Assembly: GCA_016290175.1 (NCBI GenBank)
Contig: JAEETD010000005.1
Location: 1-64,000 of the forward strand
Direction of reading: 5' to 3'
From: Prevotella sp.
GTDB taxonomy: Bacteria > Bacteroidota > Bacteroidia > Bacteroidales > Bacteroidaceae
DNA length: 64,000 bases
In this document: positions 1 to 64,000 of the stretch, piece by piece
Layout: each line of letters opens with the position of its first letter
How positions within the stretch are numbered: the stretch's first letter is position 1
Program-made: the position numbers and the translations under genes
Notes under the pieces: model-generated
What the model was told of the DNA's origin: nothing
Database searches by the model: none
The model's input: only the letters and a program-made list of their open reading frames with translations

Positions 1-436
1 AGGCCATGTAGTTACGCTCTTCGTCGTATTTTGCTTCCAGTTGCAGGCAGTTGCGCTTCTCGCCGCTGTTACCCTCAGGACTCCAGTATCTCAGTTGCCA
101 CGTCCCCGTGAATTTGCCGCTCAGTTCAAAGTCCTCCCAGTCGGTGTATTGCTCCTTACCGTCGATGGTGACGAGTTTGCGCGTCTGCCATTTACGCATT
201 CCCGTCAGTGTGCCGTCAGCCTGAAACGTCAGCCGCTCGAAGTAGCGCTGTCGCTCTCCGATTTTCTCGTAGTACCACGTTCCCACAATAATCGGCCCGT
301 ACTGCTCATTCAGTTGCACGGTCTTCTCGTGCGCCTCAGGATCGGCATATCTTGGTTCGTCGCTACCGCAAGAGGCGAGGGAGAGCATGGCAGCGGTCAT
401 CACGAGGATATTCCTCCAGAGTTTCATTGTTTTCAT
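1..436 (-). CDS. lipoprotein with lipobox (SLASCGS), copy 1, truncated by window start
   Basis: Minus-strand reading MKTMKLWRNILVMTAAMLSLASCGSDEPRYADPEAHEK..., near identical to 1926-2361 at an offset of 1925 bp. Confidence 0.85.
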   Translation of the reverse strand, partial: MKTMKLWRNILVMTAAMLSLASCGSDEPRYADPEAHEKTVQLNEQYGPIIVGTWYYEKIGERQRYFERLTFQADGTLTGMRKWQTRKLVTIDGKEQYTDWEDFELSGKFTGTWQLRYWSPEGNSGEKRNCLQLEAKYDEERNYMA

Positions 437-579
437 TTCGATATTTGTTGTTAATGTTTCTGTCTATATAAACGCCGTGAAGCGGAAATCCTGCATCGTC
501 GGACGTTAAATTTTGCAATTTTGCCCGCAAAGTTACGGAAAAAGGATGAAAAGACCCTCGGTGAGACCCAAAATGTGGG

Positions 580-610
580 TGCCGAGGGTGCATTTCTGAA
601 ACTAGTTTCA
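580..610. repeat. 31-bp dispersed element TGCCGAGGGTGCATTTCTGAAACTAGTTTCA, copy 1
   Basis: Identical 31 nt at 4397-4427; contains the 14-bp palindrome TGAAACTAGTTTCA. Confidence 0.85.
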
Positions 611-677
611 TAAATAGGGGTCAGTCCTAAAGCCCTGTTGAAAACCATAATGTGGTCATGTCATTCTCTAATTGGGG

Positions 678-914
678 TCATATCGGTCTCATATCGAAGT
701 CATATTCCTTCATCAGCTCATACAGATACGCGGGGCTTTGCACGTAGAGTTCCCCTTCCTCGTCCTGCAGGGCTGTCATCAGTGGTGAGTTATACACGCG
801 CTCCATCGCCTCCTCGATGCTGCAGCCCGTGTCCTCCATCACGTATTTCACCAACTCGCTCAGGACGTAGTCGGTGAGATAGGTCGCTATCTGATGATGA
901 TTGGGCTGGTTCAT
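678..914 (-). CDS. small protein, third gene of the DUF3791/DUF3990 module
   Basis: 78-aa ORF, overlaps the upstream stop by 4 nt (ATGA); acidic helical protein. Confidence 0.7.
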   Translation of the reverse strand: MNQPNHHQIATYLTDYVLSELVKYVMEDTGCSIEEAMERVYNSPLMTALQDEEGELYVQSPAYLYELMKEYDFDMRPI

Positions 915-1399
915 ACGGTTTCGACGTTGGTTTTGCGGAGGAAGCGTACGGCGCGCTCGGTTCCGAAGTAATACTGCTGGTCGAGGTAACGATCCTGAAG
1001 CAGACGTGCGGCCTCCTCGGGCGAGTAGATGCCCTCGCGATAGTTGGTCAGCTGGAGTACCACGCCGTCGTTGGCTATCGGCCCAATGACGATGTCGTAG
1101 TCGTGGACGGGCTCAGCGTTCTTCCTGTCGCGGTTGGCATCCACGAAGAGCAGCCACTCCACGCATGCCTTTTCGGGAAAGATCTTCACTTTCAGGTCCG
1201 ACGTCAGCGCCGCTTCGTCCAGTTCGTAGGTAATCAGTGTCGGTACGCCGCCGAAGAGCCGCGCCCTCTTCTGTGCCATGCGAATGGCGGTCGGGCGATC
1301 GGGCGTTGCGTAAAAGCCGTGACCGAAATCCTTGTATCGCAGGCCTATCTTGAGGCTGATGCGCTCGAAGTCAGCGTTGGTGCCGTGATAGAGTGTCAT
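911..1399 (-). CDS. DUF3990-like protein (ADP-ribosyltransferase-like fold suspected)
   Basis: LYHGT...FGHGFYATPDRPTAIRMAQ...DYDIVIGPIANDGV motifs resemble DUF3990. Confidence 0.75.
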   Translation of the reverse strand: MTLYHGTNADFERISLKIGLRYKDFGHGFYATPDRPTAIRMAQKRARLFGGVPTLITYELDEAALTSDLKVKIFPEKACVEWLLFVDANRDRKNAEPVHDYDIVIGPIANDGVVLQLTNYREGIYSPEEAARLLQDRYLDQQYYFGTERAVRFLRKTNVETV

Positions 1400-1611
1400 G
1401 CCAGTGTCCCCCCGTTCTTTTGACAGATGATGAGCACGTCGTCAATCGTCTCGTCCATCGACTGCAGGTGTTCCACGTCGTAAAACTCGATGAGGAATGC
1501 CAGCCCCTTATGCTCATGCAGGTAGCGGAAGGCCGCCTGCCGCGTCATATCGAAGCGCCGCCCGAAAGCCTGGATGCAGGCCGTAAGGAATGGTATCTCG
1601 TACTTGCTCAT
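1396..1611 (-). CDS. DUF3791-like small protein
   Basis: MSKYEIPFLTACIQAFGRRFDMTRQAAFRYLHEHKGLAFLIEFYDVEHLQSMDETIDDV; 4-nt overlap with the DUF3990 gene. Confidence 0.7.
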   Translation of the reverse strand: MSKYEIPFLTACIQAFGRRFDMTRQAAFRYLHEHKGLAFLIEFYDVEHLQSMDETIDDVLIICQKNGGTLA

Positions 1612-1803
1612 ATCTTTTCCCGTATTACGAATTGCGTTGGCAAAGATACGCATTTATTTCCACATACGTGCTAATTTGCCAGCAGTTTTACAAATAATTA
1701 GCGAAAAACGAGCGAAAGACAATACTATCCTACGACTTGCCGAGGCGCTCGACCTCTGGATTCCCGCTGACGCGCCTACCCATAGCCTTTCGCTTGCTAC
1801 CTT

Positions 1804-2361
1804 TCAGAACTCCAGCTCTTTATCCCCACGTTTGAAGTTCATCCAGCCGTCTGCGTCTTTGACGTAATAGCCTTGGATGCGGAGGGTTGTTGCGTCGGCA
1901 TATGCGAAGGTGGCAACGTATGAATAGGCCATGTAGTTACGCTCTTCGTCGTATTTTGCTTCCAGTTGCAGGCAGTTGCGCTTCTCGCCGCTGTTACCCT
2001 CAGGACTCCAGTATCTCAGTTGCCACGTCCCCGTGAATTTGCCGCTCAGTTCCACATTCTCCCAGTCGGTGTATTGCTCATTCCCGTCAATGGTGACGAG
2101 TTTACGCGTCTGCCACTTGCGCATTCCCGTCAGTGTGCCATCGGCCTGAAACGTCAGCCGCTCGAAGTAACGCTGCGTGTCGCTGATGTTCTCGTAGTAC
2201 CACGTTCCGACAATAATCGGCCCGTATTGCTCATTCAGTTGCACGGTCTTCTCGTGCGCCTCAGGGTCGGCATATCTTGGTTCGTCGCTGCCGCAAGAGG
2301 CGAGGGAGAGCATGGCAGCGGTCATCACGAGGATATTCCTCCAGAGTTTCATTGTCTTCAT
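1804..2361 (-). CDS. lipoprotein with lipobox, copy 2
   Basis: 185-aa ORF, SLASCGS lipobox, near-identical to the partial copy at 1-436. Confidence 0.85.
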   Translation of the reverse strand: MKTMKLWRNILVMTAAMLSLASCGSDEPRYADPEAHEKTVQLNEQYGPIIVGTWYYENISDTQRYFERLTFQADGTLTGMRKWQTRKLVTIDGNEQYTDWENVELSGKFTGTWQLRYWSPEGNSGEKRNCLQLEAKYDEERNYMAYSYVATFAYADATTLRIQGYYVKDADGWMNFKRGDKELEF

Positions 2362-2380
2362 TTCAATATTTGTTGTTAAA

Positions 2381-3543
2381 TTAGTGTGTCGCCTGATACC
2401 ACTTTGTGTCCTTCAATCCAACGGAGCGGGTGTTGTGGCTGGGGGCTGAGGTGGTAATGCCTGAATAGGCGCGGATGTCGTTGAAGCCATTCATAGCAGA
2501 ATAATATTGGAGGTGTGCGCCTTGTAGGGAACAGTCGCTTCCAGTTGGCGGTTGAAGGCATCGAGCAGGCTCTGGTCGGTGCAGAGATGGGCGATGTAGT
2601 CGCCGAGATCGTAGAACAGCGGGGGATCGTAGCCGTCCATCCGTTGCACGTCGGCCAACAGGGAGTAGTCAAATTCCTGCGTCTGGTTAATGTTCCTCAC
2701 AATCGCGGCCAGCGCGTCGAGTTCGCGGCAGTCGGTCACGGCGATGGTACCGCAGGGCGTAGCATAATGACTGTAGAAGTCGAGGAAGGTCTGGCAGAGG
2801 GCGGCGTAATCGACGGTGCCGACGAGGTGGCGGGTGCAGTGATGGTAGGGGAAACCGTAAATCATGATTTCCGTCGGACAGCTGATGAGATAGTCGGTCA
2901 CGTCCTTGAGGTCGTAGGCGGCTTCGACGGACGACATGAAGCAGTCGTCGAACATGATATACTCCATCCGCATCCCCGCGTCGCCAATGGCATCGGCCAA
3001 CGTCGTGGTCTCAATCTGATATTCACTTGTCCAGCCGCCGAACCACCGCGTCTGCGGTACATCGTCACGCTGGAAGTGGTATTGGCTCCGTGTGCGGCTC
3101 ATGCTGACGGGGAGCCAGCCCATGCCATGACAGCCTACGATGAGCGAGTAGCGGCGGGCGGAGGTGATGGTCCGCACATCGTTGAGCATCGTCGTGATGT
3201 TCTCGCGCTGCGTGAAGTCGGGCTGGTTGTAGATCATCAGCGTGTCGCGGACGCATTGGTTCTGTTCTTTTCGTAGTTCTATTACATTAGCCCTTTCCGT
3301 AGTTGATGAAATGCAGACGATGACGCGCTCGTTTTTCAGCAGTCCGCCTTTGATGGCGGTCTCGAAGTCCGCAATATTCTGCTCAAAGTACGGCGTCATA
3401 TTCGTTGACCACGGCATGAAGAAGATGACCGTCTGCTCCGTCGGTTCATCAATCGACTCATCTTCGTCATCGTGGCAAGCCGTCAGCAGGAATGTTGCCG
3501 ACAGCATGGCCAGCAGGAGCAGAAACCGTCTGTAGTGTTTCAT
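2381..3543 (-). pseudogene. clostripain-like (C11) cysteine peptidase lipoprotein with a C-terminal frameshift
   Basis: ORF 2491-3543 has VGCHGMGW and FDDCFMSSVEAAYDL (His/Cys catalytic motifs). Inserting one T near 2500 restores SNYYSAMNGFNDIRAYSGITTSAPSHNTRSVGLKDTKWYQATH* ending at 2381. Confidence 0.75.
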
Positions 3544-4310
3544 TCCGCCTCGGCCTCCTTGATTTTCGCTAACAGTTCGGCACGCTTCGTCTCGTTAGTG
3601 CCATGGACGGCGTGGCGGACAATACCCTTTTTATCGACGACGATGGTGAGCGGGAAGCCCTCATAGCCAATCCATGCCATCATGTCCTTTGCCTCGACAA
3701 GGTGCGTCCATGTGAAGTGATGCTTGTCGGTGATCTTGCGGGCCGTCTCGACATCGTGGTAGGTGGCCGAGAAGAACATTACGCCGGGCAGTTGCTCCTT
3801 CCACTCCGAGAGGATAGGCATTTCTGCACGGCAGGGACCGCAGCCGGAGTACCAGAGGTTAATCACCATGACGCGCCCTCGGACACTGTCGTTCGTCCAC
3901 GTGCGCCCATCCATATCCTTTTCCGAGAACTGCGGGAACGGCTCACCCTCCTTTGGCGAATACCATGTACCGTCGGCCTTCACGCCAGCCTGTGTCAGCG
4001 AGGTCATCGTGGCCATCATATTGAGGCCGTTCAGGAACTGGTCGGCGTTGTGAACCTGTTCGCGGGGAATGGCCTTGCGGATGAGCGACTTGGGCAGTGT
4101 GGCGTTGACGTTGATGACGGTGACGCTGTTACCCTCCTTGTCCTTCAGCCGCGACATGGTCTTCTCGCCATCAGGCAACTGAGGCATCTCGCGGAAGAAA
4201 TAGCCGTTGGAGAGAAATTTCGGAATGACCGTGTCGATGCGTTCTTCCTGTGCCTGCCCCGCCATTGTGACAAGGAAGGACAAAATGGTGATGATAGTTT
4301 TCTTGCTCAT
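3540..4310 (-). CDS. TlpA-like thioredoxin-fold protein
   Basis: VINLWYSGCGPCRAEMP CxxC motif, signal peptide MSKKTIITILSFLVTMAGQAQ; 4-nt overlap with the C11 gene. Confidence 0.85.
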   Translation of the reverse strand: MSKKTIITILSFLVTMAGQAQEERIDTVIPKFLSNGYFFREMPQLPDGEKTMSRLKDKEGNSVTVINVNATLPKSLIRKAIPREQVHNADQFLNGLNMMATMTSLTQAGVKADGTWYSPKEGEPFPQFSEKDMDGRTWTNDSVRGRVMVINLWYSGCGPCRAEMPILSEWKEQLPGVMFFSATYHDVETARKITDKHHFTWTHLVEAKDMMAWIGYEGFPLTIVVDKKGIVRHAVHGTNETKRAELLAKIKEAEAE

Positions 4311-4396
4311 ATTCGTTTTTGAAGATTTAAACTGCAAAGTTACAAAGAATCGGGCGTACAAGCATTCAGCAAAGTATAAAAAAGCATAAAATCGAC

Positions 4397-4427
4397 TGCC
4401 GAGGGTGCATTTCTGAAACTAGTTTCA
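4397..4427. repeat. 31-bp dispersed element, copy 2
   Basis: Identical to 580-610; upstream of the TlpA-C11-lipoprotein operon. Confidence 0.85.
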
Positions 4428-4475
4428 GAGTTTTGCAATAACCAGCCTTATTTGAGTGGAGGTCACCTTTGTGTC

Positions 4476-4607
4476 GTTCAGATAGTCTCAACGAGTTGTT
4501 CAGATAATTTGAACGAGTCATTCAGATAATCCCTTTACCCCCTAAGAGATTATCTGAACGAGTCAAAGAGACTATTCGAATGAAGTGTCGAGACTATCTA
4601 AACAGAT
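4476..4607. repeat. 22-bp degenerate direct and inverted repeats
   Basis: GTTCAGATAGTCTCAACGAGTT / GTTCAGATAATTTGAACGAGTC, then inverted arm TTCAGATAAT(4521-4530)/ATTATCTGAA(4549-4558). Confidence 0.8.
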
Positions 4608-4614
4608 GAATCTA

Positions 4615-4744
4615 TACACAGATAACAGATAACACAGATAATTTTATAAACTTCTCGCGTACCGTGTGAACATTATTATACGTGCGAGCGCGCGCAGTAC
4701 GCGTAAAATCATAGAAATTATCTGTGTTATCTGTCATCTGTGTA
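4615..4744. repeat. 130-bp element with 30-bp terminal inverted repeats (29/30) and a GC-rich core
   Basis: TACACAGATAACAGATAACACAGATAATTT ... AAATTATCTGTGTTATCTGTCATCTGTGTA; inner CGCGTAC/GTACGCG. Confidence 0.9.
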
Positions 4745-4921
4745 CAAACAACATCCATAGTCAAAGAACACAAGTGCAAAGATACAACATTTTTTGCCGA
4801 AATCCAAATTATTTTCCAACTTTTCGTATCCCGCCCATTTTTTCTCCTCAATTATTTGGCAGTATCAGAAATAATCCTTACCTTTGCCACCGGATTATTA
4901 ATATCTTAACTTTTTATCGAT

Positions 4922-5062
4922 ATGGAAACAACAAAAAAGAAAAGAACCCGCGAAGAGGTGAGAGCTGCATTCCGGGAAACAATGAGAAGGAAAAAAGAGT
5001 GGCTTGAAGAAAGCACGAAACAACTTGAATTGTTGAACCATCAGGGGTTCTTTAATTACTAA
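4922..5062 (+). CDS. 46-aa charged small protein upstream of DUF6169
   Basis: METTKKKRTREEVRAAFRETMRRKKEWLEESTKQLELLNHQGFFNY*. Confidence 0.6.
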   Translation: METTKKKRTREEVRAAFRETMRRKKEWLEESTKQLELLNHQGFFNY

Positions 5063-5091
5063 GAATCCCTTTTTAAAAATCCTTATCTACT

Positions 5092-5619
5092 ATGAATACG
5101 CTTAGACTTGATTTCATTAACAAACGTGCACCTTATCTGGTGAAAGAGAACCCTCATGCCGTAAACTCGTATGTCTTTAAGACGGATACAGGCACAGAAT
5201 TCGTTATCAGTTTGCAGGAAAATAGTGCTATTGTTCCGAGTGGAGCCTATGAGTTGGGAATAAACAACCCACATCATGGGCGCTCTCCTCTTGACACAAA
5301 GCTAAAGTATACTATCTTTGCTATTGTTGAAGAGTTCTTTGAACAAAACGGCGACGAAGCAATGCTTTATTTGGCTGAGACCGGCGATGAGAAACAGAGT
5401 TTCAGAAATAGACTGTTCGTAAGATGGTTCAATACGTATGAACAGCGAGACAAATATTTCATCAAGACTGGAGAAGGGAAAATGGACGGTGAAATGAATT
5501 TTCTTGCCATTATCTCTAGAATCACAAATCCCAGATTGGCAGAAATCATTGAAGAATTTGATGAAACCATATCATTCCTCTTTGATCCTGTAGAAGAAAA
5601 AACAGATGAGCAGCCATAG
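5092..5619 (+). CDS. DUF6169-like protein
   Basis: 175-aa ORF MNTLRLDFINKRAPYLVKENPHAVNSYVFKTDTGTEFVISL... Confidence 0.7.
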   Translation: MNTLRLDFINKRAPYLVKENPHAVNSYVFKTDTGTEFVISLQENSAIVPSGAYELGINNPHHGRSPLDTKLKYTIFAIVEEFFEQNGDEAMLYLAETGDEKQSFRNRLFVRWFNTYEQRDKYFIKTGEGKMDGEMNFLAIISRITNPRLAEIIEEFDETISFLFDPVEEKTDEQP

Positions 5620-5629
5620 ACTTATATCG

Positions 5630-6238
5630 TTATGACTGGGCGCGGAAGGTGATGTCTTTGCGGATCTTGGAGAGCATCTGCGGGGTGATGCAGAGGAATG
5701 AGGAGATGGCATTGAGGGGAAGATGCTCCACGATGCCAGGACAGCGGTGGAGCAGCAGTTCGTAACGCTCGCGGGCCGTCGCGCGGTGGAAGTCGAGGTA
5801 ACGGGCACGAGCCTGACTCAGCAGATGCTCAGCAATAATAGCGCGCAGTTCCATCATCTCCATGTTCTGACGGAAAAGGTTCATCAATTGTTCGCCGCTG
5901 ACTTGGAACACACGGCTGGGCAGCATCGCCTCTATCGTGGTCTGCGACGGACGCCCGTCGAGGCAACTGGGATAGTCGCCCACAAACTCACCCTCAAATG
6001 AGAACCAGGTGATATGCTCGCGGCTATCGCTAAGACCGCGCGTCACATATTTGAAGCAACCCTCGGCCACGAAGCCAAACCACTGCGACGGCTCACCCTC
6101 GCGCTCCACCTGCTCGTCTTTGCGGTACACCACCATCCTACCCTCCTGCTCGCAGAAATCACGAAGCTCCTGAAGGTCAATACTGTTTATTCCGAATTTC
6201 TGTTCCATATCTTGGCTGCAAAGATACAGTATAAACAA
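5630..6238 (-). CDS. Crp/Fnr family transcriptional regulator
   Basis: cNMP-binding-like N-terminus and C-terminal ISSFLCITPQMLSKIRKD HTH. Confidence 0.85.
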   Translation of the reverse strand: MFILYLCSQDMEQKFGINSIDLQELRDFCEQEGRMVVYRKDEQVEREGEPSQWFGFVAEGCFKYVTRGLSDSREHITWFSFEGEFVGDYPSCLDGRPSQTTIEAMLPSRVFQVSGEQLMNLFRQNMEMMELRAIIAEHLLSQARARYLDFHRATARERYELLLHRCPGIVEHLPLNAISSFLCITPQMLSKIRKDITFRAQS

Positions 6239-6331
6239 CGTTTCTGCCCATTTATTACCTTAAAGATACTTAATGTTTTGTATTATTCCGATTCTTTAAC
6301 CTCCGTTTTTGGTGTTTAAAACTCCTTAAAA

Positions 6332-6361
6332 AGCACGGGACGCATCACTGCGTCCCGTGCT
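6332..6361 (-). terminator. intrinsic terminator, 13-bp stem and 4-nt loop
   Basis: AGCACGGGACGCA-TCAC-TGCGTCCCGTGCT followed by a T run on the minus strand, downstream of the 6399-7574 gene. Confidence 0.85.
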
Positions 6362-6398
6362 CATTCCCTAGGGGTTACTAATTGTTTTATGAAACTAT

Positions 6399-7574
6399 TT
6401 ATTCTACTACTGTTCTTGGATGATACTCAAAAAGGCGCTGGTTCTCGCGGAGTTCCTTGATATCCAAGGAGCGTACACAGCCAGACCAGTTGGCACCCCA
6501 GGCACTGAATGGCTCGCCGGCTGGTACGATATAGGTAATCTTTGTCAGTTCCAAAGGCAATGGATCGAACACCATCACGTAGGCTATATAGTCGCCAGCC
6601 ATACCCTCCATAAAGAACAATTCATCTTGGGGAATACCCTGTACCTCACGGAGTTTATACTGGTGCCCCGTCTCGTCAATCAGTTTGATGTCATGCTCGA
6701 ACACAAAATATTCGCGTGTCCAGTTCTGTTCGTAGCCAATGGCAAGGTAGGTGGCCTCTGAAGTGCGCCATATTGCCATCGTATTATCCTTTAGCGGTTT
6801 GATAAGGTGAGCATCTGTCATCACTTTCCAAGAATCCCAATTCTGACGGTCGTAAGGTTTATTCACGTTAAGATGCTCTCTAAGCAAACGTGGCTTGTGG
6901 AACTGCGGGATGGTATCATAGTCCAGAGGCTGCCACGTGCCGAATGCCTGATAGCGGACGGTCACGGGCATGCCCATCATATTCCAGCATGAAACACCAT
7001 AGATTCGAATATCTTTAGTTGTTTCAGGTAGCGGTGCGAAGAATATCTTCAGGTCAAGCACATCGCCTTTCTTCGCTCTTACGGTGAAGTGTTTGTTATA
7101 GGTATCCGGTTCTGTACGGCGAATGCGATATTGCACCCCTGTTTCCTGATCCACGAGACTCGTCTCTTCTGAGGCAAGAAACAGGTTGCTCACTTCGTCG
7201 GCAGGCATAGGGAAATAGCAATGAAGCACAGTCTCATTGTTCTCTTCCGTCAGTCGCCAACTCAGCGGAACATAAGACTGGCTCTCCAACACACCAGCCA
7301 TCTCCGGAAAATATTTGGAGTAATCTTTCTCTATAGCAACGTTCTTTGTCTCGCAATAGTCTTTAACCCAATCCATGTTCGTCCCATGCCATACGGCTGT
7401 GGTCTTCTTCTTCTCCTTTTTGACTTCCGGGCGAGAAAAGAAATTGCCCGCACTCTTGGCATACAACTTCACGCCAGACTTGTCCGACTGAAGACTGTAC
7501 AGACTAACATTTCCTTGTGCCTGCGAGGCGAGGGTTGCCAGTGCCAGGAGGCTCATCATAAAGATTCTTTTCAT
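6399..7574 (-). CDS. secreted protein of unknown function in a sigma/anti-sigma operon
   Basis: 391-aa ORF with signal peptide MKRIFMMSLLALATLASQAQG. Confidence 0.75.
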   Translation of the reverse strand: MKRIFMMSLLALATLASQAQGNVSLYSLQSDKSGVKLYAKSAGNFFSRPEVKKEKKKTTAVWHGTNMDWVKDYCETKNVAIEKDYSKYFPEMAGVLESQSYVPLSWRLTEENNETVLHCYFPMPADEVSNLFLASEETSLVDQETGVQYRIRRTEPDTYNKHFTVRAKKGDVLDLKIFFAPLPETTKDIRIYGVSCWNMMGMPVTVRYQAFGTWQPLDYDTIPQFHKPRLLREHLNVNKPYDRQNWDSWKVMTDAHLIKPLKDNTMAIWRTSEATYLAIGYEQNWTREYFVFEHDIKLIDETGHQYKLREVQGIPQDELFFMEGMAGDYIAYVMVFDPLPLELTKITYIVPAGEPFSAWGANWSGCVRSLDIKELRENQRLFEYHPRTVVE

Positions 7575-7586
7575 ACGGTTTCGTTT

Positions 7587-8441
7587 TTAATAAATTAATG
7601 TACTAAAGTTGGTATGCGTCAGCTGTTCGCGATAATTCTGATAACAGACCGAAGAGACAGTGGTCTCTATCGGCGAGTGGGTACTGAAGAGCAGAATACG
7701 TTCGCCCACGAGGCGCTCTGCTATCCAGAGATATTTTTCGCCCTTTCTCAAATCCTTCAGGGTGAAGAAAAACTGCTGGTGAGAGTAGGACAGCAGATAG
7801 CCCGGCGTCTTGCTGTCGTACCAGCAGGCAGCTTGCAACAGTCGGGCAAAGAGATCGTACTCTTCCTTGTCTTCAAAGACGTAGGCCGTGCTGACAATAG
7901 TGCTGTCGACGCCCTTATCTGAGGAGCAATTGAGCGGCACTGCCTTCACCTGATTATAATCAGCCAGTTTGGCAATAAACTCCTCCATGCGGCTGGGAGC
8001 CTGGTAAGCTACCGTATCTTCGGTCTGGATCTGGGCAGCATAGTGCAGATTAGGATCGGCTATTTGTACGACGGGAGCGGACTCTTGGTCCGTAGGAAGC
8101 GGACTCTCAGTCCGTCGGGGTCGGACCGGACGAGCGACGTGGGTCGAGGGTGTCGAGCTACGTGGCTCGGCGGGCTCGATGTACGTGGGTCGAGGGTTTC
8201 GAGCTACGTGGGTCGTCGCTACCAATGGTTTGGCGGGTTCTGGCTGATGCGGTTTCACCAGCAGTACGACCAGTGCGATACAGGCCACGGCCAAGGCCGC
8301 TATCACCGCCCGTTTTATGCTGATGCTGCGATGGCGGCCGGACTCCATCCTCCGCATCACACGATCGGTGAAATCGGACGGCAGTTGTGGCTGCGATGCC
8401 TCGAACGAAGCCTTGAGTTTATCGTATCTTTTATTTCCCAT
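7587..8441 (-). CDS. membrane anti-sigma-factor-like protein with a repeat-encoded linker
   Basis: 284 aa, one TM (AVIAALAVACIALVVLLV), overlaps the sigma factor gene start by 11 nt. Confidence 0.65.
   Translation of the reverse strand: MGNKRYDKLKASFEASQPQLPSDFTDRVMRRMESGRHRSISIKRAVIAALAVACIALVVLLVKPHQPEPAKPLVATTHVARNPRPTYIEPAEPRSSTPSTHVARPVRPRRTESPLPTDQESAPVVQIADPNLHYAAQIQTEDTVAYQAPSRMEEFIAKLADYNQVKAVPLNCSSDKGVDSTIVSTAYVFEDKEEYDLFARLLQAACWYDSKTPGYLLSYSHQQFFFTLKDLRKGEKYLWIAERLVGERILLFSTHSPIETTVSSVCYQNYREQLTHTNFSTLIY
8077..8215. repeat. 22-bp x2 and 23-bp x3.4 tandem repeats inside a coding region
   Basis: GCGGACTCTTGGTCCGTAGGAA/GCGGACTCTCAGTCCGTCGGGG; ACGTGGGTCGAGGGTGTCGAGCT/ACGTGGCTCGGCGGGCTCGATGT/ACGTGGGTCGAGGGTTTCGAGCT/ACGTGGGTCG. 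Confidence 0.9.
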
Positions 8442-9003
8442 GTTCCTTCATTATGATGTATTGATAGAGTTTCTTCCTGATACGGTGCAGACGGGTGGCC
8501 AGCGTTCCGGCGTCGGTGTCGGTGATGTCGGCGATGTCGCTGAGCGGCTGCTGCTCGAAGTAGAACTGCTGCACGAGCAGGCGTTCCGTGGGTGGCAGCC
8601 GGCGGATGGCTTCTGTCAGCAGACGGATGCGCTGGTCATCGTCGGTGTCCATCACATGCTCTGCCGCTTCGTCGGGCACTGCCTGCAAGGTCTGGTTGTC
8701 CATCTCCAGCCACACGACATGTTGTCGTCGCACGTGGTCGAGACAGAGGCGGTAGGCGATGCTGCGGAGCCAGGTGTAGAACGAACTGCGGGTGGCATCG
8801 TACTGTCCTAACCGTCCGAAATCCTTGATGAAGCAGTCCTCTACCAGTTCCTCAGCGTCCTCACGACACGTCACCATCGTGGCGACAAAGGCGAAGAGCC
8901 TCGCACTGTAGCGGTCAACCAACAGGGCATAGTCTGCCCTGTGTCCGCAGCGTAGTGCCCGGCTGATGATCTGCTGGTCTGTCTCGTCGCACTGTCTCAT
9001 CAC
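8431..9003 (-). CDS. ECF-type RNA polymerase sigma factor
   Basis: DAEELVEDCFIKDFGRL...TRSSFYTWLRSIAYRLCLDHVRR...LPPTERLLVQQFYFEQQPLSDIADI sigma2/sigma4 motifs. Confidence 0.9.
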   Translation of the reverse strand: MMRQCDETDQQIISRALRCGHRADYALLVDRYSARLFAFVATMVTCREDAEELVEDCFIKDFGRLGQYDATRSSFYTWLRSIAYRLCLDHVRRQHVVWLEMDNQTLQAVPDEAAEHVMDTDDDQRIRLLTEAIRRLPPTERLLVQQFYFEQQPLSDIADITDTDAGTLATRLHRIRKKLYQYIIMKEHGK

Positions 9004-9068
9004 TTACATATACGACAATTCTGGCCCGATATTACAGGGCTTAACGTTTTTTAGGAAAAAGGGACATG

Positions 9069-11543
9069 TTAGTCCTGGAAATAGACGCGTTTGACGCGAT
9101 TGGAGACACCGGTGAGAATCTCGTAAGGGATGGTGTCGGTGATGTCGCTGAGCACGGTGACGGGCAGGTGCTCGCCGAAGATCTCCACCTGGTCGCCCTC
9201 ACGACAGTCGATGCCTGTAACATCGATCATCGCCACATCCATGCAGATATTGCCCACATACTCCGCCTTCTGACCATTCACCAGACAGTAACAATGCCGG
9301 TTGCCGAGATGACGGTTCAGACCATCGGCATAGCCGATAGGAATGGCAGCGATGACGGAGTCGCGGTCGATCCTGCCCTTGCGACTGTAGCCGACGGTAT
9401 CGCCAGCAGGCACATGACGCATCTGGAGAATGGTGGTCTTCAAGGTTGAGACGGTGGAGAGGATGCGATTGTCACGGGGATCAACGCCATAGAGGCCGAG
9501 CCCCAGACGGCACATATCCATCTGGCGCTCAGGGAAATGCTCAATGCCAGCAGAGTTGTCCATGTGACGCAGGATCTTATGGCTGAAAGCGGCCTGCAAC
9601 TTCTTGCTGCCGGCATCGAACTTGGCAAACTGCTCGGCGGAGAAGGTGTCGAAGTCATCGCTGTCGGAGCCCACGAAATGCGAGAACACCGAGCGCGGGA
9701 TAATAGCGTTCTGATGTTTCAGGCGGTCAATGAGCTCATCCATATCGTTTTCAGGATCGAAGCCCAAACGGTGCATGCCTGTATCGAGCTTGATATGCAC
9801 GGGCCAGCCGGTAATACCTTCCTTTCGGGCAGCACGGATGAGTGCATCAAGAAGGCGGAAACTATAGACCTCCGGCTCCAAGTCGTAGTCGAACATGGTC
9901 TTGAAGGCGGTCATCTCGGGATTCATAATCATGATGTTGGCGGTAATGCCTGCCTTGCGGAGGGTGACGCCCTCATCGGCCACTGCCACCGCGAGATAGT
10001 CGACATGGTGGTCCTGCAGCGTCTTGGCTATCTCTACAGCCCCGGCGCCATAGCCGTCGGCCTTGATCATGCAGACCATCTTCGTATCGGGCTTCAGGAA
10101 CGAACGGTAATAGTTCAGATTATCCACCACGGCATTGAGGTTTACCTCGAGGATGGTCTCGTGCACCTTCTGCTCCAACTGCTCCGTAATCTGGTCGAAG
10201 CCGAAATGACGGGCACCCTTCAGCAGAATGAGTTCATTGCGCAGGCTCTGGAAGACTTCGCTGGAAAGGAAGTGCTGCACATCGGCGAAGAAGTATTTCT
10301 CATTGATGCGGATCTTATCGGCCTGTGCCGAGAGTTCCGGACCGATGCCGATGAACTTCTCCACACCACGCTTCACACAGAGGTCGCTGACCTGGGCATA
10401 GAGTGCCTCGGGCGAGGTGCCGGTCTGGAACATATCGCTCAGGACGAGTGTAGGTTTGAGGGGGACATTCCTGCGCTGCATGAAGTCGAGGGCGATGTCG
10501 AGGGAGTTGATGTCGGAGTTGTAGGAGTCGTTGATGAGGATACAGCCACGCTGCCCTTCCTTCACCTCCAGGCGCATGGCCACAGGCTCCAGCTGCGGCA
10601 TACGCTCAGCCAGCTGCTCTGCGGTGAGGCCCAGATGCAGGGCGACGGCCGCACAGGTGATGGAGTTCTCGACAGAAGCCTCATCGATAAATGGGATCTC
10701 GAAACAACCGTCTTCACCCTTATATCGATAGGTGATGACCGTCGAATCGGAATCCTTGCTGCATTCGATGCTCTTCACGAACAGCGCTGCCTGCTCATCA
10801 CACTGCGACCAAGCGATCTTCTCTCCCTGATAATGCATCCGACGGATGCAACGGCTCACGACATCATTGTCGGAGCAATAGACCATCGCCTGGGTATCGT
10901 GCATCAGTTCCAGTTTCTCCATACACTTCTCCTCCATCGAACGGAAGTTCTCCTGATGGGCACTACCCAGACAGGTGAGCACACCGATGGTGGGCTGGAT
11001 GATATCCCTGAGGGCCAGCATCTCGCCGGGCTGACTGATACCGGCCTCGAAGATACCCACCTCCGTCTGTTCGTTGAGCAGCCATACGGAAAGGGGAACG
11101 CCAATCTGGGAGTTATAGCTGCGGGGCGAACGCACAATCTTCTGAGAAGGCAGGAGCAACTGATAGAGCCACTCCTTGACCATCGTCTTACCATTGGAAC
11201 CCGTGATACCCACTACCGGCACATCAAACTCATCGCGATGACGCTCTGCCAACCGCTGGAGGGCGGCTAATGTATGGGGGACACGCAGGAAGTTGGCCTC
11301 GGGGAATCGCACCTCATAATGCTCCGGCACCTGCTCGACCACGAAATGACGCACGCCGCGACGGTAGAGGTCGTCGATATAACGATGCCCGTCGTTGCGC
11401 TGGGTCTTCAATGCAAAGAAAAGCGTTTCCTCGGGGAAACAAAGACTGCGGCTGTCTGTCAGCAGCCAGCGGATATCGCCTTGGAGTGTACCATAGCGAC
11501 GGGCTCCGATGAGCGTCGTCACCTTCTCAATCGAATATTTCAT
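9069..11543 (-). CDS. murF-alr: bifunctional UDP-MurNAc-tripeptide:D-Ala-D-Ala ligase / alanine racemase
   Basis: VVGITGSNGKTMVKEW (Mur ligase P-loop) and MVCMIKADGYGAGAVEIA (Alr PLP lysine) in one 824-aa ORF. Confidence 0.95.
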   Translation of the reverse strand: MKYSIEKVTTLIGARRYGTLQGDIRWLLTDSRSLCFPEETLFFALKTQRNDGHRYIDDLYRRGVRHFVVEQVPEHYEVRFPEANFLRVPHTLAALQRLAERHRDEFDVPVVGITGSNGKTMVKEWLYQLLLPSQKIVRSPRSYNSQIGVPLSVWLLNEQTEVGIFEAGISQPGEMLALRDIIQPTIGVLTCLGSAHQENFRSMEEKCMEKLELMHDTQAMVYCSDNDVVSRCIRRMHYQGEKIAWSQCDEQAALFVKSIECSKDSDSTVITYRYKGEDGCFEIPFIDEASVENSITCAAVALHLGLTAEQLAERMPQLEPVAMRLEVKEGQRGCILINDSYNSDINSLDIALDFMQRRNVPLKPTLVLSDMFQTGTSPEALYAQVSDLCVKRGVEKFIGIGPELSAQADKIRINEKYFFADVQHFLSSEVFQSLRNELILLKGARHFGFDQITEQLEQKVHETILEVNLNAVVDNLNYYRSFLKPDTKMVCMIKADGYGAGAVEIAKTLQDHHVDYLAVAVADEGVTLRKAGITANIMIMNPEMTAFKTMFDYDLEPEVYSFRLLDALIRAARKEGITGWPVHIKLDTGMHRLGFDPENDMDELIDRLKHQNAIIPRSVFSHFVGSDSDDFDTFSAEQFAKFDAGSKKLQAAFSHKILRHMDNSAGIEHFPERQMDMCRLGLGLYGVDPRDNRILSTVSTLKTTILQMRHVPAGDTVGYSRKGRIDRDSVIAAIPIGYADGLNRHLGNRHCYCLVNGQKAEYVGNICMDVAMIDVTGIDCREGDQVEIFGEHLPVTVLSDITDTIPYEILTGVSNRVKRVYFQD

Positions 11544-11548
11544 TTCAG

Positions 11549-11585
11549 CTTTTTACCTTTTTACTTTTTTACCTTTTTACTTTCT
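11549..11585. repeat. 8-bp degenerate array (minus strand GTAAAAAGGTAAAAAAGTAAAAAGGTAAAAA) upstream of murF-alr
   Basis: (CTTTTTAC)n pattern adjacent to the start codon; same motif at 19120-19148. Confidence 0.8.
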
Positions 11586-12420
11586 ATAGTGCAAAGTTAG
11601 GATATTTTTCCGATAACGCTGCTACTTTTAACATTGTTTTATTCATCAGGGCCTTGTAGTCCTCGGAATCGGGGTCAAAGGGTTTGTGGTTCAGCACGGC
11701 CTTCAAGGGCGCCCATTCCTTGAGGAAGGTCTTGGCCTCATCGCTCAGGTAGACCTCGGAGAGGCGTTGCCAGATATACTCCACCGCCTGATCGGAGGGA
11801 TGCAGCATATCTGCCTGATAGAAGCGGTAGTCGCGCAGCTCATCGTTGACGATCTCATAGGCGGGGAAATAACTCGCACCCGACACCTGACGAGTGGCGA
11901 GGAGCAATGTGGCCTTTGAGAGCTGGGAGCCGTGATAGCCGTATTTGCGATAGCGGATAGGGCTCACGGTGAGCACGATGCGCATATCAGGATTCAGCTG
12001 ATGGAGGAGGTCGATGGCCTTCGTCAGATAGTCTGCACAGGCATCGACGGAGAGTTCTTCCTCGGTGAAAAGCGACTGCGGGCGCTTCTGGCAATTGTCG
12101 ACAATCTCGCCCGTCTCCTTCAAGCGATAGACGTGATTCGTGCCAAGGGTCAGGAAAGTGAAACAGGGGGACGGTTCTTTTGTTACACCGGCCGATGTAA
12201 CAAAAGAACCGTCCCCCTGTATCACCAGGCGCTGGATAGTGTGGAGGATGGAGGCGGGATTGTACATCACACCAAAGGGATTGACCACCGCCTGGAACTT
12301 CTCTTCCTGAAAGCGGCGTCCGATGCTGTCGGCGAAACAGGAGCCCACGAAAAGCATCCTTTCGCAAGGGCCGATCCTAAACCCCGGATCAGGAATATCC
12401 ACTATCGTCCGAAACTCCAC
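11584..12420 (-). CDS. GSCFA domain protein carrying an internal palindromic insertion
   Basis: FVGSCFADSIGRRFQEEKFQAVVNPFGVMYNPASI and TLGTNHVYRLKETGEIVDNCQKRP; GTG start. Confidence 0.85.
   Translation of the reverse strand: MEFRTIVDIPDPGFRIGPCERMLFVGSCFADSIGRRFQEEKFQAVVNPFGVMYNPASILHTIQRLVIQGDGSFVTSAGVTKEPSPCFTFLTLGTNHVYRLKETGEIVDNCQKRPQSLFTEEELSVDACADYLTKAIDLLHQLNPDMRIVLTVSPIRYRKYGYHGSQLSKATLLLATRQVSGASYFPAYEIVNDELRDYRFYQADMLHPSDQAVEYIWQRLSEVYLSDEAKTFLKEWAPLKAVLNHKPFDPDSEDYKALMNKTMLKVAALSEKYPNFAL
12163..12220. repeat. 58-nt palindrome inside the GSCFA CDS
   Basis: ACAGGGGGACGGTTCTTTTGTTACA-C-CGGCCG-A-TGTAACAAAAGAACCGTCCCCCTGT, one mismatched pair. Confidence 0.95.
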
Positions 12421-12421
12421 T

Positions 12422-12456
12422 ATTCACTAATCACTATTAACTATTCACTATTATCA
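12422..12456. repeat. heptamer array ATTCACT/AATCACT/ATTAACT/ATTCACT/ATTATCA
   Basis: Five degenerate 7-mers abutting the GSCFA GTG start. Confidence 0.8.
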
Positions 12457-15027
12457 GCTTCTGCTGATTTGCAATCCTGTTGTAGACAACGACATCTCTA
12501 CGAAACGGGCATTCTTATTCTGACGATGCTCTCCCAGAATCTGCTTGATACGGGCCGCAGCCTCGGGATCCTTGGCAATCATATAGAGATAGCCGCCACC
12601 ACCAGCACCTGGCAGTTTATAGCCCAGACTGAGATCGTCGATCAGACTGGTGAGCACAGCCACCTGTGGCGGATTAGTGCCACTGTCGAGCATCTGATTC
12701 TGATGCCAGGTCTTCCTGACGAGCTGTCCCATCTGCACAAAGTCGTTATGCTGGATGGCCTCGTACATCTCCATTGTATGCGCTTTCATCTCACGCAGCA
12801 TGATCAGTTCGTCATGATGGTTGAGGAACATCCTGCGCACGATTTCGGCAAGAATGCTCTTCGCCGTTCGGGTGATGCCCGTATAGTATAACAGATGACA
12901 GGCGCGGTATTCCGGCTGTGTCCATAAGTCGTTCGGCAACCATCGCACCTGAGGGCTCTGGTCGAATCCCCTACCCGTCTGCAGCAGCTTCACGCCACCC
13001 AGCACGCCTCCAAACTGATCCTGCCAACCGCCTCCTGTGGTGAGCATCTGCTCCAGCATCAGCGTACGACGGCCTATCTCGTTCTTATCCCAGCCCAGAC
13101 CACAGAAATCATTCAGCGCTCCCAGCACCGTAGAGGCCAGGATGCTCGATGTACCCAGTCCGCTGCCGGCTGGAATGGCAGAGAGGAGCGTGAGCTCGAT
13201 GCCAGAGCCGAAGGCCTCAAGTTGAGAGTGGAGAGTTCTAAACTCTAAACTTTTTCCGAAGCCCGCAAGGACGAGGGCGGCCTTGGGGATAGAGAACGGC
13301 GAGCCAACGTGCATGAAGTCCATGAGTTGTTCGTTTGTTTCTATCACCTCCATCGCACCGAGGTCGATGCTGCGCAGCACGATGCGGGGTTCCTTCGACG
13401 GACGGACGTATGCCTGCAAGGGCGGCTGACCATTGAGCTCGATGGCGAAGTTGATTACATTACCTCCCTCCATCAGACAATAGGGCGGTGTATCTGTCCA
13501 TCCGCCAGCAATGTCGATACGAACGGGCGAACGTCCCCACACGATCTGGTCGTCGGCCACACAGAGTGACGGCTGCTGCTGATCGGCAACAGCATCATTA
13601 CAAAGCCCCTCACGCAAGAGAGCAAAAGCCTTCTCGCTGTCACCGAGGAACATCGCATTATGGATACGTGTCATCAGCGGAGCATCTTCTCCGAGAGGCT
13701 CTGGCAAGGGTATCTGCTCTTTCCCGAACGCCTCAGCAGCATCGGCGAGGTCGAGCTGATAGAACACGCTGTGCCGCCAATTCCTGGCCAAAGCGAGCCA
13801 ATTCTCCTTACGATACTTCCGACGCTGCTCAAACAAACGCTTCAGGTTTGCCCGCTCAGCCACTTCATTGCTGTTCAGAGGTTCATCGATACGATAGCGG
13901 CGCACCTCATAGTCGCTCTCACCCACAGGCACCACGTCGATGCAGTCGCCTGGCTCAAGAATGATCTCCCAGTCGTTCTCAGGCACACCTGTTATCACAT
14001 GGTCGTGCGTCAGATGCCAACGAGGGCCAATATAGCTGTTCTCCACCCAGACATTCGTATTCTCCTCCGTAAACGGAATCTTCATCACGGAATTCTGCAC
14101 GAAGATCGAGGGATGGGGTTTGCGGTCGATATGCATGATCTCACGTTGGTCGTTCACAAGATTCTGCAGACGCAACGTAGAGGAAATCATCTCACGCGAT
14201 GTGCCGAAATGATAGAACTCGCCCCCAGCCAACGGCAGGATGGCCACCTTCAGGGCGGATATCTCATCATCGGGCTTCGAGGGGTCAGTGCCCAAGGCAC
14301 AGCCGAACTCGGAATAAAGATCATATTCCTTGAAATCATCCGGAGTACTCGGAATATTCGGATTACTCTGGCTCCTCTTCATCAGCAGTTCAATGGCCTT
14401 ATCGCTGAGCAGCCACACACCGATATCCGTCAGATAGAAATGATCTTTCTGCAGCTCAGCAAGTGTCTGTACCGATGGTTTCTGGAGCATCTGCTTCAGC
14501 ACCGTCGGTGTACGGCGATCGCTGACGAACACCCCATGATTCTTTGCCACCGAGGCATCGAGCCAGAGGCCATAGCACACCACATCAGCATCAGGGATAG
14601 GCTGAAGGGGTTGGGTAGCGCGGATAAGCACATCGCCACTCACCACCATCGTATGCAGACGTTCCGGCGCAGCCGCCATCATCTTCTCGTACAACGGCAA
14701 CTGCACACTCATCAGATCCTGTGAGAGTTTCTGTCCCCGTTCCCAGCGGAATACGGGCAACGGCATCAGCACCTTGCCAGAAACGGCATAGCTGGGCAGA
14801 CGCTTGCTCTGTCCGCCAGCATGAATCAGGATACGCTTCTCTTTTGCAAGCCACGCTTCAAACGCCTGACTCCCGACTCCTGACTCCTGACTCCTATACG
14901 CCTCCTGCAAGAGCCAGGCTGTACCGCCACCACTGCCGAGACGGTGGCCGACGGGATCGCACGTACAGAAATACTCCTCACGGCTGAGTCCCGTCACTTC
15001 ATGAAAGCTCCCCACCAGGTTCGGGGG
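12454..15027 (-). CDS. fkp: bifunctional L-fucokinase / L-fucose-1-P guanylyltransferase
   Basis: IHAGGQSKRLPSYAVSGKVLMPLPVFR (pyrophosphorylase) and GGWTDTPPYCLMEGG, AIPAGSGLGTSSILAST (GHMP kinase); start at MKKLLSLPP inferred. Confidence 0.9.
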   Translation of the reverse strand, partial: PPNLVGSFHEVTGLSREEYFCTCDPVGHRLGSGGGTAWLLQEAYRSQESGVGSQAFEAWLAKEKRILIHAGGQSKRLPSYAVSGKVLMPLPVFRWERGQKLSQDLMSVQLPLYEKMMAAAPERLHTMVVSGDVLIRATQPLQPIPDADVVCYGLWLDASVAKNHGVFVSDRRTPTVLKQMLQKPSVQTLAELQKDHFYLTDIGVWLLSDKAIELLMKRSQSNPNIPSTPDDFKEYDLYSEFGCALGTDPSKPDDEISALKVAILPLAGGEFYHFGTSREMISSTLRLQNLVNDQREIMHIDRKPHPSIFVQNSVMKIPFTEENTNVWVENSYIGPRWHLTHDHVITGVPENDWEIILEPGDCIDVVPVGESDYEVRRYRIDEPLNSNEVAERANLKRLFEQRRKYRKENWLALARNWRHSVFYQLDLADAAEAFGKEQIPLPEPLGEDAPLMTRIHNAMFLGDSEKAFALLREGLCNDAVADQQQPSLCVADDQIVWGRSPVRIDIAGGWTDTPPYCLMEGGNVINFAIELNGQPPLQAYVRPSKEPRIVLRSIDLGAMEVIETNEQLMDFMHVGSPFSIPKAALVLAGFGKSLEFRTLHSQLEAFGSGIELTLLSAIPAGSGLGTSSILASTVLGALNDFCGLGWDKNEIGRRTLMLEQMLTTGGGWQDQFGGVLGGVKLLQTGRGFDQSPQVRWLPNDLWTQPEYRACHLLYYTGITRTAKSILAEIVRRMFLNHHDELIMLREMKAHTMEMYEAIQHNDFVQMGQLVRKTWHQNQMLDSGTNPPQVAVLTSLIDDLSLGYKLPGAGGGGYLYMIAKDPEAAARIKQILGEHRQNKNARFVEMSLSTTGLQISRS
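14865..14899. repeat. intragenic heptamer array in fkp, CCTGACT/CCCGACT/CCTGACT/CCTGACT/CCTATAC
   Basis: Five 7-mers encoding the linker RSQESGVGSQA. Confidence 0.85.
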
Positions 15028-15045
15028 CAACGACAGCAGCTTTTT

Positions 15046-15080
15046 CATTGAACATTGATCATTGGCCATTGAACATTATT
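15046..15080. repeat. heptamer array CATTGAA/CATTGAT/CATTGGC/CATTGAA/CATTATT at the yfhO-fkp junction
   Basis: Each unit supplies an ATG on the minus strand. Confidence 0.85.
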
Positions 15081-17574
15081 ATTTCTTTCTGCGACGGTAT
15101 TCCATGTATGCAGCACCGAGTATCACCAGAATCAGGATGACATACGAGACATAAGCGATGGTCTCTGTGGTTTTCACCGACTGAGGTTTGAAGGCCAGCA
15201 CCACATCATGCTTACCGGGCTTCACATTCAGGGCACGCAGGATATAGTTCACACGGCCCAGTTCCGCAGGCTGCCCGTCGACAGTTGCCGTCCATCCGGG
15301 ATAATAGATTTCCGAGAACACCACTACTCCACCCTTGCCGGAATTCACCTCGTAAGAGAGTTCATTAGGCTCGTAGGTCTTGATCGTCACGATACTCACA
15401 CTATCCTGCTCTACAGCGTCGCCGAGCTGCGTCTTGAATTTCGCATCGGCCACAGCCTCATGACGCAGGTTCAGTTTCCCGACAGCGTCAATCTCCTCAT
15501 TGGCATTCGCTGCATACTGGAGTTTGTCGACAAACCAGGCATTGCCGTAAGTATAGGGATTCTGCAAAGGCACCGTCTGACCACCCTGCAAGGGGAAGAT
15601 CATATACTTCGTGTTCAGCATATTCAACACGGGCCAGATGCTGTCGCCATTGATCTTCGTCATATCACCGCCAGTCTCTGAGACAGCCCCGAATATCTGC
15701 TGCATCTCAGGCGAGATATACTGTTCGATCATCTCCTGATAGCGACGCAGTTTGGCAGCATGATAGCCACCGATGCTCTTATGATAGTAAGAAGTCTCAT
15801 TCTCATTGAAGGTGTTCGATGCGAGATTCAGCACGCGGTAGTCAAGACTCTTGTCGTGCAGGATCTGCTCGTCGGTCTGTGTCATCTGCTGAGGAGCCTC
15901 ACGCTCACTTTTCGGAACAAACATCTCATCGTTGAGATAGCGCTTGTTCACCGTCCAGAGGTCCACAAGACAGATCACGAGGATGATGGCAACGGCATAC
16001 TCCTTCTTCAGTTTGCCAAACGCAAACGCCAGCAGGATGCCTGTACCCACCAGAATGATATAGAACGAGCGCAAGGCGTCGCTGGTAAACATCGCCTGAC
16101 GCATCTCCGTGAGATTGGCCATCAGCGGTCCTACATGTTCTGCGGGCAGACTCTTCAAAGCCTGCATCTCACTCGTCGAGATAAAGCTACTGAAGAACGC
16201 AGACGGCATCACCGAGAACAGCAGGGCAACCACACCCGTCAGACAGAAACTGATGAGGACATACTTCATTCTCGGCTTGATCTGCTCAGGCTCTTCGAGG
16301 AACTTCTTCAATCCCAGCATAGCCAGCAGAGGAATGGTGAATTCCGCGATTACCAGTATCGATGCCACCGTACGGAACTTGGCGTACATCGGCACATAGT
16401 CGAGGAAGAAGTCGGTAAAGCCCATGAAGTTCTTTCCCCACGACAGGAGGATCGACAGAATGGTAGCTGCCAGCAGCGCCCACTTCACCGGACCCTTCAC
16501 GATAAACAGTCCGAGGATGAAGAGCATCAGCACAAAGGCACCCACATACACAGGGCCGCTCGTGCCGGGCTGCTCACCCCAGTACTGACCTATCTGATTG
16601 TAAATCTCCATGTAGTTCGGATCGGCCTTAGCCATCGCCGTCTCATTCATACTCAGGGGCACCGAGGCACCACCCTTCGTGTTCGGCACCAGCAGTGTCC
16701 AGGTCTCACCGATACCGTAGCTCCACTGGGTGATATAGTCGCGCTCCAGACCACTGCTTGTCTGATTGGCTGAATTCTGCTTCACCAGCTCACTCTTGCC
16801 ACGCATCGACTCCTGACCGTACTGCCAGGTATGATAGAGGTTCGAGAGGTTCATGCAGACACCCAGGATACCAGCTGCCAGACAGACACCCGTAGCCTTC
16901 ACAAACCGCATGATCTGTTTCTCGCGGATGGCTTCCACAAGCCAGGCAATGACAAGGAAGAGGATGATGAACAGATAATAATACGTCATCTGCACATGGT
17001 TGGCATTGATCTCAAAGGCCATGAAGATAGCGGTCACGATGAAGCCTGCCAGGTATTTCCCCCGATAGGCCAGTACGATACCCGCTATCATCGGCGGCAG
17101 ATAAGCCAAAGCCCATACCTTCCAGATATGTCCGGCAGCGATGATGATCAGGAAATAGGTGCTGAAGGCCCAGATGATAGAACCCAGTGCCGCCAGATGC
17201 TGACGGAAATCGAACGCACGGAGCAGGATATAGAAGCCCAGCAGATAGGCGAAGACAAACCACACATTCTCCGGCAGCCACAGGTGATAGGCATTGATGG
17301 CCTGCGTCAGATTGTCGGTAGAGTGATACGACGGAGCCATCTGATAGGTGGGCATACCACCAAACAGGGCATTGGTCCAACGACTGCGTTCTCCTGTCTT
17401 CTGGAGATACTCGATTCCCTCCTGTCCGGCTCCCCTTCCAGCCGAGGCATCATGACGGTACAGGATACGTCCCTCGATGTCGGCAGGGAAGAAATACGCA
17501 AAGGCCAGAACGGCAAACAACAACACTGCCAACACATCGGGCAGGCACTTCTTTAATAATGTCATAACTTGCAA
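15079..17574 (-). CDS. YfhO family multi-pass membrane protein
   Basis: 831-aa ORF, many TM helices, YfhO-like C-terminus VVFSEIYYPGWTATVDGQPAELGRVNYILRALNVKPGKHDV. Confidence 0.9.
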   Translation of the reverse strand: MQVMTLLKKCLPDVLAVLLFAVLAFAYFFPADIEGRILYRHDASAGRGAGQEGIEYLQKTGERSRWTNALFGGMPTYQMAPSYHSTDNLTQAINAYHLWLPENVWFVFAYLLGFYILLRAFDFRQHLAALGSIIWAFSTYFLIIIAAGHIWKVWALAYLPPMIAGIVLAYRGKYLAGFIVTAIFMAFEINANHVQMTYYYLFIILFLVIAWLVEAIREKQIMRFVKATGVCLAAGILGVCMNLSNLYHTWQYGQESMRGKSELVKQNSANQTSSGLERDYITQWSYGIGETWTLLVPNTKGGASVPLSMNETAMAKADPNYMEIYNQIGQYWGEQPGTSGPVYVGAFVLMLFILGLFIVKGPVKWALLAATILSILLSWGKNFMGFTDFFLDYVPMYAKFRTVASILVIAEFTIPLLAMLGLKKFLEEPEQIKPRMKYVLISFCLTGVVALLFSVMPSAFFSSFISTSEMQALKSLPAEHVGPLMANLTEMRQAMFTSDALRSFYIILVGTGILLAFAFGKLKKEYAVAIILVICLVDLWTVNKRYLNDEMFVPKSEREAPQQMTQTDEQILHDKSLDYRVLNLASNTFNENETSYYHKSIGGYHAAKLRRYQEMIEQYISPEMQQIFGAVSETGGDMTKINGDSIWPVLNMLNTKYMIFPLQGGQTVPLQNPYTYGNAWFVDKLQYAANANEEIDAVGKLNLRHEAVADAKFKTQLGDAVEQDSVSIVTIKTYEPNELSYEVNSGKGGVVVFSEIYYPGWTATVDGQPAELGRVNYILRALNVKPGKHDVVLAFKPQSVKTTETIAYVSYVILILVILGAAYMEYRRRKK

Positions 17575-17673
17575 GTTTATTAATCTGCGTGCAAAATTAC
17601 AAATTTATTGTGAATTATGCATTATTCGCTCGAATTTATTCGCTTTGCTTGCAAAGAATTATGAATAATTTCG

Positions 17674-17681
17674 TATCTTTG
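17674..17681 (+). promoter_or_regulatory. Bacteroidetes-type -7 box TATCTTTG upstream of the SpoU methyltransferase
   Basis: TAnnTTTG consensus just upstream of the ATG. Confidence 0.6.
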
Positions 17682-17691
17682 CAGTCGAAAT

Positions 17692-18480
17692 ATGGAAGAA
17701 AACATCATCACCAGCGTTCAGAACGCCCGAATCAAGCACGTTGTAGCCCTGCAACAGAAGTCCTCTCTCCGTCGTGAGGAAGGTCTTTTCGTGGTCGAGG
17801 GCCAGCGCGAGATCGGGCACTGCATCGCGTGCGGCTACGAGATTGCCGAGCTCTTCGTCTGCCCTAGTCGTCTGGATCATCCAGAGAGTCTAGATAGTCT
17901 AGCCAGGCTGGAAGTCTCGCCAGCGGTCTATGAGAAGATGGCCTATCGTGGGAGCACTGAGGGAATGATTGCCGTAGCGAGATGCAAGGCGCACCGACTG
18001 GAGAGCCTCCAATTGAAGAAGAATCCGCTTGTGATTGTCTTGGAGCGCGTGGAGAAGCCCGGCAACCTGGGCGCTATCCTGCGCACCGCAGAGGCCGCTG
18101 GTGTCGATGCCGTCATCGTCTGCGACCCATTGACGGATATGTATAATCCCAACCTGATCCGCGCCAGCATCGGTGGAGTATTCAATGTACCCACAGCCAT
18201 CTGCACGTCAGAGGAGTGTATCACTTTCCTCAAGGCCAACGGCATCAAGATACTCACGGCTCAGTTGCAGGACTCGTACGAGTACTACGACTACGATATG
18301 ACCTGTGCCACAGCCATCGTGATGGGCACCGAGTCGACAGGTCTCACAAATCAGTGGCGCGAAGCAGCCGATGCCCATATCCGCATCCCCATGCTGGGAC
18401 GCCTCGACTCGCTTAACGTCAGCGTCAGCGCCGCTATCCTGATGTACGAAGCGGTACGGCAGAGAAGAGTGAATAGTTAA
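17692..18480 (+). CDS. TrmH/SpoU-family RNA 2'-O-methyltransferase
   Basis: VILERVEKPGNLGAILRTAEAAGVDAV, AIVMGTESTGLT, IPMLGRLDSLNVSVSAAILMYE. Confidence 0.9.
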   Translation: MEENIITSVQNARIKHVVALQQKSSLRREEGLFVVEGQREIGHCIACGYEIAELFVCPSRLDHPESLDSLARLEVSPAVYEKMAYRGSTEGMIAVARCKAHRLESLQLKKNPLVIVLERVEKPGNLGAILRTAEAAGVDAVIVCDPLTDMYNPNLIRASIGGVFNVPTAICTSEECITFLKANGIKILTAQLQDSYEYYDYDMTCATAIVMGTESTGLTNQWREAADAHIRIPMLGRLDSLNVSVSAAILMYEAVRQRRVNS

Positions 18481-18493
18481 TAAATAATAGTGA
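18466..18493. repeat. heptamer array AGAGTGA/ATAGTTA/ATAAATA/ATAGTGA at the trmH-mtn junction
   Basis: Four degenerate 7-mers spanning the stop and adjacent start. Confidence 0.65.
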
Positions 18494-19122
18494 TGAAGAT
18501 AGGAATGATTGTAGCAATGGAAAAGGAACTGAAGCAGCTCCGTCCATTATTTTCTGAAGACAAGGTGATCCTGCAGAAGAGCGGCATCGCCACCGTCAAC
18601 GCAGCCATACAGGCAGTAGAGATGATCCGCCAGTACAAGCCCGACTGCATCATCTCCAGCGGATGTGCAGGCGGCAATGGCGACGATATCAACCTGCAGG
18701 ATGTAGTGGTGAGTTCGGAACTCACTTATCACGATGTATATTGCGGCAAAGCCATCGACGATACAACGGTATATGGGCAAGTGCAAGGTCTGCCCGCCCG
18801 CTATCAGGCCGACCCTTATCTGTTGGAGAAAGCCCAGTTGACGGGTGCAAAGCCTGGACTGATCGTCACTGGCGACTGGTTTGTCGATTCCAAGGAGAAG
18901 ATGCGCGAGATCGTAGGGCACTTCCCCGATGCAAAGGCCGTCGATATGGAGTCATGTGCCATCGCGCAGGTATGCTATATCTATAAGGTACCCTTCATCT
19001 CCTTCCGCCTCATCAGCGATATCCCCCTGCGCGACACCGATGCTTCGCAGTATCACAACTTCTGGGACTCTGTCGCTGAGAAATCATTCCAAACCACCAA
19101 GACATTCATCGAAAGCCTGTAA
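18493..19122 (+). CDS. mtn: 5'-methylthioadenosine/S-adenosylhomocysteine nucleosidase
   Basis: MKIGMIVAMEKEL...SGCAGG...AVDMESCAIAQVCYIYKVPFISFRLISD. Confidence 0.9.
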   Translation: MKIGMIVAMEKELKQLRPLFSEDKVILQKSGIATVNAAIQAVEMIRQYKPDCIISSGCAGGNGDDINLQDVVVSSELTYHDVYCGKAIDDTTVYGQVQGLPARYQADPYLLEKAQLTGAKPGLIVTGDWFVDSKEKMREIVGHFPDAKAVDMESCAIAQVCYIYKVPFISFRLISDIPLRDTDASQYHNFWDSVAEKSFQTTKTFIESL

Positions 19123-19148
19123 AAGGTAAAAAAGTAAAAAGGTAAAAT
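19120..19148. repeat. 8-bp degenerate array GTAAAAGGTAAAAAAGTAAAAAGGTAAAA at the mtn-luxS junction
   Basis: Shares GTAAAAAGG units with 11549-11585. Confidence 0.8.
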
Positions 19149-19643
19149 ATGGAAGTTATTCAGAGTTTTACGATTGACCACACGCATTTGAAACCCGGCA
19201 TCTACGTCTCCCGCGAGGATAATGGTTTTACCACCTTCGACCTACGTATCACCGAGCCCAACAAGGAACCGGCTATTGCCCCTGGTGCCATGCACAGCAT
19301 GGAACATCTGATGGCCACATGGTTCCGCAACTCCCAGGTCAAGGACGATGTGGTCTATGTGGGTCCCATGGGCTGCCTTACGGGCATGTATATCATCATG
19401 AAAGGCACATATACCGTCGAGGACATGCGCCAGCTGACCATCGAATGTCTGGAGTGGATACTCACCCAGACGGAGGTTCCGGCAACGACGCCTGAGACCT
19501 GTGGCAACTATCTGCTCCACGACCTCCCGATGTGCAAATGGGAAAGTGCCCGCTACCTCGACCGTCTGCAGAACGATTTCCACAGCGAGTACACCCAACT
19601 CCGGATCACCCTCGACGACGGCAAGGTCTTTGCCGATGCTTAG
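19149..19643 (+). CDS. luxS: S-ribosylhomocysteine lyase (AI-2 synthesis)
   Basis: SFTIDHTHLKPGIYVSR, MHSMEHLMATWFRN, VGPMGCLTGMY. Confidence 0.95.
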   Translation: MEVIQSFTIDHTHLKPGIYVSREDNGFTTFDLRITEPNKEPAIAPGAMHSMEHLMATWFRNSQVKDDVVYVGPMGCLTGMYIIMKGTYTVEDMRQLTIECLEWILTQTEVPATTPETCGNYLLHDLPMCKWESARYLDRLQNDFHSEYTQLRITLDDGKVFADA

Positions 19644-19668
19644 CAACAATTAAACTACACATATCAAC

Positions 19669-20784
19669 ATGAAGATCAACTATTCTTATCTCATCTTAAT
19701 GATGGCGTTTCTGCTGACCGTCTCCTGCGGCAGCGAGAAGAAAAAGCCCCACGACGCCGTACAATACAAGACCCTGGTGGTGAGCCAGAAGGACATGACG
19801 CTCACCCGCCAATACAGCGCCCGACTCACAGGCCGACAGATTGTCGAGGTACGCCCCCAGGTGTCTGGCTGTATCACCCGTATCCTGACAGCCGAAGGTC
19901 AGGCCGTCCGTAAAGGACAGACGCTGTTCATCATCGATCAGGTGCCCTTCCGTGCTGCCCTTGAGGTGGCGGTTGCTGCCAGAAAGAGCGCAGAGGCCCG
20001 TCTGGCAACGGCGAAGATGAACTACGAGAACGAGGCGCGCCTGCAACAGGGCAACGTGGTGGGCGACGTCTCGGTACAATCGATGCGCAACGCCCTGTCT
20101 GAGGCAGAGGCGGCTCTGGCACAAGCGAAGGCTCAGGAAACCAACGCCCGCAACAACCTGAGTTACACCGAGGTGAAAAGTCCTGTTGACGGTATGGCCT
20201 CGATGATTCCCTGGCATGTAGGCTCGCTCGTCAGCAGCAGTATCAGCGAACCGCTGGTCACCGTTGCCGACGATAAAGAGATGTACGCCTACTTCAGCAT
20301 CACCGAAAACCAGACCCTCGACCTTATCTCGCAATACGGCTCCATCAATGACTTCATCGCCAAGGCTCCCGCAGTCAGCCTGCGGCTAAGCAATGGCAAA
20401 GACTATGACCAGGCAGGTCGTATCAGTGCCGTCAGTGGTATTGTCGACGGACAGACTGGTGCCGTCACCTTGCGTGCCACCTTCCCTAATACGGGGCATC
20501 TGCTGCATAATGGCGGCAGTGCGACCATCATCGTACCCACCCAGCGTTCGCAATGCATCGTCATTCCTCAGGAGGCCACTTATGAACTGCAGAACCGCTC
20601 CTTCGTCTACCGCGTCATCGATGGCAAGACGAAGGCCACCTCTGTCACCTTGTTCTCCCAGAACAACGGCAAGGAATACATCGTTGAAGAAGGTCTTCAC
20701 GTCGGCGACACCATCATTGCCGAGGGTGCCGGTCTGCTGAAAGACGGAATCGAAGTGAAAGAAGAGGTAAGAGGTAAGAAGTAA
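19669..20784 (+). CDS. RND efflux periplasmic adaptor (MFP), lipoprotein
   Basis: LTVSCGSE lipobox, EVRPQVSGCITRILTAEGQAVRKGQTLFIID. Confidence 0.9.
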   Translation: MKINYSYLILMMAFLLTVSCGSEKKKPHDAVQYKTLVVSQKDMTLTRQYSARLTGRQIVEVRPQVSGCITRILTAEGQAVRKGQTLFIIDQVPFRAALEVAVAARKSAEARLATAKMNYENEARLQQGNVVGDVSVQSMRNALSEAEAALAQAKAQETNARNNLSYTEVKSPVDGMASMIPWHVGSLVSSSISEPLVTVADDKEMYAYFSITENQTLDLISQYGSINDFIAKAPAVSLRLSNGKDYDQAGRISAVSGIVDGQTGAVTLRATFPNTGHLLHNGGSATIIVPTQRSQCIVIPQEATYELQNRSFVYRVIDGKTKATSVTLFSQNNGKEYIVEEGLHVGDTIIAEGAGLLKDGIEVKEEVRGKK

Positions 20785-20791
20785 GAGGTAT
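20764..20791. repeat. heptamer array GAGGTAA/GAGGTAA/GAAGTAA/GAGGTAT at the MFP-RND junction
   Basis: Four 7-mers covering the MFP stop codon up to the RND start. Confidence 0.9.
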
Positions 20792-23700
20792 GAACGTTAA
20801 GACTTTCATTGACCGCCCGATACTCTCCGGTGTGATTTCAGTGCTGATGGTGCTCGTAGGTGTCATCGGACTGAGCCAGCTCGCTCTTGAACAGTTCCCG
20901 GAGATAGCGCCCCCTACCGTCCGTATCATGGCCAGTTATACCGGTGCCAATGCCGAAACGGTACAGAAGAGCGTTGTCGTACCCCTCGAAGAAGCCATCA
21001 ACGGTGTCGAGGGCATGATGTACATGACCTCCAACGCTTCGAACAACGGTTCCGGCTCCATCGGCATCTTCTTCCGTCAGGGCACCGATCCCGATATGGC
21101 GATGGTGAACGTTCAGAATCGTGCTGCCACCGTACAGGGCCGACTCCCCAGCGATGTAGTGAAGAGCGGACTTACCGTGCGTAAGCGACAGACATCGAAT
21201 ATCAAACAAATGGCCGTCTACAGTCCCGACAGCACCTTCGACCGTGCTTTCCTGGCCAACTATACGAAGATCAACATTGAGCCGCGCCTGAGCCGTATCC
21301 CCGGTGTGGGTGAGGTGAACGTGATGGGTGCTGACTACTCCATGCGCATCTGGCTCGACCCTTTGAAGATGGCCCGCTACGGCCTCACCCCCAGCGACAT
21401 CACACAGGTGCTCAACGAGCAGAACGTGGAGGTGGCCACTGGTACCCTCGGTGCCGAAAGTTCCAACACCTTCCAATATGTGTTGAAATATCGCGGACGC
21501 TACGTAGATGAGGAGGGCTATGAGAACCTCGTCATCCGTTCGCTGCCCAACGGAGACGTGCTCCGCATCAAGGATATCGCCCGGGTGGAACTCGGTTCGC
21601 AGAACTATAACATCATCGCCGAAACCAACGGCTCGCCAGGCGTGAACATCTCCATCAACCAGGTGGCAGGTTCCAACGCCAATGAGATCATCAAGCAGAT
21701 CGACCGCGAGATAGAGGATATCCGCGGGTCATTACCCCCGGGCATCGTCATCGAAGACCTCGAATCAAAGAAGGACTTCCTCGACGCCTCCATCACCAGC
21801 GTGGTAGAAACACTGCTCGAAGCCCTGGCACTGGTCATCCTCGTGGTGTTCCTCTTCCTGCAGAGCTGGCGCGCCACCATCATCCCCGCTGTGGCTATCA
21901 TGGTGTCACTCATCGCCACGCTTGCCGTTATCTATGCCATCGGCTTCTCGCTCAACATGCTGACGCTCTTCGCCCTCGTGCTGGTCATCGGTACGGTGGT
22001 CGACGATGCCATCGTGGTGGTAGAGGCCGTTCAGGCGAAACTCGACGAGGGCGGAAAAAGCACCTACGACTCCACTATCTCTGCTATGCACGGCATCACT
22101 TCGGCGCTGGTCACCACCACCCTCGTCTTCATGGCAGTGTTCGTGCCCGTCTGTTTCATCGGAGGTGTCACAGGCACATTCTATACCCAGTTCGGTCTCA
22201 CTATGGCCATCGCTGTTGGTATCTCGCTGTTCAACGCCCTCACCCTCTCCCCTGCACTCAGCGCCCTCATCATGAGACCCAATACGACTCACGTGAGTCG
22301 CGGTTTCAAGGCCCGGTTCAATGCCGGCTTCAATGCGGTGCTCGATCGATATAAGCGCGCTGTGTCTATCGTCATTCCTAAACGCTGGCTCGCTGCCGCC
22401 CTCGTAGTGGTGGCCATCATCGGTCTCAGCTGGATGATGCGCACCACGAAGACCGGTCTTGTGCCCAATGAAGACATGGGTACCGTCTTCATCAACGTGC
22501 AGGCCTCGCCGGGTTCCAGCCTCCAACAGACCTATCATATATTAAAAGAGGTGGAAGAGCGCATCAAAGACCTGCCCCAGCTGCGTATCTATTCGCTCAT
22601 CGCTGGTAACTCAAACAATTTCGAGCAGTCATCCTCAAATGGTAACTTCACGCTGAAACTGAAGAAGTGGGGTGAGCGCAAGGGCAAAGGCGACGACGTG
22701 CAGAGCGTAGTCGACGAGATCTACCGTCGCACCGCCGACATCGCCAACGCAAAGATTCAGGTGAACACCCAGAACATGCTCCCGGGCTTCGGACGCATCA
22801 ACGGATTCGAACTCCACGTGCAGGATAAGCATGGTGGCACCATCGACGAGCTGTTGAACTATACCAACCGCCTTATTGCAGCCCTCAATGAGCGCCCGGA
22901 GATCAGCCGCGCCTTCACCAATTTCTCGCTGAAATACCCGCAGTACCGCGTCGAAGTCGATGCTGCCCTCTGCAAGCGTCGCGGTGTCTCCCCCAGCGAT
23001 GTGCTCTCGGCTCTCAGCGGCTATGTGGGCGGCTCCTATGCCTCCAATTTCGTGCGCTTCACCAAGCTCTACCGCGTGATGGTGCAGGCTTCGCCCGAAT
23101 ACCGTCTCGACACCGAGTCGCTCAACAATATCTTCGTGCGCAGTTCCTCGGGAGAGATGTCACCCATCGGACAGTACATCACCCTGACGCGCATCTACGG
23201 CTCCGAGACCCTCGCCCGCTTCAACCTCTTCCCGTCCATACAGTGTGGAGGCACTGCTGCAGAGGGCTACAGCTCCGGACAGGCCATCGACGCCATCCGT
23301 GAGACGGCTGCTGAGGTACTGCCCGAAGGTTATGGCTATGAGTTTGGAGGCATGAGCCGTGAGGAGGCATCGGCACAGAACACCACAGCGCTCGTGTTCG
23401 TTATCTGTATCGTGTTTATCTACCTCATCCTCTGCGGTCTCTACGAGAGTCTGTTCATCCCCATGGCGGTCATCCTGAGTGTGCCTTTCGGACTCCTCGG
23501 AAGCTTCATCTTCGCCCATCTCTGGGGACTGGAGAACAATATCTACATGCAGACGGGACTTATCATGCTTATCGGTCTGCTGTCGAAGACGGCCATCCTC
23601 TTGACGGAATACGCCTCTACACGCAGACGTCAGGGTATGGGCATCGTCGAAGCGGCCCTTGATGCAGCAGCCGTCCGTCTGCGCCCCATCCTCATGACTT

Positions 23701-23900
23701 CGCTCACGATGATCTTCGGCCTGCTGCCTCTGGCCCTTGCCACTGGCGTAGGTGCCAACGGCAACCGCTCGCTTGGTGTGGGTGCCATCGGTGGCATGCT
23801 CATCGGTACCATCGCCCTGCTGTTCATCGTCCCCTGTCTCTTCGTCATCTTCCAGACCATCGAGGAAAAGGTCTTCGGAAAAAAGGCAAATAATATCTAA
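20790..23900 (+). CDS. RND multidrug efflux permease
   Basis: 1036 aa, MNVKTFIDRPILSGVISVLMVLVGVIGLSQLALEQFPEIAPPTV, AcrB-type. Confidence 0.95.
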   Translation: MNVKTFIDRPILSGVISVLMVLVGVIGLSQLALEQFPEIAPPTVRIMASYTGANAETVQKSVVVPLEEAINGVEGMMYMTSNASNNGSGSIGIFFRQGTDPDMAMVNVQNRAATVQGRLPSDVVKSGLTVRKRQTSNIKQMAVYSPDSTFDRAFLANYTKINIEPRLSRIPGVGEVNVMGADYSMRIWLDPLKMARYGLTPSDITQVLNEQNVEVATGTLGAESSNTFQYVLKYRGRYVDEEGYENLVIRSLPNGDVLRIKDIARVELGSQNYNIIAETNGSPGVNISINQVAGSNANEIIKQIDREIEDIRGSLPPGIVIEDLESKKDFLDASITSVVETLLEALALVILVVFLFLQSWRATIIPAVAIMVSLIATLAVIYAIGFSLNMLTLFALVLVIGTVVDDAIVVVEAVQAKLDEGGKSTYDSTISAMHGITSALVTTTLVFMAVFVPVCFIGGVTGTFYTQFGLTMAIAVGISLFNALTLSPALSALIMRPNTTHVSRGFKARFNAGFNAVLDRYKRAVSIVIPKRWLAAALVVVAIIGLSWMMRTTKTGLVPNEDMGTVFINVQASPGSSLQQTYHILKEVEERIKDLPQLRIYSLIAGNSNNFEQSSSNGNFTLKLKKWGERKGKGDDVQSVVDEIYRRTADIANAKIQVNTQNMLPGFGRINGFELHVQDKHGGTIDELLNYTNRLIAALNERPEISRAFTNFSLKYPQYRVEVDAALCKRRGVSPSDVLSALSGYVGGSYASNFVRFTKLYRVMVQASPEYRLDTESLNNIFVRSSSGEMSPIGQYITLTRIYGSETLARFNLFPSIQCGGTAAEGYSSGQAIDAIRETAAEVLPEGYGYEFGGMSREEASAQNTTALVFVICIVFIYLILCGLYESLFIPMAVILSVPFGLLGSFIFAHLWGLENNIYMQTGLIMLIGLLSKTAILLTEYASTRRRQGMGIVEAALDAAAVRLRPILMTSLTMIFGLLPLALATGVGANGNRSLGVGAIGGMLIGTIALLFIVPCLFVIFQTIEEKVFGKKANNI

Positions 23901-23915
23901 AATAATGTAGGTTAT

Positions 23916-24674
23916 ATGAGAAAGGTTTTATTTTTGATGATTGCCACCATTTTTACCTTCTGTGGCACAATAAGGGTTCAGGCTCAGGTGATGAAAGCAG
24001 CCGACCTGGAAAAGTATGCCAAGAACAAATATGGTGACAAGTGGCTCGATGCTGCAGCCAACTTGAGTAAAGGCCTGTCATTTGACAAGAACGAGGCCCT
24101 GACCTACCAGCAGGTAATCGAGGCACCAGGTAAGACGAAACAGCAGCTCTACGTGGCTCTGAATTACTGGGTGACGGCAACCTTCAAGGACAAGCAGGCC
24201 ATTACACTGAACGACAAGGAGGCGGGCTGCATCATCGTCTCATCGACCATCGATGCCATCGCCGACCATACGGGCACGCTCTTCCGCTATGTGGTGAGCA
24301 TCACACCAGTGATCAAACTCGACATCAAGGATGGGAAAGTACGCGTGACCTATACCGTTCAGAACTACGACGTGCTGAAAGTGGAGGACGGAGGATGGTT
24401 GGGTAGTCTCGGTAGCGACAAAGGTGACCAGAGCAGACGGAACCAGACCATTTACAGCGACGGTAAACGCCTGAAGAACGATAATACCGACCGTCGGCTC
24501 TACGATGAGCAGTGGGAGATCACCAAGCACTATCCCTTCGTGGAGAAAGACGCCCAGAAGCGCACCTGCTCGAAGGCGCTCGTGATGACACACGCCTACT
24601 CGAACGCCATCATCGACAAGGTGGAAGAGGCGATCAAGAACGGCATCACCGGTGCGGATGACGACGACTGGTAA
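23916..24674 (+). CDS. DUF4468 domain-containing secreted protein
   Basis: Signal peptide; KQQLYVALNYWVTATFKDKQAITLNDKEAGCIIVSSTI. Confidence 0.75.
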   Translation: MRKVLFLMIATIFTFCGTIRVQAQVMKAADLEKYAKNKYGDKWLDAAANLSKGLSFDKNEALTYQQVIEAPGKTKQQLYVALNYWVTATFKDKQAITLNDKEAGCIIVSSTIDAIADHTGTLFRYVVSITPVIKLDIKDGKVRVTYTVQNYDVLKVEDGGWLGSLGSDKGDQSRRNQTIYSDGKRLKNDNTDRRLYDEQWEITKHYPFVEKDAQKRTCSKALVMTHAYSNAIIDKVEEAIKNGITGADDDDW

Positions 24675-24680
24675 TACTAT

Positions 24681-26489
24681 TTACCCTTTCTGAATGTTTG
24701 CCTTTTTGCGCTGATCGTGGTCGAGGATGGTCTTGCGCATACGCATCGACTTGGGTGTGACCTCGACGAGTTCATCCTGTTTGATGTACTCCAGGCACTC
24801 CTCCAGCGACATGACTGTCTTGGGCACGATGCGCGCCTTATCGTCAGTACCCGAGGCACGGACGTTGGTCAATTGCTTGGCCTTGCAGACATTGATCACC
24901 AGATCATTGTCATGGACATGCTCGCCCACCACCTGTCCGGCATAGACATCCTCACCCGGATCGATGAAGAACTTACCACGATCCTGCAGCTTATCAATAG
25001 CGTAGGCAAAGGCATTACCCGTATCCATAGAGATCATCGAACCGTTAACACGACGCTCAATCTCACCCTTATAAGGCTGGTACTCCTTGAAGCGGTGGGC
25101 CATGATGGCCTCGCCCTGGGAAGCTGTCAGCACATTGGTACGCAGACCGATGATACCGCGTGAGGGGATATTGAACTCAATATTCACGCGCTCACCCTGG
25201 TTCTCCATCGAGGTCATCTCGCCCTTACGACGGGTAACCATATCGATCATCTTCGAGGCAAATTCCTCAGGCACATTGATGGTGAGTTCCTCAACAGGCT
25301 CGTGCTTCACACCGTCAATCTCCTTATAGATCACCTGGGGCTGGCCTACCTGCAGTTCATAGCCCTCACGACGCATGGTCTCGACAAGCACAGAGAGGTG
25401 GAGCACACCACGCCCCGAGACCACCCACTTATCGGTAGAATCCTCAAACGGCTCCACCTTCAGGGCGAGGTTCTTCTCGAGTTCCTTCTCCAGACGGTCG
25501 TTGATATGGCGCGAAGTAACAAACTTACCCTCCTTACCGAAGAACGGCGAGTCGTTGATGGTGAAGAGCATCGACATAGTAGGCTCGTCGATGGCGATAG
25601 GCGGCAGCGGCTCGGGATTCTCGAGGTCGCAGATGGTGTCGCCGATTTCAAACTTGTCGAGTCCGATGACAGCACAGATGTCTCCGCAGTCAACGCTCTC
25701 AGTACGCACATGACTCATGCCCTCGAAGGTATGAAGCTCCTTGATCTTCGTCTTCTCCATCGAACCATCACGATGGGCGATGGTCACCTGCATGCCGTCC
25801 TTGAGTTGTCCGCGATGCACACGTCCCACGGCGATACGGCCCTGATAGCTCGAATAGTCAAGCGAGGTGATGAGCATCTGGGGTGTACCCTCAATCTGCT
25901 CAGGAGCCGGAATCACCTCGATGATCTTATCTAATAAATAGGTAATGTCGGTAGTAGGCTTGTTGTAGTCCTCACCCATCCAGCCGTTCTTCGCGGAGCC
26001 ATAGACCACGGGGAAATCGAGCTGGTCCTCGGTGGCATTGAGCGAGAACATGAGGTCGAACACCATCTCATACACCTCTTCAGGGCGACAGTTGGGCTTA
26101 TCCACCTTGTTCACCACCACGATGGGCTTCAGACCGATCTGGAGAGCTTTCTGCAGCACGAAGCGGGTCTGGGGCATCGGACCCTCAAAGGCATCGACGA
26201 GCAACAGACAGCCGTCGGCCATATTCAACACACGTTCCACCTCGCCACCGAAGTCGGAGTGTCCCGGGGTGTCGATGATATTGATCTTTACGCCTTTCCA
26301 GTTGATAGACACATTCTTCGAGAGAATGGTGATGCCACGCTCGCGCTCCAGGTCGTTGGCATCCAATACCTGATTGCTGAGATTCTGTCCCTCACGGAAG
26401 AGATTTCCAGCCAGCATCATCTTGTCGACGAGTGTCGTTTTACCATGGTCGACATGTGCTATAATTGCTATGTTTCTGATATCCTGCAT
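24681..26489 (-). CDS. typA: TypA/BipA translational GTPase
   Basis: IAHVDHGKTTLVDKMM, DTPGHSDFGGEVERVLNMADG; 602 aa. Confidence 0.97.
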   Translation of the reverse strand: MQDIRNIAIIAHVDHGKTTLVDKMMLAGNLFREGQNLSNQVLDANDLERERGITILSKNVSINWKGVKINIIDTPGHSDFGGEVERVLNMADGCLLLVDAFEGPMPQTRFVLQKALQIGLKPIVVVNKVDKPNCRPEEVYEMVFDLMFSLNATEDQLDFPVVYGSAKNGWMGEDYNKPTTDITYLLDKIIEVIPAPEQIEGTPQMLITSLDYSSYQGRIAVGRVHRGQLKDGMQVTIAHRDGSMEKTKIKELHTFEGMSHVRTESVDCGDICAVIGLDKFEIGDTICDLENPEPLPPIAIDEPTMSMLFTINDSPFFGKEGKFVTSRHINDRLEKELEKNLALKVEPFEDSTDKWVVSGRGVLHLSVLVETMRREGYELQVGQPQVIYKEIDGVKHEPVEELTINVPEEFASKMIDMVTRRKGEMTSMENQGERVNIEFNIPSRGIIGLRTNVLTASQGEAIMAHRFKEYQPYKGEIERRVNGSMISMDTGNAFAYAIDKLQDRGKFFIDPGEDVYAGQVVGEHVHDNDLVINVCKAKQLTNVRASGTDDKARIVPKTVMSLEECLEYIKQDELVEVTPKSMRMRKTILDHDQRKKANIQKG

Positions 26490-26555
26490 ACTTATTTACT
26501 TATTTTGCGGGTGCAAAATTACAAAAAAAATGTAAAAAACGGGGTATGGAGGTAA

Positions 26556-26591
26556 ATTTTTCACTTTTCACTTTTCACTTTTCACTTTTTT
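26556..26591. repeat. heptamer array (TTTTCAC)n upstream of the rpsO promoter
   Basis: TTTTTCACTTTTCACTTTTCACTTTTCACTTTTTT. Confidence 0.85.
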
Positions 26592-26594
26592 TTG

Positions 26595-26602
26595 TACCTT
26601 TG
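26595..26602 (+). promoter_or_regulatory. -7 box TACCTTTG of the rpsO promoter
   Basis: TAnnTTTG consensus, intergenic. Confidence 0.6.
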
Positions 26603-26713
26603 CAGCCGCATTTCGGAAAATCCGGAGCATTTGACGACGTAAACCGGCTGGTGATTAGGCAGGAGAGGCGTCCGAAAGATGTATATGCAAACAACATTTA
26701 ATCACTTTAAATT

Positions 26714-26983
26714 ATGTATTTAGACAAAGCAAAGAAAGAGGAAATCTTCGGTAAGTATGGTAAGGGAACCACAGATACCGGTTCTGCAGAGGCTCAGATC
26801 GCCCTGTTCAGCTATCGAATCTCTCACCTGACCGAGCACCTGAAGAAGAATCACAAGGACCACGCAACAGCCCGTTCACTGACCATGCTGGTTGGTAAGC
26901 GTCGTAAGTTGCTGAAGTACCTCTACAATAACGACATCAATCGTTATCGTGCCATCATCAAGGCTCTCGGACTGAGAAAGTAA
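26714..26983 (+). CDS. rpsO: 30S ribosomal protein S15
   Basis: 89 aa, TGSAEAQIALFSYRISHLTEHLKKNHKDHATARSLTMLVGKRRKLLKYL. Confidence 0.97.
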   Translation: MYLDKAKKEEIFGKYGKGTTDTGSAEAQIALFSYRISHLTEHLKKNHKDHATARSLTMLVGKRRKLLKYLYNNDINRYRAIIKALGLRK

Positions 26984-26992
26984 CAAACAAAC

Positions 26993-27021
26993 ATAAAGGC
27001 TCGCAATTAGCGAGCCTTTAT
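26993..27021. terminator. bidirectional terminator between rpsO and the GH28 gene
   Basis: TAAAGGCTCGC-AATTA-GCGAGCCTTTA; GH28 stop codon lies in the loop. Confidence 0.85.
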
Positions 27022-28488
27022 TATTTGTACCTTCTCCTTGCTGATGTTTACACAATTCGTAAACTCCGCATCCTTATCAGCATGGATGGTGATGTTTTTC
27101 AGGATGATGCGATCGATGGGCATCTCGGGGAGTCCGTTAAACTCCATAGCCCTGCCTGCATGACTGCACACCACGTTCTCGATATTGATATTGCGGAAGA
27201 TGGGCGTCGTCTCATCCACCTTCACTTTCGTCGTGTTGTCGGGATGATCGCCGTCGGCCAGCATCTCTGCCACCGACTTCCCACCATAATACATATTAAA
27301 GGAAATAGCATCAGTGGCGATGTCCATCATCGAGATGTCGTTGATATAGATATTCTCCACGATACCGCCACGACCACGCTTTGACTTGAAGCGCAGCCCC
27401 ACGTCAGTGCCGAGGAACTGGCAGTTCTGCACCTTGAAGTTGCGCACGCCTCCGCTCATCTCCGAGCCTACGACGAAGCCTCCATGCCCGGCAAAGACCG
27501 TACAACCGTCAACCACCACATTCTCACAGGGAATGCCACGCTTGCGTCCGTCAGCATCCTTACCGCTCTTGATGCAGATGCCATCGTCGCCAGCATCAAA
27601 CTTCGAATTGACGATCAGCGCGTTCTTACACGACTCCAGATCGAGGGCATCGCCATTCTGCGCATAGTCGGGATTACGCACCAGCACCTGATCGATGATA
27701 ATGTTCTCGCACATCAGCGGATGGATGTTCCAAGCCGGGGAGTTCTGGAAGATGACGCCCTGCAGCAGCACGTTCTTACAGTTGACGAGGCTCACCATCA
27801 CAGGACGAAGGAAACGCTTGATGCTGTTCCACTCGGCATCGGTACGGGCTGCGGGCACATTCATATTAGCCCCCTGCTCGCCCTTGGCATAGCCCTCTGA
27901 AGGAACCCAGTAGTCTTTCTTCAGCTCGACGCTGCCAGGAACAGCCAGCATCCGTTTCCAATGGGCATCGGTCACCTTGGCCCTCTTCACAGGACGCCAG
28001 TATTCGCCGTTACCGTCGATGGCTCCCTTACCGGTAATGGAGATGTTCGTGCAACCATTAGCGGAGAGAGGCGACTGGCACCGACGGGTGTCCAATCCCT
28101 CGAACGAGGTATTGATGAGAGGATAGAGTGTCTCGTCGGCAGCGAACTTGATGACGGCCCCCATCTCCAGATGGAGGTCGATGTTGCTCTTCAGCTGGAT
28201 AGGACCCGTGAACCACACGCCAGCAGGCACGATGAGGTGTCCGCCACCTATAGTGACAAGCGCATCGACAGCCTTGGCAAAAGCCTCAGTACAAAGCTTC
28301 TGACCCGTGGGATCAGCGCCATAATCGGTGAGGATGACATTTGCATCAGGAATGACAGGGGCCTTGACCTCAGGCATAGCGAAAGGCAGGTTCTCGGTAT
28401 ACTTCTTGTAGGGATTCTGTGCGTTCAGGCATAAGAGCGCTGAAAGACAGAATAGCAGACAAACAGTTTTTTTAATTTCCATTTTCAT
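27007..28488 (-). CDS. glycoside hydrolase family 28 (polygalacturonase-like)
   Basis: NGDALDLESCKNALIVNSKFDAGDDGICIKSGKD...FAGHGGFVVGSEMSGGVRN. Confidence 0.92.
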   Translation of the reverse strand: MKMEIKKTVCLLFCLSALLCLNAQNPYKKYTENLPFAMPEVKAPVIPDANVILTDYGADPTGQKLCTEAFAKAVDALVTIGGGHLIVPAGVWFTGPIQLKSNIDLHLEMGAVIKFAADETLYPLINTSFEGLDTRRCQSPLSANGCTNISITGKGAIDGNGEYWRPVKRAKVTDAHWKRMLAVPGSVELKKDYWVPSEGYAKGEQGANMNVPAARTDAEWNSIKRFLRPVMVSLVNCKNVLLQGVIFQNSPAWNIHPLMCENIIIDQVLVRNPDYAQNGDALDLESCKNALIVNSKFDAGDDGICIKSGKDADGRKRGIPCENVVVDGCTVFAGHGGFVVGSEMSGGVRNFKVQNCQFLGTDVGLRFKSKRGRGGIVENIYINDISMMDIATDAISFNMYYGGKSVAEMLADGDHPDNTTKVKVDETTPIFRNINIENVVCSHAGRAMEFNGLPEMPIDRIILKNITIHADKDAEFTNCVNISKEKVQIIKAR

Positions 28489-28513
28489 TTGCTTTAGTTC
28501 TGATTAGTTTGTA

Positions 28514-28972
28514 TTATTGTTGGATTTCCTTCAGGGGGATCATCACGAAGTCTCGCTGTTGCATGAGCGGATGAGGGATCTTCAGGTCGGGCTCGTCGAC
28601 GGTGAGATCGTCATAGAGCAGAATGTCGATGTCGATAGGACGGTCCTTGTAGAATGTAGAGTGTAGAGTGAAGAGTGAAGAGTCTTTGCGACGTGTGGCG
28701 TGGGCCTTGGTCTTACCCAGTTCGCGCTCAATCTTCTGAGTGGCTTTGAGCACTTCGCGGGGGGTGAGGGTGGTCTCGCAGAGAATGACAGCATTCAGGA
28801 ATGCGTTCCTGGACTGGAATCCCCAAGGCTCGGTCTCGATGAATGAAGAGCGTCGGACAACATCACCTACTCTTTCATTAATCAGGGCGATGGATTGCTC
28901 GAGATAGGCGTTTCTGTCGCCGAGATTACTCCCCAGCCCTAAATAAACCTTATGCCTCCCCCCACCTTTCAC
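28514..28972 (-). CDS. folK: 6-hydroxymethyl-7,8-dihydropterin pyrophosphokinase
   Basis: VYLGLGSNLGDRNAYLEQSI, DRPIDIDILLYDD; start GTG inside a heptamer array. Confidence 0.92.
   Translation of the reverse strand: MKGGGRHKVYLGLGSNLGDRNAYLEQSIALINERVGDVVRRSSFIETEPWGFQSRNAFLNAVILCETTLTPREVLKATQKIERELGKTKAHATRRKDSSLFTLHSTFYKDRPIDIDILLYDDLTVDEPDLKIPHPLMQQRDFVMIPLKEIQQ
28649..28683. repeat. intragenic heptamer array in folK GTAGAAT/GTAGAGT/GTAGAGT/GAAGAGT/GAAGAGT
   Basis: Five 7-mers encoding DSSLFTLHSTFY. Confidence 0.85.
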
Positions 28973-28994
28973 TTCTCACTTTTCACTTCTCAGT
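28967..28994. repeat. heptamer array TTTCACT/TCTCACT/TTTCACT/TCTCAGT at the queA-folK junction
   Basis: Four 7-mers between the queA stop and the folK GTG start. Confidence 0.85.
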
Positions 28995-30108
28995 CATCCA
29001 GTATCAGCATCGCGTCGCCGAAGCAGCCGAACTTATACTCCAGACTGACGGCCTGCCTGTATGCCTCATACACGAGGTCGTAGCCACCAAAGGAGCACTC
29101 CGTCATCATCATCGTCGATTCAGGATGATAGAAATTACCGATCATGGCATTCGACAGACCGAATTCATAGGGCGGGAAGATAAACTTATTGGTCCATCCG
29201 TCAAACTCCTTCAGCAGTCCGTCGGTACCCACTGATGTCTCTGTGGCACGTGCCGTACTGACGCCCACCACACAGACGCGATGGCCCTCTTCCTTGGTCT
29301 TGTTCACAATGTCACAGGCCTCCTTCTTGATGATTACCTGCTCAGAGTTCATCTTATGCTTCGTCAGGTCCTCCACCTCGATGGAGTCGAAGTTGCCCAA
29401 GCCGCAGTGCAGGGTGATATAGGCAAAGTTGATGCCCTTGATCTCCATGCGCTTCATCAGCTCACGACTGAAGTGCAGGCCTGTTGACGGGGCCGTGACA
29501 GCACCCTCGTTACGGGCATAGATGGTCTGGAACAGTTCCATATCCTCCTCCGTAGCCGCACGCTTGTCGACGATATACCTGGGCAGCGGTGCAGAACCGA
29601 GGGCGAACAGTTCTTTCTTAAACTCATCGTGCGGACAGTCGTAGAGGAATCTGAGCGTACGTCCGCGACTGGTGGTATTGTCGATGACCTCCGCCACCAT
29701 CGGGCCGTCCTCCTCGAAGAAGAGCTTGTTGCCGATACGGATCTTACGGGCGGGCTCCACGAGCACATCCCACAGGCGCAGCTCCTCGTTGAGCTCGCGC
29801 AGCAGGAACACCTCAATCTTGGCATCGGTCTTCTCCTTGGTACCGTACAGACGGGCGGGGAACACCTGCGTATCGTTGAAGATAAAGGTATCGTTCTCGT
29901 CGAAGTAGTCGAGCACATTGCGGAAGTCGAGGAATACGGGCTTTCCCTCCTCGTCTTTCATATCCTCTCCGTTCTCATCTTTCTTGGTGGTCTCGATACG
30001 CTCACTCTTACGGTGAATCACCATCAGACGACATTCATCACGATGATAACTAGGCTCAAGGGCCACCAGACTCTCAGGTAGTTTGAATTTAAATTGCGAT
30101 AATTTCAT
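28990..30108 (-). CDS. queA: S-adenosylmethionine:tRNA ribosyltransferase-isomerase
   Basis: RDECRLMVIHR, PSTGLHFSRELMKRMEIKGI, GLGNFDSIEVEDLTKHKMNSE. Confidence 0.95.
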   Translation of the reverse strand: MKLSQFKFKLPESLVALEPSYHRDECRLMVIHRKSERIETTKKDENGEDMKDEEGKPVFLDFRNVLDYFDENDTFIFNDTQVFPARLYGTKEKTDAKIEVFLLRELNEELRLWDVLVEPARKIRIGNKLFFEEDGPMVAEVIDNTTSRGRTLRFLYDCPHDEFKKELFALGSAPLPRYIVDKRAATEEDMELFQTIYARNEGAVTAPSTGLHFSRELMKRMEIKGINFAYITLHCGLGNFDSIEVEDLTKHKMNSEQVIIKKEACDIVNKTKEEGHRVCVVGVSTARATETSVGTDGLLKEFDGWTNKFIFPPYEFGLSNAMIGNFYHPESTMMMTECSFGGYDLVYEAYRQAVSLEYKFGCFGDAMLILDD

Positions 30109-30115
30109 ATGTTAT

Positions 30116-30150
30116 ACTATTCACTATTCACTGTTCACTATTCACTTCTC
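30116..30150. repeat. heptamer array ACTATTC/ACTATTC/ACTGTTC/ACTATTC/ACTTCTC at the truB-queA junction
   Basis: Five 7-mers; the truB stop lies inside a unit. Confidence 0.9.
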
Positions 30151-30832
30151 TCTCCAGCCATGCGGGAAACTCATCAAACGTCAGGCAGTCCTCGATACGG
30201 ACATCGCCCACACGGGTTCTGCAGAGCGCCGTCAGAAAGGCCCCGCTCCCAAGGGCACTGCCGATATCCCTCGCCAGCGAACGGATATAAGTGCCTTTGC
30301 CACACACCACACGGATTGACATCTGCATTGTGGCAGGATCAAAAGCCGTCAGCTCGATCTCATCGATGTGGATGGGCTTGGGAGCCAGTTCCACATCCCG
30401 CCCCTTACGCGCCAGCTCATAAGCCCTGTCGCCAGCCACCATACAGGCAGAATAGAGCGGCGGACGCTGCATGATATCGCCCACGAACTGCGGCAGTGTC
30501 TGCTCTATCAGCTCCCGGGTGATATGACGCGTGGGATAGGTATAGTCTACGGTGTGCTCACGGTCGTAGCTGGCCGTAGTGGCACCCAGCTGAAGCGTGG
30601 CGGTATACTCCTTCGTATGCAGCTGCAAAGCCTCGATGTTCTTCGTCATCTTGCCCGTACAGAGTATCAGCACCCCCGTGGCCAGAGGGTCGAGTGTGCC
30701 GGCATGCCCCATCTTCACCCGCTTCACGTGCAGACGTTTCGACACGAGATAGCGGATATGCGCCAATGCCCCAAAGCTCGACATGCGATAGGGCTTGTTG
30801 ATATAGATGAGGGCACCTTCCTGGAAATTCAT
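30128..30832 (-). CDS. truB: tRNA pseudouridine(55) synthase
   Basis: [26 protein letters not shown]. Confidence 0.95.
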
Positions 30833-31690
30833 TTAGTCGACCATTGCGAGTGAATGACCCGTCAGCAGCAATAGGATGATGATACCGCCAACAATGATAC
30901 GGTAGATACCGAAGGCCTTGAAGCCGTATTTCGTAAGGAAATCCACAAACCACTTCATGGCCAGCAGCGCCACGATGAAGGCCACCACACAGCCTAAGAT
31001 CAGCATCGTGATGTTATGCGATGTGGCCCACGACGCATCTTCCTTCAGCAGATCGAGCAGATCCAGAAACGTAGCACCCGCCATCGTAGGAACGGCCAGG
31101 AAGAACGAGAACTCTGCAGCGCGCTTGCGGGTCAGCCCTTGTGCCATACCGCCAACGATGGTAGCCATCGAGCGCGACACACCGGGAATCACCGAGATAC
31201 ACTGGAAGAGACCGATGTTGAAGGCCCGCTTCTCAGTCACCTTGTTGCTGTCAGACCCCTTGTTGAATATCTTGTCACAATACAGCATGAAGATACCGCC
31301 CACCACCAGCATGATGGCTACCACCTCCACACTGTCGAGCAACCAGTCGAGCAAGCCCGACTTCTTCGCCAGCAGGCCGATGACCACAGCAGGAATGACA
31401 CCCACGATAAGGAGCCAATAGAAGTAATACTTGTGCCTGAGTTTTTGCCACCAGGTAAAGGCCATGGGGTCTGGCGTGTTGTCAAACTGGAAGAAGCGCT
31501 TCCAATAGAGGCACACCACCGACAGGATGGCACCAAACTGTATGATAAACGTGAAGGCATGCACAAAGGGATCACCCTGAGGAACGCCCAGAAGATTCTG
31601 TGTGATGATCATGTGCCCGGTGGAAGAGACAGGCAGGAACTCCGTCAGTCCCTCTACGATGGCAATAATAATGGTTTCAATCCAATCCAT
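30833..31690 (-). CDS. uppP: undecaprenyl-diphosphatase (BacA family)
   Basis: AIVEGLTEFLPVSSTGHMII, PGVSRSMATI. Confidence 0.95.
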   Translation of the reverse strand: MDWIETIIIAIVEGLTEFLPVSSTGHMIITQNLLGVPQGDPFVHAFTFIIQFGAILSVVCLYWKRFFQFDNTPDPMAFTWWQKLRHKYYFYWLLIVGVIPAVVIGLLAKKSGLLDWLLDSVEVVAIMLVVGGIFMLYCDKIFNKGSDSNKVTEKRAFNIGLFQCISVIPGVSRSMATIVGGMAQGLTRKRAAEFSFFLAVPTMAGATFLDLLDLLKEDASWATSHNITMLILGCVVAFIVALLAMKWFVDFLTKYGFKAFGIYRIIVGGIIILLLLTGHSLAMVD

Positions 31691-31696
31691 AACGCC

Positions 31697-31936
31697 TTAT
31701 TCCTTCTCTCCTTTCTCCTTTGGTTTGCGCATCACGGCATAGATCATCGACACAAAGCCGAACAGGCACACCACAGGTGCCACCTTGATACGACGTACAC
31801 TGAAGATATCGGGCTCATACACCGTATCACTCGAACCGGGACCGGTCATCAGCAGAAAACCGATCACCACGATCAACATCCCCGCTGCCAGCAGGATGTA
31901 ATTCACTTTATCAAATGCAAAATCTCTCTTATTCAT
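31697..31936 (-). CDS. DUF3098-like membrane protein
   Basis: 79 aa, two TM; between ftsX and uppP genes. Confidence 0.75.
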   Translation of the reverse strand: MNKRDFAFDKVNYILLAAGMLIVVIGFLLMTGPGSSDTVYEPDIFSVRRIKVAPVVCLFGFVSMIYAVMRKPKEKGEKE

Positions 31937-31979
31937 TATTCACTTTTCACTATTCACTATTCACTGTTCACTATTCACT
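31931..31979. repeat. heptamer array (seven units of ATTCACT-type) at the ftsX-DUF3098 junction
   Basis: ATTCATT/ATTCACT/TTTCACT/ATTCACT/ATTCACT/GTTCACT/ATTCACT. Confidence 0.92.
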
Positions 31980-32856
31980 AGATCTTATAAAGATCTCCCG
32001 CCTTCATCTTCAGGAACCTGTTCACGGAATACCAGGTACAGAACACCGTGATGATCAGTCCGAACAGCAATACAGCCACGGCGGTGATCACGAGTTCTTT
32101 CCAGGTGATGATGTTCAGGATGTTCGGCTCGAAGGTGTAGAGCGCATACACACCCCCACCCAGCACAGCTATGGCCAGCAGGGCAGCGATGATGCCCACA
32201 GCCACGGCCTGACGCATAAACGGTCGGCGGATAAAGCCCCACGAGGCACCCACCAGCTTCATCGTGTGGATGAGAAACCGACGGGAATAGACGCTCAGGC
32301 GCACCGTGTTGTTGATGAGCGAGAACGAGACGAAGGTCAGCAGCACTGCCAGCACAAACAGGATGAAGTTCATCCTGCCCAGGTTCATGTTCACATTGTC
32401 CATCAGGTCCTCCTGATAGGCCACATCCGTCACCTTTGGATTCTTCTGCAACTCGTAGACAATCCATTTCAGCGAGTCGCGGTTGGCATAGTCCGACTTC
32501 AGCTGCAGCTCCAGCGTAGCCACAAAGGGGTTGGCCCCCAGAAATTCCGAGGGGTCGGAGCCCATGGCCTCAGTCTGCTCCTTCAGAGCCTGATCCTTAC
32601 TGACATAGTCGATGTTACGGGAGTAGGGACGGTGATACAAGTCGCGACAAAGCCGCTTGGCCTCGTTCACGCTTACATCGTCACCCAGCATAACGGTCAC
32701 CGTGAGGTTCTCCTTCACCCATGCCGACAGGTTACGCGATGTCAGCACGGAGAACACAATGATACCCAACAGCACCAGCACCATGGCTGTACTGATACAC
32801 AAGGTGACCCACTGCACACCACGCCGGCTGCCAGTCTTCTTCTTGCGTTTTTTCAT
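31978..32856 (-). CDS. ftsX: FtsX-like cell division permease
   Basis: 292 aa, N-terminal TM, three C-terminal TMs, KMKAGDLYKI. Confidence 0.85.
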   Translation of the reverse strand: MKKRKKKTGSRRGVQWVTLCISTAMVLVLLGIIVFSVLTSRNLSAWVKENLTVTVMLGDDVSVNEAKRLCRDLYHRPYSRNIDYVSKDQALKEQTEAMGSDPSEFLGANPFVATLELQLKSDYANRDSLKWIVYELQKNPKVTDVAYQEDLMDNVNMNLGRMNFILFVLAVLLTFVSFSLINNTVRLSVYSRRFLIHTMKLVGASWGFIRRPFMRQAVAVGIIAALLAIAVLGGGVYALYTFEPNILNIITWKELVITAVAVLLFGLIITVFCTWYSVNRFLKMKAGDLYKI

Positions 32857-32933
32857 TTACTTTACGTACGTAAAATTTGAATTCGGGTGCAAAGATACAA
32901 TAAATAATTGAAAATTATTCGGGCGGCAGCAAA

Positions 32934-32961
32934 TTTTTCACTTTTCACTGTTCACTTTTCA
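32934..32961. repeat. heptamer array TTTTCAC/TTTTCAC/TGTTCAC/TTTTCAC in the divergent ftsX / radical-SAM intergenic region
   Basis: Four 7-mers just upstream of a TTACCTTTG box at 32971-32979. Confidence 0.85.
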
Positions 32962-32987
32962 CTTAATTTATTACCTTTGCACCCATT

Positions 32988-33764
32988 ATGAGTACAATTA
33001 TCTATCCATCGCCCATCTTCGGGCCCGTTCACAGCCGCCGACTGGGCATTTCCCTCGGCATCAACCTCATGCCTGCCGACGGTAAGATCTGCACCTTCAA
33101 CTGCATCTACTGTGAGTGTGGTCTCAACGAAGACCACCGCCCTGCCCTGCCCCGTCCTTCGCGGGAGCTTGTAGCCCAAAAGCTGGAGACCAAGCTGCAG
33201 GAGATGGCTGCCGAAGGCCAGCTGCCCGATGTGCTGACCTTTGCAGGCAATGGCGAGCCCACCTGTCATCCCCACTTTGCGGAGATCATCGACGACACCA
33301 TCCGCCTGCGCAATCAGTATTGTCCCAACGCCAAGGTGTCAGTACTGAGCAATTCCACCATGATCCACCATCAGAAAGTGCACGATGCCCTGATGCGTGT
33401 CGACAACAATATCCTCAAGCTCGACACCGTCGACCCTATATATATTAATAAGGTAGACCAGCCCGTCATTCCCTACGATGTCAATACCGTCATCGAGCGT
33501 CTGAAAGCCTTCCAGGGGCATGTGATTATCCAGACCATGTTTATGAGGGGACAGAGCGGTGACGCGTCCATCGACAATACCGGTGAGGCGTTTGTCGGAC
33601 CGTGGCTGGAGGCTGTGAAGGAGATTGCGCCCCAGCAGGTCATGATCTACACCATCGACCGCGAGACGCCCACCCAAGGCCTCCTCAAAGCTACCCCCGC
33701 CCAACTCGACCAGATCCGCGACCGCGTCATCGCCCTCGGCATCCCCTGCACCGCCTCCTACTAA
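32988..33764 (+). CDS. radical SAM protein
   Basis: CTFNCIYCECG CxxxCxxC cluster motif; FAGNGEPTCHP. Confidence 0.92.
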   Translation: MSTIIYPSPIFGPVHSRRLGISLGINLMPADGKICTFNCIYCECGLNEDHRPALPRPSRELVAQKLETKLQEMAAEGQLPDVLTFAGNGEPTCHPHFAEIIDDTIRLRNQYCPNAKVSVLSNSTMIHHQKVHDALMRVDNNILKLDTVDPIYINKVDQPVIPYDVNTVIERLKAFQGHVIIQTMFMRGQSGDASIDNTGEAFVGPWLEAVKEIAPQQVMIYTIDRETPTQGLLKATPAQLDQIRDRVIALGIPCTASY

Positions 33765-33799
33765 AAATATGTGTATTGGTACTAAAATAATGGATTGCG

Positions 33800-35443
33800 A
33801 TGAATACAAAAGTAAAATCCTTATTGCAACAGCTGCTACAGAGTCCACGACGGTTCCCTGTTGAACTGGCCCTGGGAGTGGTGTTCTTCATCATAGCCGT
33901 ATGGGATAGCGAGACGCACGTATGGAATGAGAAGACGGCAGAGTATGAAAGTGCAGTCAATGGTGACATTCTTTGGTTCTTCGTGCCCTTGATGGCACTG
34001 ACCTTCTGGCTCCATCGCGTCAACCGTTGGGCTTATTATACCTCGTTTTTCCTCTTCCTGCCGCTGATGATGCTCGACCTGAAGCCCTTCCTATGGACTT
34101 ATGGTTTCGCTTTCACCTATGTCCTGGCGGCGATTCTGCTCATCATCGGCAACAGACGGTTAGACAACCGCTCGTTTGCAGCCCATGCCCTGCACGTAGT
34201 CACACAGATGTTCTTCGGACTGCTCATTTCCGGCATCCTCTATATGGCTGTCTTGACCATCACATCCTCATTCTTCTATATCTTCGGCATCGACGAACCC
34301 AAGCATTTCTACGAGCATATCGCGCAGTTCATATTTTTTGTGCTGGCTCCGCAGGTGTGCTGCACCCTTGTCCGCCAGAACGAGGACGAAGTGGCCGAGC
34401 CTTTCAAGATACTCAGGCTTATCCTCAATTTCATCCTCTCCCCAGCCGTCATCATCTATACCGTCATCCTCTATACCTATTTCATAAAGATAGCCTTCGA
34501 GTGGGACCTGCCCAAGGGCGGCGTGGCTTGGATGGTCATGGGATTCATCACGGTGGCATTGATAGGTCGTGTGGCACAATCGATACTCAGCCAGCGATAT
34601 TACGACTGGTTCTACAGTCGGTTCACGCTGATTGCCATCCCTCCGCTCATCATGTACTGGATCGGCTCCATCTATCGCATCCGTCTCTACAGCTTCACCG
34701 AAAGCCGTTTCTACCTGATGGTGGCAGGTGTGCTGATGACGCTCTTTGTACTGATGCTGTTCCGTACTCGCACCCGTCGCTATCAGCTCATGGCACTCAT
34801 CTTCGGAGCGGCCATCATCCTCTTCACCTATATCCCGGGCATCTCTGCCAAGAGCATCGGCCTAAGCTGTCAGAAACAGCGGCTCACGGAACTTATCAGC
34901 GAACTGAAACTGACCGACGCCAAGACGGGCAAGCTGAACGATGACCTCGATATGAGAAGCATCCGTCAGGACAGTATGATGTGCGAACGATACAAGGATG
35001 TTACCAGCGTTATCAGCTATGTTCGCAGCGAAATCGGTGACAAGGAGTTTGATGCAAAATACGGTAAATGGGCGCACTCGGAGTACAGTTTCGGCTACGA
35101 TAAAGCTAATGGCAAATCCATAGTGCCTCGCAATAGTGGTGACATCACATATACCAGAAGGAAGCCCGTAGAGTTGGGTGAATACACCATCATGCTACCC
35201 TCAAAAGCATACGAATACAACTTCAAAAACCAGACGGTAACAATCACCCAGGATAAGGATACCGTTCTCGAATATCCTATTCAAAAGCTCATCCGTCAGG
35301 ACACGATGCTCCTGCATCATCCTGAACAACTGCTCACCTATCGCAACGACTCTCTGATGCTAATACTTGAAGGTATCTGCATTGAAGACACCGTCGTTAC
35401 AGATGTCAGGTACTATGGTCTGCAACTGTTCAAGAAGAAGTAA
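33800..35443 (+). CDS. DUF4153-like multi-pass membrane protein
   Basis: 547 aa, multi-TM N-terminal half, soluble C-terminal part. Confidence 0.7.
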   Translation: MNTKVKSLLQQLLQSPRRFPVELALGVVFFIIAVWDSETHVWNEKTAEYESAVNGDILWFFVPLMALTFWLHRVNRWAYYTSFFLFLPLMMLDLKPFLWTYGFAFTYVLAAILLIIGNRRLDNRSFAAHALHVVTQMFFGLLISGILYMAVLTITSSFFYIFGIDEPKHFYEHIAQFIFFVLAPQVCCTLVRQNEDEVAEPFKILRLILNFILSPAVIIYTVILYTYFIKIAFEWDLPKGGVAWMVMGFITVALIGRVAQSILSQRYYDWFYSRFTLIAIPPLIMYWIGSIYRIRLYSFTESRFYLMVAGVLMTLFVLMLFRTRTRRYQLMALIFGAAIILFTYIPGISAKSIGLSCQKQRLTELISELKLTDAKTGKLNDDLDMRSIRQDSMMCERYKDVTSVISYVRSEIGDKEFDAKYGKWAHSEYSFGYDKANGKSIVPRNSGDITYTRRKPVELGEYTIMLPSKAYEYNFKNQTVTITQDKDTVLEYPIQKLIRQDTMLLHHPEQLLTYRNDSLMLILEGICIEDTVVTDVRYYGLQLFKKK

Positions 35444-35469
35444 TATCTGACAAGGGACAGGTACCTGTC

Positions 35470-35502
35470 ATGTCACATCGGGGTCAGGATACTTTGTGAC
35501 AT
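35470..35502. repeat. REP element, left flank of RAYT
   Basis: ATGTCACATCGGGGTCAGGATACTTTGTGACAT. Confidence 0.9.
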
Positions 35503-36290
35503 TATGCTCTCCTAATAATAGAAAACCCGACTCCTGTCATCCGCTCCAATTGCCTGATACTTGCTCCAAAATCCTTGGCGGATCTTAGTATTTCTTCGCG
35601 ACGGTCTTTGCTGAGCAACAGGATATCGGCAGGAGTTCTAAGCCCGTAAGTATCCAATAGATATTCCCTTACCTCGTCATCGCTAGCAAAACAATTGCTT
35701 TTGTCGTAATCGAGGATGCGAACACTCTTTGCCAAAGGCTCATTCACCAATCCCCGCAGTTCATCCAGCGTCATCCGTTTCAGAACATGCCGTGTTTTGC
35801 AGATAGATTCACATACCATCTGCAGACTCTCGTATTCCCTCCAGCTACTCCAAGGATAGCTTATCACATCTTTCGACAACCCTGCTGCCATAGGATTCTG
35901 GTGAATATATCTAAGAAGGGTGAAGAAATAAGCTGCATCGTTGACGGGTTCGCTTTTGAATCTGTCCTGAAATAAATGTCCGCATCGCTCATGCTTCTTA
36001 TTGAAATAGAGTGCGTATGCGGCTGAGATGCGCTTGACGACAGACGACAAGTCTTCAGATTCTTCCTTGATAAGAAGATGGACGTGGTTTGGCATAAGAC
36101 AATATGCATAAAACGAACAACGGGGCGGCTGTGGACAATTCAACTCGTCTTTCGGATTTGCAAACTGTCCGAGCAATTCCTGGAATCTTGAGTAATCACT
36201 TGGCTGCTCGAAGATAATCTGATGATTCACGCCTCTCATCATGACGTGATAAATACCTGTTTCACTTTTGGTTCTGAGTGTTCTTGCCAT
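35502..36290 (-). mobile_element. REP-associated tyrosine transposase (RAYT, IS200-like Y1_Tnp)
   Basis: GIYHVMMRGVNHQIIF, YCLMPNHVHLLIKEE (HUH), RYIHQNPMAAGL (catalytic Tyr region), C-terminal DnaA-like HTH; flanked by inverted REPs. Confidence 0.9.
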
Positions 36291-36391
36291 ATTATTATAT
36301 TTTTTGATTAACTGCTGCAAAGGTATAAAAATATTGTGAATCAGCCAAACAATTCACGCAAAAACTAATCTCAAAAGCCTAAAAAAATAGA

Positions 36392-36421
36392 AATGTCACA
36401 AAGTATCCTCGATGTGACATT
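36392..36421. repeat. REP element, right flank of RAYT (inverted relative to the left, 5 bp shorter core)
   Basis: AATGTCACAAAGTATCCTCGATGTGACATT. Confidence 0.9.
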
Positions 36422-36429
36422 AGTCTCGG

Positions 36430-36513
36430 AGAAAAAGAAATAAGTCTGAAAGTATTGAAAATTATTCCGAGAGTATTGATGATTACTTTCGGAGTAATTG
36501 ACGTATCATATAT
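36430..36513. repeat. 21-bp degenerate tandem repeats
   Basis: AGTATTGAAAATTATTCCGAG/AGTATTGATGATTACTTTCGG/AGTAATTGA... starting at 36451, 36472, 36493. Confidence 0.7.
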
Positions 36514-36864
36514 TGGAAAAAGAAACCGGCACGTGAGTGCCGGGAAAGAGTTCTCTTCTTTTCAGATTTGCAAGTTAATCATCTCTTTTTCCGTGTCTAT
36601 ACATTAGATAGAGATCTAGTGCAATACCCGGTACTGCAAACCACGACTAAAAGAAGCTTAGCAAGGTAAGCGAAATAGATGTGAGACCTACAACGATTGG
36701 ATTATCTGCCAATCTACCAATAGACAGAGCTTTCTTTTTCAACTCTGTCTAAATTACTCTGAATAATAGCTTTTTATTAATCATTTTACTTAGATGTATT
36801 ATGCTAATGTGATACCCCGGAGCCCTATCGGGCAATTAGCTTATTAATTTTGGCTCTTAGTCAC

Positions 36865-36973
<109 letters not shown>

Positions 36974-36993
36974 CGTCTTATACTATTTTATTT

Positions 36994-37194
36994 CTAGTCA
37001 ATAACAATATCCTTACGACCTTTTAATGCTTCTCGAATCCTATCCTGTTCTTCTGAAGTCAGTGACGATGTTTCAAAACTTTCCGAGAAAATGCGATAGG
37101 CATCTTCGTCCAAATGGCCTCTAACTGAAACGACTTTGTTATCAAGATGAATATTCATCTGATTTCCTTTTAGGTCAAACTTAATGCCACTCAT
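36994..37194 (-). CDS. 66-aa hypothetical protein between the BspA-like gene and 5S rRNA
   Basis: MSGIKFDLKGNQMNIHLDNKVVSVRGHLDEDAYRIFSESFETSSLTSEEQDRIREALKGRKDIVID. Confidence 0.6.
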   Translation of the reverse strand: MSGIKFDLKGNQMNIHLDNKVVSVRGHLDEDAYRIFSESFETSSLTSEEQDRIREALKGRKDIVID

Positions 37195-37200
37195 GAATCC

Positions 37201-38742
37201 TTATTTTATTAGTACTTTCTTACCATTTATGATGTAGATTCCTTTCGAAGGTTTGTTCACATGATATCCATGAAGGTCATAGTACCTTTCTTCAGCTTTG
37301 ATCTCGTCTTTAATATTGATAACACCTGTTGGTTTAGGGTCGTTATCTGTCAAAGCGACTATGTTTTTAAAATCTTTCCAATACTTTGCTTTTTTATACA
37401 AATCAATACTCTTAGCTGGCACATGGAGTGTCGCAGTCTCCCTAATGTTGAAGTCAAAACCACATGAAGACGGAGTTGACTCAACATAACAAAATATATC
37501 TTTAACATTATCACAATTTTGGAAAGCAAAACCATATATATCTTTTGCACCAGATCCGATAACAACGGTAGTAAGACCAGAACACTCAAGAAATGCATAA
37601 GATCCGATTTTTGTCACACTATTAGGGATAGAAACTGAGGTTAGACTTGTACAATCTTGGAAAGAGCCTAATCCAATTGTCTCTACACCGTTTTCGATGA
37701 TAAAAGAGGAAAGATTTCTACAACCTCCAAATGCCCCTTGTCCAATTCTTTTCACGCTATTAGGAATGACAATATGGGTTAGATTATTTAGATTCGAGAA
37801 AGCATACCCTTCAATAGACGTTACATTATGGGGAATAATTACTGTAGTAAGACCAACACAATTGCAAAAAGAATGTTCCCCTATAGTATCTACACTATTA
37901 GGGATAGTGTAACTTTTTTCGGACTTTCCGGCAGGGTAGCCTATAAGCGTTGTCATGTCTTTGTTAAACAATACTCCAAAAACAGAACAGAAGTAAGGGT
38001 TATCAGAATTAACCTTAAATTCTGAAAGACTAATGCACTCATCGAATGCTCTTTTTCCAATAGAAGTCAAACCGATTCCAATAGAAACGTTTTTTAAACC
38101 CTTACACTCAAAAAAGGCATAGTTACCGATAGACGTAACGCTATTAGGTATACTTATATTGATAAGTTTTTCACAGTAAGCAAATGTATATGTACCAATA
38201 GATCTTAAATTATTAGACAATGTTACAGAAGTTAAACTACTACATTGATAAAAAGTAGAACCTTCTAAATTTGTTACACTATTCGGAATGATTATTGAAG
38301 TTAAACTTTCGCATTTTTCGAAAGCATAACCACCTATACTTTTTACACTATTAGGAATAGTCACAGAGGTCAGACTCCTACAGTAGGAGAAAGCACAGAA
38401 TCCTATTCCCTCTAAACTATTTCCTAAAATCAAACGAGAAAGGCTATAACAATGGTCAAAAGCCCATTTCCCAATGTATGTAACACTATTAGGTATGGTA
38501 ACAGAGGTAATGCTACTGCTTTCGAAAGCCCTTTCGGCAATAGATTTTACTTCGTACTTTCCCTTATATTCAATATATTGAGGAATAACAACGTTACCAT
38601 TACCATTATAGTCATCAGAAAGACCACACACAGTAGCACTGCCATTGTAAATCTCATATCTTACGCCGTCGATAGTTACAGCAATTGCGCTTAGAACTAC
38701 GAATACATGTACAAATAACAAAAGTAAGAATCTCCTTTTCAT
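37201..38742 (-). CDS. BspA-like leucine-rich-repeat (LRR_5) secreted protein
   Basis: Repeated IPNSVTSIGNYAFxxCxxLTxVxIPNSV units, signal peptide, C-terminal KGIYIINGKKVLIK tail. Confidence 0.9.
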   Translation of the reverse strand: MKRRFLLLLFVHVFVVLSAIAVTIDGVRYEIYNGSATVCGLSDDYNGNGNVVIPQYIEYKGKYEVKSIAERAFESSSITSVTIPNSVTYIGKWAFDHCYSLSRLILGNSLEGIGFCAFSYCRSLTSVTIPNSVKSIGGYAFEKCESLTSIIIPNSVTNLEGSTFYQCSSLTSVTLSNNLRSIGTYTFAYCEKLINISIPNSVTSIGNYAFFECKGLKNVSIGIGLTSIGKRAFDECISLSEFKVNSDNPYFCSVFGVLFNKDMTTLIGYPAGKSEKSYTIPNSVDTIGEHSFCNCVGLTTVIIPHNVTSIEGYAFSNLNNLTHIVIPNSVKRIGQGAFGGCRNLSSFIIENGVETIGLGSFQDCTSLTSVSIPNSVTKIGSYAFLECSGLTTVVIGSGAKDIYGFAFQNCDNVKDIFCYVESTPSSCGFDFNIRETATLHVPAKSIDLYKKAKYWKDFKNIVALTDNDPKPTGVINIKDEIKAEERYYDLHGYHVNKPSKGIYIINGKKVLIK

Positions 38743-38872
38743 ATTTCTATGCTTTTTATTGTTGAACACTTCTACATTTCATAATTTAATAACCTGTTAA
38801 TTTTTCTGATTTCTTCTTCCAAACCTGCTGCATATCGTTCTGAAGAGATATATTCCACATTGCAGATGCTTG

Positions 38873-38932
38873 TGTCATACCGGGGGCAGGATAATTTGTG
38901 ACTGTCACGAAGTGTTCTGACCCTGTATGACA
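38873..38932. repeat. paired inverted REP (BIME-like)
   Basis: TGTCATACCGGGGGCAGGATAATTTGTGAC-T-GTCACGAAGTGTTCTGACCCTGTATGACA; core resembles the RAYT-flanking REP. Confidence 0.8.
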
Positions 38933-39066
38933 TGTCTTGGTTTCCAGTATGTTGGCATGAAATGTATTCATCTTGTTAATAATTGTAATCCGTGTGCAAA
39001 TATAAAAATTAATTTGGAAATAAACAAGAAAAAGACAGAAAACTTGCGATAATCAGAATTATTGCG

Positions 39067-39074
39067 TATCTTTG
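39067..39074 (+). promoter_or_regulatory. -7 box TATCTTTG upstream of the DUF6078-like gene
   Basis: TAnnTTTG consensus. Confidence 0.55.
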
Positions 39075-39097
39075 CAAATCAACAATTGAATACGAAT

Positions 39098-39541
39098 ATG
39101 GAAGAGAAAGAACTGAAAGCGAAAAATATACCAATGGGATATCCATTATGTTTTAACGAAGAATGTGCAGAGAAGGGAAAGTGCATGCATTATCAGGCCA
39201 GGCTGCTGATGCCTGAGGGTCGTTATTATGGTTCGGCGGTTTTTCCATTAGCATGGAAAGATGGTAAGTGCAAATGCTTCCGTGAGAAGAAGCTGGTGAA
39301 TAAGGCTTGGGGGTTCACGAAGATCTATGATAATGTTCCCCAAAGACAAAAGGCTGAGGCTCGTGCGTGTGTACATTCTTTTTTTGGTCGAGGCAATGGC
39401 CCATATTATAGGGTTCATCATGGTGAAAACAAGCTTTCACCAAAAGAGCAGGAAGAGATTTTGAAGATCCTTGCTAAGTTTGGAAGCACGGAGGGTATCC
39501 AATTCGACCACTACATTACGGATTGGGACTTCGACTATTAA
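39098..39541 (+). CDS. DUF6078-like protein
   Basis: MEEKELKAKNIPMGYPLCFNEECAEKGKCMHYQARLL...; Cys-rich N-terminus. Confidence 0.7.
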   Translation: MEEKELKAKNIPMGYPLCFNEECAEKGKCMHYQARLLMPEGRYYGSAVFPLAWKDGKCKCFREKKLVNKAWGFTKIYDNVPQRQKAEARACVHSFFGRGNGPYYRVHHGENKLSPKEQEEILKILAKFGSTEGIQFDHYITDWDFDY

Positions 39542-39597
39542 CAAGCGAACATCATGACTGCCTAGCTGGCTTTTTGTCAGCCTACGGCTCGCTATTT

Positions 39598-39658
39598 ATT
39601 CCCACACTGGGAACGTTTTATTCCCACCGTGGGAACATTTCATTCCCAGTGTGGGAAT
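39598..39658. repeat. three 17-bp palindromes at an exact 22-bp period
   Basis: ATTCCCACACTGGGAAC / ATTCCCACCGTGGGAAC / ATTCCCAGTGTGGGAAT starting at 39598, 39620, 39642. Confidence 0.92.
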
Positions 39659-39819
39659 AATTGTTGCTCTTAAAGGGAACAATCCGGCACCTTCTTATCA
39701 ATGGATAAACGGCTCTTTATCATCGAGGCGATGGTCTTATTTCAAAATAAGAGGCTTCAGAAAAGCCTATATACACTCCACCCAATCACTTGTAACATCG
39801 ATAAACACAAGGACTGCGC

Positions 39820-39891
39820 TGGGTTGGGTGTTGGCTCAGCACTCACCCCAAGACCTAACCAAACACTCACCCTAATACCCACCCTTTCGCT
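39820..39891. repeat. GT/CA-rich degenerate repeats upstream of the VirE-type gene
   Basis: GGGTTGGGTGTTGG...CACTCACCCC...AACACTCACCCTAATACCCACCC. Confidence 0.7.
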
Positions 39892-39992
39892 CATTTTGTC
39901 CATTTTTCAAAATCAACACCTCGAAAAGTGTTAAAAAACAACCTTGTCGTGCCTATTTTGAGGAAAAACTTGCAAACCGCATTTTTATTTTG

Positions 39993-40000
39993 TATCTTTG
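39993..40000 (+). promoter_or_regulatory. -7 box TATCTTTG of the VirE-type gene
   Basis: TAnnTTTG consensus. Confidence 0.6.
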
Positions 40001-40075
40001 CACCTTGAAAGGCGTGACGCTGTGAGAGACACTTACAAGCCAATCTAGCCTTAACTACTAAAAATTCTTTTTCCT

Positions 40076-41284
40076 ATGAGTAAGGAACTGACCATTCACG
40101 GTGAGGCTCTTGGAGCTTCACAGCAGGGAACGCTCGCAGTAGAGCAATTCCTGAAAGACAATTACCTATTCCGCTTCAACGAACTGAGCGGGAAGGTAGA
40201 GTGTGTAACCCTGCCGTCTGACGATAAGCCCGTCTGGCAAGTGCTGACTCAAAAGGCGCTGAACTCCATCATCATCCGCGCCAAGCGTGAGCAGATCTGC
40301 GAGAAGGGCAGTCCAAAGACGGACATCGTCGAGCTGGTGCAGTCTGACGAGGTCGAGACGTTCAATCCCATCCAGGATTATCTCTCGCATCTGCCACAAT
40401 GGGACGGACAGAACCATGTGGCCCGTCTCTTCGGGCGTTTGCCTGGCGTGAGCACAGAACAGTTGGAGTTTCTATCCGTCTGGATCCGCTCGGCTGTGGC
40501 TCACTGGCTTCAGATGGACACGCTTCATGGCAATGAGTGCGTGCCCACGCTGATTGGTGCTCAGGGCTGCGGAAAGTCCACCTTCGTGGCCCGCCTGCTG
40601 CCTGCAGAACTTCGTGTGTACTTCTTGGATCATCTGAACCTCTCGAACAAGTTCGATAAGGAGATGGCCTTGACGAACAATCTGATTGTCAACCTCGACG
40701 AGTTGGATGCCATCCGTCCATCTCAGCATGCGGCTCTGAAGCAGACGCTCTCGAAGAGTAAGGTGAACGGACGACCTATCTATGGCGCCTCGCAGGATGA
40801 CCGACCTCGCTATGCCTCGTTTGTGGCGACGACCAACAATCCTCATCCGCTGTCGGATGCTACGGGTAGCCGTCGATACATCTGCCTGACCATTCCTGAA
40901 GGACAGTATATCGATAATTCTAGTGAGATCGACTATCAGCAGCTCTATGCACAGGTGGTTCATGAGGTGAAAGACCTGAAGGCTCCCTACTGGTTTAACA
41001 ATCAGCAGGTGGCACGTATTCAGGAACTGAACCTGAACTACATGGAGCAGAAGGATATTGCAGAGGTGATTGAGGCCTGTATCCGCAAGCCCAAGGAGGG
41101 TGAGCAAGGCATCCGTATGAAGAGCGGTGAGATTGTGAGCCTGATCCGTCGTAAGTATCCTTCGATTAAGAACGACCACAGCACGAAGATCCATCTGGGA
41201 ATGGCGATGAAGGAACTCGGCTTCGAGGGTAAGACGCACGGAAACCAGACGTATTACAAGGTGATTCCCTTGAAAGCAGCCTGA
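40076..41284 (+). CDS. VirE/VapE-type P-loop protein (mobile-element primase/helicase-associated family)
   Basis: PQWDGQNHVARLFGRLPG, PTLIGAQGCGKSTFVARLLP, NLIVNLDELDAIRPSQHAALKQTLSK, ATTNNPHPLSDATGSRRYICL. Confidence 0.85.
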   Translation: MSKELTIHGEALGASQQGTLAVEQFLKDNYLFRFNELSGKVECVTLPSDDKPVWQVLTQKALNSIIIRAKREQICEKGSPKTDIVELVQSDEVETFNPIQDYLSHLPQWDGQNHVARLFGRLPGVSTEQLEFLSVWIRSAVAHWLQMDTLHGNECVPTLIGAQGCGKSTFVARLLPAELRVYFLDHLNLSNKFDKEMALTNNLIVNLDELDAIRPSQHAALKQTLSKSKVNGRPIYGASQDDRPRYASFVATTNNPHPLSDATGSRRYICLTIPEGQYIDNSSEIDYQQLYAQVVHEVKDLKAPYWFNNQQVARIQELNLNYMEQKDIAEVIEACIRKPKEGEQGIRMKSGEIVSLIRRKYPSIKNDHSTKIHLGMAMKELGFEGKTHGNQTYYKVIPLKAA

Positions 41285-41290
41285 GCCTGA

Positions 41291-41403
41291 GGGGTGGGTG
41301 TCTGGTGGAGTGTTAGGGTAAGTGTTGGGGTGAGTGTTGTTTGAACACCCACCCCTTCGCTTTTCTATTATTTAAAGGGTTCTCAAACAATCGGGGTGGG
41401 TGT
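41291..41403. repeat. 12-bp x3 tandem repeat nested in GGGGTGGGTGT inverted repeats downstream of the VirE-type gene
   Basis: AGTGTTAGGGTA/AGTGTTGGGGTG/AGTGTTGTTTGA (41309-41344) between GGGGTGGGTGT (41291) and ACACCCACCCC (41345); third copy at 41393. Confidence 0.85.
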
Positions 41404-41413
41404 TTCACAACGA

Positions 41414-41448
41414 AATGTCACAAAGTATCCTGACCCCGATGTGACATT
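41414..41448. repeat. REP element, remote full-length copy
   Basis: AATGTCACAAAGTATCCTGACCCCGATGTGACATT. Confidence 0.9.
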
Positions 41449-41453
41449 GTCTG

Positions 41454-42233
41454 TTACTTACACATGATGCCTCGTTTGGTGTTCTCGAGGAACTGGATGA
41501 TGGTCTGTATCTCGGGGCTATCGGGCACCTGATCCTTGATCTGGTTGATGACATCGAAGACGCTTGTCTTTCCGTGGAACAGCAGACGGTAGGCGTTAGC
41601 AATGTGCTTCTGCACCTTCTCGTTGATACCGGCCTCACGCATCATCGTGTTGTTGGGACCTCCGTATTCGAGGGGCTTACCGCCTACGATGACGAAGGGC
41701 GGGATGTCCTGCGAGAAGGTGGTTCCGGCCTGTATGAGGGCCAGACGGCCCACGCGGGTGTTGGCATTCTGGATGGCGGAGCTGGAGAAGATCGCACCGT
41801 TGTGGATCTCGCAGTCGCCCGCAATCTTCACACCATAACCGAATACACAGTGGTCGCCCACAACGGTATCATGGCTGATATGCGTGCCTTCGAGCAGGAA
41901 GTTGTTGTTGCCGATCTTCGTCACACCGTCGCGGTGGGTTCCGCGGTTGATGACCACATTCTCACGGATGATATTGTTGTCGCCAATCTCCACATACGAT
42001 TTCTCGCCACGGAAGTTGAAGTCCTGTGGCAGGGCGGCGATGACGGAGCCCTGGTGGATCTTGTTGTTCTTGCCAATACGTGAACCGTCGCAGATGGAGA
42101 CGAAGGGGAAGATTATGCAGTTGTCGCCTATCTCCACATCATCCTCGATATATACGAAGGGGAATATCTTGCAGTTGTTGCCGATTTTCGCCTTTGGGCT
42201 GATCTCGGCCTTTGGACTAATTTCGCTTGCCAT
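41454..42233 (-). CDS. LpxA-like UDP-GlcNAc acyltransferase paralog (left-handed beta-helix)
   Basis: Hexapeptide repeats IGNNCKIFPFVYIEDDVEIGDNCIIFPFVSICDGSRIG...GTHISHDTVVGD. Confidence 0.8.
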   Translation of the reverse strand: MASEISPKAEISPKAKIGNNCKIFPFVYIEDDVEIGDNCIIFPFVSICDGSRIGKNNKIHQGSVIAALPQDFNFRGEKSYVEIGDNNIIRENVVINRGTHRDGVTKIGNNNFLLEGTHISHDTVVGDHCVFGYGVKIAGDCEIHNGAIFSSSAIQNANTRVGRLALIQAGTTFSQDIPPFVIVGGKPLEYGGPNNTMMREAGINEKVQKHIANAYRLLFHGKTSVFDVINQIKDQVPDSPEIQTIIQFLENTKRGIMCK

Positions 42234-42240
42234 AATTATC

Positions 42241-42268
42241 AATGTTCAATATTCAATGTTCAATCACT
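42241..42268. repeat. heptamer array AATGTTC/AATATTC/AATGTTC/AATCACT at the OMF-lpxA junction
   Basis: Four 7-mers. Confidence 0.85.
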
Positions 42269-43643
42269 TTGCACCGCCACCGAGGGCCTGATAGAGATTC
42301 ACCACTGCCTGCATCTTGTTGAACTGGTCGGTAACCTCGTTGATCTCGGCATTGAGGAGGTTGGACTGGGCAGAGATGACCTCGAGGTAAGTGGTGTTGC
42401 TGGAGGATTCCATCAACTTGCGGGTGTCCTCGACATTCTGCTTGAGCACAGCCACGCGCTTGCCGTCGAGTTCCACCTTCTCAGCATAGGAGTTGTAGGA
42501 GACGAGGGCGTTCGACACCTCGTTGCCAGCCTTGTAGATGGCGTTCTGCCAGTTGTTGTAGGCCTGCTCATACTTGTCCTTAGCCACCTTCAAGCCAGCC
42601 ACAATCTGTCCGTGCTGGAAGATGGGCTGCACCAGGCTTCCTACGGCCGAGAGAAGCCACTTGCCAGGATTCACCATACCGTTCTGATTAGTAAAGGCAG
42701 CACTACCCGTCACGGTGATGTTCGGATAGAAGCGGCTGCGGGCCGTCTCCACATCATAGAAGCATTGTGCCAGCGACATCTCGTAGGAGTGGACATCAGC
42801 ACGGTTGTTCAGCATCTGGATACCCACGCCTGCAGCAAGATCCTGAGGCAGGCTCTGTCCTGCAAATGTGCCGCGCTTGATGGTCTGTCCGGGCTGGCCA
42901 AGCAGCAGCGAGAGCGAGTTCTCCATCTCTCGGATCTGACGCTGCAGGTCCACCTTCTGTGCCTGCACCTGATAGTAGGCGGCCTCAGCACTCTGCACGG
43001 CCGTAGAGCGATAGCCCACACGGTTCTCGTGCATGAACTTCATCTTGTCCCAGGTGTCCTTCGTCAGCTGCTCCATATCGTTGCTGATCTCCACCTGACG
43101 GTCGAGCATCAACAGCGTGTAATAGAGATTGGCGATGCCCGAGATGATGTTGCACTTCACCACCGTCTGATAGTCCTTGGTGGCGATGAGCTGCATCTGT
43201 GCCGAACGCTTCACGCTGAGCAGGTTGCCGAAGAGGTCGACGTTCCAGCTGGCAGAGATGGGCAGCGTATAGGCCTTGGTGGCAGCAGCCCCGTCGAACG
43301 ACGAGAGCGTTCCCTGCGCATTGATACCCACCGACGGCAGGAAGGCGAGCTTGGCCACCTTCAGGGCCTCTTCCACCATGTGCACGTTGAGGGCAGCATT
43401 CAGCAGGTCGGGGTTGTTGTCGAGTCCCTGCTGGATGAGAGCCTGGAGCTGCGGGTCGGTAAAGACGGTGCGCCAGGGCATATTGCCGAACGACGTGGTA
43501 TCGGTCACGGCGAGCGTGTCCGTCAGCGACACCGGGTCGCGCACAATGCCGTCGGTCTTCACTTCCGGACGCTCGTACTTATTATAGAGTCCGCAGCCCG
43601 ACAGCAGCAGTGCTGTAATAGACATTAATACTATTTTCTTCAT
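42264..43643 (-). CDS. TolC-like RND outer membrane factor, lipoprotein
   Basis: 459 aa, LLSGCGLYNKY lipobox, NodT/OprM-like. Confidence 0.92.
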   Translation of the reverse strand: MKKIVLMSITALLLSGCGLYNKYERPEVKTDGIVRDPVSLTDTLAVTDTTSFGNMPWRTVFTDPQLQALIQQGLDNNPDLLNAALNVHMVEEALKVAKLAFLPSVGINAQGTLSSFDGAAATKAYTLPISASWNVDLFGNLLSVKRSAQMQLIATKDYQTVVKCNIISGIANLYYTLLMLDRQVEISNDMEQLTKDTWDKMKFMHENRVGYRSTAVQSAEAAYYQVQAQKVDLQRQIREMENSLSLLLGQPGQTIKRGTFAGQSLPQDLAAGVGIQMLNNRADVHSYEMSLAQCFYDVETARSRFYPNITVTGSAAFTNQNGMVNPGKWLLSAVGSLVQPIFQHGQIVAGLKVAKDKYEQAYNNWQNAIYKAGNEVSNALVSYNSYAEKVELDGKRVAVLKQNVEDTRKLMESSSNTTYLEVISAQSNLLNAEINEVTDQFNKMQAVVNLYQALGGGAK

Positions 43644-43660
43644 ATATTTCTTTTTCTTAA

Positions 43661-43719
43661 ACCACGAATTTCACTAATTTCACTAATTATTAATTCGTTT
43701 AATTCGCGTAATTCGTGGT
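43661..43719. repeat. 9-mer tandem repeats within an inverted repeat ACCACGAATT...AATTCGTGGT
   Basis: ACCACGAATT TCACTAATT TCACTAATT ATT AATTCGTTT AATTCGCGT AATTCGTGGT. Confidence 0.9.
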
Positions 43720-43724
43720 CGTTA

Positions 43725-46700
43725 TTACTTCTCTAATTCGTAGTCTTCGGGGTTTGAATGTGCATACTGGGTCAGTTCGGCAGCCACCTCCGGGTTCTCC
43801 TCGTCCTCGAACTTCATCGGACGGAACTTCTCCTGTAAAGACTGGAAGATGACGAAGAGCGTGGGCACGACGAAGATCTGCAGCAGCGTACCGATGAGCA
43901 TACCACCCACGGCAGCGGCTCCCAGCGTCTGGTTACCGTTCTTACCTACACCCGAGGCGAACATCATCGGCAGCAGACCGATGACCATAGCCAGTGACGT
44001 CATCAGAATAGGACGCAGACGGGCGGCAGCACCCAGCACGGCCGACCACGAGATGGCCATACCCGTCTCGCGGCGCTCAAGGGCGAACTGCACAATCAGG
44101 ATGGCGTTCTTGGCCAACAGTCCGATCAGCATGATGAGCGAGATCTGCATGTAGATATCGTTGGCGTGGCCGAACATCATCGTGAAGAGGAAACAGCCAG
44201 CCAGTCCGAAAGGTACGGAGAAGATCACACACAACGGCAGGATGTAGGACTCGTACTGTGCGGAGAGGATGAGGTAGATGAAGATGATACACAACAGGAA
44301 GATGATACCCGTAGTGTTCGAAGCCTTGGCCTCCTCACGCGTCAGACCGGAGTAGTCGTAGGTATAGCCAGCGGGCAGAATATTCTCACCGATCTCCTCT
44401 ACAGCCTTGATGGCCTCACCGGTAGAATAGCCGTCAGCTACGGTGGCTGTCACGTTGATCGACGTAAACAGATTGAAGCGGTTGATATTGGTCGGGCCAT
44501 AGACACGCTCCAGATTACAGTACTCCTGAATGGGCGCCATGCCCGCAGGCGTACGTACATATATATTATTAAGCGACTCTTCAGTCATGCGGGTCTCGGG
44601 CGAAGCCTGGATCATCACACGGTAGAGTTTACCGTAAGCATTGAAGTTCGAGGCATAGAGGCCACCATAATAACCTTGCAACGTAGTGAGGATCGTAGAG
44701 GGCGAGATACCGCTCTGCTTACACTTAGCCACATCGACGTGAACCATATACTGCGGATAACTCGGGTTGTAGGAAGTCTGAGCCATCTGGATTTCGGGGC
44801 GCTTGTTGAGCTCAGCGATGAAATCCTTTGTGATATCAAAGAATCGGTTCAGATCACCACCAGTACGGTCCTGCATTACCAGCGACACACCGCTATTGGC
44901 TGAGAAGCCGGGAATCATAGGCGGTGAGAATGCCAGGATGCTGGCATCTTTGATATGGGCCGTCTTGATGAAAATCTGAGCCACCACACCATCGGCACTC
45001 ATCGGGTCGAGGAAGAAACGGTATATACCGTCGCCCTGCCACAATCCCGATAACTTCCACCAGAATCCCCTCTGACGCTCAGAGAAAGGCTTCAGTTTCA
45101 GGATAAATGTGGCCTGGTCACTACCGGCACCGGCGATGAAGTTATAACCCTGAATCTGCTCGCGGCTCTGGATGGCGGGGTCGGCTGCAAGAATCTTGTC
45201 CACCTCGTCAATGACCTGACGGGTGCGCGCCACAGAGGTGGCTGGCGGCATAGAGATGGTACAGAACAGCGTACCTGTATCCTCAGACGGCACCAGACCT
45301 GTCTTCGTGGTAACGAATGTCGTAGCCAGCACGGCGATACCAACAATCACGGCAATACCGATGGCCAGCGGCTTACGCACCAATTTCTCCACACGGGTCT
45401 TGTACTTGCCCAGCACCTTGTCGTAGGCAGTGTTGAACGAGGCGTGGAAACGGTCAATCATCGACATCTTCTTCTCATGGCCGTTCTCGTCGTGGGGTTT
45501 CAGGAAGATGGCACAGAGGGCTGGCGACAGCGTCAGGGCGTTCAATGCCGAGATGAAGATAGAGACGGCCATCGTCACACCGAACTCACGGTAGAACGAA
45601 CCGCTTGTGCCACCGATGAACGACACGGGGATGAACACCGAGGCCATCACAAGCGTGATGGAGATGATGGCACCCGAAATCTCGTTCATAGCATCGATAG
45701 AGGCCGTCAGTGTCGACTTATAGCCCTGATCCAACTTCGCGTGGACGGCCTCCACCACCACGATGGCATCGTCAACCACGATGGCAATGGCCAAGAGCAA
45801 AGCCGACAGCGTCAGCAGGTTGATGGAGAATCCAAACACGTTCAGGAAGAAGAACGTACCGATCAACGATACCGGCACGGCAATCAGCGGGATGAGTGTC
45901 GAGCGCCAGTCCTGCAGGAACACGTAGATGACGAGGAACACGAGTACCAACGTGAAGAACAGCGTGAATACCACCTCTTCGATAGAGGCATAGAGGAACT
46001 CAGTCACATCGTAGTTGATCTTATAGGTCATGCCCGGGGGGAACAGCTTAGCTTGTTCCTCCAACTCGGCCTTCACCTGCTTGGCAATCTCGTTGGCGTT
46101 AGAACCGGCAATCTGCTGTACCATACCCATCACAGAGGGCAGGTTGTTGTTTCTCATCGAGACACTGTACTGCTGACCGCCGAGTTCAATCTTGGCCACA
46201 TCCTTCAGCTTCAGCGTCGTTCCGTCACCCTTGCTCTGGATGATGATGTCGCCGAACTCCTCGGGGGTCTTCAGACGACCGGTATAGCGCAATGAGTATT
46301 CATAGGCCACATTGGCATCCTCACCAAACTTACCCGGAGCGGCCTCAATGTTCTGCTCAGCCAGTACGCCGCTGATGTCAGAAGGCATCAGGTTGTACTG
46401 CTTCATCACGTCGGGCTTCAGCCAGATACGCATCGAATAGGTCTTCAGACCCGGGCTCTGCACGTCGCCCACACCCTGAATACGCTTGAGGGCGGGGATG
46501 ATGTTGATGTTGTTATAGTTCGTCAGGAACTGGTCGTCGTAACGGCCGTCCTCAGAGGTCAGGGAGAACATCAGCACCTGCGAAGTCTGACGCTTCATCA
46601 CGGTCACACCGACACGCGTCACCTCGGCAGGCATCAGCGCCATCGCCTGCTGCACACGGTTCTGCACGTTCACAGCACACATATCGGCATTCATACCCTG

Positions 46701-46985
46701 GCGGAACAGAATGCTCAGCTGAGCCGATCCTGAAGAGGCGGTCGACGAGATATAGTCCATACCCTCCACACCGTTGATACTCTCTTCCAACGGCACAATC
46801 ACGGAGTTCTTCACCGTCTCCGCATCGGCACCAGGATAACTGGTGAACACCGCAACGGTTGGCGGTGCAATATCCGGATACTGCTCGATAGGCAGTGATA
46901 CCAGTCCGATAAAGCCCAGCAAGACGATGAGGATAGAGATCACCGTCGACAGCACCGGGCGTTTGATAAAATTCGTAAAAGTCAT
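43725..46985 (-). CDS. RND multidrug efflux permease
   Basis: 1086 aa, MTFTNFIKRPVLSTVISILIVLLGFIGLVSLPIEQYPDIAPPTV. Confidence 0.95.
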   Translation of the reverse strand: MTFTNFIKRPVLSTVISILIVLLGFIGLVSLPIEQYPDIAPPTVAVFTSYPGADAETVKNSVIVPLEESINGVEGMDYISSTASSGSAQLSILFRQGMNADMCAVNVQNRVQQAMALMPAEVTRVGVTVMKRQTSQVLMFSLTSEDGRYDDQFLTNYNNINIIPALKRIQGVGDVQSPGLKTYSMRIWLKPDVMKQYNLMPSDISGVLAEQNIEAAPGKFGEDANVAYEYSLRYTGRLKTPEEFGDIIIQSKGDGTTLKLKDVAKIELGGQQYSVSMRNNNLPSVMGMVQQIAGSNANEIAKQVKAELEEQAKLFPPGMTYKINYDVTEFLYASIEEVVFTLFFTLVLVFLVIYVFLQDWRSTLIPLIAVPVSLIGTFFFLNVFGFSINLLTLSALLLAIAIVVDDAIVVVEAVHAKLDQGYKSTLTASIDAMNEISGAIISITLVMASVFIPVSFIGGTSGSFYREFGVTMAVSIFISALNALTLSPALCAIFLKPHDENGHEKKMSMIDRFHASFNTAYDKVLGKYKTRVEKLVRKPLAIGIAVIVGIAVLATTFVTTKTGLVPSEDTGTLFCTISMPPATSVARTRQVIDEVDKILAADPAIQSREQIQGYNFIAGAGSDQATFILKLKPFSERQRGFWWKLSGLWQGDGIYRFFLDPMSADGVVAQIFIKTAHIKDASILAFSPPMIPGFSANSGVSLVMQDRTGGDLNRFFDITKDFIAELNKRPEIQMAQTSYNPSYPQYMVHVDVAKCKQSGISPSTILTTLQGYYGGLYASNFNAYGKLYRVMIQASPETRMTEESLNNIYVRTPAGMAPIQEYCNLERVYGPTNINRFNLFTSINVTATVADGYSTGEAIKAVEEIGENILPAGYTYDYSGLTREEAKASNTTGIIFLLCIIFIYLILSAQYESYILPLCVIFSVPFGLAGCFLFTMMFGHANDIYMQISLIMLIGLLAKNAILIVQFALERRETGMAISWSAVLGAAARLRPILMTSLAMVIGLLPMMFASGVGKNGNQTLGAAAVGGMLIGTLLQIFVVPTLFVIFQSLQEKFRPMKFEDEENPEVAAELTQYAHSNPEDYELEK

Positions 46986-46986
46986 A

Positions 46987-47029
46987 TTTCTTACTTCTTA
47001 CATCTTACTTCTTACATCTCTTACTTCTT
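46987..47029. repeat. heptamer/nonamer array (minus strand GAAGTAA/GAGATGTAA/GAAGTAA/GATGTAA/GAAGTAA) at the MFP-RND junction
   Basis: Same unit family as 20764-20791 at the equivalent junction of the other pump. Confidence 0.85.
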
Positions 47030-48199
47030 CATCGCTCCAACGATGTCGCCGGCACTCATGGCCTTGGCCTGCTCATCAATCTTCTGCTGATACTTCTCAG
47101 GCGTGATGGGCACAATCTCCATACCGTCGTTCAGCTTGGTGATACCATTGGTCACATACTTGTCACCCACCTTCAGACCGTCGGTCACGATGTAGTTGTT
47201 ACCGTCGGTCTGCGGATCCACCTGGATCTCAGTATATTTTACCTTATTATCCTTACCTAAGGTATAGACGAACTTCTTGTTCTGCACCTCAGAGACACAT
47301 GCCTGCGGAATAATAATGGCATCGCTGTTGCTCTTCGGAATGATGATGGAGCCTGAGCCACCGCTCTTCAACAGCTTCTCAGGATTGGGGAAGAGGGCAA
47401 TCACCTGGATAGAACCCGTGGCGGGATCGATGACACCACTCATCTTCGTCACCTTACCTTCGTGGGCGTATACAGAACCGTCAGCCAGCTGCAGCTTCAC
47501 ATTAGGCAGGGCTCCCATAGCAGCCTTCTGGCCGCCCTCGGCCTGCGCCATAGCCAGCGCGTCCTTCTCCGTCAACGAGAAGTAGACCTCCATCTGCGAG
47601 TTGTTCGACACGGTGGTCAGCACCGAAGCGGTGTTCACCAAAGCACCTTTCTTAAAGGGCAGCGTACCTACCACACCAGCAGCGGGACTCTTCACATAGC
47701 AGAAGCTCAGCATCTCCTTGGCCGAAGCCAGACCGGCCTGAGCCAGAGCCAGAGCTGCCTTCGCACTCTCGTAGCTGTTGGTGGCCGACTGCAGTTCGAA
47801 GTCGCCGATCACCTTGTTCTCATACAATTTCTGGGCATTCTCAAACGACAGCTTCGACGTGTTGCACGAAGCCTGGGCCGTGTTCACCTGAGCCTGCGAC
47901 TGGCGCACCTGAGCCTGATAGGTCGCATTGTCGAGCACGAAGAGCACCTGTCCGGCACCCACCGTCTGACCTTCCTTCACATTAATCTGGGTAATAAAAC
48001 CCTGTACCTTCGGACAGATCTGCACGTCCTGCACACCCTTGATGGTAGCAGGATAAGTGGTCTGCATCTGGGTACTTGACGTTCCGACCGTCACGACCGG
48101 ATACTCATTGTCGCCAAACGTAGGGCGACCACCGCCGCCACCGCATGATGACAGCATCACTGCTGCGGCAGCAAACATCAAAAATTTGTTCTTTTTCAT
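47021..48199 (-). CDS. RND efflux periplasmic adaptor, lipoprotein
   Basis: VMLSSCGGGGGRP lipobox, QICPKVQGFITQINVKEGQTVGAGQVLFVLDN. Confidence 0.92.
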   Translation of the reverse strand: MKKNKFLMFAAAAVMLSSCGGGGGRPTFGDNEYPVVTVGTSSTQMQTTYPATIKGVQDVQICPKVQGFITQINVKEGQTVGAGQVLFVLDNATYQAQVRQSQAQVNTAQASCNTSKLSFENAQKLYENKVIGDFELQSATNSYESAKAALALAQAGLASAKEMLSFCYVKSPAAGVVGTLPFKKGALVNTASVLTTVSNNSQMEVYFSLTEKDALAMAQAEGGQKAAMGALPNVKLQLADGSVYAHEGKVTKMSGVIDPATGSIQVIALFPNPEKLLKSGGSGSIIIPKSNSDAIIIPQACVSEVQNKKFVYTLGKDNKVKYTEIQVDPQTDGNNYIVTDGLKVGDKYVTNGITKLNDGMEIVPITPEKYQQKIDEQAKAMSAGDIVGAMKK

Positions 48200-48427
48200 A
48201 CTTAAAACTATTTTGTTTAATACGTATCAAACCATTGTGCGCCCCGAAAACTTCCGAGGTGCGCTGTAGTTTCCGAGGTGCAAAGTTACGAAAAATATAT
48301 CTAATGATATATTCCGAGGCAGAGATTTTAACAAAGTTTATGAGGTCGTTCATACGCCTTTTTTCCAATAAACAGAATTTTTTGAGAATTATTATCATTT
48401 TAATTTGGGCGGGTCGGAAAAAATTCG

Positions 48428-48435
48428 TAACTTTG
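48428..48435 (+). promoter_or_regulatory. -7 box TAACTTTG of the GH51 gene
   Basis: TAnnTTTG consensus. Confidence 0.55.
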
Positions 48436-48467
48436 TAGCCCAAAATTGTACAAAACCAATAAATGAC

Positions 48468-50060
48468 ATGAAGAAACTATTCATTTGCGCAACCATCGCA
48501 ATGGCTTTTGCCACAGGGGCAACGGCCGCAGAACAAGTGAAGGCTACTATCCATGCCGACAAGGCGGGAGCCAAGATCAACAAAGAGATTTACGGCCAGT
48601 TTTCTGAGCACCTGGGCAGCTGTATCTACGGCGGTCTCTGGGTGGGCGAGAACTCGAAGATTCCCAACATCAACGGCTATCGTAAGGACGTGTTCGAGGC
48701 CTTGAAGGCCCTGAAGGTGCCCGTATTGCGCTGGCCAGGCGGCTGCTTTGCCGATGACTACCACTGGATGGACGGTATCGGCCCGAAGGACCAGCGTCCC
48801 TCACTGCGTAACAACAACTGGGGCGGAACGATCGAGGACAACTCCTTCGGTACGCATGAGTTTCTGAACCTCTGTGAGATGCTCGACTGCGAGCCGTATA
48901 TCAGCGGTAACGTGGGTTCAGGTACGGTGAAGGAAATGGCGCAATGGGTAGAATATATGACCTCTGACGGTGACACCCCGATGGCCCGTCTGCGTCGTCA
49001 GAACGGTCGCGACAAGGCCTGGCACGTGAAATACTTCGGTATCGGCAATGAGGCCTGGGGCTGTGGCGGTAATATGACACCAGAGTATTATTCCGACGAG
49101 TTCCGCAAGTTCAACACCTACCTGCGCGACTATACGGGCAACAAGCTCTACCGTATCGGCTCGGGTGCCTCGGACTATGATTATAACTGGACAGAGGTGC
49201 TGATGGACAAGATCGGTGACAGGATGCAGGGTGTAAGCCTACATTATTATACTTGCTCGGGCTGGAGCGGTTCGAAGGGCTCAGCCACAAAGTTCGACAA
49301 CGACCAGTACTACTGGGCACTGGGCAAGTGTCTGGAGATTGAGGAGGTAATCAAGAAGCACAAGGCCATCATGGACGAGAAGGATCCGAAGGGAAAGATC
49401 GGTCTGCTGGTGGATGAGTGGGGCACCTGGTGGGACGAGGAGCCTGGCACCATTGCAGGCCACCTGTATCAGCAGAACGCCCTGCGCGATGCCTTCGTGG
49501 CTTCGCTGAGCCTGAACGTATTCCATAAGTATACAGACCGTGTGAAGATGGCTAACATCGCACAGATCGTGAACGTGCTGCAGTCGATGATCCTCACCGA
49601 CCAGGAGGGTACGGGCCACATGGTGCTGACACCCACCTACCACGTGTTCGAGATGTACACCCCGTTCCAGGAGGCTACCTATCTGCCCGTTGACCTCCAG
49701 AGCGAGGTGATGGCAGTGAGCAAGGCCTATTTCAAGGAGAAAGCCGACGCGAAGGATGCCGGCTACCGTCCCTGCCCCATGCTCTCGGCCTCAGCCGCCA
49801 AGACCAAGGACGGCAGCATCGTGCTCGCCATCACCAACGTAAGCCTCGACAAAGACCAGACGATTGCCTTCCAGCTGGATGGCTATCAGGCCAAGAGCGT
49901 CAGTGGTCGTATCCTCACCTCGAAGAACGTGGCCGACTACAATGACTTCCAGCACCCCAACGTGGTGGCTCCGAAGGTCTATAACGGTGCTCAGCTGAAG
50001 AAGAACGAGCTGACCGTGAACATTCCCGCAAAATCTATTATCGTACTGAATATCAAATAA
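48468..50060 (+). CDS. GH51 alpha-L-arabinofuranosidase, secreted
   Basis: [56 protein letters not shown]. Confidence 0.95.
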
Positions 50061-50088
50061 ATAACATATTAATATAACACATTTCATT

Positions 50089-52101
50089 ATGAACGACAAC
50101 AAAGTTATGAACATGGCAGCGGATAACATCCGTATCCTTGCTGCTTCGATGGTTGAAAAGGCAAAGTCGGGACACCCCGGCGGTGCTATGGGTGGTGCAG
50201 ACTTCATCAACACCCTGTACAGCGAGTTCTTAGTGTACGACCCCGAGAATCCAGCCTGGGAGGGTCGCGACCGTTTCTTCCTCGATCCCGGTCACATGGC
50301 TCCGATGCTCTACAGCCAGCTCTGCCTCATCGGCAAGTACACGTTGGAGGATTTGCAGAACCTGCGTCAGTGGGGTTCAGTGACGCCTGGTCACCCTGAG
50401 CGTGAGATTGAGCGTGGTATCGAGAACACATCCGGTCCTCTGGGACAGGGCCACTGTTTTGCAGTCGGTGCTGCCATCGCCGCTAAGTTCTTGAAGGCTC
50501 GTCTGGGCAATGTGATGAATCAGACCATCTACGCCTACATTTCTGACGGTGGTGTGCAGGAGGAGATCTCACAGGGTGCTGGCCGTATCGCCGGTAACCT
50601 GGGTCTGGACAACCTGATCATGTTCTACGACGCCAACGATATTCAGCTCTCTACCCGTACGGAGGTGGTGACCTGCGAGGATACAGCCAAGAAGTATGAG
50701 GCTTGGGGTTGGTTTGTTCAGAAGATCGACGGTAACGACGTTGACCAGATCCGCGAGGCCATCAAGAAGGCCCAGGCAGAGAAGGAGCGTCCTTCACTCA
50801 TCATCGGTCACTGTGTGATGGGTAAGGGTGCCCGTAAGGCAGACGGTTCTTCTTACGAGAGCAACTGCGCTACCCACGGTGCTCCTCTCGGTGGCGATGC
50901 TTACATCAACACAATGAAGAACCTGGGTGCTGATCCTGAGAACCCGTTCCAGATCTTCCCCGAGGTGAAGGAGTTGTATGCAAAGCGTGCTGAGGAGCTG
51001 AAGAAGATCTGCGCTGAGCGCTATGCTGAGAAGGCTGAGTGGGCCAAGGGTCATCCCGTACAGGCCAAGCAGCTGGAGGAGTGGTTCAGTGGCAAGGCTC
51101 CGCAGATTGACTGGAGCAAGGTAGAGCAGAAGGCTGGCAGCGCTACCCGTAGCGCATCGGCTGCCGTTCTCGGTCAGCTGGCTGAGCAGGTGCCCAACAT
51201 GATCTGTGCTTCTGCCGACCTGAGCAACTCAGATAATACCAACGGCTTCCTGAAGAAGACCAAGGACTTGGTTCGTGGTGACTTCAGCGGTGCCTTCTTC
51301 GAGGCAGGTGTGGCTGAGCTCACGATGGCTTGCTGCTGTATCGGTATGGCTCTGCACGGTGGTGTAATCCCCGCATGCGGTACCTTCTTCGTATTCTCTG
51401 ACTACATGAAGCCCGCCGTCCGTATGGCTGCCCTGATGGAGCTGCCCGTGAAGTTTATCTGGACGCACGATGCCTTCCGCGTTGGTGAGGATGGTCCTAC
51501 CCACGAGCCCGTGGAGCAGGAGGCACAGATCCGTCTGATGGAGAAGCTGAAGAACCATCACGGCAAGAATTCTGTATTGGTGGTTCGTCCTGCCGATGCT
51601 GAGGAGACTACCGTCTGCTGGCGCATGGCTATGGAGAATGTCGACACTCCGACAGCACTGATCTTCTCTCGTCAGAACATCGAGATGCTGCCCGAGGGCA
51701 ACGACTACAGCCAGGCAACCAAGGGTGCATACGTTGTTGCCGGTTCAGATGAGAACTACGACGTGATCCTGTTGGCTTCTGGTTCTGAGGTTTCTACGCT
51801 GGAGGCTGGTGCCAAGCTGTTGGCTGCCGACGGTATCAAGACTCGTATCGTGAGTGTTCCTTCTGAGGGTCTGTTCCGCAGCCAGTCGAAGGAGTATCAG
51901 CAGAGCGTGCTGCCTGCAGGCAAGAAGAAGTTCGGTCTGACCGCTGGTCTGCCCGTGAACCTTGAAGGTCTGGTAGGTGCTGACGGTACCGTATGGGGTC
52001 TCGAGAGCTTCGGTTTCTCTGCTCCTTACAAGGTGCTCGACGAGAAGCTCGGCTTTACTGGTGAAAACGTATACAACCAAGTCAAGAAACTGCTTGCATA
52101 A
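50089..52101 (+). CDS. tkt: transketolase
   Basis: 670 aa, KSGHPGGAMGGADFI, GPLGQGHCFAVGAAIA, HDAFRVGEDGPTHEPVEQ. Confidence 0.97.
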   Translation: MNDNKVMNMAADNIRILAASMVEKAKSGHPGGAMGGADFINTLYSEFLVYDPENPAWEGRDRFFLDPGHMAPMLYSQLCLIGKYTLEDLQNLRQWGSVTPGHPEREIERGIENTSGPLGQGHCFAVGAAIAAKFLKARLGNVMNQTIYAYISDGGVQEEISQGAGRIAGNLGLDNLIMFYDANDIQLSTRTEVVTCEDTAKKYEAWGWFVQKIDGNDVDQIREAIKKAQAEKERPSLIIGHCVMGKGARKADGSSYESNCATHGAPLGGDAYINTMKNLGADPENPFQIFPEVKELYAKRAEELKKICAERYAEKAEWAKGHPVQAKQLEEWFSGKAPQIDWSKVEQKAGSATRSASAAVLGQLAEQVPNMICASADLSNSDNTNGFLKKTKDLVRGDFSGAFFEAGVAELTMACCCIGMALHGGVIPACGTFFVFSDYMKPAVRMAALMELPVKFIWTHDAFRVGEDGPTHEPVEQEAQIRLMEKLKNHHGKNSVLVVRPADAEETTVCWRMAMENVDTPTALIFSRQNIEMLPEGNDYSQATKGAYVVAGSDENYDVILLASGSEVSTLEAGAKLLAADGIKTRIVSVPSEGLFRSQSKEYQQSVLPAGKKKFGLTAGLPVNLEGLVGADGTVWGLESFGFSAPYKVLDEKLGFTGENVYNQVKKLLA

Positions 52102-52547
52102 TGGAAGTAAAGACAGTTGGAGTAGCCTGTGACCACGCAGGCTACCCTTTAAAGAAGTTCGTACTCCAGTATCTGGAGGAGAAGGGTTACCCCGTTAAGG
52201 ACTATGGTACCTGGAGCGACGCCTCCGTAGACTACCCCGACTTCGGCCACGCACTGGCTGAAGGTATCGAGAGCGGAGAGGTGTATCCCGGTATCGCCAT
52301 CTGTGGTTCAGGCGAAGGTATCAGCATCACGCTGAACAAGCACCAGCAGGTGCGTGCCGGACTGTGCTGGATTCCTGAGATAGCCCACCTCATCCGTCAG
52401 CACAACGATGCCAACGTGCTCGTGATGCCCGGACGGTTCATCGACAACAATATGGCCCGTAAGATTATGGACGAGTTCTTTACCGCTACCTTCGAAGGCG
52501 GACGCCATCAGAAGAGAGTTGATAAGATTCCCGTTCAACCTAAATAA
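52101..52547 (+). CDS. rpiB: ribose-5-phosphate isomerase B
   Basis: VGVACDHAGYPLKKFV, AICGSGEGISITLNKHQQVRAGLC. Confidence 0.95.
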   Translation: MEVKTVGVACDHAGYPLKKFVLQYLEEKGYPVKDYGTWSDASVDYPDFGHALAEGIESGEVYPGIAICGSGEGISITLNKHQQVRAGLCWIPEIAHLIRQHNDANVLVMPGRFIDNNMARKIMDEFFTATFEGGRHQKRVDKIPVQPK

Positions 52548-52576
52548 AAAAATCCCAGCGCTTGCTGGGATTTTTT
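52546..52576. terminator. bidirectional intrinsic terminator
   Basis: AAAAAAATCCCAGC-GCTT-GCTGGGATTTTTT between convergent genes. Confidence 0.9.
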
Positions 52577-53093
52577 ATTGTACCACGAAGTTCCTCACCC
52601 ACTCTTTCAGCTCGATGACCGCATCCTCGTGTTCCGGATAATACCGGAGCATGATGGTCACCTGCCGCAAAGAGTCGGAGTCGATGACCTTTCCGTAGTA
52701 TTCCCACTTGTCGTCCTGACCCTCATGGATGCTATAGTCGTCGCCCACTTCCAGCAGTTCTGCACCCATGCCCATCATCCGCTGCCCTGAGCTGCGCATC
52801 ATACCTGCGAGGGAGTCTACCAAGACAGAAACTGACACATCGTCCATCATGAAGAGTTCCTGCATACCTACTTCATCGGGCAAGTCCTGATGAACGAGAT
52901 ACGAGGGGTAATTGATGTTCATCCCCAGACGGTCGCTGTAATATTTCAGCAATGTAAACTGTCCCATTTTTATCGTCACACTGTCGGCACTCGTCAGTTC
53001 GCTCACATAGGCATGGGGTTGCTGACGGCTGTTGCATCCACCCAGCATTCCAATGGCGATGACGGCCAAAATCAAAAATCGACTATACTTCAT
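52575..53093 (-). CDS. lipoprotein of unknown function
   Basis: MKYSRFLILAVIAIGMLGGCNSRQQ lipobox. Confidence 0.75.
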   Translation of the reverse strand: MKYSRFLILAVIAIGMLGGCNSRQQPHAYVSELTSADSVTIKMGQFTLLKYYSDRLGMNINYPSYLVHQDLPDEVGMQELFMMDDVSVSVLVDSLAGMMRSSGQRMMGMGAELLEVGDDYSIHEGQDDKWEYYGKVIDSDSLRQVTIMLRYYPEHEDAVIELKEWVRNFVVQ

Positions 53094-53186
53094 ACAAAAA
53101 ATCTCTGTTTTCAGCCACAAAGATACAAAAAAGTGGGCAATTAATTATCAAAAATCATAAAATTCAAAAAAAAATGGGGAAATATT

Positions 53187-53216
53187 TTTGTAATCGGCTG
53201 AAAATTAGTAACTTTG
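53187..53216 (+). promoter_or_regulatory. TTTG-N18-TAACTTTG promoter of the HU gene
   Basis: TTTG 53187-53190 and TAACTTTG 53209-53216 match the Bacteroidetes sigma70 consensus. Confidence 0.7.
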
Positions 53217-53275
53217 CAGTCCAAAATTGAGAAAAAGCAAATATTCACATTATTAATATATAGAAGAAGACAAAA

Positions 53276-53557
53276 ATGACAAAGGCAGAAATCATCAACA
53301 AAATTGCTGAAGAGACAGGCATTGCCAAGAAAGATGTGGCCGCTACTGTGGAGGCCTTTATGGAAGAAATCCGTGTAAGCCTGGCGGATAACAAGGAGAA
53401 CGTTTACCTGCGTGGATTCGGCACCTTTACCGTGAAGCATCGTGCAGCCAAGACGGCTCGTAATATCTCTAAGAACACGACAATGGTCATTGACGCCCAC
53501 GATTTCCCCGCTTTCAAGCCCTCCAAGAGCTTCATTGACAAGATGTTGCAGAACTAA
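53276..53557 (+). CDS. HU/IHF family DNA-binding protein
   Basis: MTKAEIINKIAEETGIAKKDVAATVEAFMEEI...LRGFGTFTVKHRAAKTARNISKN. Confidence 0.95.
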   Translation: MTKAEIINKIAEETGIAKKDVAATVEAFMEEIRVSLADNKENVYLRGFGTFTVKHRAAKTARNISKNTTMVIDAHDFPAFKPSKSFIDKMLQN

Positions 53558-53592
53558 AAGAACAAGATTTTAACAATAAACATTTAAGTATT

Positions 53593-53682
53593 ATGCCAAA
53601 CGGAAAAAAGAAGAAGGGCCACAAGATGGCTACTCACAAGCGTAAGAAGAGACTGCGCAAGAACCGTCATAAGAGCAAGTAA
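53593..53682 (+). CDS. 29-aa highly basic small protein (ribosome-associated type)
   Basis: MPNGKKKKGHKMATHKRKKRLRKNRHKSK*; between HU and rng; too short for the ORF track. Confidence 0.75.
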   Translation: MPNGKKKKGHKMATHKRKKRLRKNRHKSK

Positions 53683-53809
53683 TCCCTGATTACTGCCCGC
53701 GACGGTAAGACGTAGCAAAAAGAAATGAAAGGAGTGTGTCTGCAGATCCGAGAAGGATTGCGACACACCCTTTTGAGTTAAAACCCACTATCAAGACAAG
53801 CAAAAGACA

Positions 53810-55390
53810 ATGACAAGTGAAGTGATCATTGATGTGCAACCGAAGGACATCTCGATCGCACTGCTCGAGGACAAGACACTGGTGGAATACCAGAAGGAGC
53901 AGCGGTCGGCATCGTTCTCCGTGGGCAACATCTACGTGGCAAAGGTAAAAAAGCTGATGCCCGGACTGAACGCCTGTTTCGTGGATGTCGGCGCTGAGCG
54001 TGTCGCATTCCTGCATTATCTTGACCTGGGCTCTCAATTCTGCTCTTATGAAAAATACCTGAAACAGGTAGCTAGCGACCGCAAAAAACTCTACCCGATC
54101 CAAAAAGCCACCATCCAGCCGATACTACCCAAGGACGGCAGCATCGCCAATACGCTGAAGGTGGGGCAGGAGATCATGGTACAGATCGTGAAGGAACCCA
54201 TCAACACAAAAGGTCCCCGTCTGACGTGCGAACTCAGCTTCGCAGGACGTTACCTTGTGCTGATGCCTTTCGACAACACTGTCTCCGTATCGACCAAGAT
54301 CAAGAAAGGTGAAGAAAGGAGTCGTCTGAAACAACTCATCCAGAGTATCAAACCCAAGAATTTCGGTGTGATAGTTCGAACTGTAGCTGAAGGCAAAAGG
54401 GCTGCAGAACTGGATGCTGAGTTGAAAATCCTACTCAAGCGCTGGGAAGACGCTATTACAAAAGTACAGAAGACCGCAGAAAGGCCTGTACTCTGTTTTG
54501 AGGAACAAAGCCGCGCCGTTGCCTTGTTGCGCGACTTATTCAATCCCACCTACGACAGCATTCAAGTGAACGATGAGGTAATCGGTGAACAGATCCGCGA
54601 CTACCTCGGCATGATTGCTCCGGAGAAAAAGGACATTGTGAAGCAGTACAACGGCACAGTGCCCATTTTTGACAATTTCAATGTCACCAAGCAGCTAAAG
54701 TCAGGATTCGGACGAACCGTTAACTACAAACATGGTGCCTATCTGATCATCGAGCACACAGAAGCCATGCATGTGGTAGACGTAAATAGCGGTACACGCG
54801 TGAAAAAGGAAAACGGTCAGGAAGCAAACGCCCTAGAGACAAACCTCGGAGCTGCAGACGAACTGGCTCGCCAGCTGAGACTACGAGACATGGGAGGTAT
54901 CATCGTGGTGGATTTCGTGGACATGAAACTGGCGGAAGACCGTCAGATCCTGTATGAGCGCATGTGTAAGAACATGCAGAAGGACCGTGCACGCCACAAT
55001 ATCCTGCCATTGTCGAAGTTCGGACTGATGCAGATTACCCGCCAGCGTGTCCGTCCTGCAATGGATGTCAACGTGGAGGAGGCATGTCCTACCTGTCACG
55101 GCTCGGGAAAAATCAAGTCGAGCATCCTGTTTACAGACCAGTTAGAGAGCAAAATTGACCGCATGGTCAACAAGATCGGCATCAAGCGATTCTATTTGCA
55201 TGTACACCCTTATGTGGCAGCCTATATCAACAAGGGCGTCTTCAGCCTGAAGATGCAGTGGCAGCTGAAATACGGACTGGGTGTGCATATCGTTCCCTCA
55301 CAGAAACTGGCTTTCCTGCAGTACGAGTTCTATGATACAAAAAAGCAATTCATAGACATGCAGGAAGAGATTGAATCAACATTACAGTAG
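53810..55390 (+). CDS. rng: ribonuclease E/G family
   Basis: S1-like N-terminus, GGIIVVDFVDMKLAEDR, CPTCHGSGKI zinc link. Confidence 0.95.
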   Translation: MTSEVIIDVQPKDISIALLEDKTLVEYQKEQRSASFSVGNIYVAKVKKLMPGLNACFVDVGAERVAFLHYLDLGSQFCSYEKYLKQVASDRKKLYPIQKATIQPILPKDGSIANTLKVGQEIMVQIVKEPINTKGPRLTCELSFAGRYLVLMPFDNTVSVSTKIKKGEERSRLKQLIQSIKPKNFGVIVRTVAEGKRAAELDAELKILLKRWEDAITKVQKTAERPVLCFEEQSRAVALLRDLFNPTYDSIQVNDEVIGEQIRDYLGMIAPEKKDIVKQYNGTVPIFDNFNVTKQLKSGFGRTVNYKHGAYLIIEHTEAMHVVDVNSGTRVKKENGQEANALETNLGAADELARQLRLRDMGGIIVVDFVDMKLAEDRQILYERMCKNMQKDRARHNILPLSKFGLMQITRQRVRPAMDVNVEEACPTCHGSGKIKSSILFTDQLESKIDRMVNKIGIKRFYLHVHPYVAAYINKGVFSLKMQWQLKYGLGVHIVPSQKLAFLQYEFYDTKKQFIDMQEEIESTLQ

Positions 55391-55410
55391 TAATAATTCC
55401 TCTATCATCT

Positions 55411-56592
55411 ATGCTGACACTGAAGATTCTGTTCTGGCTTTGCCTGTTTATCGTATTCTATACTTATCTCGGATACGGTATACTGCTGTTCCTGATCATC
55501 CGTCTGAAAAGGCTGGTGAAAGGAAAACCACAGAAAACAGCCATGCCTACAGACGATGAGCTGCCCACAATGACACTCATGATCTGTGCCTACAACGAAC
55601 AGGATATCGTGGCAGAGAAGATGCAAAACACCCGCGCCCTGGACTATCCAAAGGATAAGTTCAGGGTGATGTGGGTTACCGACGGCACGACGGACAACAC
55701 CAACGAGTTGTTGAAGGCTTATCCAGAAATAGACTTGGTGTTCAGTCCTGAGCGCAGGGGTAAGACCGCTGCCCTCAAACACGGTCTCAGCGAGGTGAAG
55801 ACGGAACTCGTGGCCTTTACCGATGCCAACACCATGATTAACAGTGGTGCCATGCGAGAAATCGCCAGACTGTTTCAGGATAAGACCGTGGGCTGCGTCA
55901 GCGGTGAGAAACGTGTAGCCTCACGAAACGGAGAAATGGCCGCAGAAGGCGAAGGACTCTACTGGCGTTATGAGAGTACGCTGAAGAAATGGGACAGCGA
56001 GCTGTATTCGGCTATGGGTGCAGCTGGTGAACTATATGCCATCCGTCCGGAACTCTGTCGTGAAGTGCCTGACAACGCCCTTCTGGATGATTTCATGATG
56101 TCGATGCTCATTGTCGATGAAGGACACCGTATTGCCTATGCCCCTGCGGCATACGCCCTAGAATACGGCTCTGCCAATCTTGCCGAGGAGTCGAAGCGTA
56201 AGCGTCGCATCGCAGCCGGTGGTCTGCAGAGTATCTGGTGGCTCCGGAAGATGCTCAACCCTCTTCGCCAGCCCCTGGTGGCCTTCCAGTATATCAGCCA
56301 TCGCGTACTGAGATGGAGTATCACCCCTATTGCCCTGGTCATACTGGCCATCGTCAACATAGTACTCGTCTGGATGGGCACAGGCATGATATATACAGTC
56401 ATGCTAGCGCTCCAAACCGCCTTCTATCTGGCAACATTTCTAGGATGGACACTCAACAAGTGCGGTCATCGGAACAAGTTGCTATATACGGCATATTATT
56501 TCCTGTTTATGAACCTGAATGTGTTCCAGGGAATGGCCTATTTGAAAAGCCACTCGAATAGCGGTGCTTGGGAAAAAGCAAAAAGAAGCTAA
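55411..56592 (+). CDS. membrane glycosyltransferase family 2
   Basis: MICAYNEQDIVAEKM, VAFTDANTMI, TM segments at both ends. Confidence 0.88.
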   Translation: MLTLKILFWLCLFIVFYTYLGYGILLFLIIRLKRLVKGKPQKTAMPTDDELPTMTLMICAYNEQDIVAEKMQNTRALDYPKDKFRVMWVTDGTTDNTNELLKAYPEIDLVFSPERRGKTAALKHGLSEVKTELVAFTDANTMINSGAMREIARLFQDKTVGCVSGEKRVASRNGEMAAEGEGLYWRYESTLKKWDSELYSAMGAAGELYAIRPELCREVPDNALLDDFMMSMLIVDEGHRIAYAPAAYALEYGSANLAEESKRKRRIAAGGLQSIWWLRKMLNPLRQPLVAFQYISHRVLRWSITPIALVILAIVNIVLVWMGTGMIYTVMLALQTAFYLATFLGWTLNKCGHRNKLLYTAYYFLFMNLNVFQGMAYLKSHSNSGAWEKAKRS

Positions 56593-56606
56593 AAAATTCA
56601 CTCCTT

Positions 56607-56638
56607 TTTGTTTGTTTGGGAATAATATGTTACCTTTG
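56607..56638 (+). promoter_or_regulatory. TTTG-N20-TACCTTTG promoter
   Basis: Consensus match upstream of the histidine kinase gene. Confidence 0.65.
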
Positions 56639-56662
56639 TACCCAAATAGTGTTTGAAAGGGA

Positions 56663-57919
56663 ATGGAACAAAAAGAAAAGGACATTCTATTACAGAAACT
56701 GGCTGATGCTACCCGAAAACTGAACCTCTTGTCTGAGCAGTTGGAGATAGCAAACAGAAAACTGAAAGAATACGAAGAGAAGGCTCTGAAGGCTGAGAAG
56801 GCCAGTCAGATGAAATCTCTCTTCCTGGCCAACATGAGCCATGAAATCCGTACCCCCCTGAATGCTATTGAAGGTTTTACGCGCATCATCGTCGAGACAG
56901 ACTCCGAGGAAGAACGCATGAAATACTATCAGATTGTTGAGAGTAACAACCAGCGTCTGTCGAGTCTGATCAACGAAATCCTCGACCTCTCCAGAGTGGA
57001 ATCGGGCGAAATCCAGATCAAGAAGGATATGACCGATATCAATCAGTTGTGCGAGAATATCAAGCAGTTGTTTAAGTTCCGTTGTCCGGATTCGCTGAAA
57101 CTGGAGTTTGAGAAGCCGATGATGACTGTGATGATGAACACCGATGCCAATCGTCTGATACAGGTATTCTCCAATCTCATCAGCAATGCCCTGAAACATA
57201 CTACGATGGGTAGCATCACCTACGGTTTCCGCGTTATCAACGAGATGAAAGAGATAGAATTCTTCGTAAAGGACACCGGATCGGGTATTGAGCCGGAATT
57301 TATCGATCAGATCTTTAACGCCTATGCCTCACAGGATGCAGAACAGCAAAAGGGCTACGGTCTTGGTCTGGCACTCTGTAAGATCATTGTCGAGAAACTG
57401 GGAGGAACCATCAGCGTGGAATCGACCGTCAATATCGGTTCCACCTTCACTTTCGTGCTTCCTTTCGAGGGTACTGTCGGAGGTGTCAACCAAGAGCATA
57501 CCACCTCTACTACCAATGTGCGTACCATCCGTGTGAGCGCCCGTTCTGATGAGATGAACCAGAAGACAATTCTGGTGGCGGAAGACGAAGACAGCAACTA
57601 CGAGCTGGTGAAGATTGTACTCCAGAAACGTTATCATCTGTTACGTGCCCATAACGGCATCGAGGCCGTCAACCTGAATGAGGACGAAAGGCCAGATCTG
57701 ATTCTGATGGATATCCGCATGCCTGAGATGAATGGTCTCGACGCCACTCGTATCATCAAGGAAATCAATCACGACACACCCGTCATTGCCCTCAGTGCCT
57801 ATGCCTTTGAAGAGAATATCCGCGAAGCCAAACTGGCAGGTTGCGACGAGTTCATGGCCAAGCCTTTCAGGGTTGAGAATCTCATTGAGGTGGTCAAGAA
57901 ATACCTTCATGACGACTAA
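56663..57919 (+). CDS. soluble hybrid histidine kinase-response regulator without a sensory domain
   Basis: SLFLANMSHEIRTPLNAIEGF, GLGLALCKIIVEKLGG, REC: LVAEDEDSNYELV...LILMDIRMPEMNGLDATR. Confidence 0.92.
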   Translation: MEQKEKDILLQKLADATRKLNLLSEQLEIANRKLKEYEEKALKAEKASQMKSLFLANMSHEIRTPLNAIEGFTRIIVETDSEEERMKYYQIVESNNQRLSSLINEILDLSRVESGEIQIKKDMTDINQLCENIKQLFKFRCPDSLKLEFEKPMMTVMMNTDANRLIQVFSNLISNALKHTTMGSITYGFRVINEMKEIEFFVKDTGSGIEPEFIDQIFNAYASQDAEQQKGYGLGLALCKIIVEKLGGTISVESTVNIGSTFTFVLPFEGTVGGVNQEHTTSTTNVRTIRVSARSDEMNQKTILVAEDEDSNYELVKIVLQKRYHLLRAHNGIEAVNLNEDERPDLILMDIRMPEMNGLDATRIIKEINHDTPVIALSAYAFEENIREAKLAGCDEFMAKPFRVENLIEVVKKYLHDD

Positions 57920-57951
57920 CATTTGTTTGAATCAATCATAAAAAATCACTT

Positions 57952-59025
57952 ATGGGTAAACTTGCAGTTCAGAAGTATTTCTCTTTTATGATGCTCATCA
58001 TCACCTTTCTGATGATGGTTTTCACGTTCGTAGGCCTTTTCGGAGGCGAGGTTAACCCTTCAGGCAATATGGCACGTGCCCTGCTCGTGTTTGCGCTCCC
58101 ACTTTTAATAGCCGGTAATGCAATTCTGCTATTATACTGGCTGATCCTGAGGCGATGGCACTGGGCTCTTATGCCATTCATCACCCTTCTCTGCTGTATT
58201 CCTTATATAGGAACACTATATAAGTTTGGAGGTATCGACGAGGCTTCAGAGAAACAGGCAGGCCTGAAAATTGCCACTTATAATGTAGCTGGCTTTGGCC
58301 GTGAGGCATCAGGTTTCATTGCTCAGGATATTCTCGCTGAGATGAAGAAGCAAAAGGTGGATATCCTTTGTTTCCAGGAGTATTCCGACCATAGTGGTGA
58401 CAAAAAGAACTCTGAGTCGTATAAGGAATATTTCCCATATATGGCAGAGGGAAAAAGCGATATGGTTATTTACAGTCGTTACCCAATCGTAAATTCTAAG
58501 AATATCCCCTTTGAAATGACTAACAACAGTGCCATGTGGGCGGAGGTGAAAATCAACGAACAGGTGATACGCGTATATAACGCTCACCTAGAGACTACAG
58601 GTATCAACGGGACCTTACACCGTGCTGCAAAAGTTCAGGATAATACAGGTCTAGAAGTTGAGAACAACCATCTGCTCAGGGCCCTTTACGGAAATTATGC
58701 CATCGGTATGATGGCCCGTGCAGGACAGGCAAACGTTCTCGCAATGGATATGAGAGAGTCTGAGGCACCTATCATCGTATGCGGTGATTTCAACGATGTG
58801 CCTTACTCCTACGTCTACAACACCATGAAGGGCGATCTCATTGACGGATTCAAGGAGTGCGGAAGTGAATGGATGTACACGTTCCGAGGGGGTAATAAGA
58901 AGGTGCGTATCGACTATATCTTCCATGACAAGATGTTCAAAGGACTCACTTATTACAAAAAAGACCTAACCTACTCTGACCACTATCCGGTGTTCCATAA
59001 GATAGAGTTGAACAATGAAAACTAA
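57952..59025 (+). CDS. endonuclease/exonuclease/phosphatase family membrane protein
   Basis: N-terminal TMs, LKIATYNVAGF, VCGDFNDVPYSYVY, RIDYIFHD...YSDHYPVF. Confidence 0.9.
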   Translation: MGKLAVQKYFSFMMLIITFLMMVFTFVGLFGGEVNPSGNMARALLVFALPLLIAGNAILLLYWLILRRWHWALMPFITLLCCIPYIGTLYKFGGIDEASEKQAGLKIATYNVAGFGREASGFIAQDILAEMKKQKVDILCFQEYSDHSGDKKNSESYKEYFPYMAEGKSDMVIYSRYPIVNSKNIPFEMTNNSAMWAEVKINEQVIRVYNAHLETTGINGTLHRAAKVQDNTGLEVENNHLLRALYGNYAIGMMARAGQANVLAMDMRESEAPIIVCGDFNDVPYSYVYNTMKGDLIDGFKECGSEWMYTFRGGNKKVRIDYIFHDKMFKGLTYYKKDLTYSDHYPVFHKIELNNEN

Positions 59026-59028
59026 AAA

Positions 59029-59060
59029 TATTAGCCCTGACCATTAGGTCAGGGCTAATT
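59029..59060. terminator. bidirectional terminator
   Basis: TTAGCCCTGACC-ATTA-GGTCAGGGCTAA flanked by A/T-rich runs. Confidence 0.85.
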
Positions 59061-59061
59061 A

Positions 59062-59523
59062 TTATACGATCTTAAATCTCACTCGGAAGGAGCGCTCTTG
59101 CTCATCCCAGTTTGTACCAAGCATCTCAAAACGCCCTATCTGAGAAGTACTGCGAACATGCTTGCCGATACAAGGACACACATCATAATCACCGATACGT
59201 ACCAGCCGGATGGTGTCTGAAGCATCTTCTGGCAAACGGTCTGCAGAAACCTCATCAGGAAGATTGTCACGTGTGACAAACTCGAAGGTTACAGGCAGAT
59301 CCTCATCAATCAGTTCATTCATCTGACGCTCAATTTCCTTTTCCTCCTGACGCGTCGGCTTATGATCAAGATAGAAACTCATCTTACTCTTCTTCCGTTC
59401 AACATGAGCATTATACGACCGTTTGCAGCCAAACAGGCGAATCATTGTCTGATTCAATAGATGCTCCGCCGTATGTGCTGGTGGGAACTCTTCCTTATTG
59501 TGGTCATTAAGAATCATGTCCAT
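59062..59523 (-). CDS. AlaX-like alanyl-tRNA editing domain protein
   Basis: HTAEHLLNQTM and CIGKHVRSTSQIG metal-binding motifs. Confidence 0.75.
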   Translation of the reverse strand: MDMILNDHNKEEFPPAHTAEHLLNQTMIRLFGCKRSYNAHVERKKSKMSFYLDHKPTRQEEKEIERQMNELIDEDLPVTFEFVTRDNLPDEVSADRLPEDASDTIRLVRIGDYDVCPCIGKHVRSTSQIGRFEMLGTNWDEQERSFRVRFKIV

Positions 59524-59527
59524 ATGC

Positions 59528-61183
59528 TTACGCTTTAAACTTCAACACAATAGCACTATAGGCCTGAACATCTACAACGACAGCCCCATCACGCTTCAGC
59601 GAGAGCTTCTGTTTTTTGCCTGAGAGCAAATCGGTGGCCTGTACATTCTTCTCCTTCATGTCGAGGAAATCGAAGGCATGTCCAGGAATCGTAATACCAA
59701 TAGCCTGATCAGCCCCAGCAAAATTGGCAACAATCAGCAGCACCTCTGCCCCAGCCTTACGGATGAAGGCATATTCATGGTGATACTGACCATTGACATA
59801 CATCAGATCAAAAGAAGCTCCCTTAACGACAGCCTTTTCTGTAGTGGCTATACCGATTACCTTTTCATAGACCGCTTTCAATTGTTTCTCCTGAGCAGTT
59901 AGTTTTCGCAGGACAGCACGGACAATAGTGTCCACGCTCCAATAGTCGTAAATCGTAGTACGACCATCATTGCCACTGAAGCCTTCTTTATCCATCCCTC
60001 GCTCACCATACTCCTGTCCGAAATAAATCATCAGTGGATTCTGATGCAGAAGGGCAGACACGACCAACCCTGGTACTCCCTTCTGGGCATCGCCTGCAAA
60101 GAAAGTACTGGAAATTCTCTGTTCATCGTGATTCTCGAGGAAATAGAGCATGTGATCACGGATATCGTCAGTAGCCTGCCATGCACCAGTGATAGCTGAG
60201 GTAGACTGATAACCACGCATCACATCACGCAAAGTGTCATACATGCCCACCTTGTCGTAAAGATAGTCAAAACCTGCAGCAAGATAATTGCGGTACTCAG
60301 CAGGATTATAGACTTCTCCGATAAAAAGCATCTGCGGATAGGCAAACTTCACCTTATCAGTAGCCCACTGCCAGAAGGCTGCTGGCACCATCTCAGCCAT
60401 ATCGCATCGGAAGCCATCAATACCCTTCTTAGCCCAGAAAAGCAGGATGTCTGTCATCTTGCTCCATGTGTTGGGAATGGGGGTGAAATGGCCCACGCGC
60501 CCTGCATAGTAGTCGACACCATAGTTCAACTTAGCCGTCTCATACCAGTCGTTAATACCCGGTGCATTATGGAAGCAGTCATTACCCGTAGCCTTAGCGG
60601 GTTCCTCGATATATGGCTCCATCTCACCATGATAGAGATCGAAATATGGTGTGAAGCGCTGACCCGGACAATAATAGAAATTGTTCTGAGGGTCAAAACC
60701 CATCTGTGGATTGTCTTCCTCTCCCAGATCCTTCACGCCCTCAGGCTTGCAAATGCTATGATACTGACGGGCCACATGATTGGGCACGAAATCGATGATG
60801 ACCTTCATGCCTGCCTCGTGCGTACGCTCTATCAGCTGTTCAAACTCCAGCATACGCTGGTTGACATCCGTAGCCAGATCAGGGTCTACGTCATAATAGT
60901 CAGTGATGGCGTATGGAGATCCCGCCTGCCCTTTAACGATAGCAGGATGATTCTTAGGAATACCATAAGCAGTATAATCGGTTTGAGTTGCATGACGGAT
61001 GATACCCGTATACCAGATATGGCTCACGCCCATGTCCCTGATGTTTTTCAGGGTCGTGGGCGTGAAGTCGTTCATCTTTCCGCAGCCGTTCTCTTCAATC
61101 GTTCCACCCTCTTTGCGAGTAGTGTTGCAATTACCATAGAGACGGGTGAAAATCTGATAGATAACAATCTTATCCGATGCCAT
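59528..61183 (-). CDS. GH13 alpha-amylase family protein
   Basis: MKVIIDFVPNHVARQ, GIDGFRCDMAEMVP, MLFIGEVYNP, LENHDEQR. Confidence 0.93.
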   Translation of the reverse strand: MASDKIVIYQIFTRLYGNCNTTRKEGGTIEENGCGKMNDFTPTTLKNIRDMGVSHIWYTGIIRHATQTDYTAYGIPKNHPAIVKGQAGSPYAITDYYDVDPDLATDVNQRMLEFEQLIERTHEAGMKVIIDFVPNHVARQYHSICKPEGVKDLGEEDNPQMGFDPQNNFYYCPGQRFTPYFDLYHGEMEPYIEEPAKATGNDCFHNAPGINDWYETAKLNYGVDYYAGRVGHFTPIPNTWSKMTDILLFWAKKGIDGFRCDMAEMVPAAFWQWATDKVKFAYPQMLFIGEVYNPAEYRNYLAAGFDYLYDKVGMYDTLRDVMRGYQSTSAITGAWQATDDIRDHMLYFLENHDEQRISSTFFAGDAQKGVPGLVVSALLHQNPLMIYFGQEYGERGMDKEGFSGNDGRTTIYDYWSVDTIVRAVLRKLTAQEKQLKAVYEKVIGIATTEKAVVKGASFDLMYVNGQYHHEYAFIRKAGAEVLLIVANFAGADQAIGITIPGHAFDFLDMKEKNVQATDLLSGKKQKLSLKRDGAVVVDVQAYSAIVLKFKA

Positions 61184-62060
61184 GAGCTGCAACCTCATTA
61201 TTGATCTTGGCAATCATACCCTGCAGAGCCTTACCTGGGCCGCACTCCGTAAAGTCGTCAGCACCATCGGCAATCATATTCTCCACACTCTGAGCCCAAC
61301 GTACTGAGCTCGTGAGCTGTGCAATCAGGTTAGCCTTGATCTCTGAGGGATCAGTATGAGGCTTACCGTCTACATTCTGATAAACAGGACACATAGGCGC
61401 CTTGATCTCTATCTTTTCAATAGCAGCCTGAAGTTCGTCCTTGGCAGGCTGCATCAATGGAGAATGGAAAGCGCCACCCACCTTCAGGGGCAGAGCACGC
61501 TTGGCACCAGCTGCCTTCAACTGTGCACAAGCTTCATCAATAGCCTCGATATTACCAGAAATAACCAACTGACCCGGACAGTTGTAGTTTGCAGGAACCA
61601 CAACACCCTTGTCCTGCTTGCTCACCTCTGAACAAATCTCCTCGATTTTCTCGAAAGGCAAGGCAATGATGGCTGCCATTGTGGAGGGCTGAGCCTCACA
61701 GGCTTTCTGCATCGCCATCGCACGGGCATATACCAGTTTCAGGCCATCCTCGAAACTAAGGGCACCAGCAGCCGTCAGAGCCGAGAACTCACCCAAAGAA
61801 TGACCAGCCACCATCTTCGGCTCAAAAGCATCACCCATGCAGAGGGCAGAGATCACACTGTGCAGGAAGACGGCAGGCTGAGTAACCTTCGTCTGCTTCA
61901 ATTCCTCGTCAGTACCCTCAAACATAATATCAGTGATACGGTAGCCAAGGATATCATTGGCCTTCTCAAAAAGTTCCTTTGCGAGTGGGTTGTTATCATA
62001 CAAATCCTTACCCATACCAACAAACTGTGCTCCCTGTCCGGGAAAAACAAATGCTTTCAT
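61170..62060 (-). CDS. fabD: malonyl-CoA:ACP transacylase
   Basis: AFVFPGQGAQFVGMG, MVAGHSLGEFSALTAAGALSFEDGLKLV. Confidence 0.96.
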   Translation of the reverse strand: MKAFVFPGQGAQFVGMGKDLYDNNPLAKELFEKANDILGYRITDIMFEGTDEELKQTKVTQPAVFLHSVISALCMGDAFEPKMVAGHSLGEFSALTAAGALSFEDGLKLVYARAMAMQKACEAQPSTMAAIIALPFEKIEEICSEVSKQDKGVVVPANYNCPGQLVISGNIEAIDEACAQLKAAGAKRALPLKVGGAFHSPLMQPAKDELQAAIEKIEIKAPMCPVYQNVDGKPHTDPSEIKANLIAQLTSSVRWAQSVENMIADGADDFTECGPGKALQGMIAKINNEVAAHGIG

Positions 62061-62091
62061 TTTTCTTTTTACATTATTTATTATTGAAATT

Positions 62092-62126
62092 ATTCACTTT
62101 TCACTATTCACTAATCACTTTTCATT
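62092..62126. repeat. heptamer array ATTCACT/TTTCACT/ATTCACT/AATCACT/TTTCATT upstream of fabD
   Basis: Five 7-mers. Confidence 0.85.
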
Positions 62127-62256
62127 CCTTTCAGCCTGCAAAATTACTGTTTTTTTCCGAAAGATGACCCATAAAAGATATTTTTTTCGCCAAAGAGTGC
62201 TGAATATCGGATTTTTGGTGTAATTTTGCACATGAGAAAGAGTCGAGACAGAAGAA

Positions 62257-62865
62257 ATGAAGTTAATCGTAATGACAAGACCCACGTTTTTCGTGGAGGA
62301 AGACAAGATTCTTAGCAACCTCTTTGAGGAGGGTATGGACAACCTGCACTTGCACAAACCAGGTTCCTCACCCATGTACTCCGAGCGGCTGCTGACCCTT
62401 TTGGGTGAAGATATTGCCAGCAAGACGACGGTCCACAACCATTTCTATCTGAAAGAAGAATACCGTCTACACGGTATTCACATTGACGATGCCTATACTG
62501 AGCCCCCTTCGGGCTATAAAGGAAATATCAGTCGCACCTGCCACGCGATATCCGAACTGAAGGATTCCAAGAAACAATGCAACTACGTGTTCCTGCACCC
62601 TATCTTCGATAGCCAGACTATCAAAGAAGAGAAGTCGGGTTTCACGATGGAAGAGTTGAAAGAAGCATCTCGACAGGGACTTATTGACAAGAAAGTGTAT
62701 GCCCTTGGTGGCATGAACCTCGACAACATCAAGGTGGCCCGCGATCTGGGATTTGGAGGTGTCGTCATCTGTGGCGATCTCTGGAACCGCTTCGATATCC
62801 ATAACGAGCTCGATTACAAGGAGTTGCTGCAACACTTCGAGCGTTTAAAGAAAGCGATAGACTAA
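62257..62865 (+). CDS. thiamine phosphate synthase/ThiE-like protein
   Basis: LHLHKPGSSP, YALGGMNLDNIKVARDLGFGGVVICGDLW. Confidence 0.8.
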   Translation: MKLIVMTRPTFFVEEDKILSNLFEEGMDNLHLHKPGSSPMYSERLLTLLGEDIASKTTVHNHFYLKEEYRLHGIHIDDAYTEPPSGYKGNISRTCHAISELKDSKKQCNYVFLHPIFDSQTIKEEKSGFTMEELKEASRQGLIDKKVYALGGMNLDNIKVARDLGFGGVVICGDLWNRFDIHNELDYKELLQHFERLKKAID

Positions 62866-62886
62866 TAAAACATATAAATCAGAAAA

Positions 62887-63825
62887 ATGAGCACAACAAA
62901 CTCTTACATGGTTTTCTCGGGTACCGCCACAAGGTACCTTGCAGAAAAGATCTGCCAAAGTCTGGGCTGCCCTTTAGGACAACTGCAAATCACCAAGTTC
63001 TCTGATGGCGAGTTTGCCGTCAGTTACGAGGAGAGCATCCGTGGCCGCGACATCTTCCTGGTGCAGAGCACCTTCCCCAACAGCGATAACCTGATGGAGT
63101 TGCTACTGATGATCGATGCCGCCAAGAGAGCCTCAGCCAGAACCATCAATGCCGTTATCCCCTACTTCGGCTGGGCCCGTCAGGACCGTAAGGATAAGCC
63201 TCGTGTCAGCATCGGAGCCAAACTGGTGGCCGACCTGCTCAGTGTGGCTGGTGTCAACCGTGTCATCACGATGGATCTGCACGCCGACCAGATTCAAGGC
63301 TTCTTCAACGTTCCCGTTGACCATCTCTATGGTTCCAGCGTCATCCTACCCTATCTGCAGAGCCTGAAGCTCGAGGACCTCGTGATAGCCTCACCCGATG
63401 TAGGCGGTTCCAAGCGTGCCAATACTTACGCCAAGTTCTTGGGTTGTCCCCTCGTGCTATGCAACAAGACCCGTGCCCGTGCCAATGTGGTAGAGTCCAT
63501 GCAGATCATCGGTGAAGTGGAAGGTAAGAACGTGGTGATTGTCGACGATATGGTGGATACAGCAGGAACCATCACCAAAGCAGCAGACCTGATGAAGGAG
63601 AATGGTGCCAAGACCGTACGAGCCTGCGCCAGCCACTGTGTAATGAGTGGTCCTGCCAGCGAGCGTGTGCAGGACTCTGCTCTTGAGGAGATTGTCTTCA
63701 CCGACTCCATTCCCTATACCAATCGTTGTGCCAAGGTGAAGCAGCTCTCTGTGGCCGACACCTTTGCAGAAGCCATCCGTCGTGTCATTAACAATATGAG
63801 TATCAGTGACCTCTATCTCATTTAA
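62887..63825 (+). CDS. prs: ribose-phosphate pyrophosphokinase
   Basis: FSDGEFAVSYEESIRGRDIFLVQSTF, YFGWARQDRKDKPRVSIGAKL, VVIVDDMVDTAGTI. Confidence 0.97.
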   Translation: MSTTNSYMVFSGTATRYLAEKICQSLGCPLGQLQITKFSDGEFAVSYEESIRGRDIFLVQSTFPNSDNLMELLLMIDAAKRASARTINAVIPYFGWARQDRKDKPRVSIGAKLVADLLSVAGVNRVITMDLHADQIQGFFNVPVDHLYGSSVILPYLQSLKLEDLVIASPDVGGSKRANTYAKFLGCPLVLCNKTRARANVVESMQIIGEVEGKNVVIVDDMVDTAGTITKAADLMKENGAKTVRACASHCVMSGPASERVQDSALEEIVFTDSIPYTNRCAKVKQLSVADTFAEAIRRVINNMSISDLYLI

Positions 63826-64000
63826 GAAAACCATACTATTGGCAGCTCTGGGCATTATGGTCACGGGCTGCCAATTTTCTTCCAAGCATCAGCAGATGCG
63901 GGAGTGGCAGGCCTTGAACGATACGATCCGTGAGTGTAGTCAGAAGATCCAGAATATCGTCAACGTCATCCACCAGAATCCGTATACCACCGAAGAAGCG
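63806..64000 (+). CDS. lipoprotein, partial at window end
   Basis: GTG start candidate; VTSISFKKTILLAALGIMVTGCQFSSKHQQMREWQALNDTIREC... lipobox. Confidence 0.6.
   Translation, partial: MTSISFKKTILLAALGIMVTGCQFSSKHQQMREWQALNDTIRECSQKIQNIVNVIHQNPYTTEEA

Follow-up and report, generated by a model that had tools for sequence, protein, structure and literature searches.

A REPIN family located mostly inside conserved genes of a Prevotella group, with a probable cognate RAYT

REPs are usually treated as extragenic. In REPINs, as described together with their RAYTs by Bertels and Rainey in 2011 (PMC3116915), two inverted REPs and a spacer form a long hairpin, compensatory changes are known, and a cognate RAYT lies near the same REPs; the REPs of P. 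fluorescens are almost wholly extragenic, where the commonest 16-mers occur 1,067 times and overlap genes in 14 cases (PMC3116915). Palindromes have also been described within genes. In the accessible sections of Di Nocera et al. 2013 (PMC3733652), Rickettsia palindromic elements (RPEs) are in-frame palindromes in conserved genes and are translated as extra residues; RPE-4 and RPE-6 are treated there as CGTC-tagged REPs, and intragenic GTAG/CGTC REPs, both monomers and dimers, encode 20 to 30 residues in several species (e.g., O. terrae and R. conorii). The paper makes no mention of Prevotella. The coding palindromes of Nematomorpha mitochondria, according to the accessible part of PMC6649704, are likewise long inverted repeats within protein-coding genes. 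Among REP transposases, TnpAREP subclass 2.6 is found mostly in Bacteroidetes, carries NH[LIV]H and YIH[QN]NP motifs, and has atypical flanking structures (PMC6006769).

Here, we report that a palindrome in a Prevotella GSCFA-family gene is one copy of a REPIN family in the sense of PMC3116915. Unlike the REPs of P. fluorescens, paired copies of this family in the Prevotella group lie mostly inside genes and in frame. In-frame palindromic repeats are already known from RPEs and intragenic REP dimers. The likeness drawn to RPEs is one of behavior, not of membership: RPEs, as presented in the accessible sections of PMC3733652, belong to another phylum and have another core, whereas the Prevotella family has an identifiable RAYT. 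A population with its majority in genes, frame-matched arms, and decayed remnants in orthologues were not found in those sections. The Nematomorpha palindromes differ in being mitochondrial, in not being known as REPs, and, in the accessible part of PMC6649704, in having no linkage to a transposase. In the open-access literature, with most subscription papers outside the search, we found no description of in-gene REPINs of Prevotella or Bacteroidota.

The window, that is, the whole 64-kb stretch of DNA analyzed, contains the following features:

12158 to 12225, no strand: REPIN, a near-perfect palindrome of 68 nt composed of two inverted REP units, with one mismatched pair, GTGAAACAG / CTGTATCAC
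12158 to 12187, plus strand: first REP arm, GTGAAACAGGGGGACGGTTCTTTTGTTACA, with core GGGGACGGTTCTTTTGT at 12167 to 12183
12196 to 12225, minus strand: second REP arm, in inverted orientation (minus-strand sequence GTGATACAGGGGGACGGTTCTTTTGTTACA), with core at 12200 to 12216, minus
11584 to 12420, minus strand: host gene of the element, a GSCFA-family member of 278 aa with a GTG start (PF08885, E = 5.7e-66)
12160 to 12225, minus strand: element-encoded codons 66 to 87, VIQGDGSFVTSAGVTKEPSPC, forming the loop that connects helix 55-67 to strand 87-92
35502 to 36320, minus strand: window RAYT (Y1_Tnp; PF01797, E = 4.4e-12)

The full palindrome, GTGAAACAGGGGGACGGTTCTTTTGTTACACCGGCCGATGTAACAAAAGAACCGTCCCCCTGTATCAC, has a partly palindromic center, and its two inverted REPs, separated by a short spacer, form a single hairpin, with a predicted RNA folding energy of -55 kcal/mol (z = -11.8). 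The general architecture of the unit is a REP of the TGTAACA-GGGGGACGGTTCTTT-TGTTACA type, doubled in inverted orientation. A preliminary description of this DNA had placed an inverted repeat here in an open reading frame. The repeat is present at that place and the frame is open, but the extent, given as 58 nt (12163 to 12220), is 68 nt. The core word was found twice in the window, compared with 0.09 expected from shuffled windows. A de novo scan revealed no second palindrome of the same class in the 64 kb; over the window and other stretches of the same genome (215 kb in total), the scan recovered the REPIN family and very little else comparably strong.

The GSCFA gene is present in 55 of 60 related genomes, and the peptide read through the hairpin, by predicted translation, spans VIQGDGSFVTSAGVTK. 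In an AlphaFold2 model, mean pLDDT is 89.8 overall and 53 in residues 71 to 80; the insert is modeled as a low-confidence hairpin leading from helix to strand on an otherwise confident predicted fold. The preliminary description took the palindrome to have replaced ∼45 residues and a WHSFLHH-like stretch to be missing because of it, and proposed an alignment to homologues. Longer GSCFA proteins (∼330 aa) do exist, but only among homologues that belong to other families in the order, and their matches break at query residues 66 to 87. However, all 29 of the 29 aligned homologues from the same genus, although they do not contain this palindrome, are equally short here (a loop of ∼7 to 23 residues from NPAS(I/V)xHT to the LTLGTNH strand), and the whole genus is without the WHSFLHH-like stretch. 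The closest orthologue (G113, 89 to 90% identical) is shorter still than the window protein, with an 8-residue loop, and relative to it the insertion adds ∼16 aa. The genus alignment rules out the replacement of a 45-residue block.

A search for further copies, also proposed in the preliminary description, found 20 exact occurrences of the 17-nt core (11 forward and 9 reverse) in the 3.03-Mb genome that contains the window (G000), compared with 0 for a reversed-pattern control, and 35 occurrences at ≤2 mismatches. Eleven paired copies are dispersed over G000, a modest number, on contigs C4, C6, C18, C33, C38 (two), C47, C55, C80, C90, and C146, which holds the window. Single REPs with TGTAACA...TGTTACA ends also occur, and those examined sit outside genes. 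The G000 assembly is fragmented (83% complete) and contig C47 begins at a copy, features that might arouse suspicion of an assembly artefact or chimera, the outcome that the preliminary description named as fatal to its reading. Given copies on many contigs and in-frame copies in the independently assembled G018, G113, G142, and other genomes, some at identical codons, a chimera is so improbable that we treat it as ruled out. A palindrome of the form GGGACGGTTCTTTTGT...ACAAAAGAACCGTCCC is common to Bacillota, Bacteroidota, and some Actinomycetota (L162 to L280); it is mostly intergenic, and its stem ends are lineage specific (TGGGACA, GATGACA, AGACA, and others).

The stop codon of a RAYT gene on contig C38 lies inside a REPIN of the GSCFA-palindrome family, and a second REPIN follows ∼900 bases further. 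The contig ends within the 5′ part of this gene, leaving only the 3′ flank visible; the gene's closest homologue in another species (G142, 75.5% identity) has both flanks and carries the same REP upstream and downstream. From the position of this stop codon within a REPIN, together with the presence of the same REP on either side of the homologue, we conclude that the C38 RAYT is very probably the cognate enzyme of the family. This association, observed in two species, bears out the earlier comparison of the hairpin to REPs that accompany IS200-like/RAYT elements. Other RAYTs in these genomes bear other repeats.

The PF01797 bit scores of the C38 and window RAYTs are 39.1 and 46.6, above the cut-off of 23. 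The Prevotella RAYTs have the motifs of the RAYT/Y1_Tnp group, NHVH (HuH) and YIHQNP (tyrosine region), which agree with subclass 2.6, an assignment made by motif only; neither Prevotella elements nor intragenic copies appear in PMC6006769. The window RAYT has another REP-like repeat, TGTCACAAAGTATCC / GGATACTTTGTGACA, on each of its flanks; it is therefore disfavored as mobilizer of the GSCFA palindrome and is probably not its mover. A copy of the TGTCACAAAGTATCC / GGATACTTTGTGACA repeat is also present at positions 5921 to 5963 of L071.

Among the matches listed, the Prevotella group has 38 paired copies, of which 34 are intragenic, compared with 17 of 112 elsewhere (3/22 in other Bacteroidales and 14/90 at the remaining loci, mainly in Bacillota); the direction of the contrast is clear, and its P value of 1e-16 is nominal, because the groups were sampled differently, loci were assigned to them by hand from the name of the organism and the type of arm, and some sites recur in related species. 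All copies were called intragenic when an open frame of ≥170 aa spanned the element, and calls outside the Prevotella group were made from open frames alone. Some quirks of scoring (the window copy was scored on a longer frame of the opposite strand, a copy that flanks a RAYT was included among the intragenic ones, and the C47 copy, which lies at a contig start, was left uncounted despite its open frame) do not change the result.

The host genes, checked by Pfam and orthologues, encode GSCFA, MntP, DUF3109, a relative of the PG_1098-type THUMP-like methyltransferase, biotin ligase (BirA), radical SAM/SPASM, RluA-type pseudouridine synthase, RsmF, 5-FTHF cyclo-ligase, and HAD hydrolase proteins, as well as a P-type ATPase with two copies. 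As with RPEs, the palindromes are in frame and the host proteins tolerate them. The C4 copy lies in a large protein that has no Pfam match at 1e-5 and that, by reading, we take to be a sugar hydrolase. Two REPINs are found at separate sites of one gene, both in frame, in the G142 P-type ATPase (L093) and in Prevotella RGIG5155 (L229).

A second REPIN in G000, GGGGACAGGTACCTGTC, is linked to a RAYT on contig C157 and lies in frame in ∼8 genes on contigs C49, C26, C94, C105, C157, and C160 (L292 to L321). Its hosts include PAP2, GH2, a sodium:solute symporter, an NDP-sugar epimerase, an ABC transporter, and DUF3987, among others, and it encodes SDRGQVPV..ADRYLSPVR. In the epimerase (L307), three REP units stand in tandem, in frame. 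The existence of this second family indicates that in-gene REPINs are a trait of the genome, not of one repeat. Against the usual view of REPs, the Prevotella group has two independent families, with two RAYTs, that lie mostly in conserved genes. In annotation, peptides such as QGDGSFVTS..VTKEPSPC and SDRGQVPV..ADRYLSPVR should be read as repeats, not domains.

We hold with considerable confidence that the GSCFA element is a REPIN spread by a cognate RAYT encoded elsewhere that landed in frame in the GSCFA loop and is translated as a surface loop. A RAYT (REP-associated tyrosine, Y1/HuH, transposase) of the C38 type would disperse the nonautonomous REP doublet; a copy would land in the GSCFA loop codons, its reading frame and its arm variant both being stop-free; and the host gene would survive with the element translated in vivo as a surface loop. 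Neither a transposition event nor an excision was read among the sequences examined. Ribosomal bypassing of the hairpin is disfavored: it would require neither frame-preserving inserts nor stop-free loop codons, and both are seen.

The arms depend on the frame. Arm subtypes encode IQGDGSFVT..DVTKEPSPCI and VTGGRFFCD..DVTKEPSPCYT, and in the QGDGSFV frame the canonical outer TGTAACAG would place TAA before CAG. Among the matches listed, in counts read by hand from the location survey, the outer TGTAACA is found in 0 of 22 QGDGSFV-frame copies, in which the codon is ATA, ACA, TCA, or AAA and never TAA, compared with 9 of 10 copies in the VT(G/E)GRFFC frame (Fisher P = 3.6e-7). Where the outer codon is altered, the opposite arm bears the complementary change; the outer nine arm positions pair in 94% of cells, with a shuffled mean of 73% and maximum of 80%. 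Survival of the gene would by itself purge TAA from the QGDGSFV frame, but it leaves the matching second arm unexplained. G000, G113, and G142 all carry the element in MntP, at identical codons, and the arms of these copies differ only at two positions, each changed on both arms. Each arm thereby acquires amino acid replacements, so the arms are evolving as a palindrome and not as a protein. G020 and G018 are without the MntP element, although their GSCFA identity to G000 at least equals that of G142, so that vertical inheritance may not by itself account for the MntP insertion. Complementarity would probably be kept by templated correction between the arms (quasi-palindrome repair) or by gene conversion with other copies. 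A contrast in intact stems (perfect REP stems, 3/33 versus 36/111, P = 0.007) is suggestive only.

A narrower version of the explanation above, rather than its opposite, is that the RAYT draws on a pool of arm variants and inserts them at any site, and that only stop-free, in-frame loop insertions survive, the element itself not being adapted to coding; we put this at slightly under an even chance. Because bacterial genomes consist largely of genes, random hits would be mostly genic; survival needs stop-free frames, and the single REPs outside genes have intact TGTAACA ends. Yet the same core is mostly intergenic in other phyla and other Bacteroidales, at the 17/112 given above among the matches listed, so purging there must be stronger, and complementary, frame-specific arms would require that matched variants already existed in a pool or that the arms were corrected once inserted. 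More tentatively, and in our judgment doubtful, the REPIN lineage could have adapted to genes, with frame-specific arm subtypes spreading as ready-made, loop-encoding cassettes and arm-to-arm copying keeping each palindromic. If so, transposable hairpins would steadily supply rumen Prevotella with new protein loops.

The arms could also be kept perfect by selection, if the element acted at the RNA or DNA level within these genes, for example as an mRNA hairpin, in translational pausing, or in mRNA stability. The predicted stability of the hairpin and arms that outconserve flanking codons in several orthologous pairs (e.g., 95% versus 65 to 71% in L150/L200) are what such selection would leave; however, the hosts are functionally unrelated, orthologues manage with short loops and no hairpin, and recent insertion or gene conversion explains the conserved arms as well. 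We find this reading unlikely.

In carriers, almost the entire loop consists of the element. At precisely the element sites, the orthologues from the nearest genomes have loops that are short and differ in length. By hand count, the loop gain relative to orthologues is ∼33 to 57 nt in six genes and ∼0 in the methyltransferase-like protein, less than the 68- to 71-nt element; thus, a simple clean insertion is not seen, and either host codons were lost or ancestral loops differed. A clean insertion of exactly 68 to 71 nt is unsupported by these loop lengths. Orthologous loops hold shorter, center-deleted or decayed palindromes in DUF3109 of G025 (ACAGGGGGACTGTTCGTCCCCTTGT) and BirA of G020 (ACAGAGGGACGATACGTCCCTTTGT), and further remnant loops are found in the methyltransferase-like and C4-type proteins of G113. 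With such remnants, the sites are not pristine empty ones, so insertion with deletion is likewise no more than a possibility. A palindrome was detected at P < 0.05 in 13 of 53 loops, relative to windows elsewhere in the same gene.

In-frame REPIN copies may thus later decay or lose their center in frame, giving loops of varied length, and our best reading is a cycle in which a copy inserts, its arms are kept matched, and, within a loop that tolerates it, it then undergoes such decay or central deletion. Sites common to several species and decayed remnants make this life cycle directly testable. The system offers a natural experiment in how a mobile palindrome becomes protein sequence, how hosts tolerate it, and how a palindrome is kept up under frame constraint.

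Other palindromic repeats occur in relatives in the methyltransferase-like loop (L111 of G034, L117 of G007) and the BirA loop (L141 of G007); they are of the TTCCCACGGTGGGAA type, the CCGCACGGAGCGG type, and a single AAGAACCGTCCC REP. The loops that hold REPINs look as if they were repeat hot spots. Simple repeats of the kind CTCTCAACTCTCCACTCT are also found in frame in loops, in GSCFA (L037), in RsmF (L086), and at ∼13220 to 13255 of the window, where they read as LSTLHSQLSTI, NSQFSILNSQF, and SLEFRTLHSQLE, another type of repeat turned into loop sequence.
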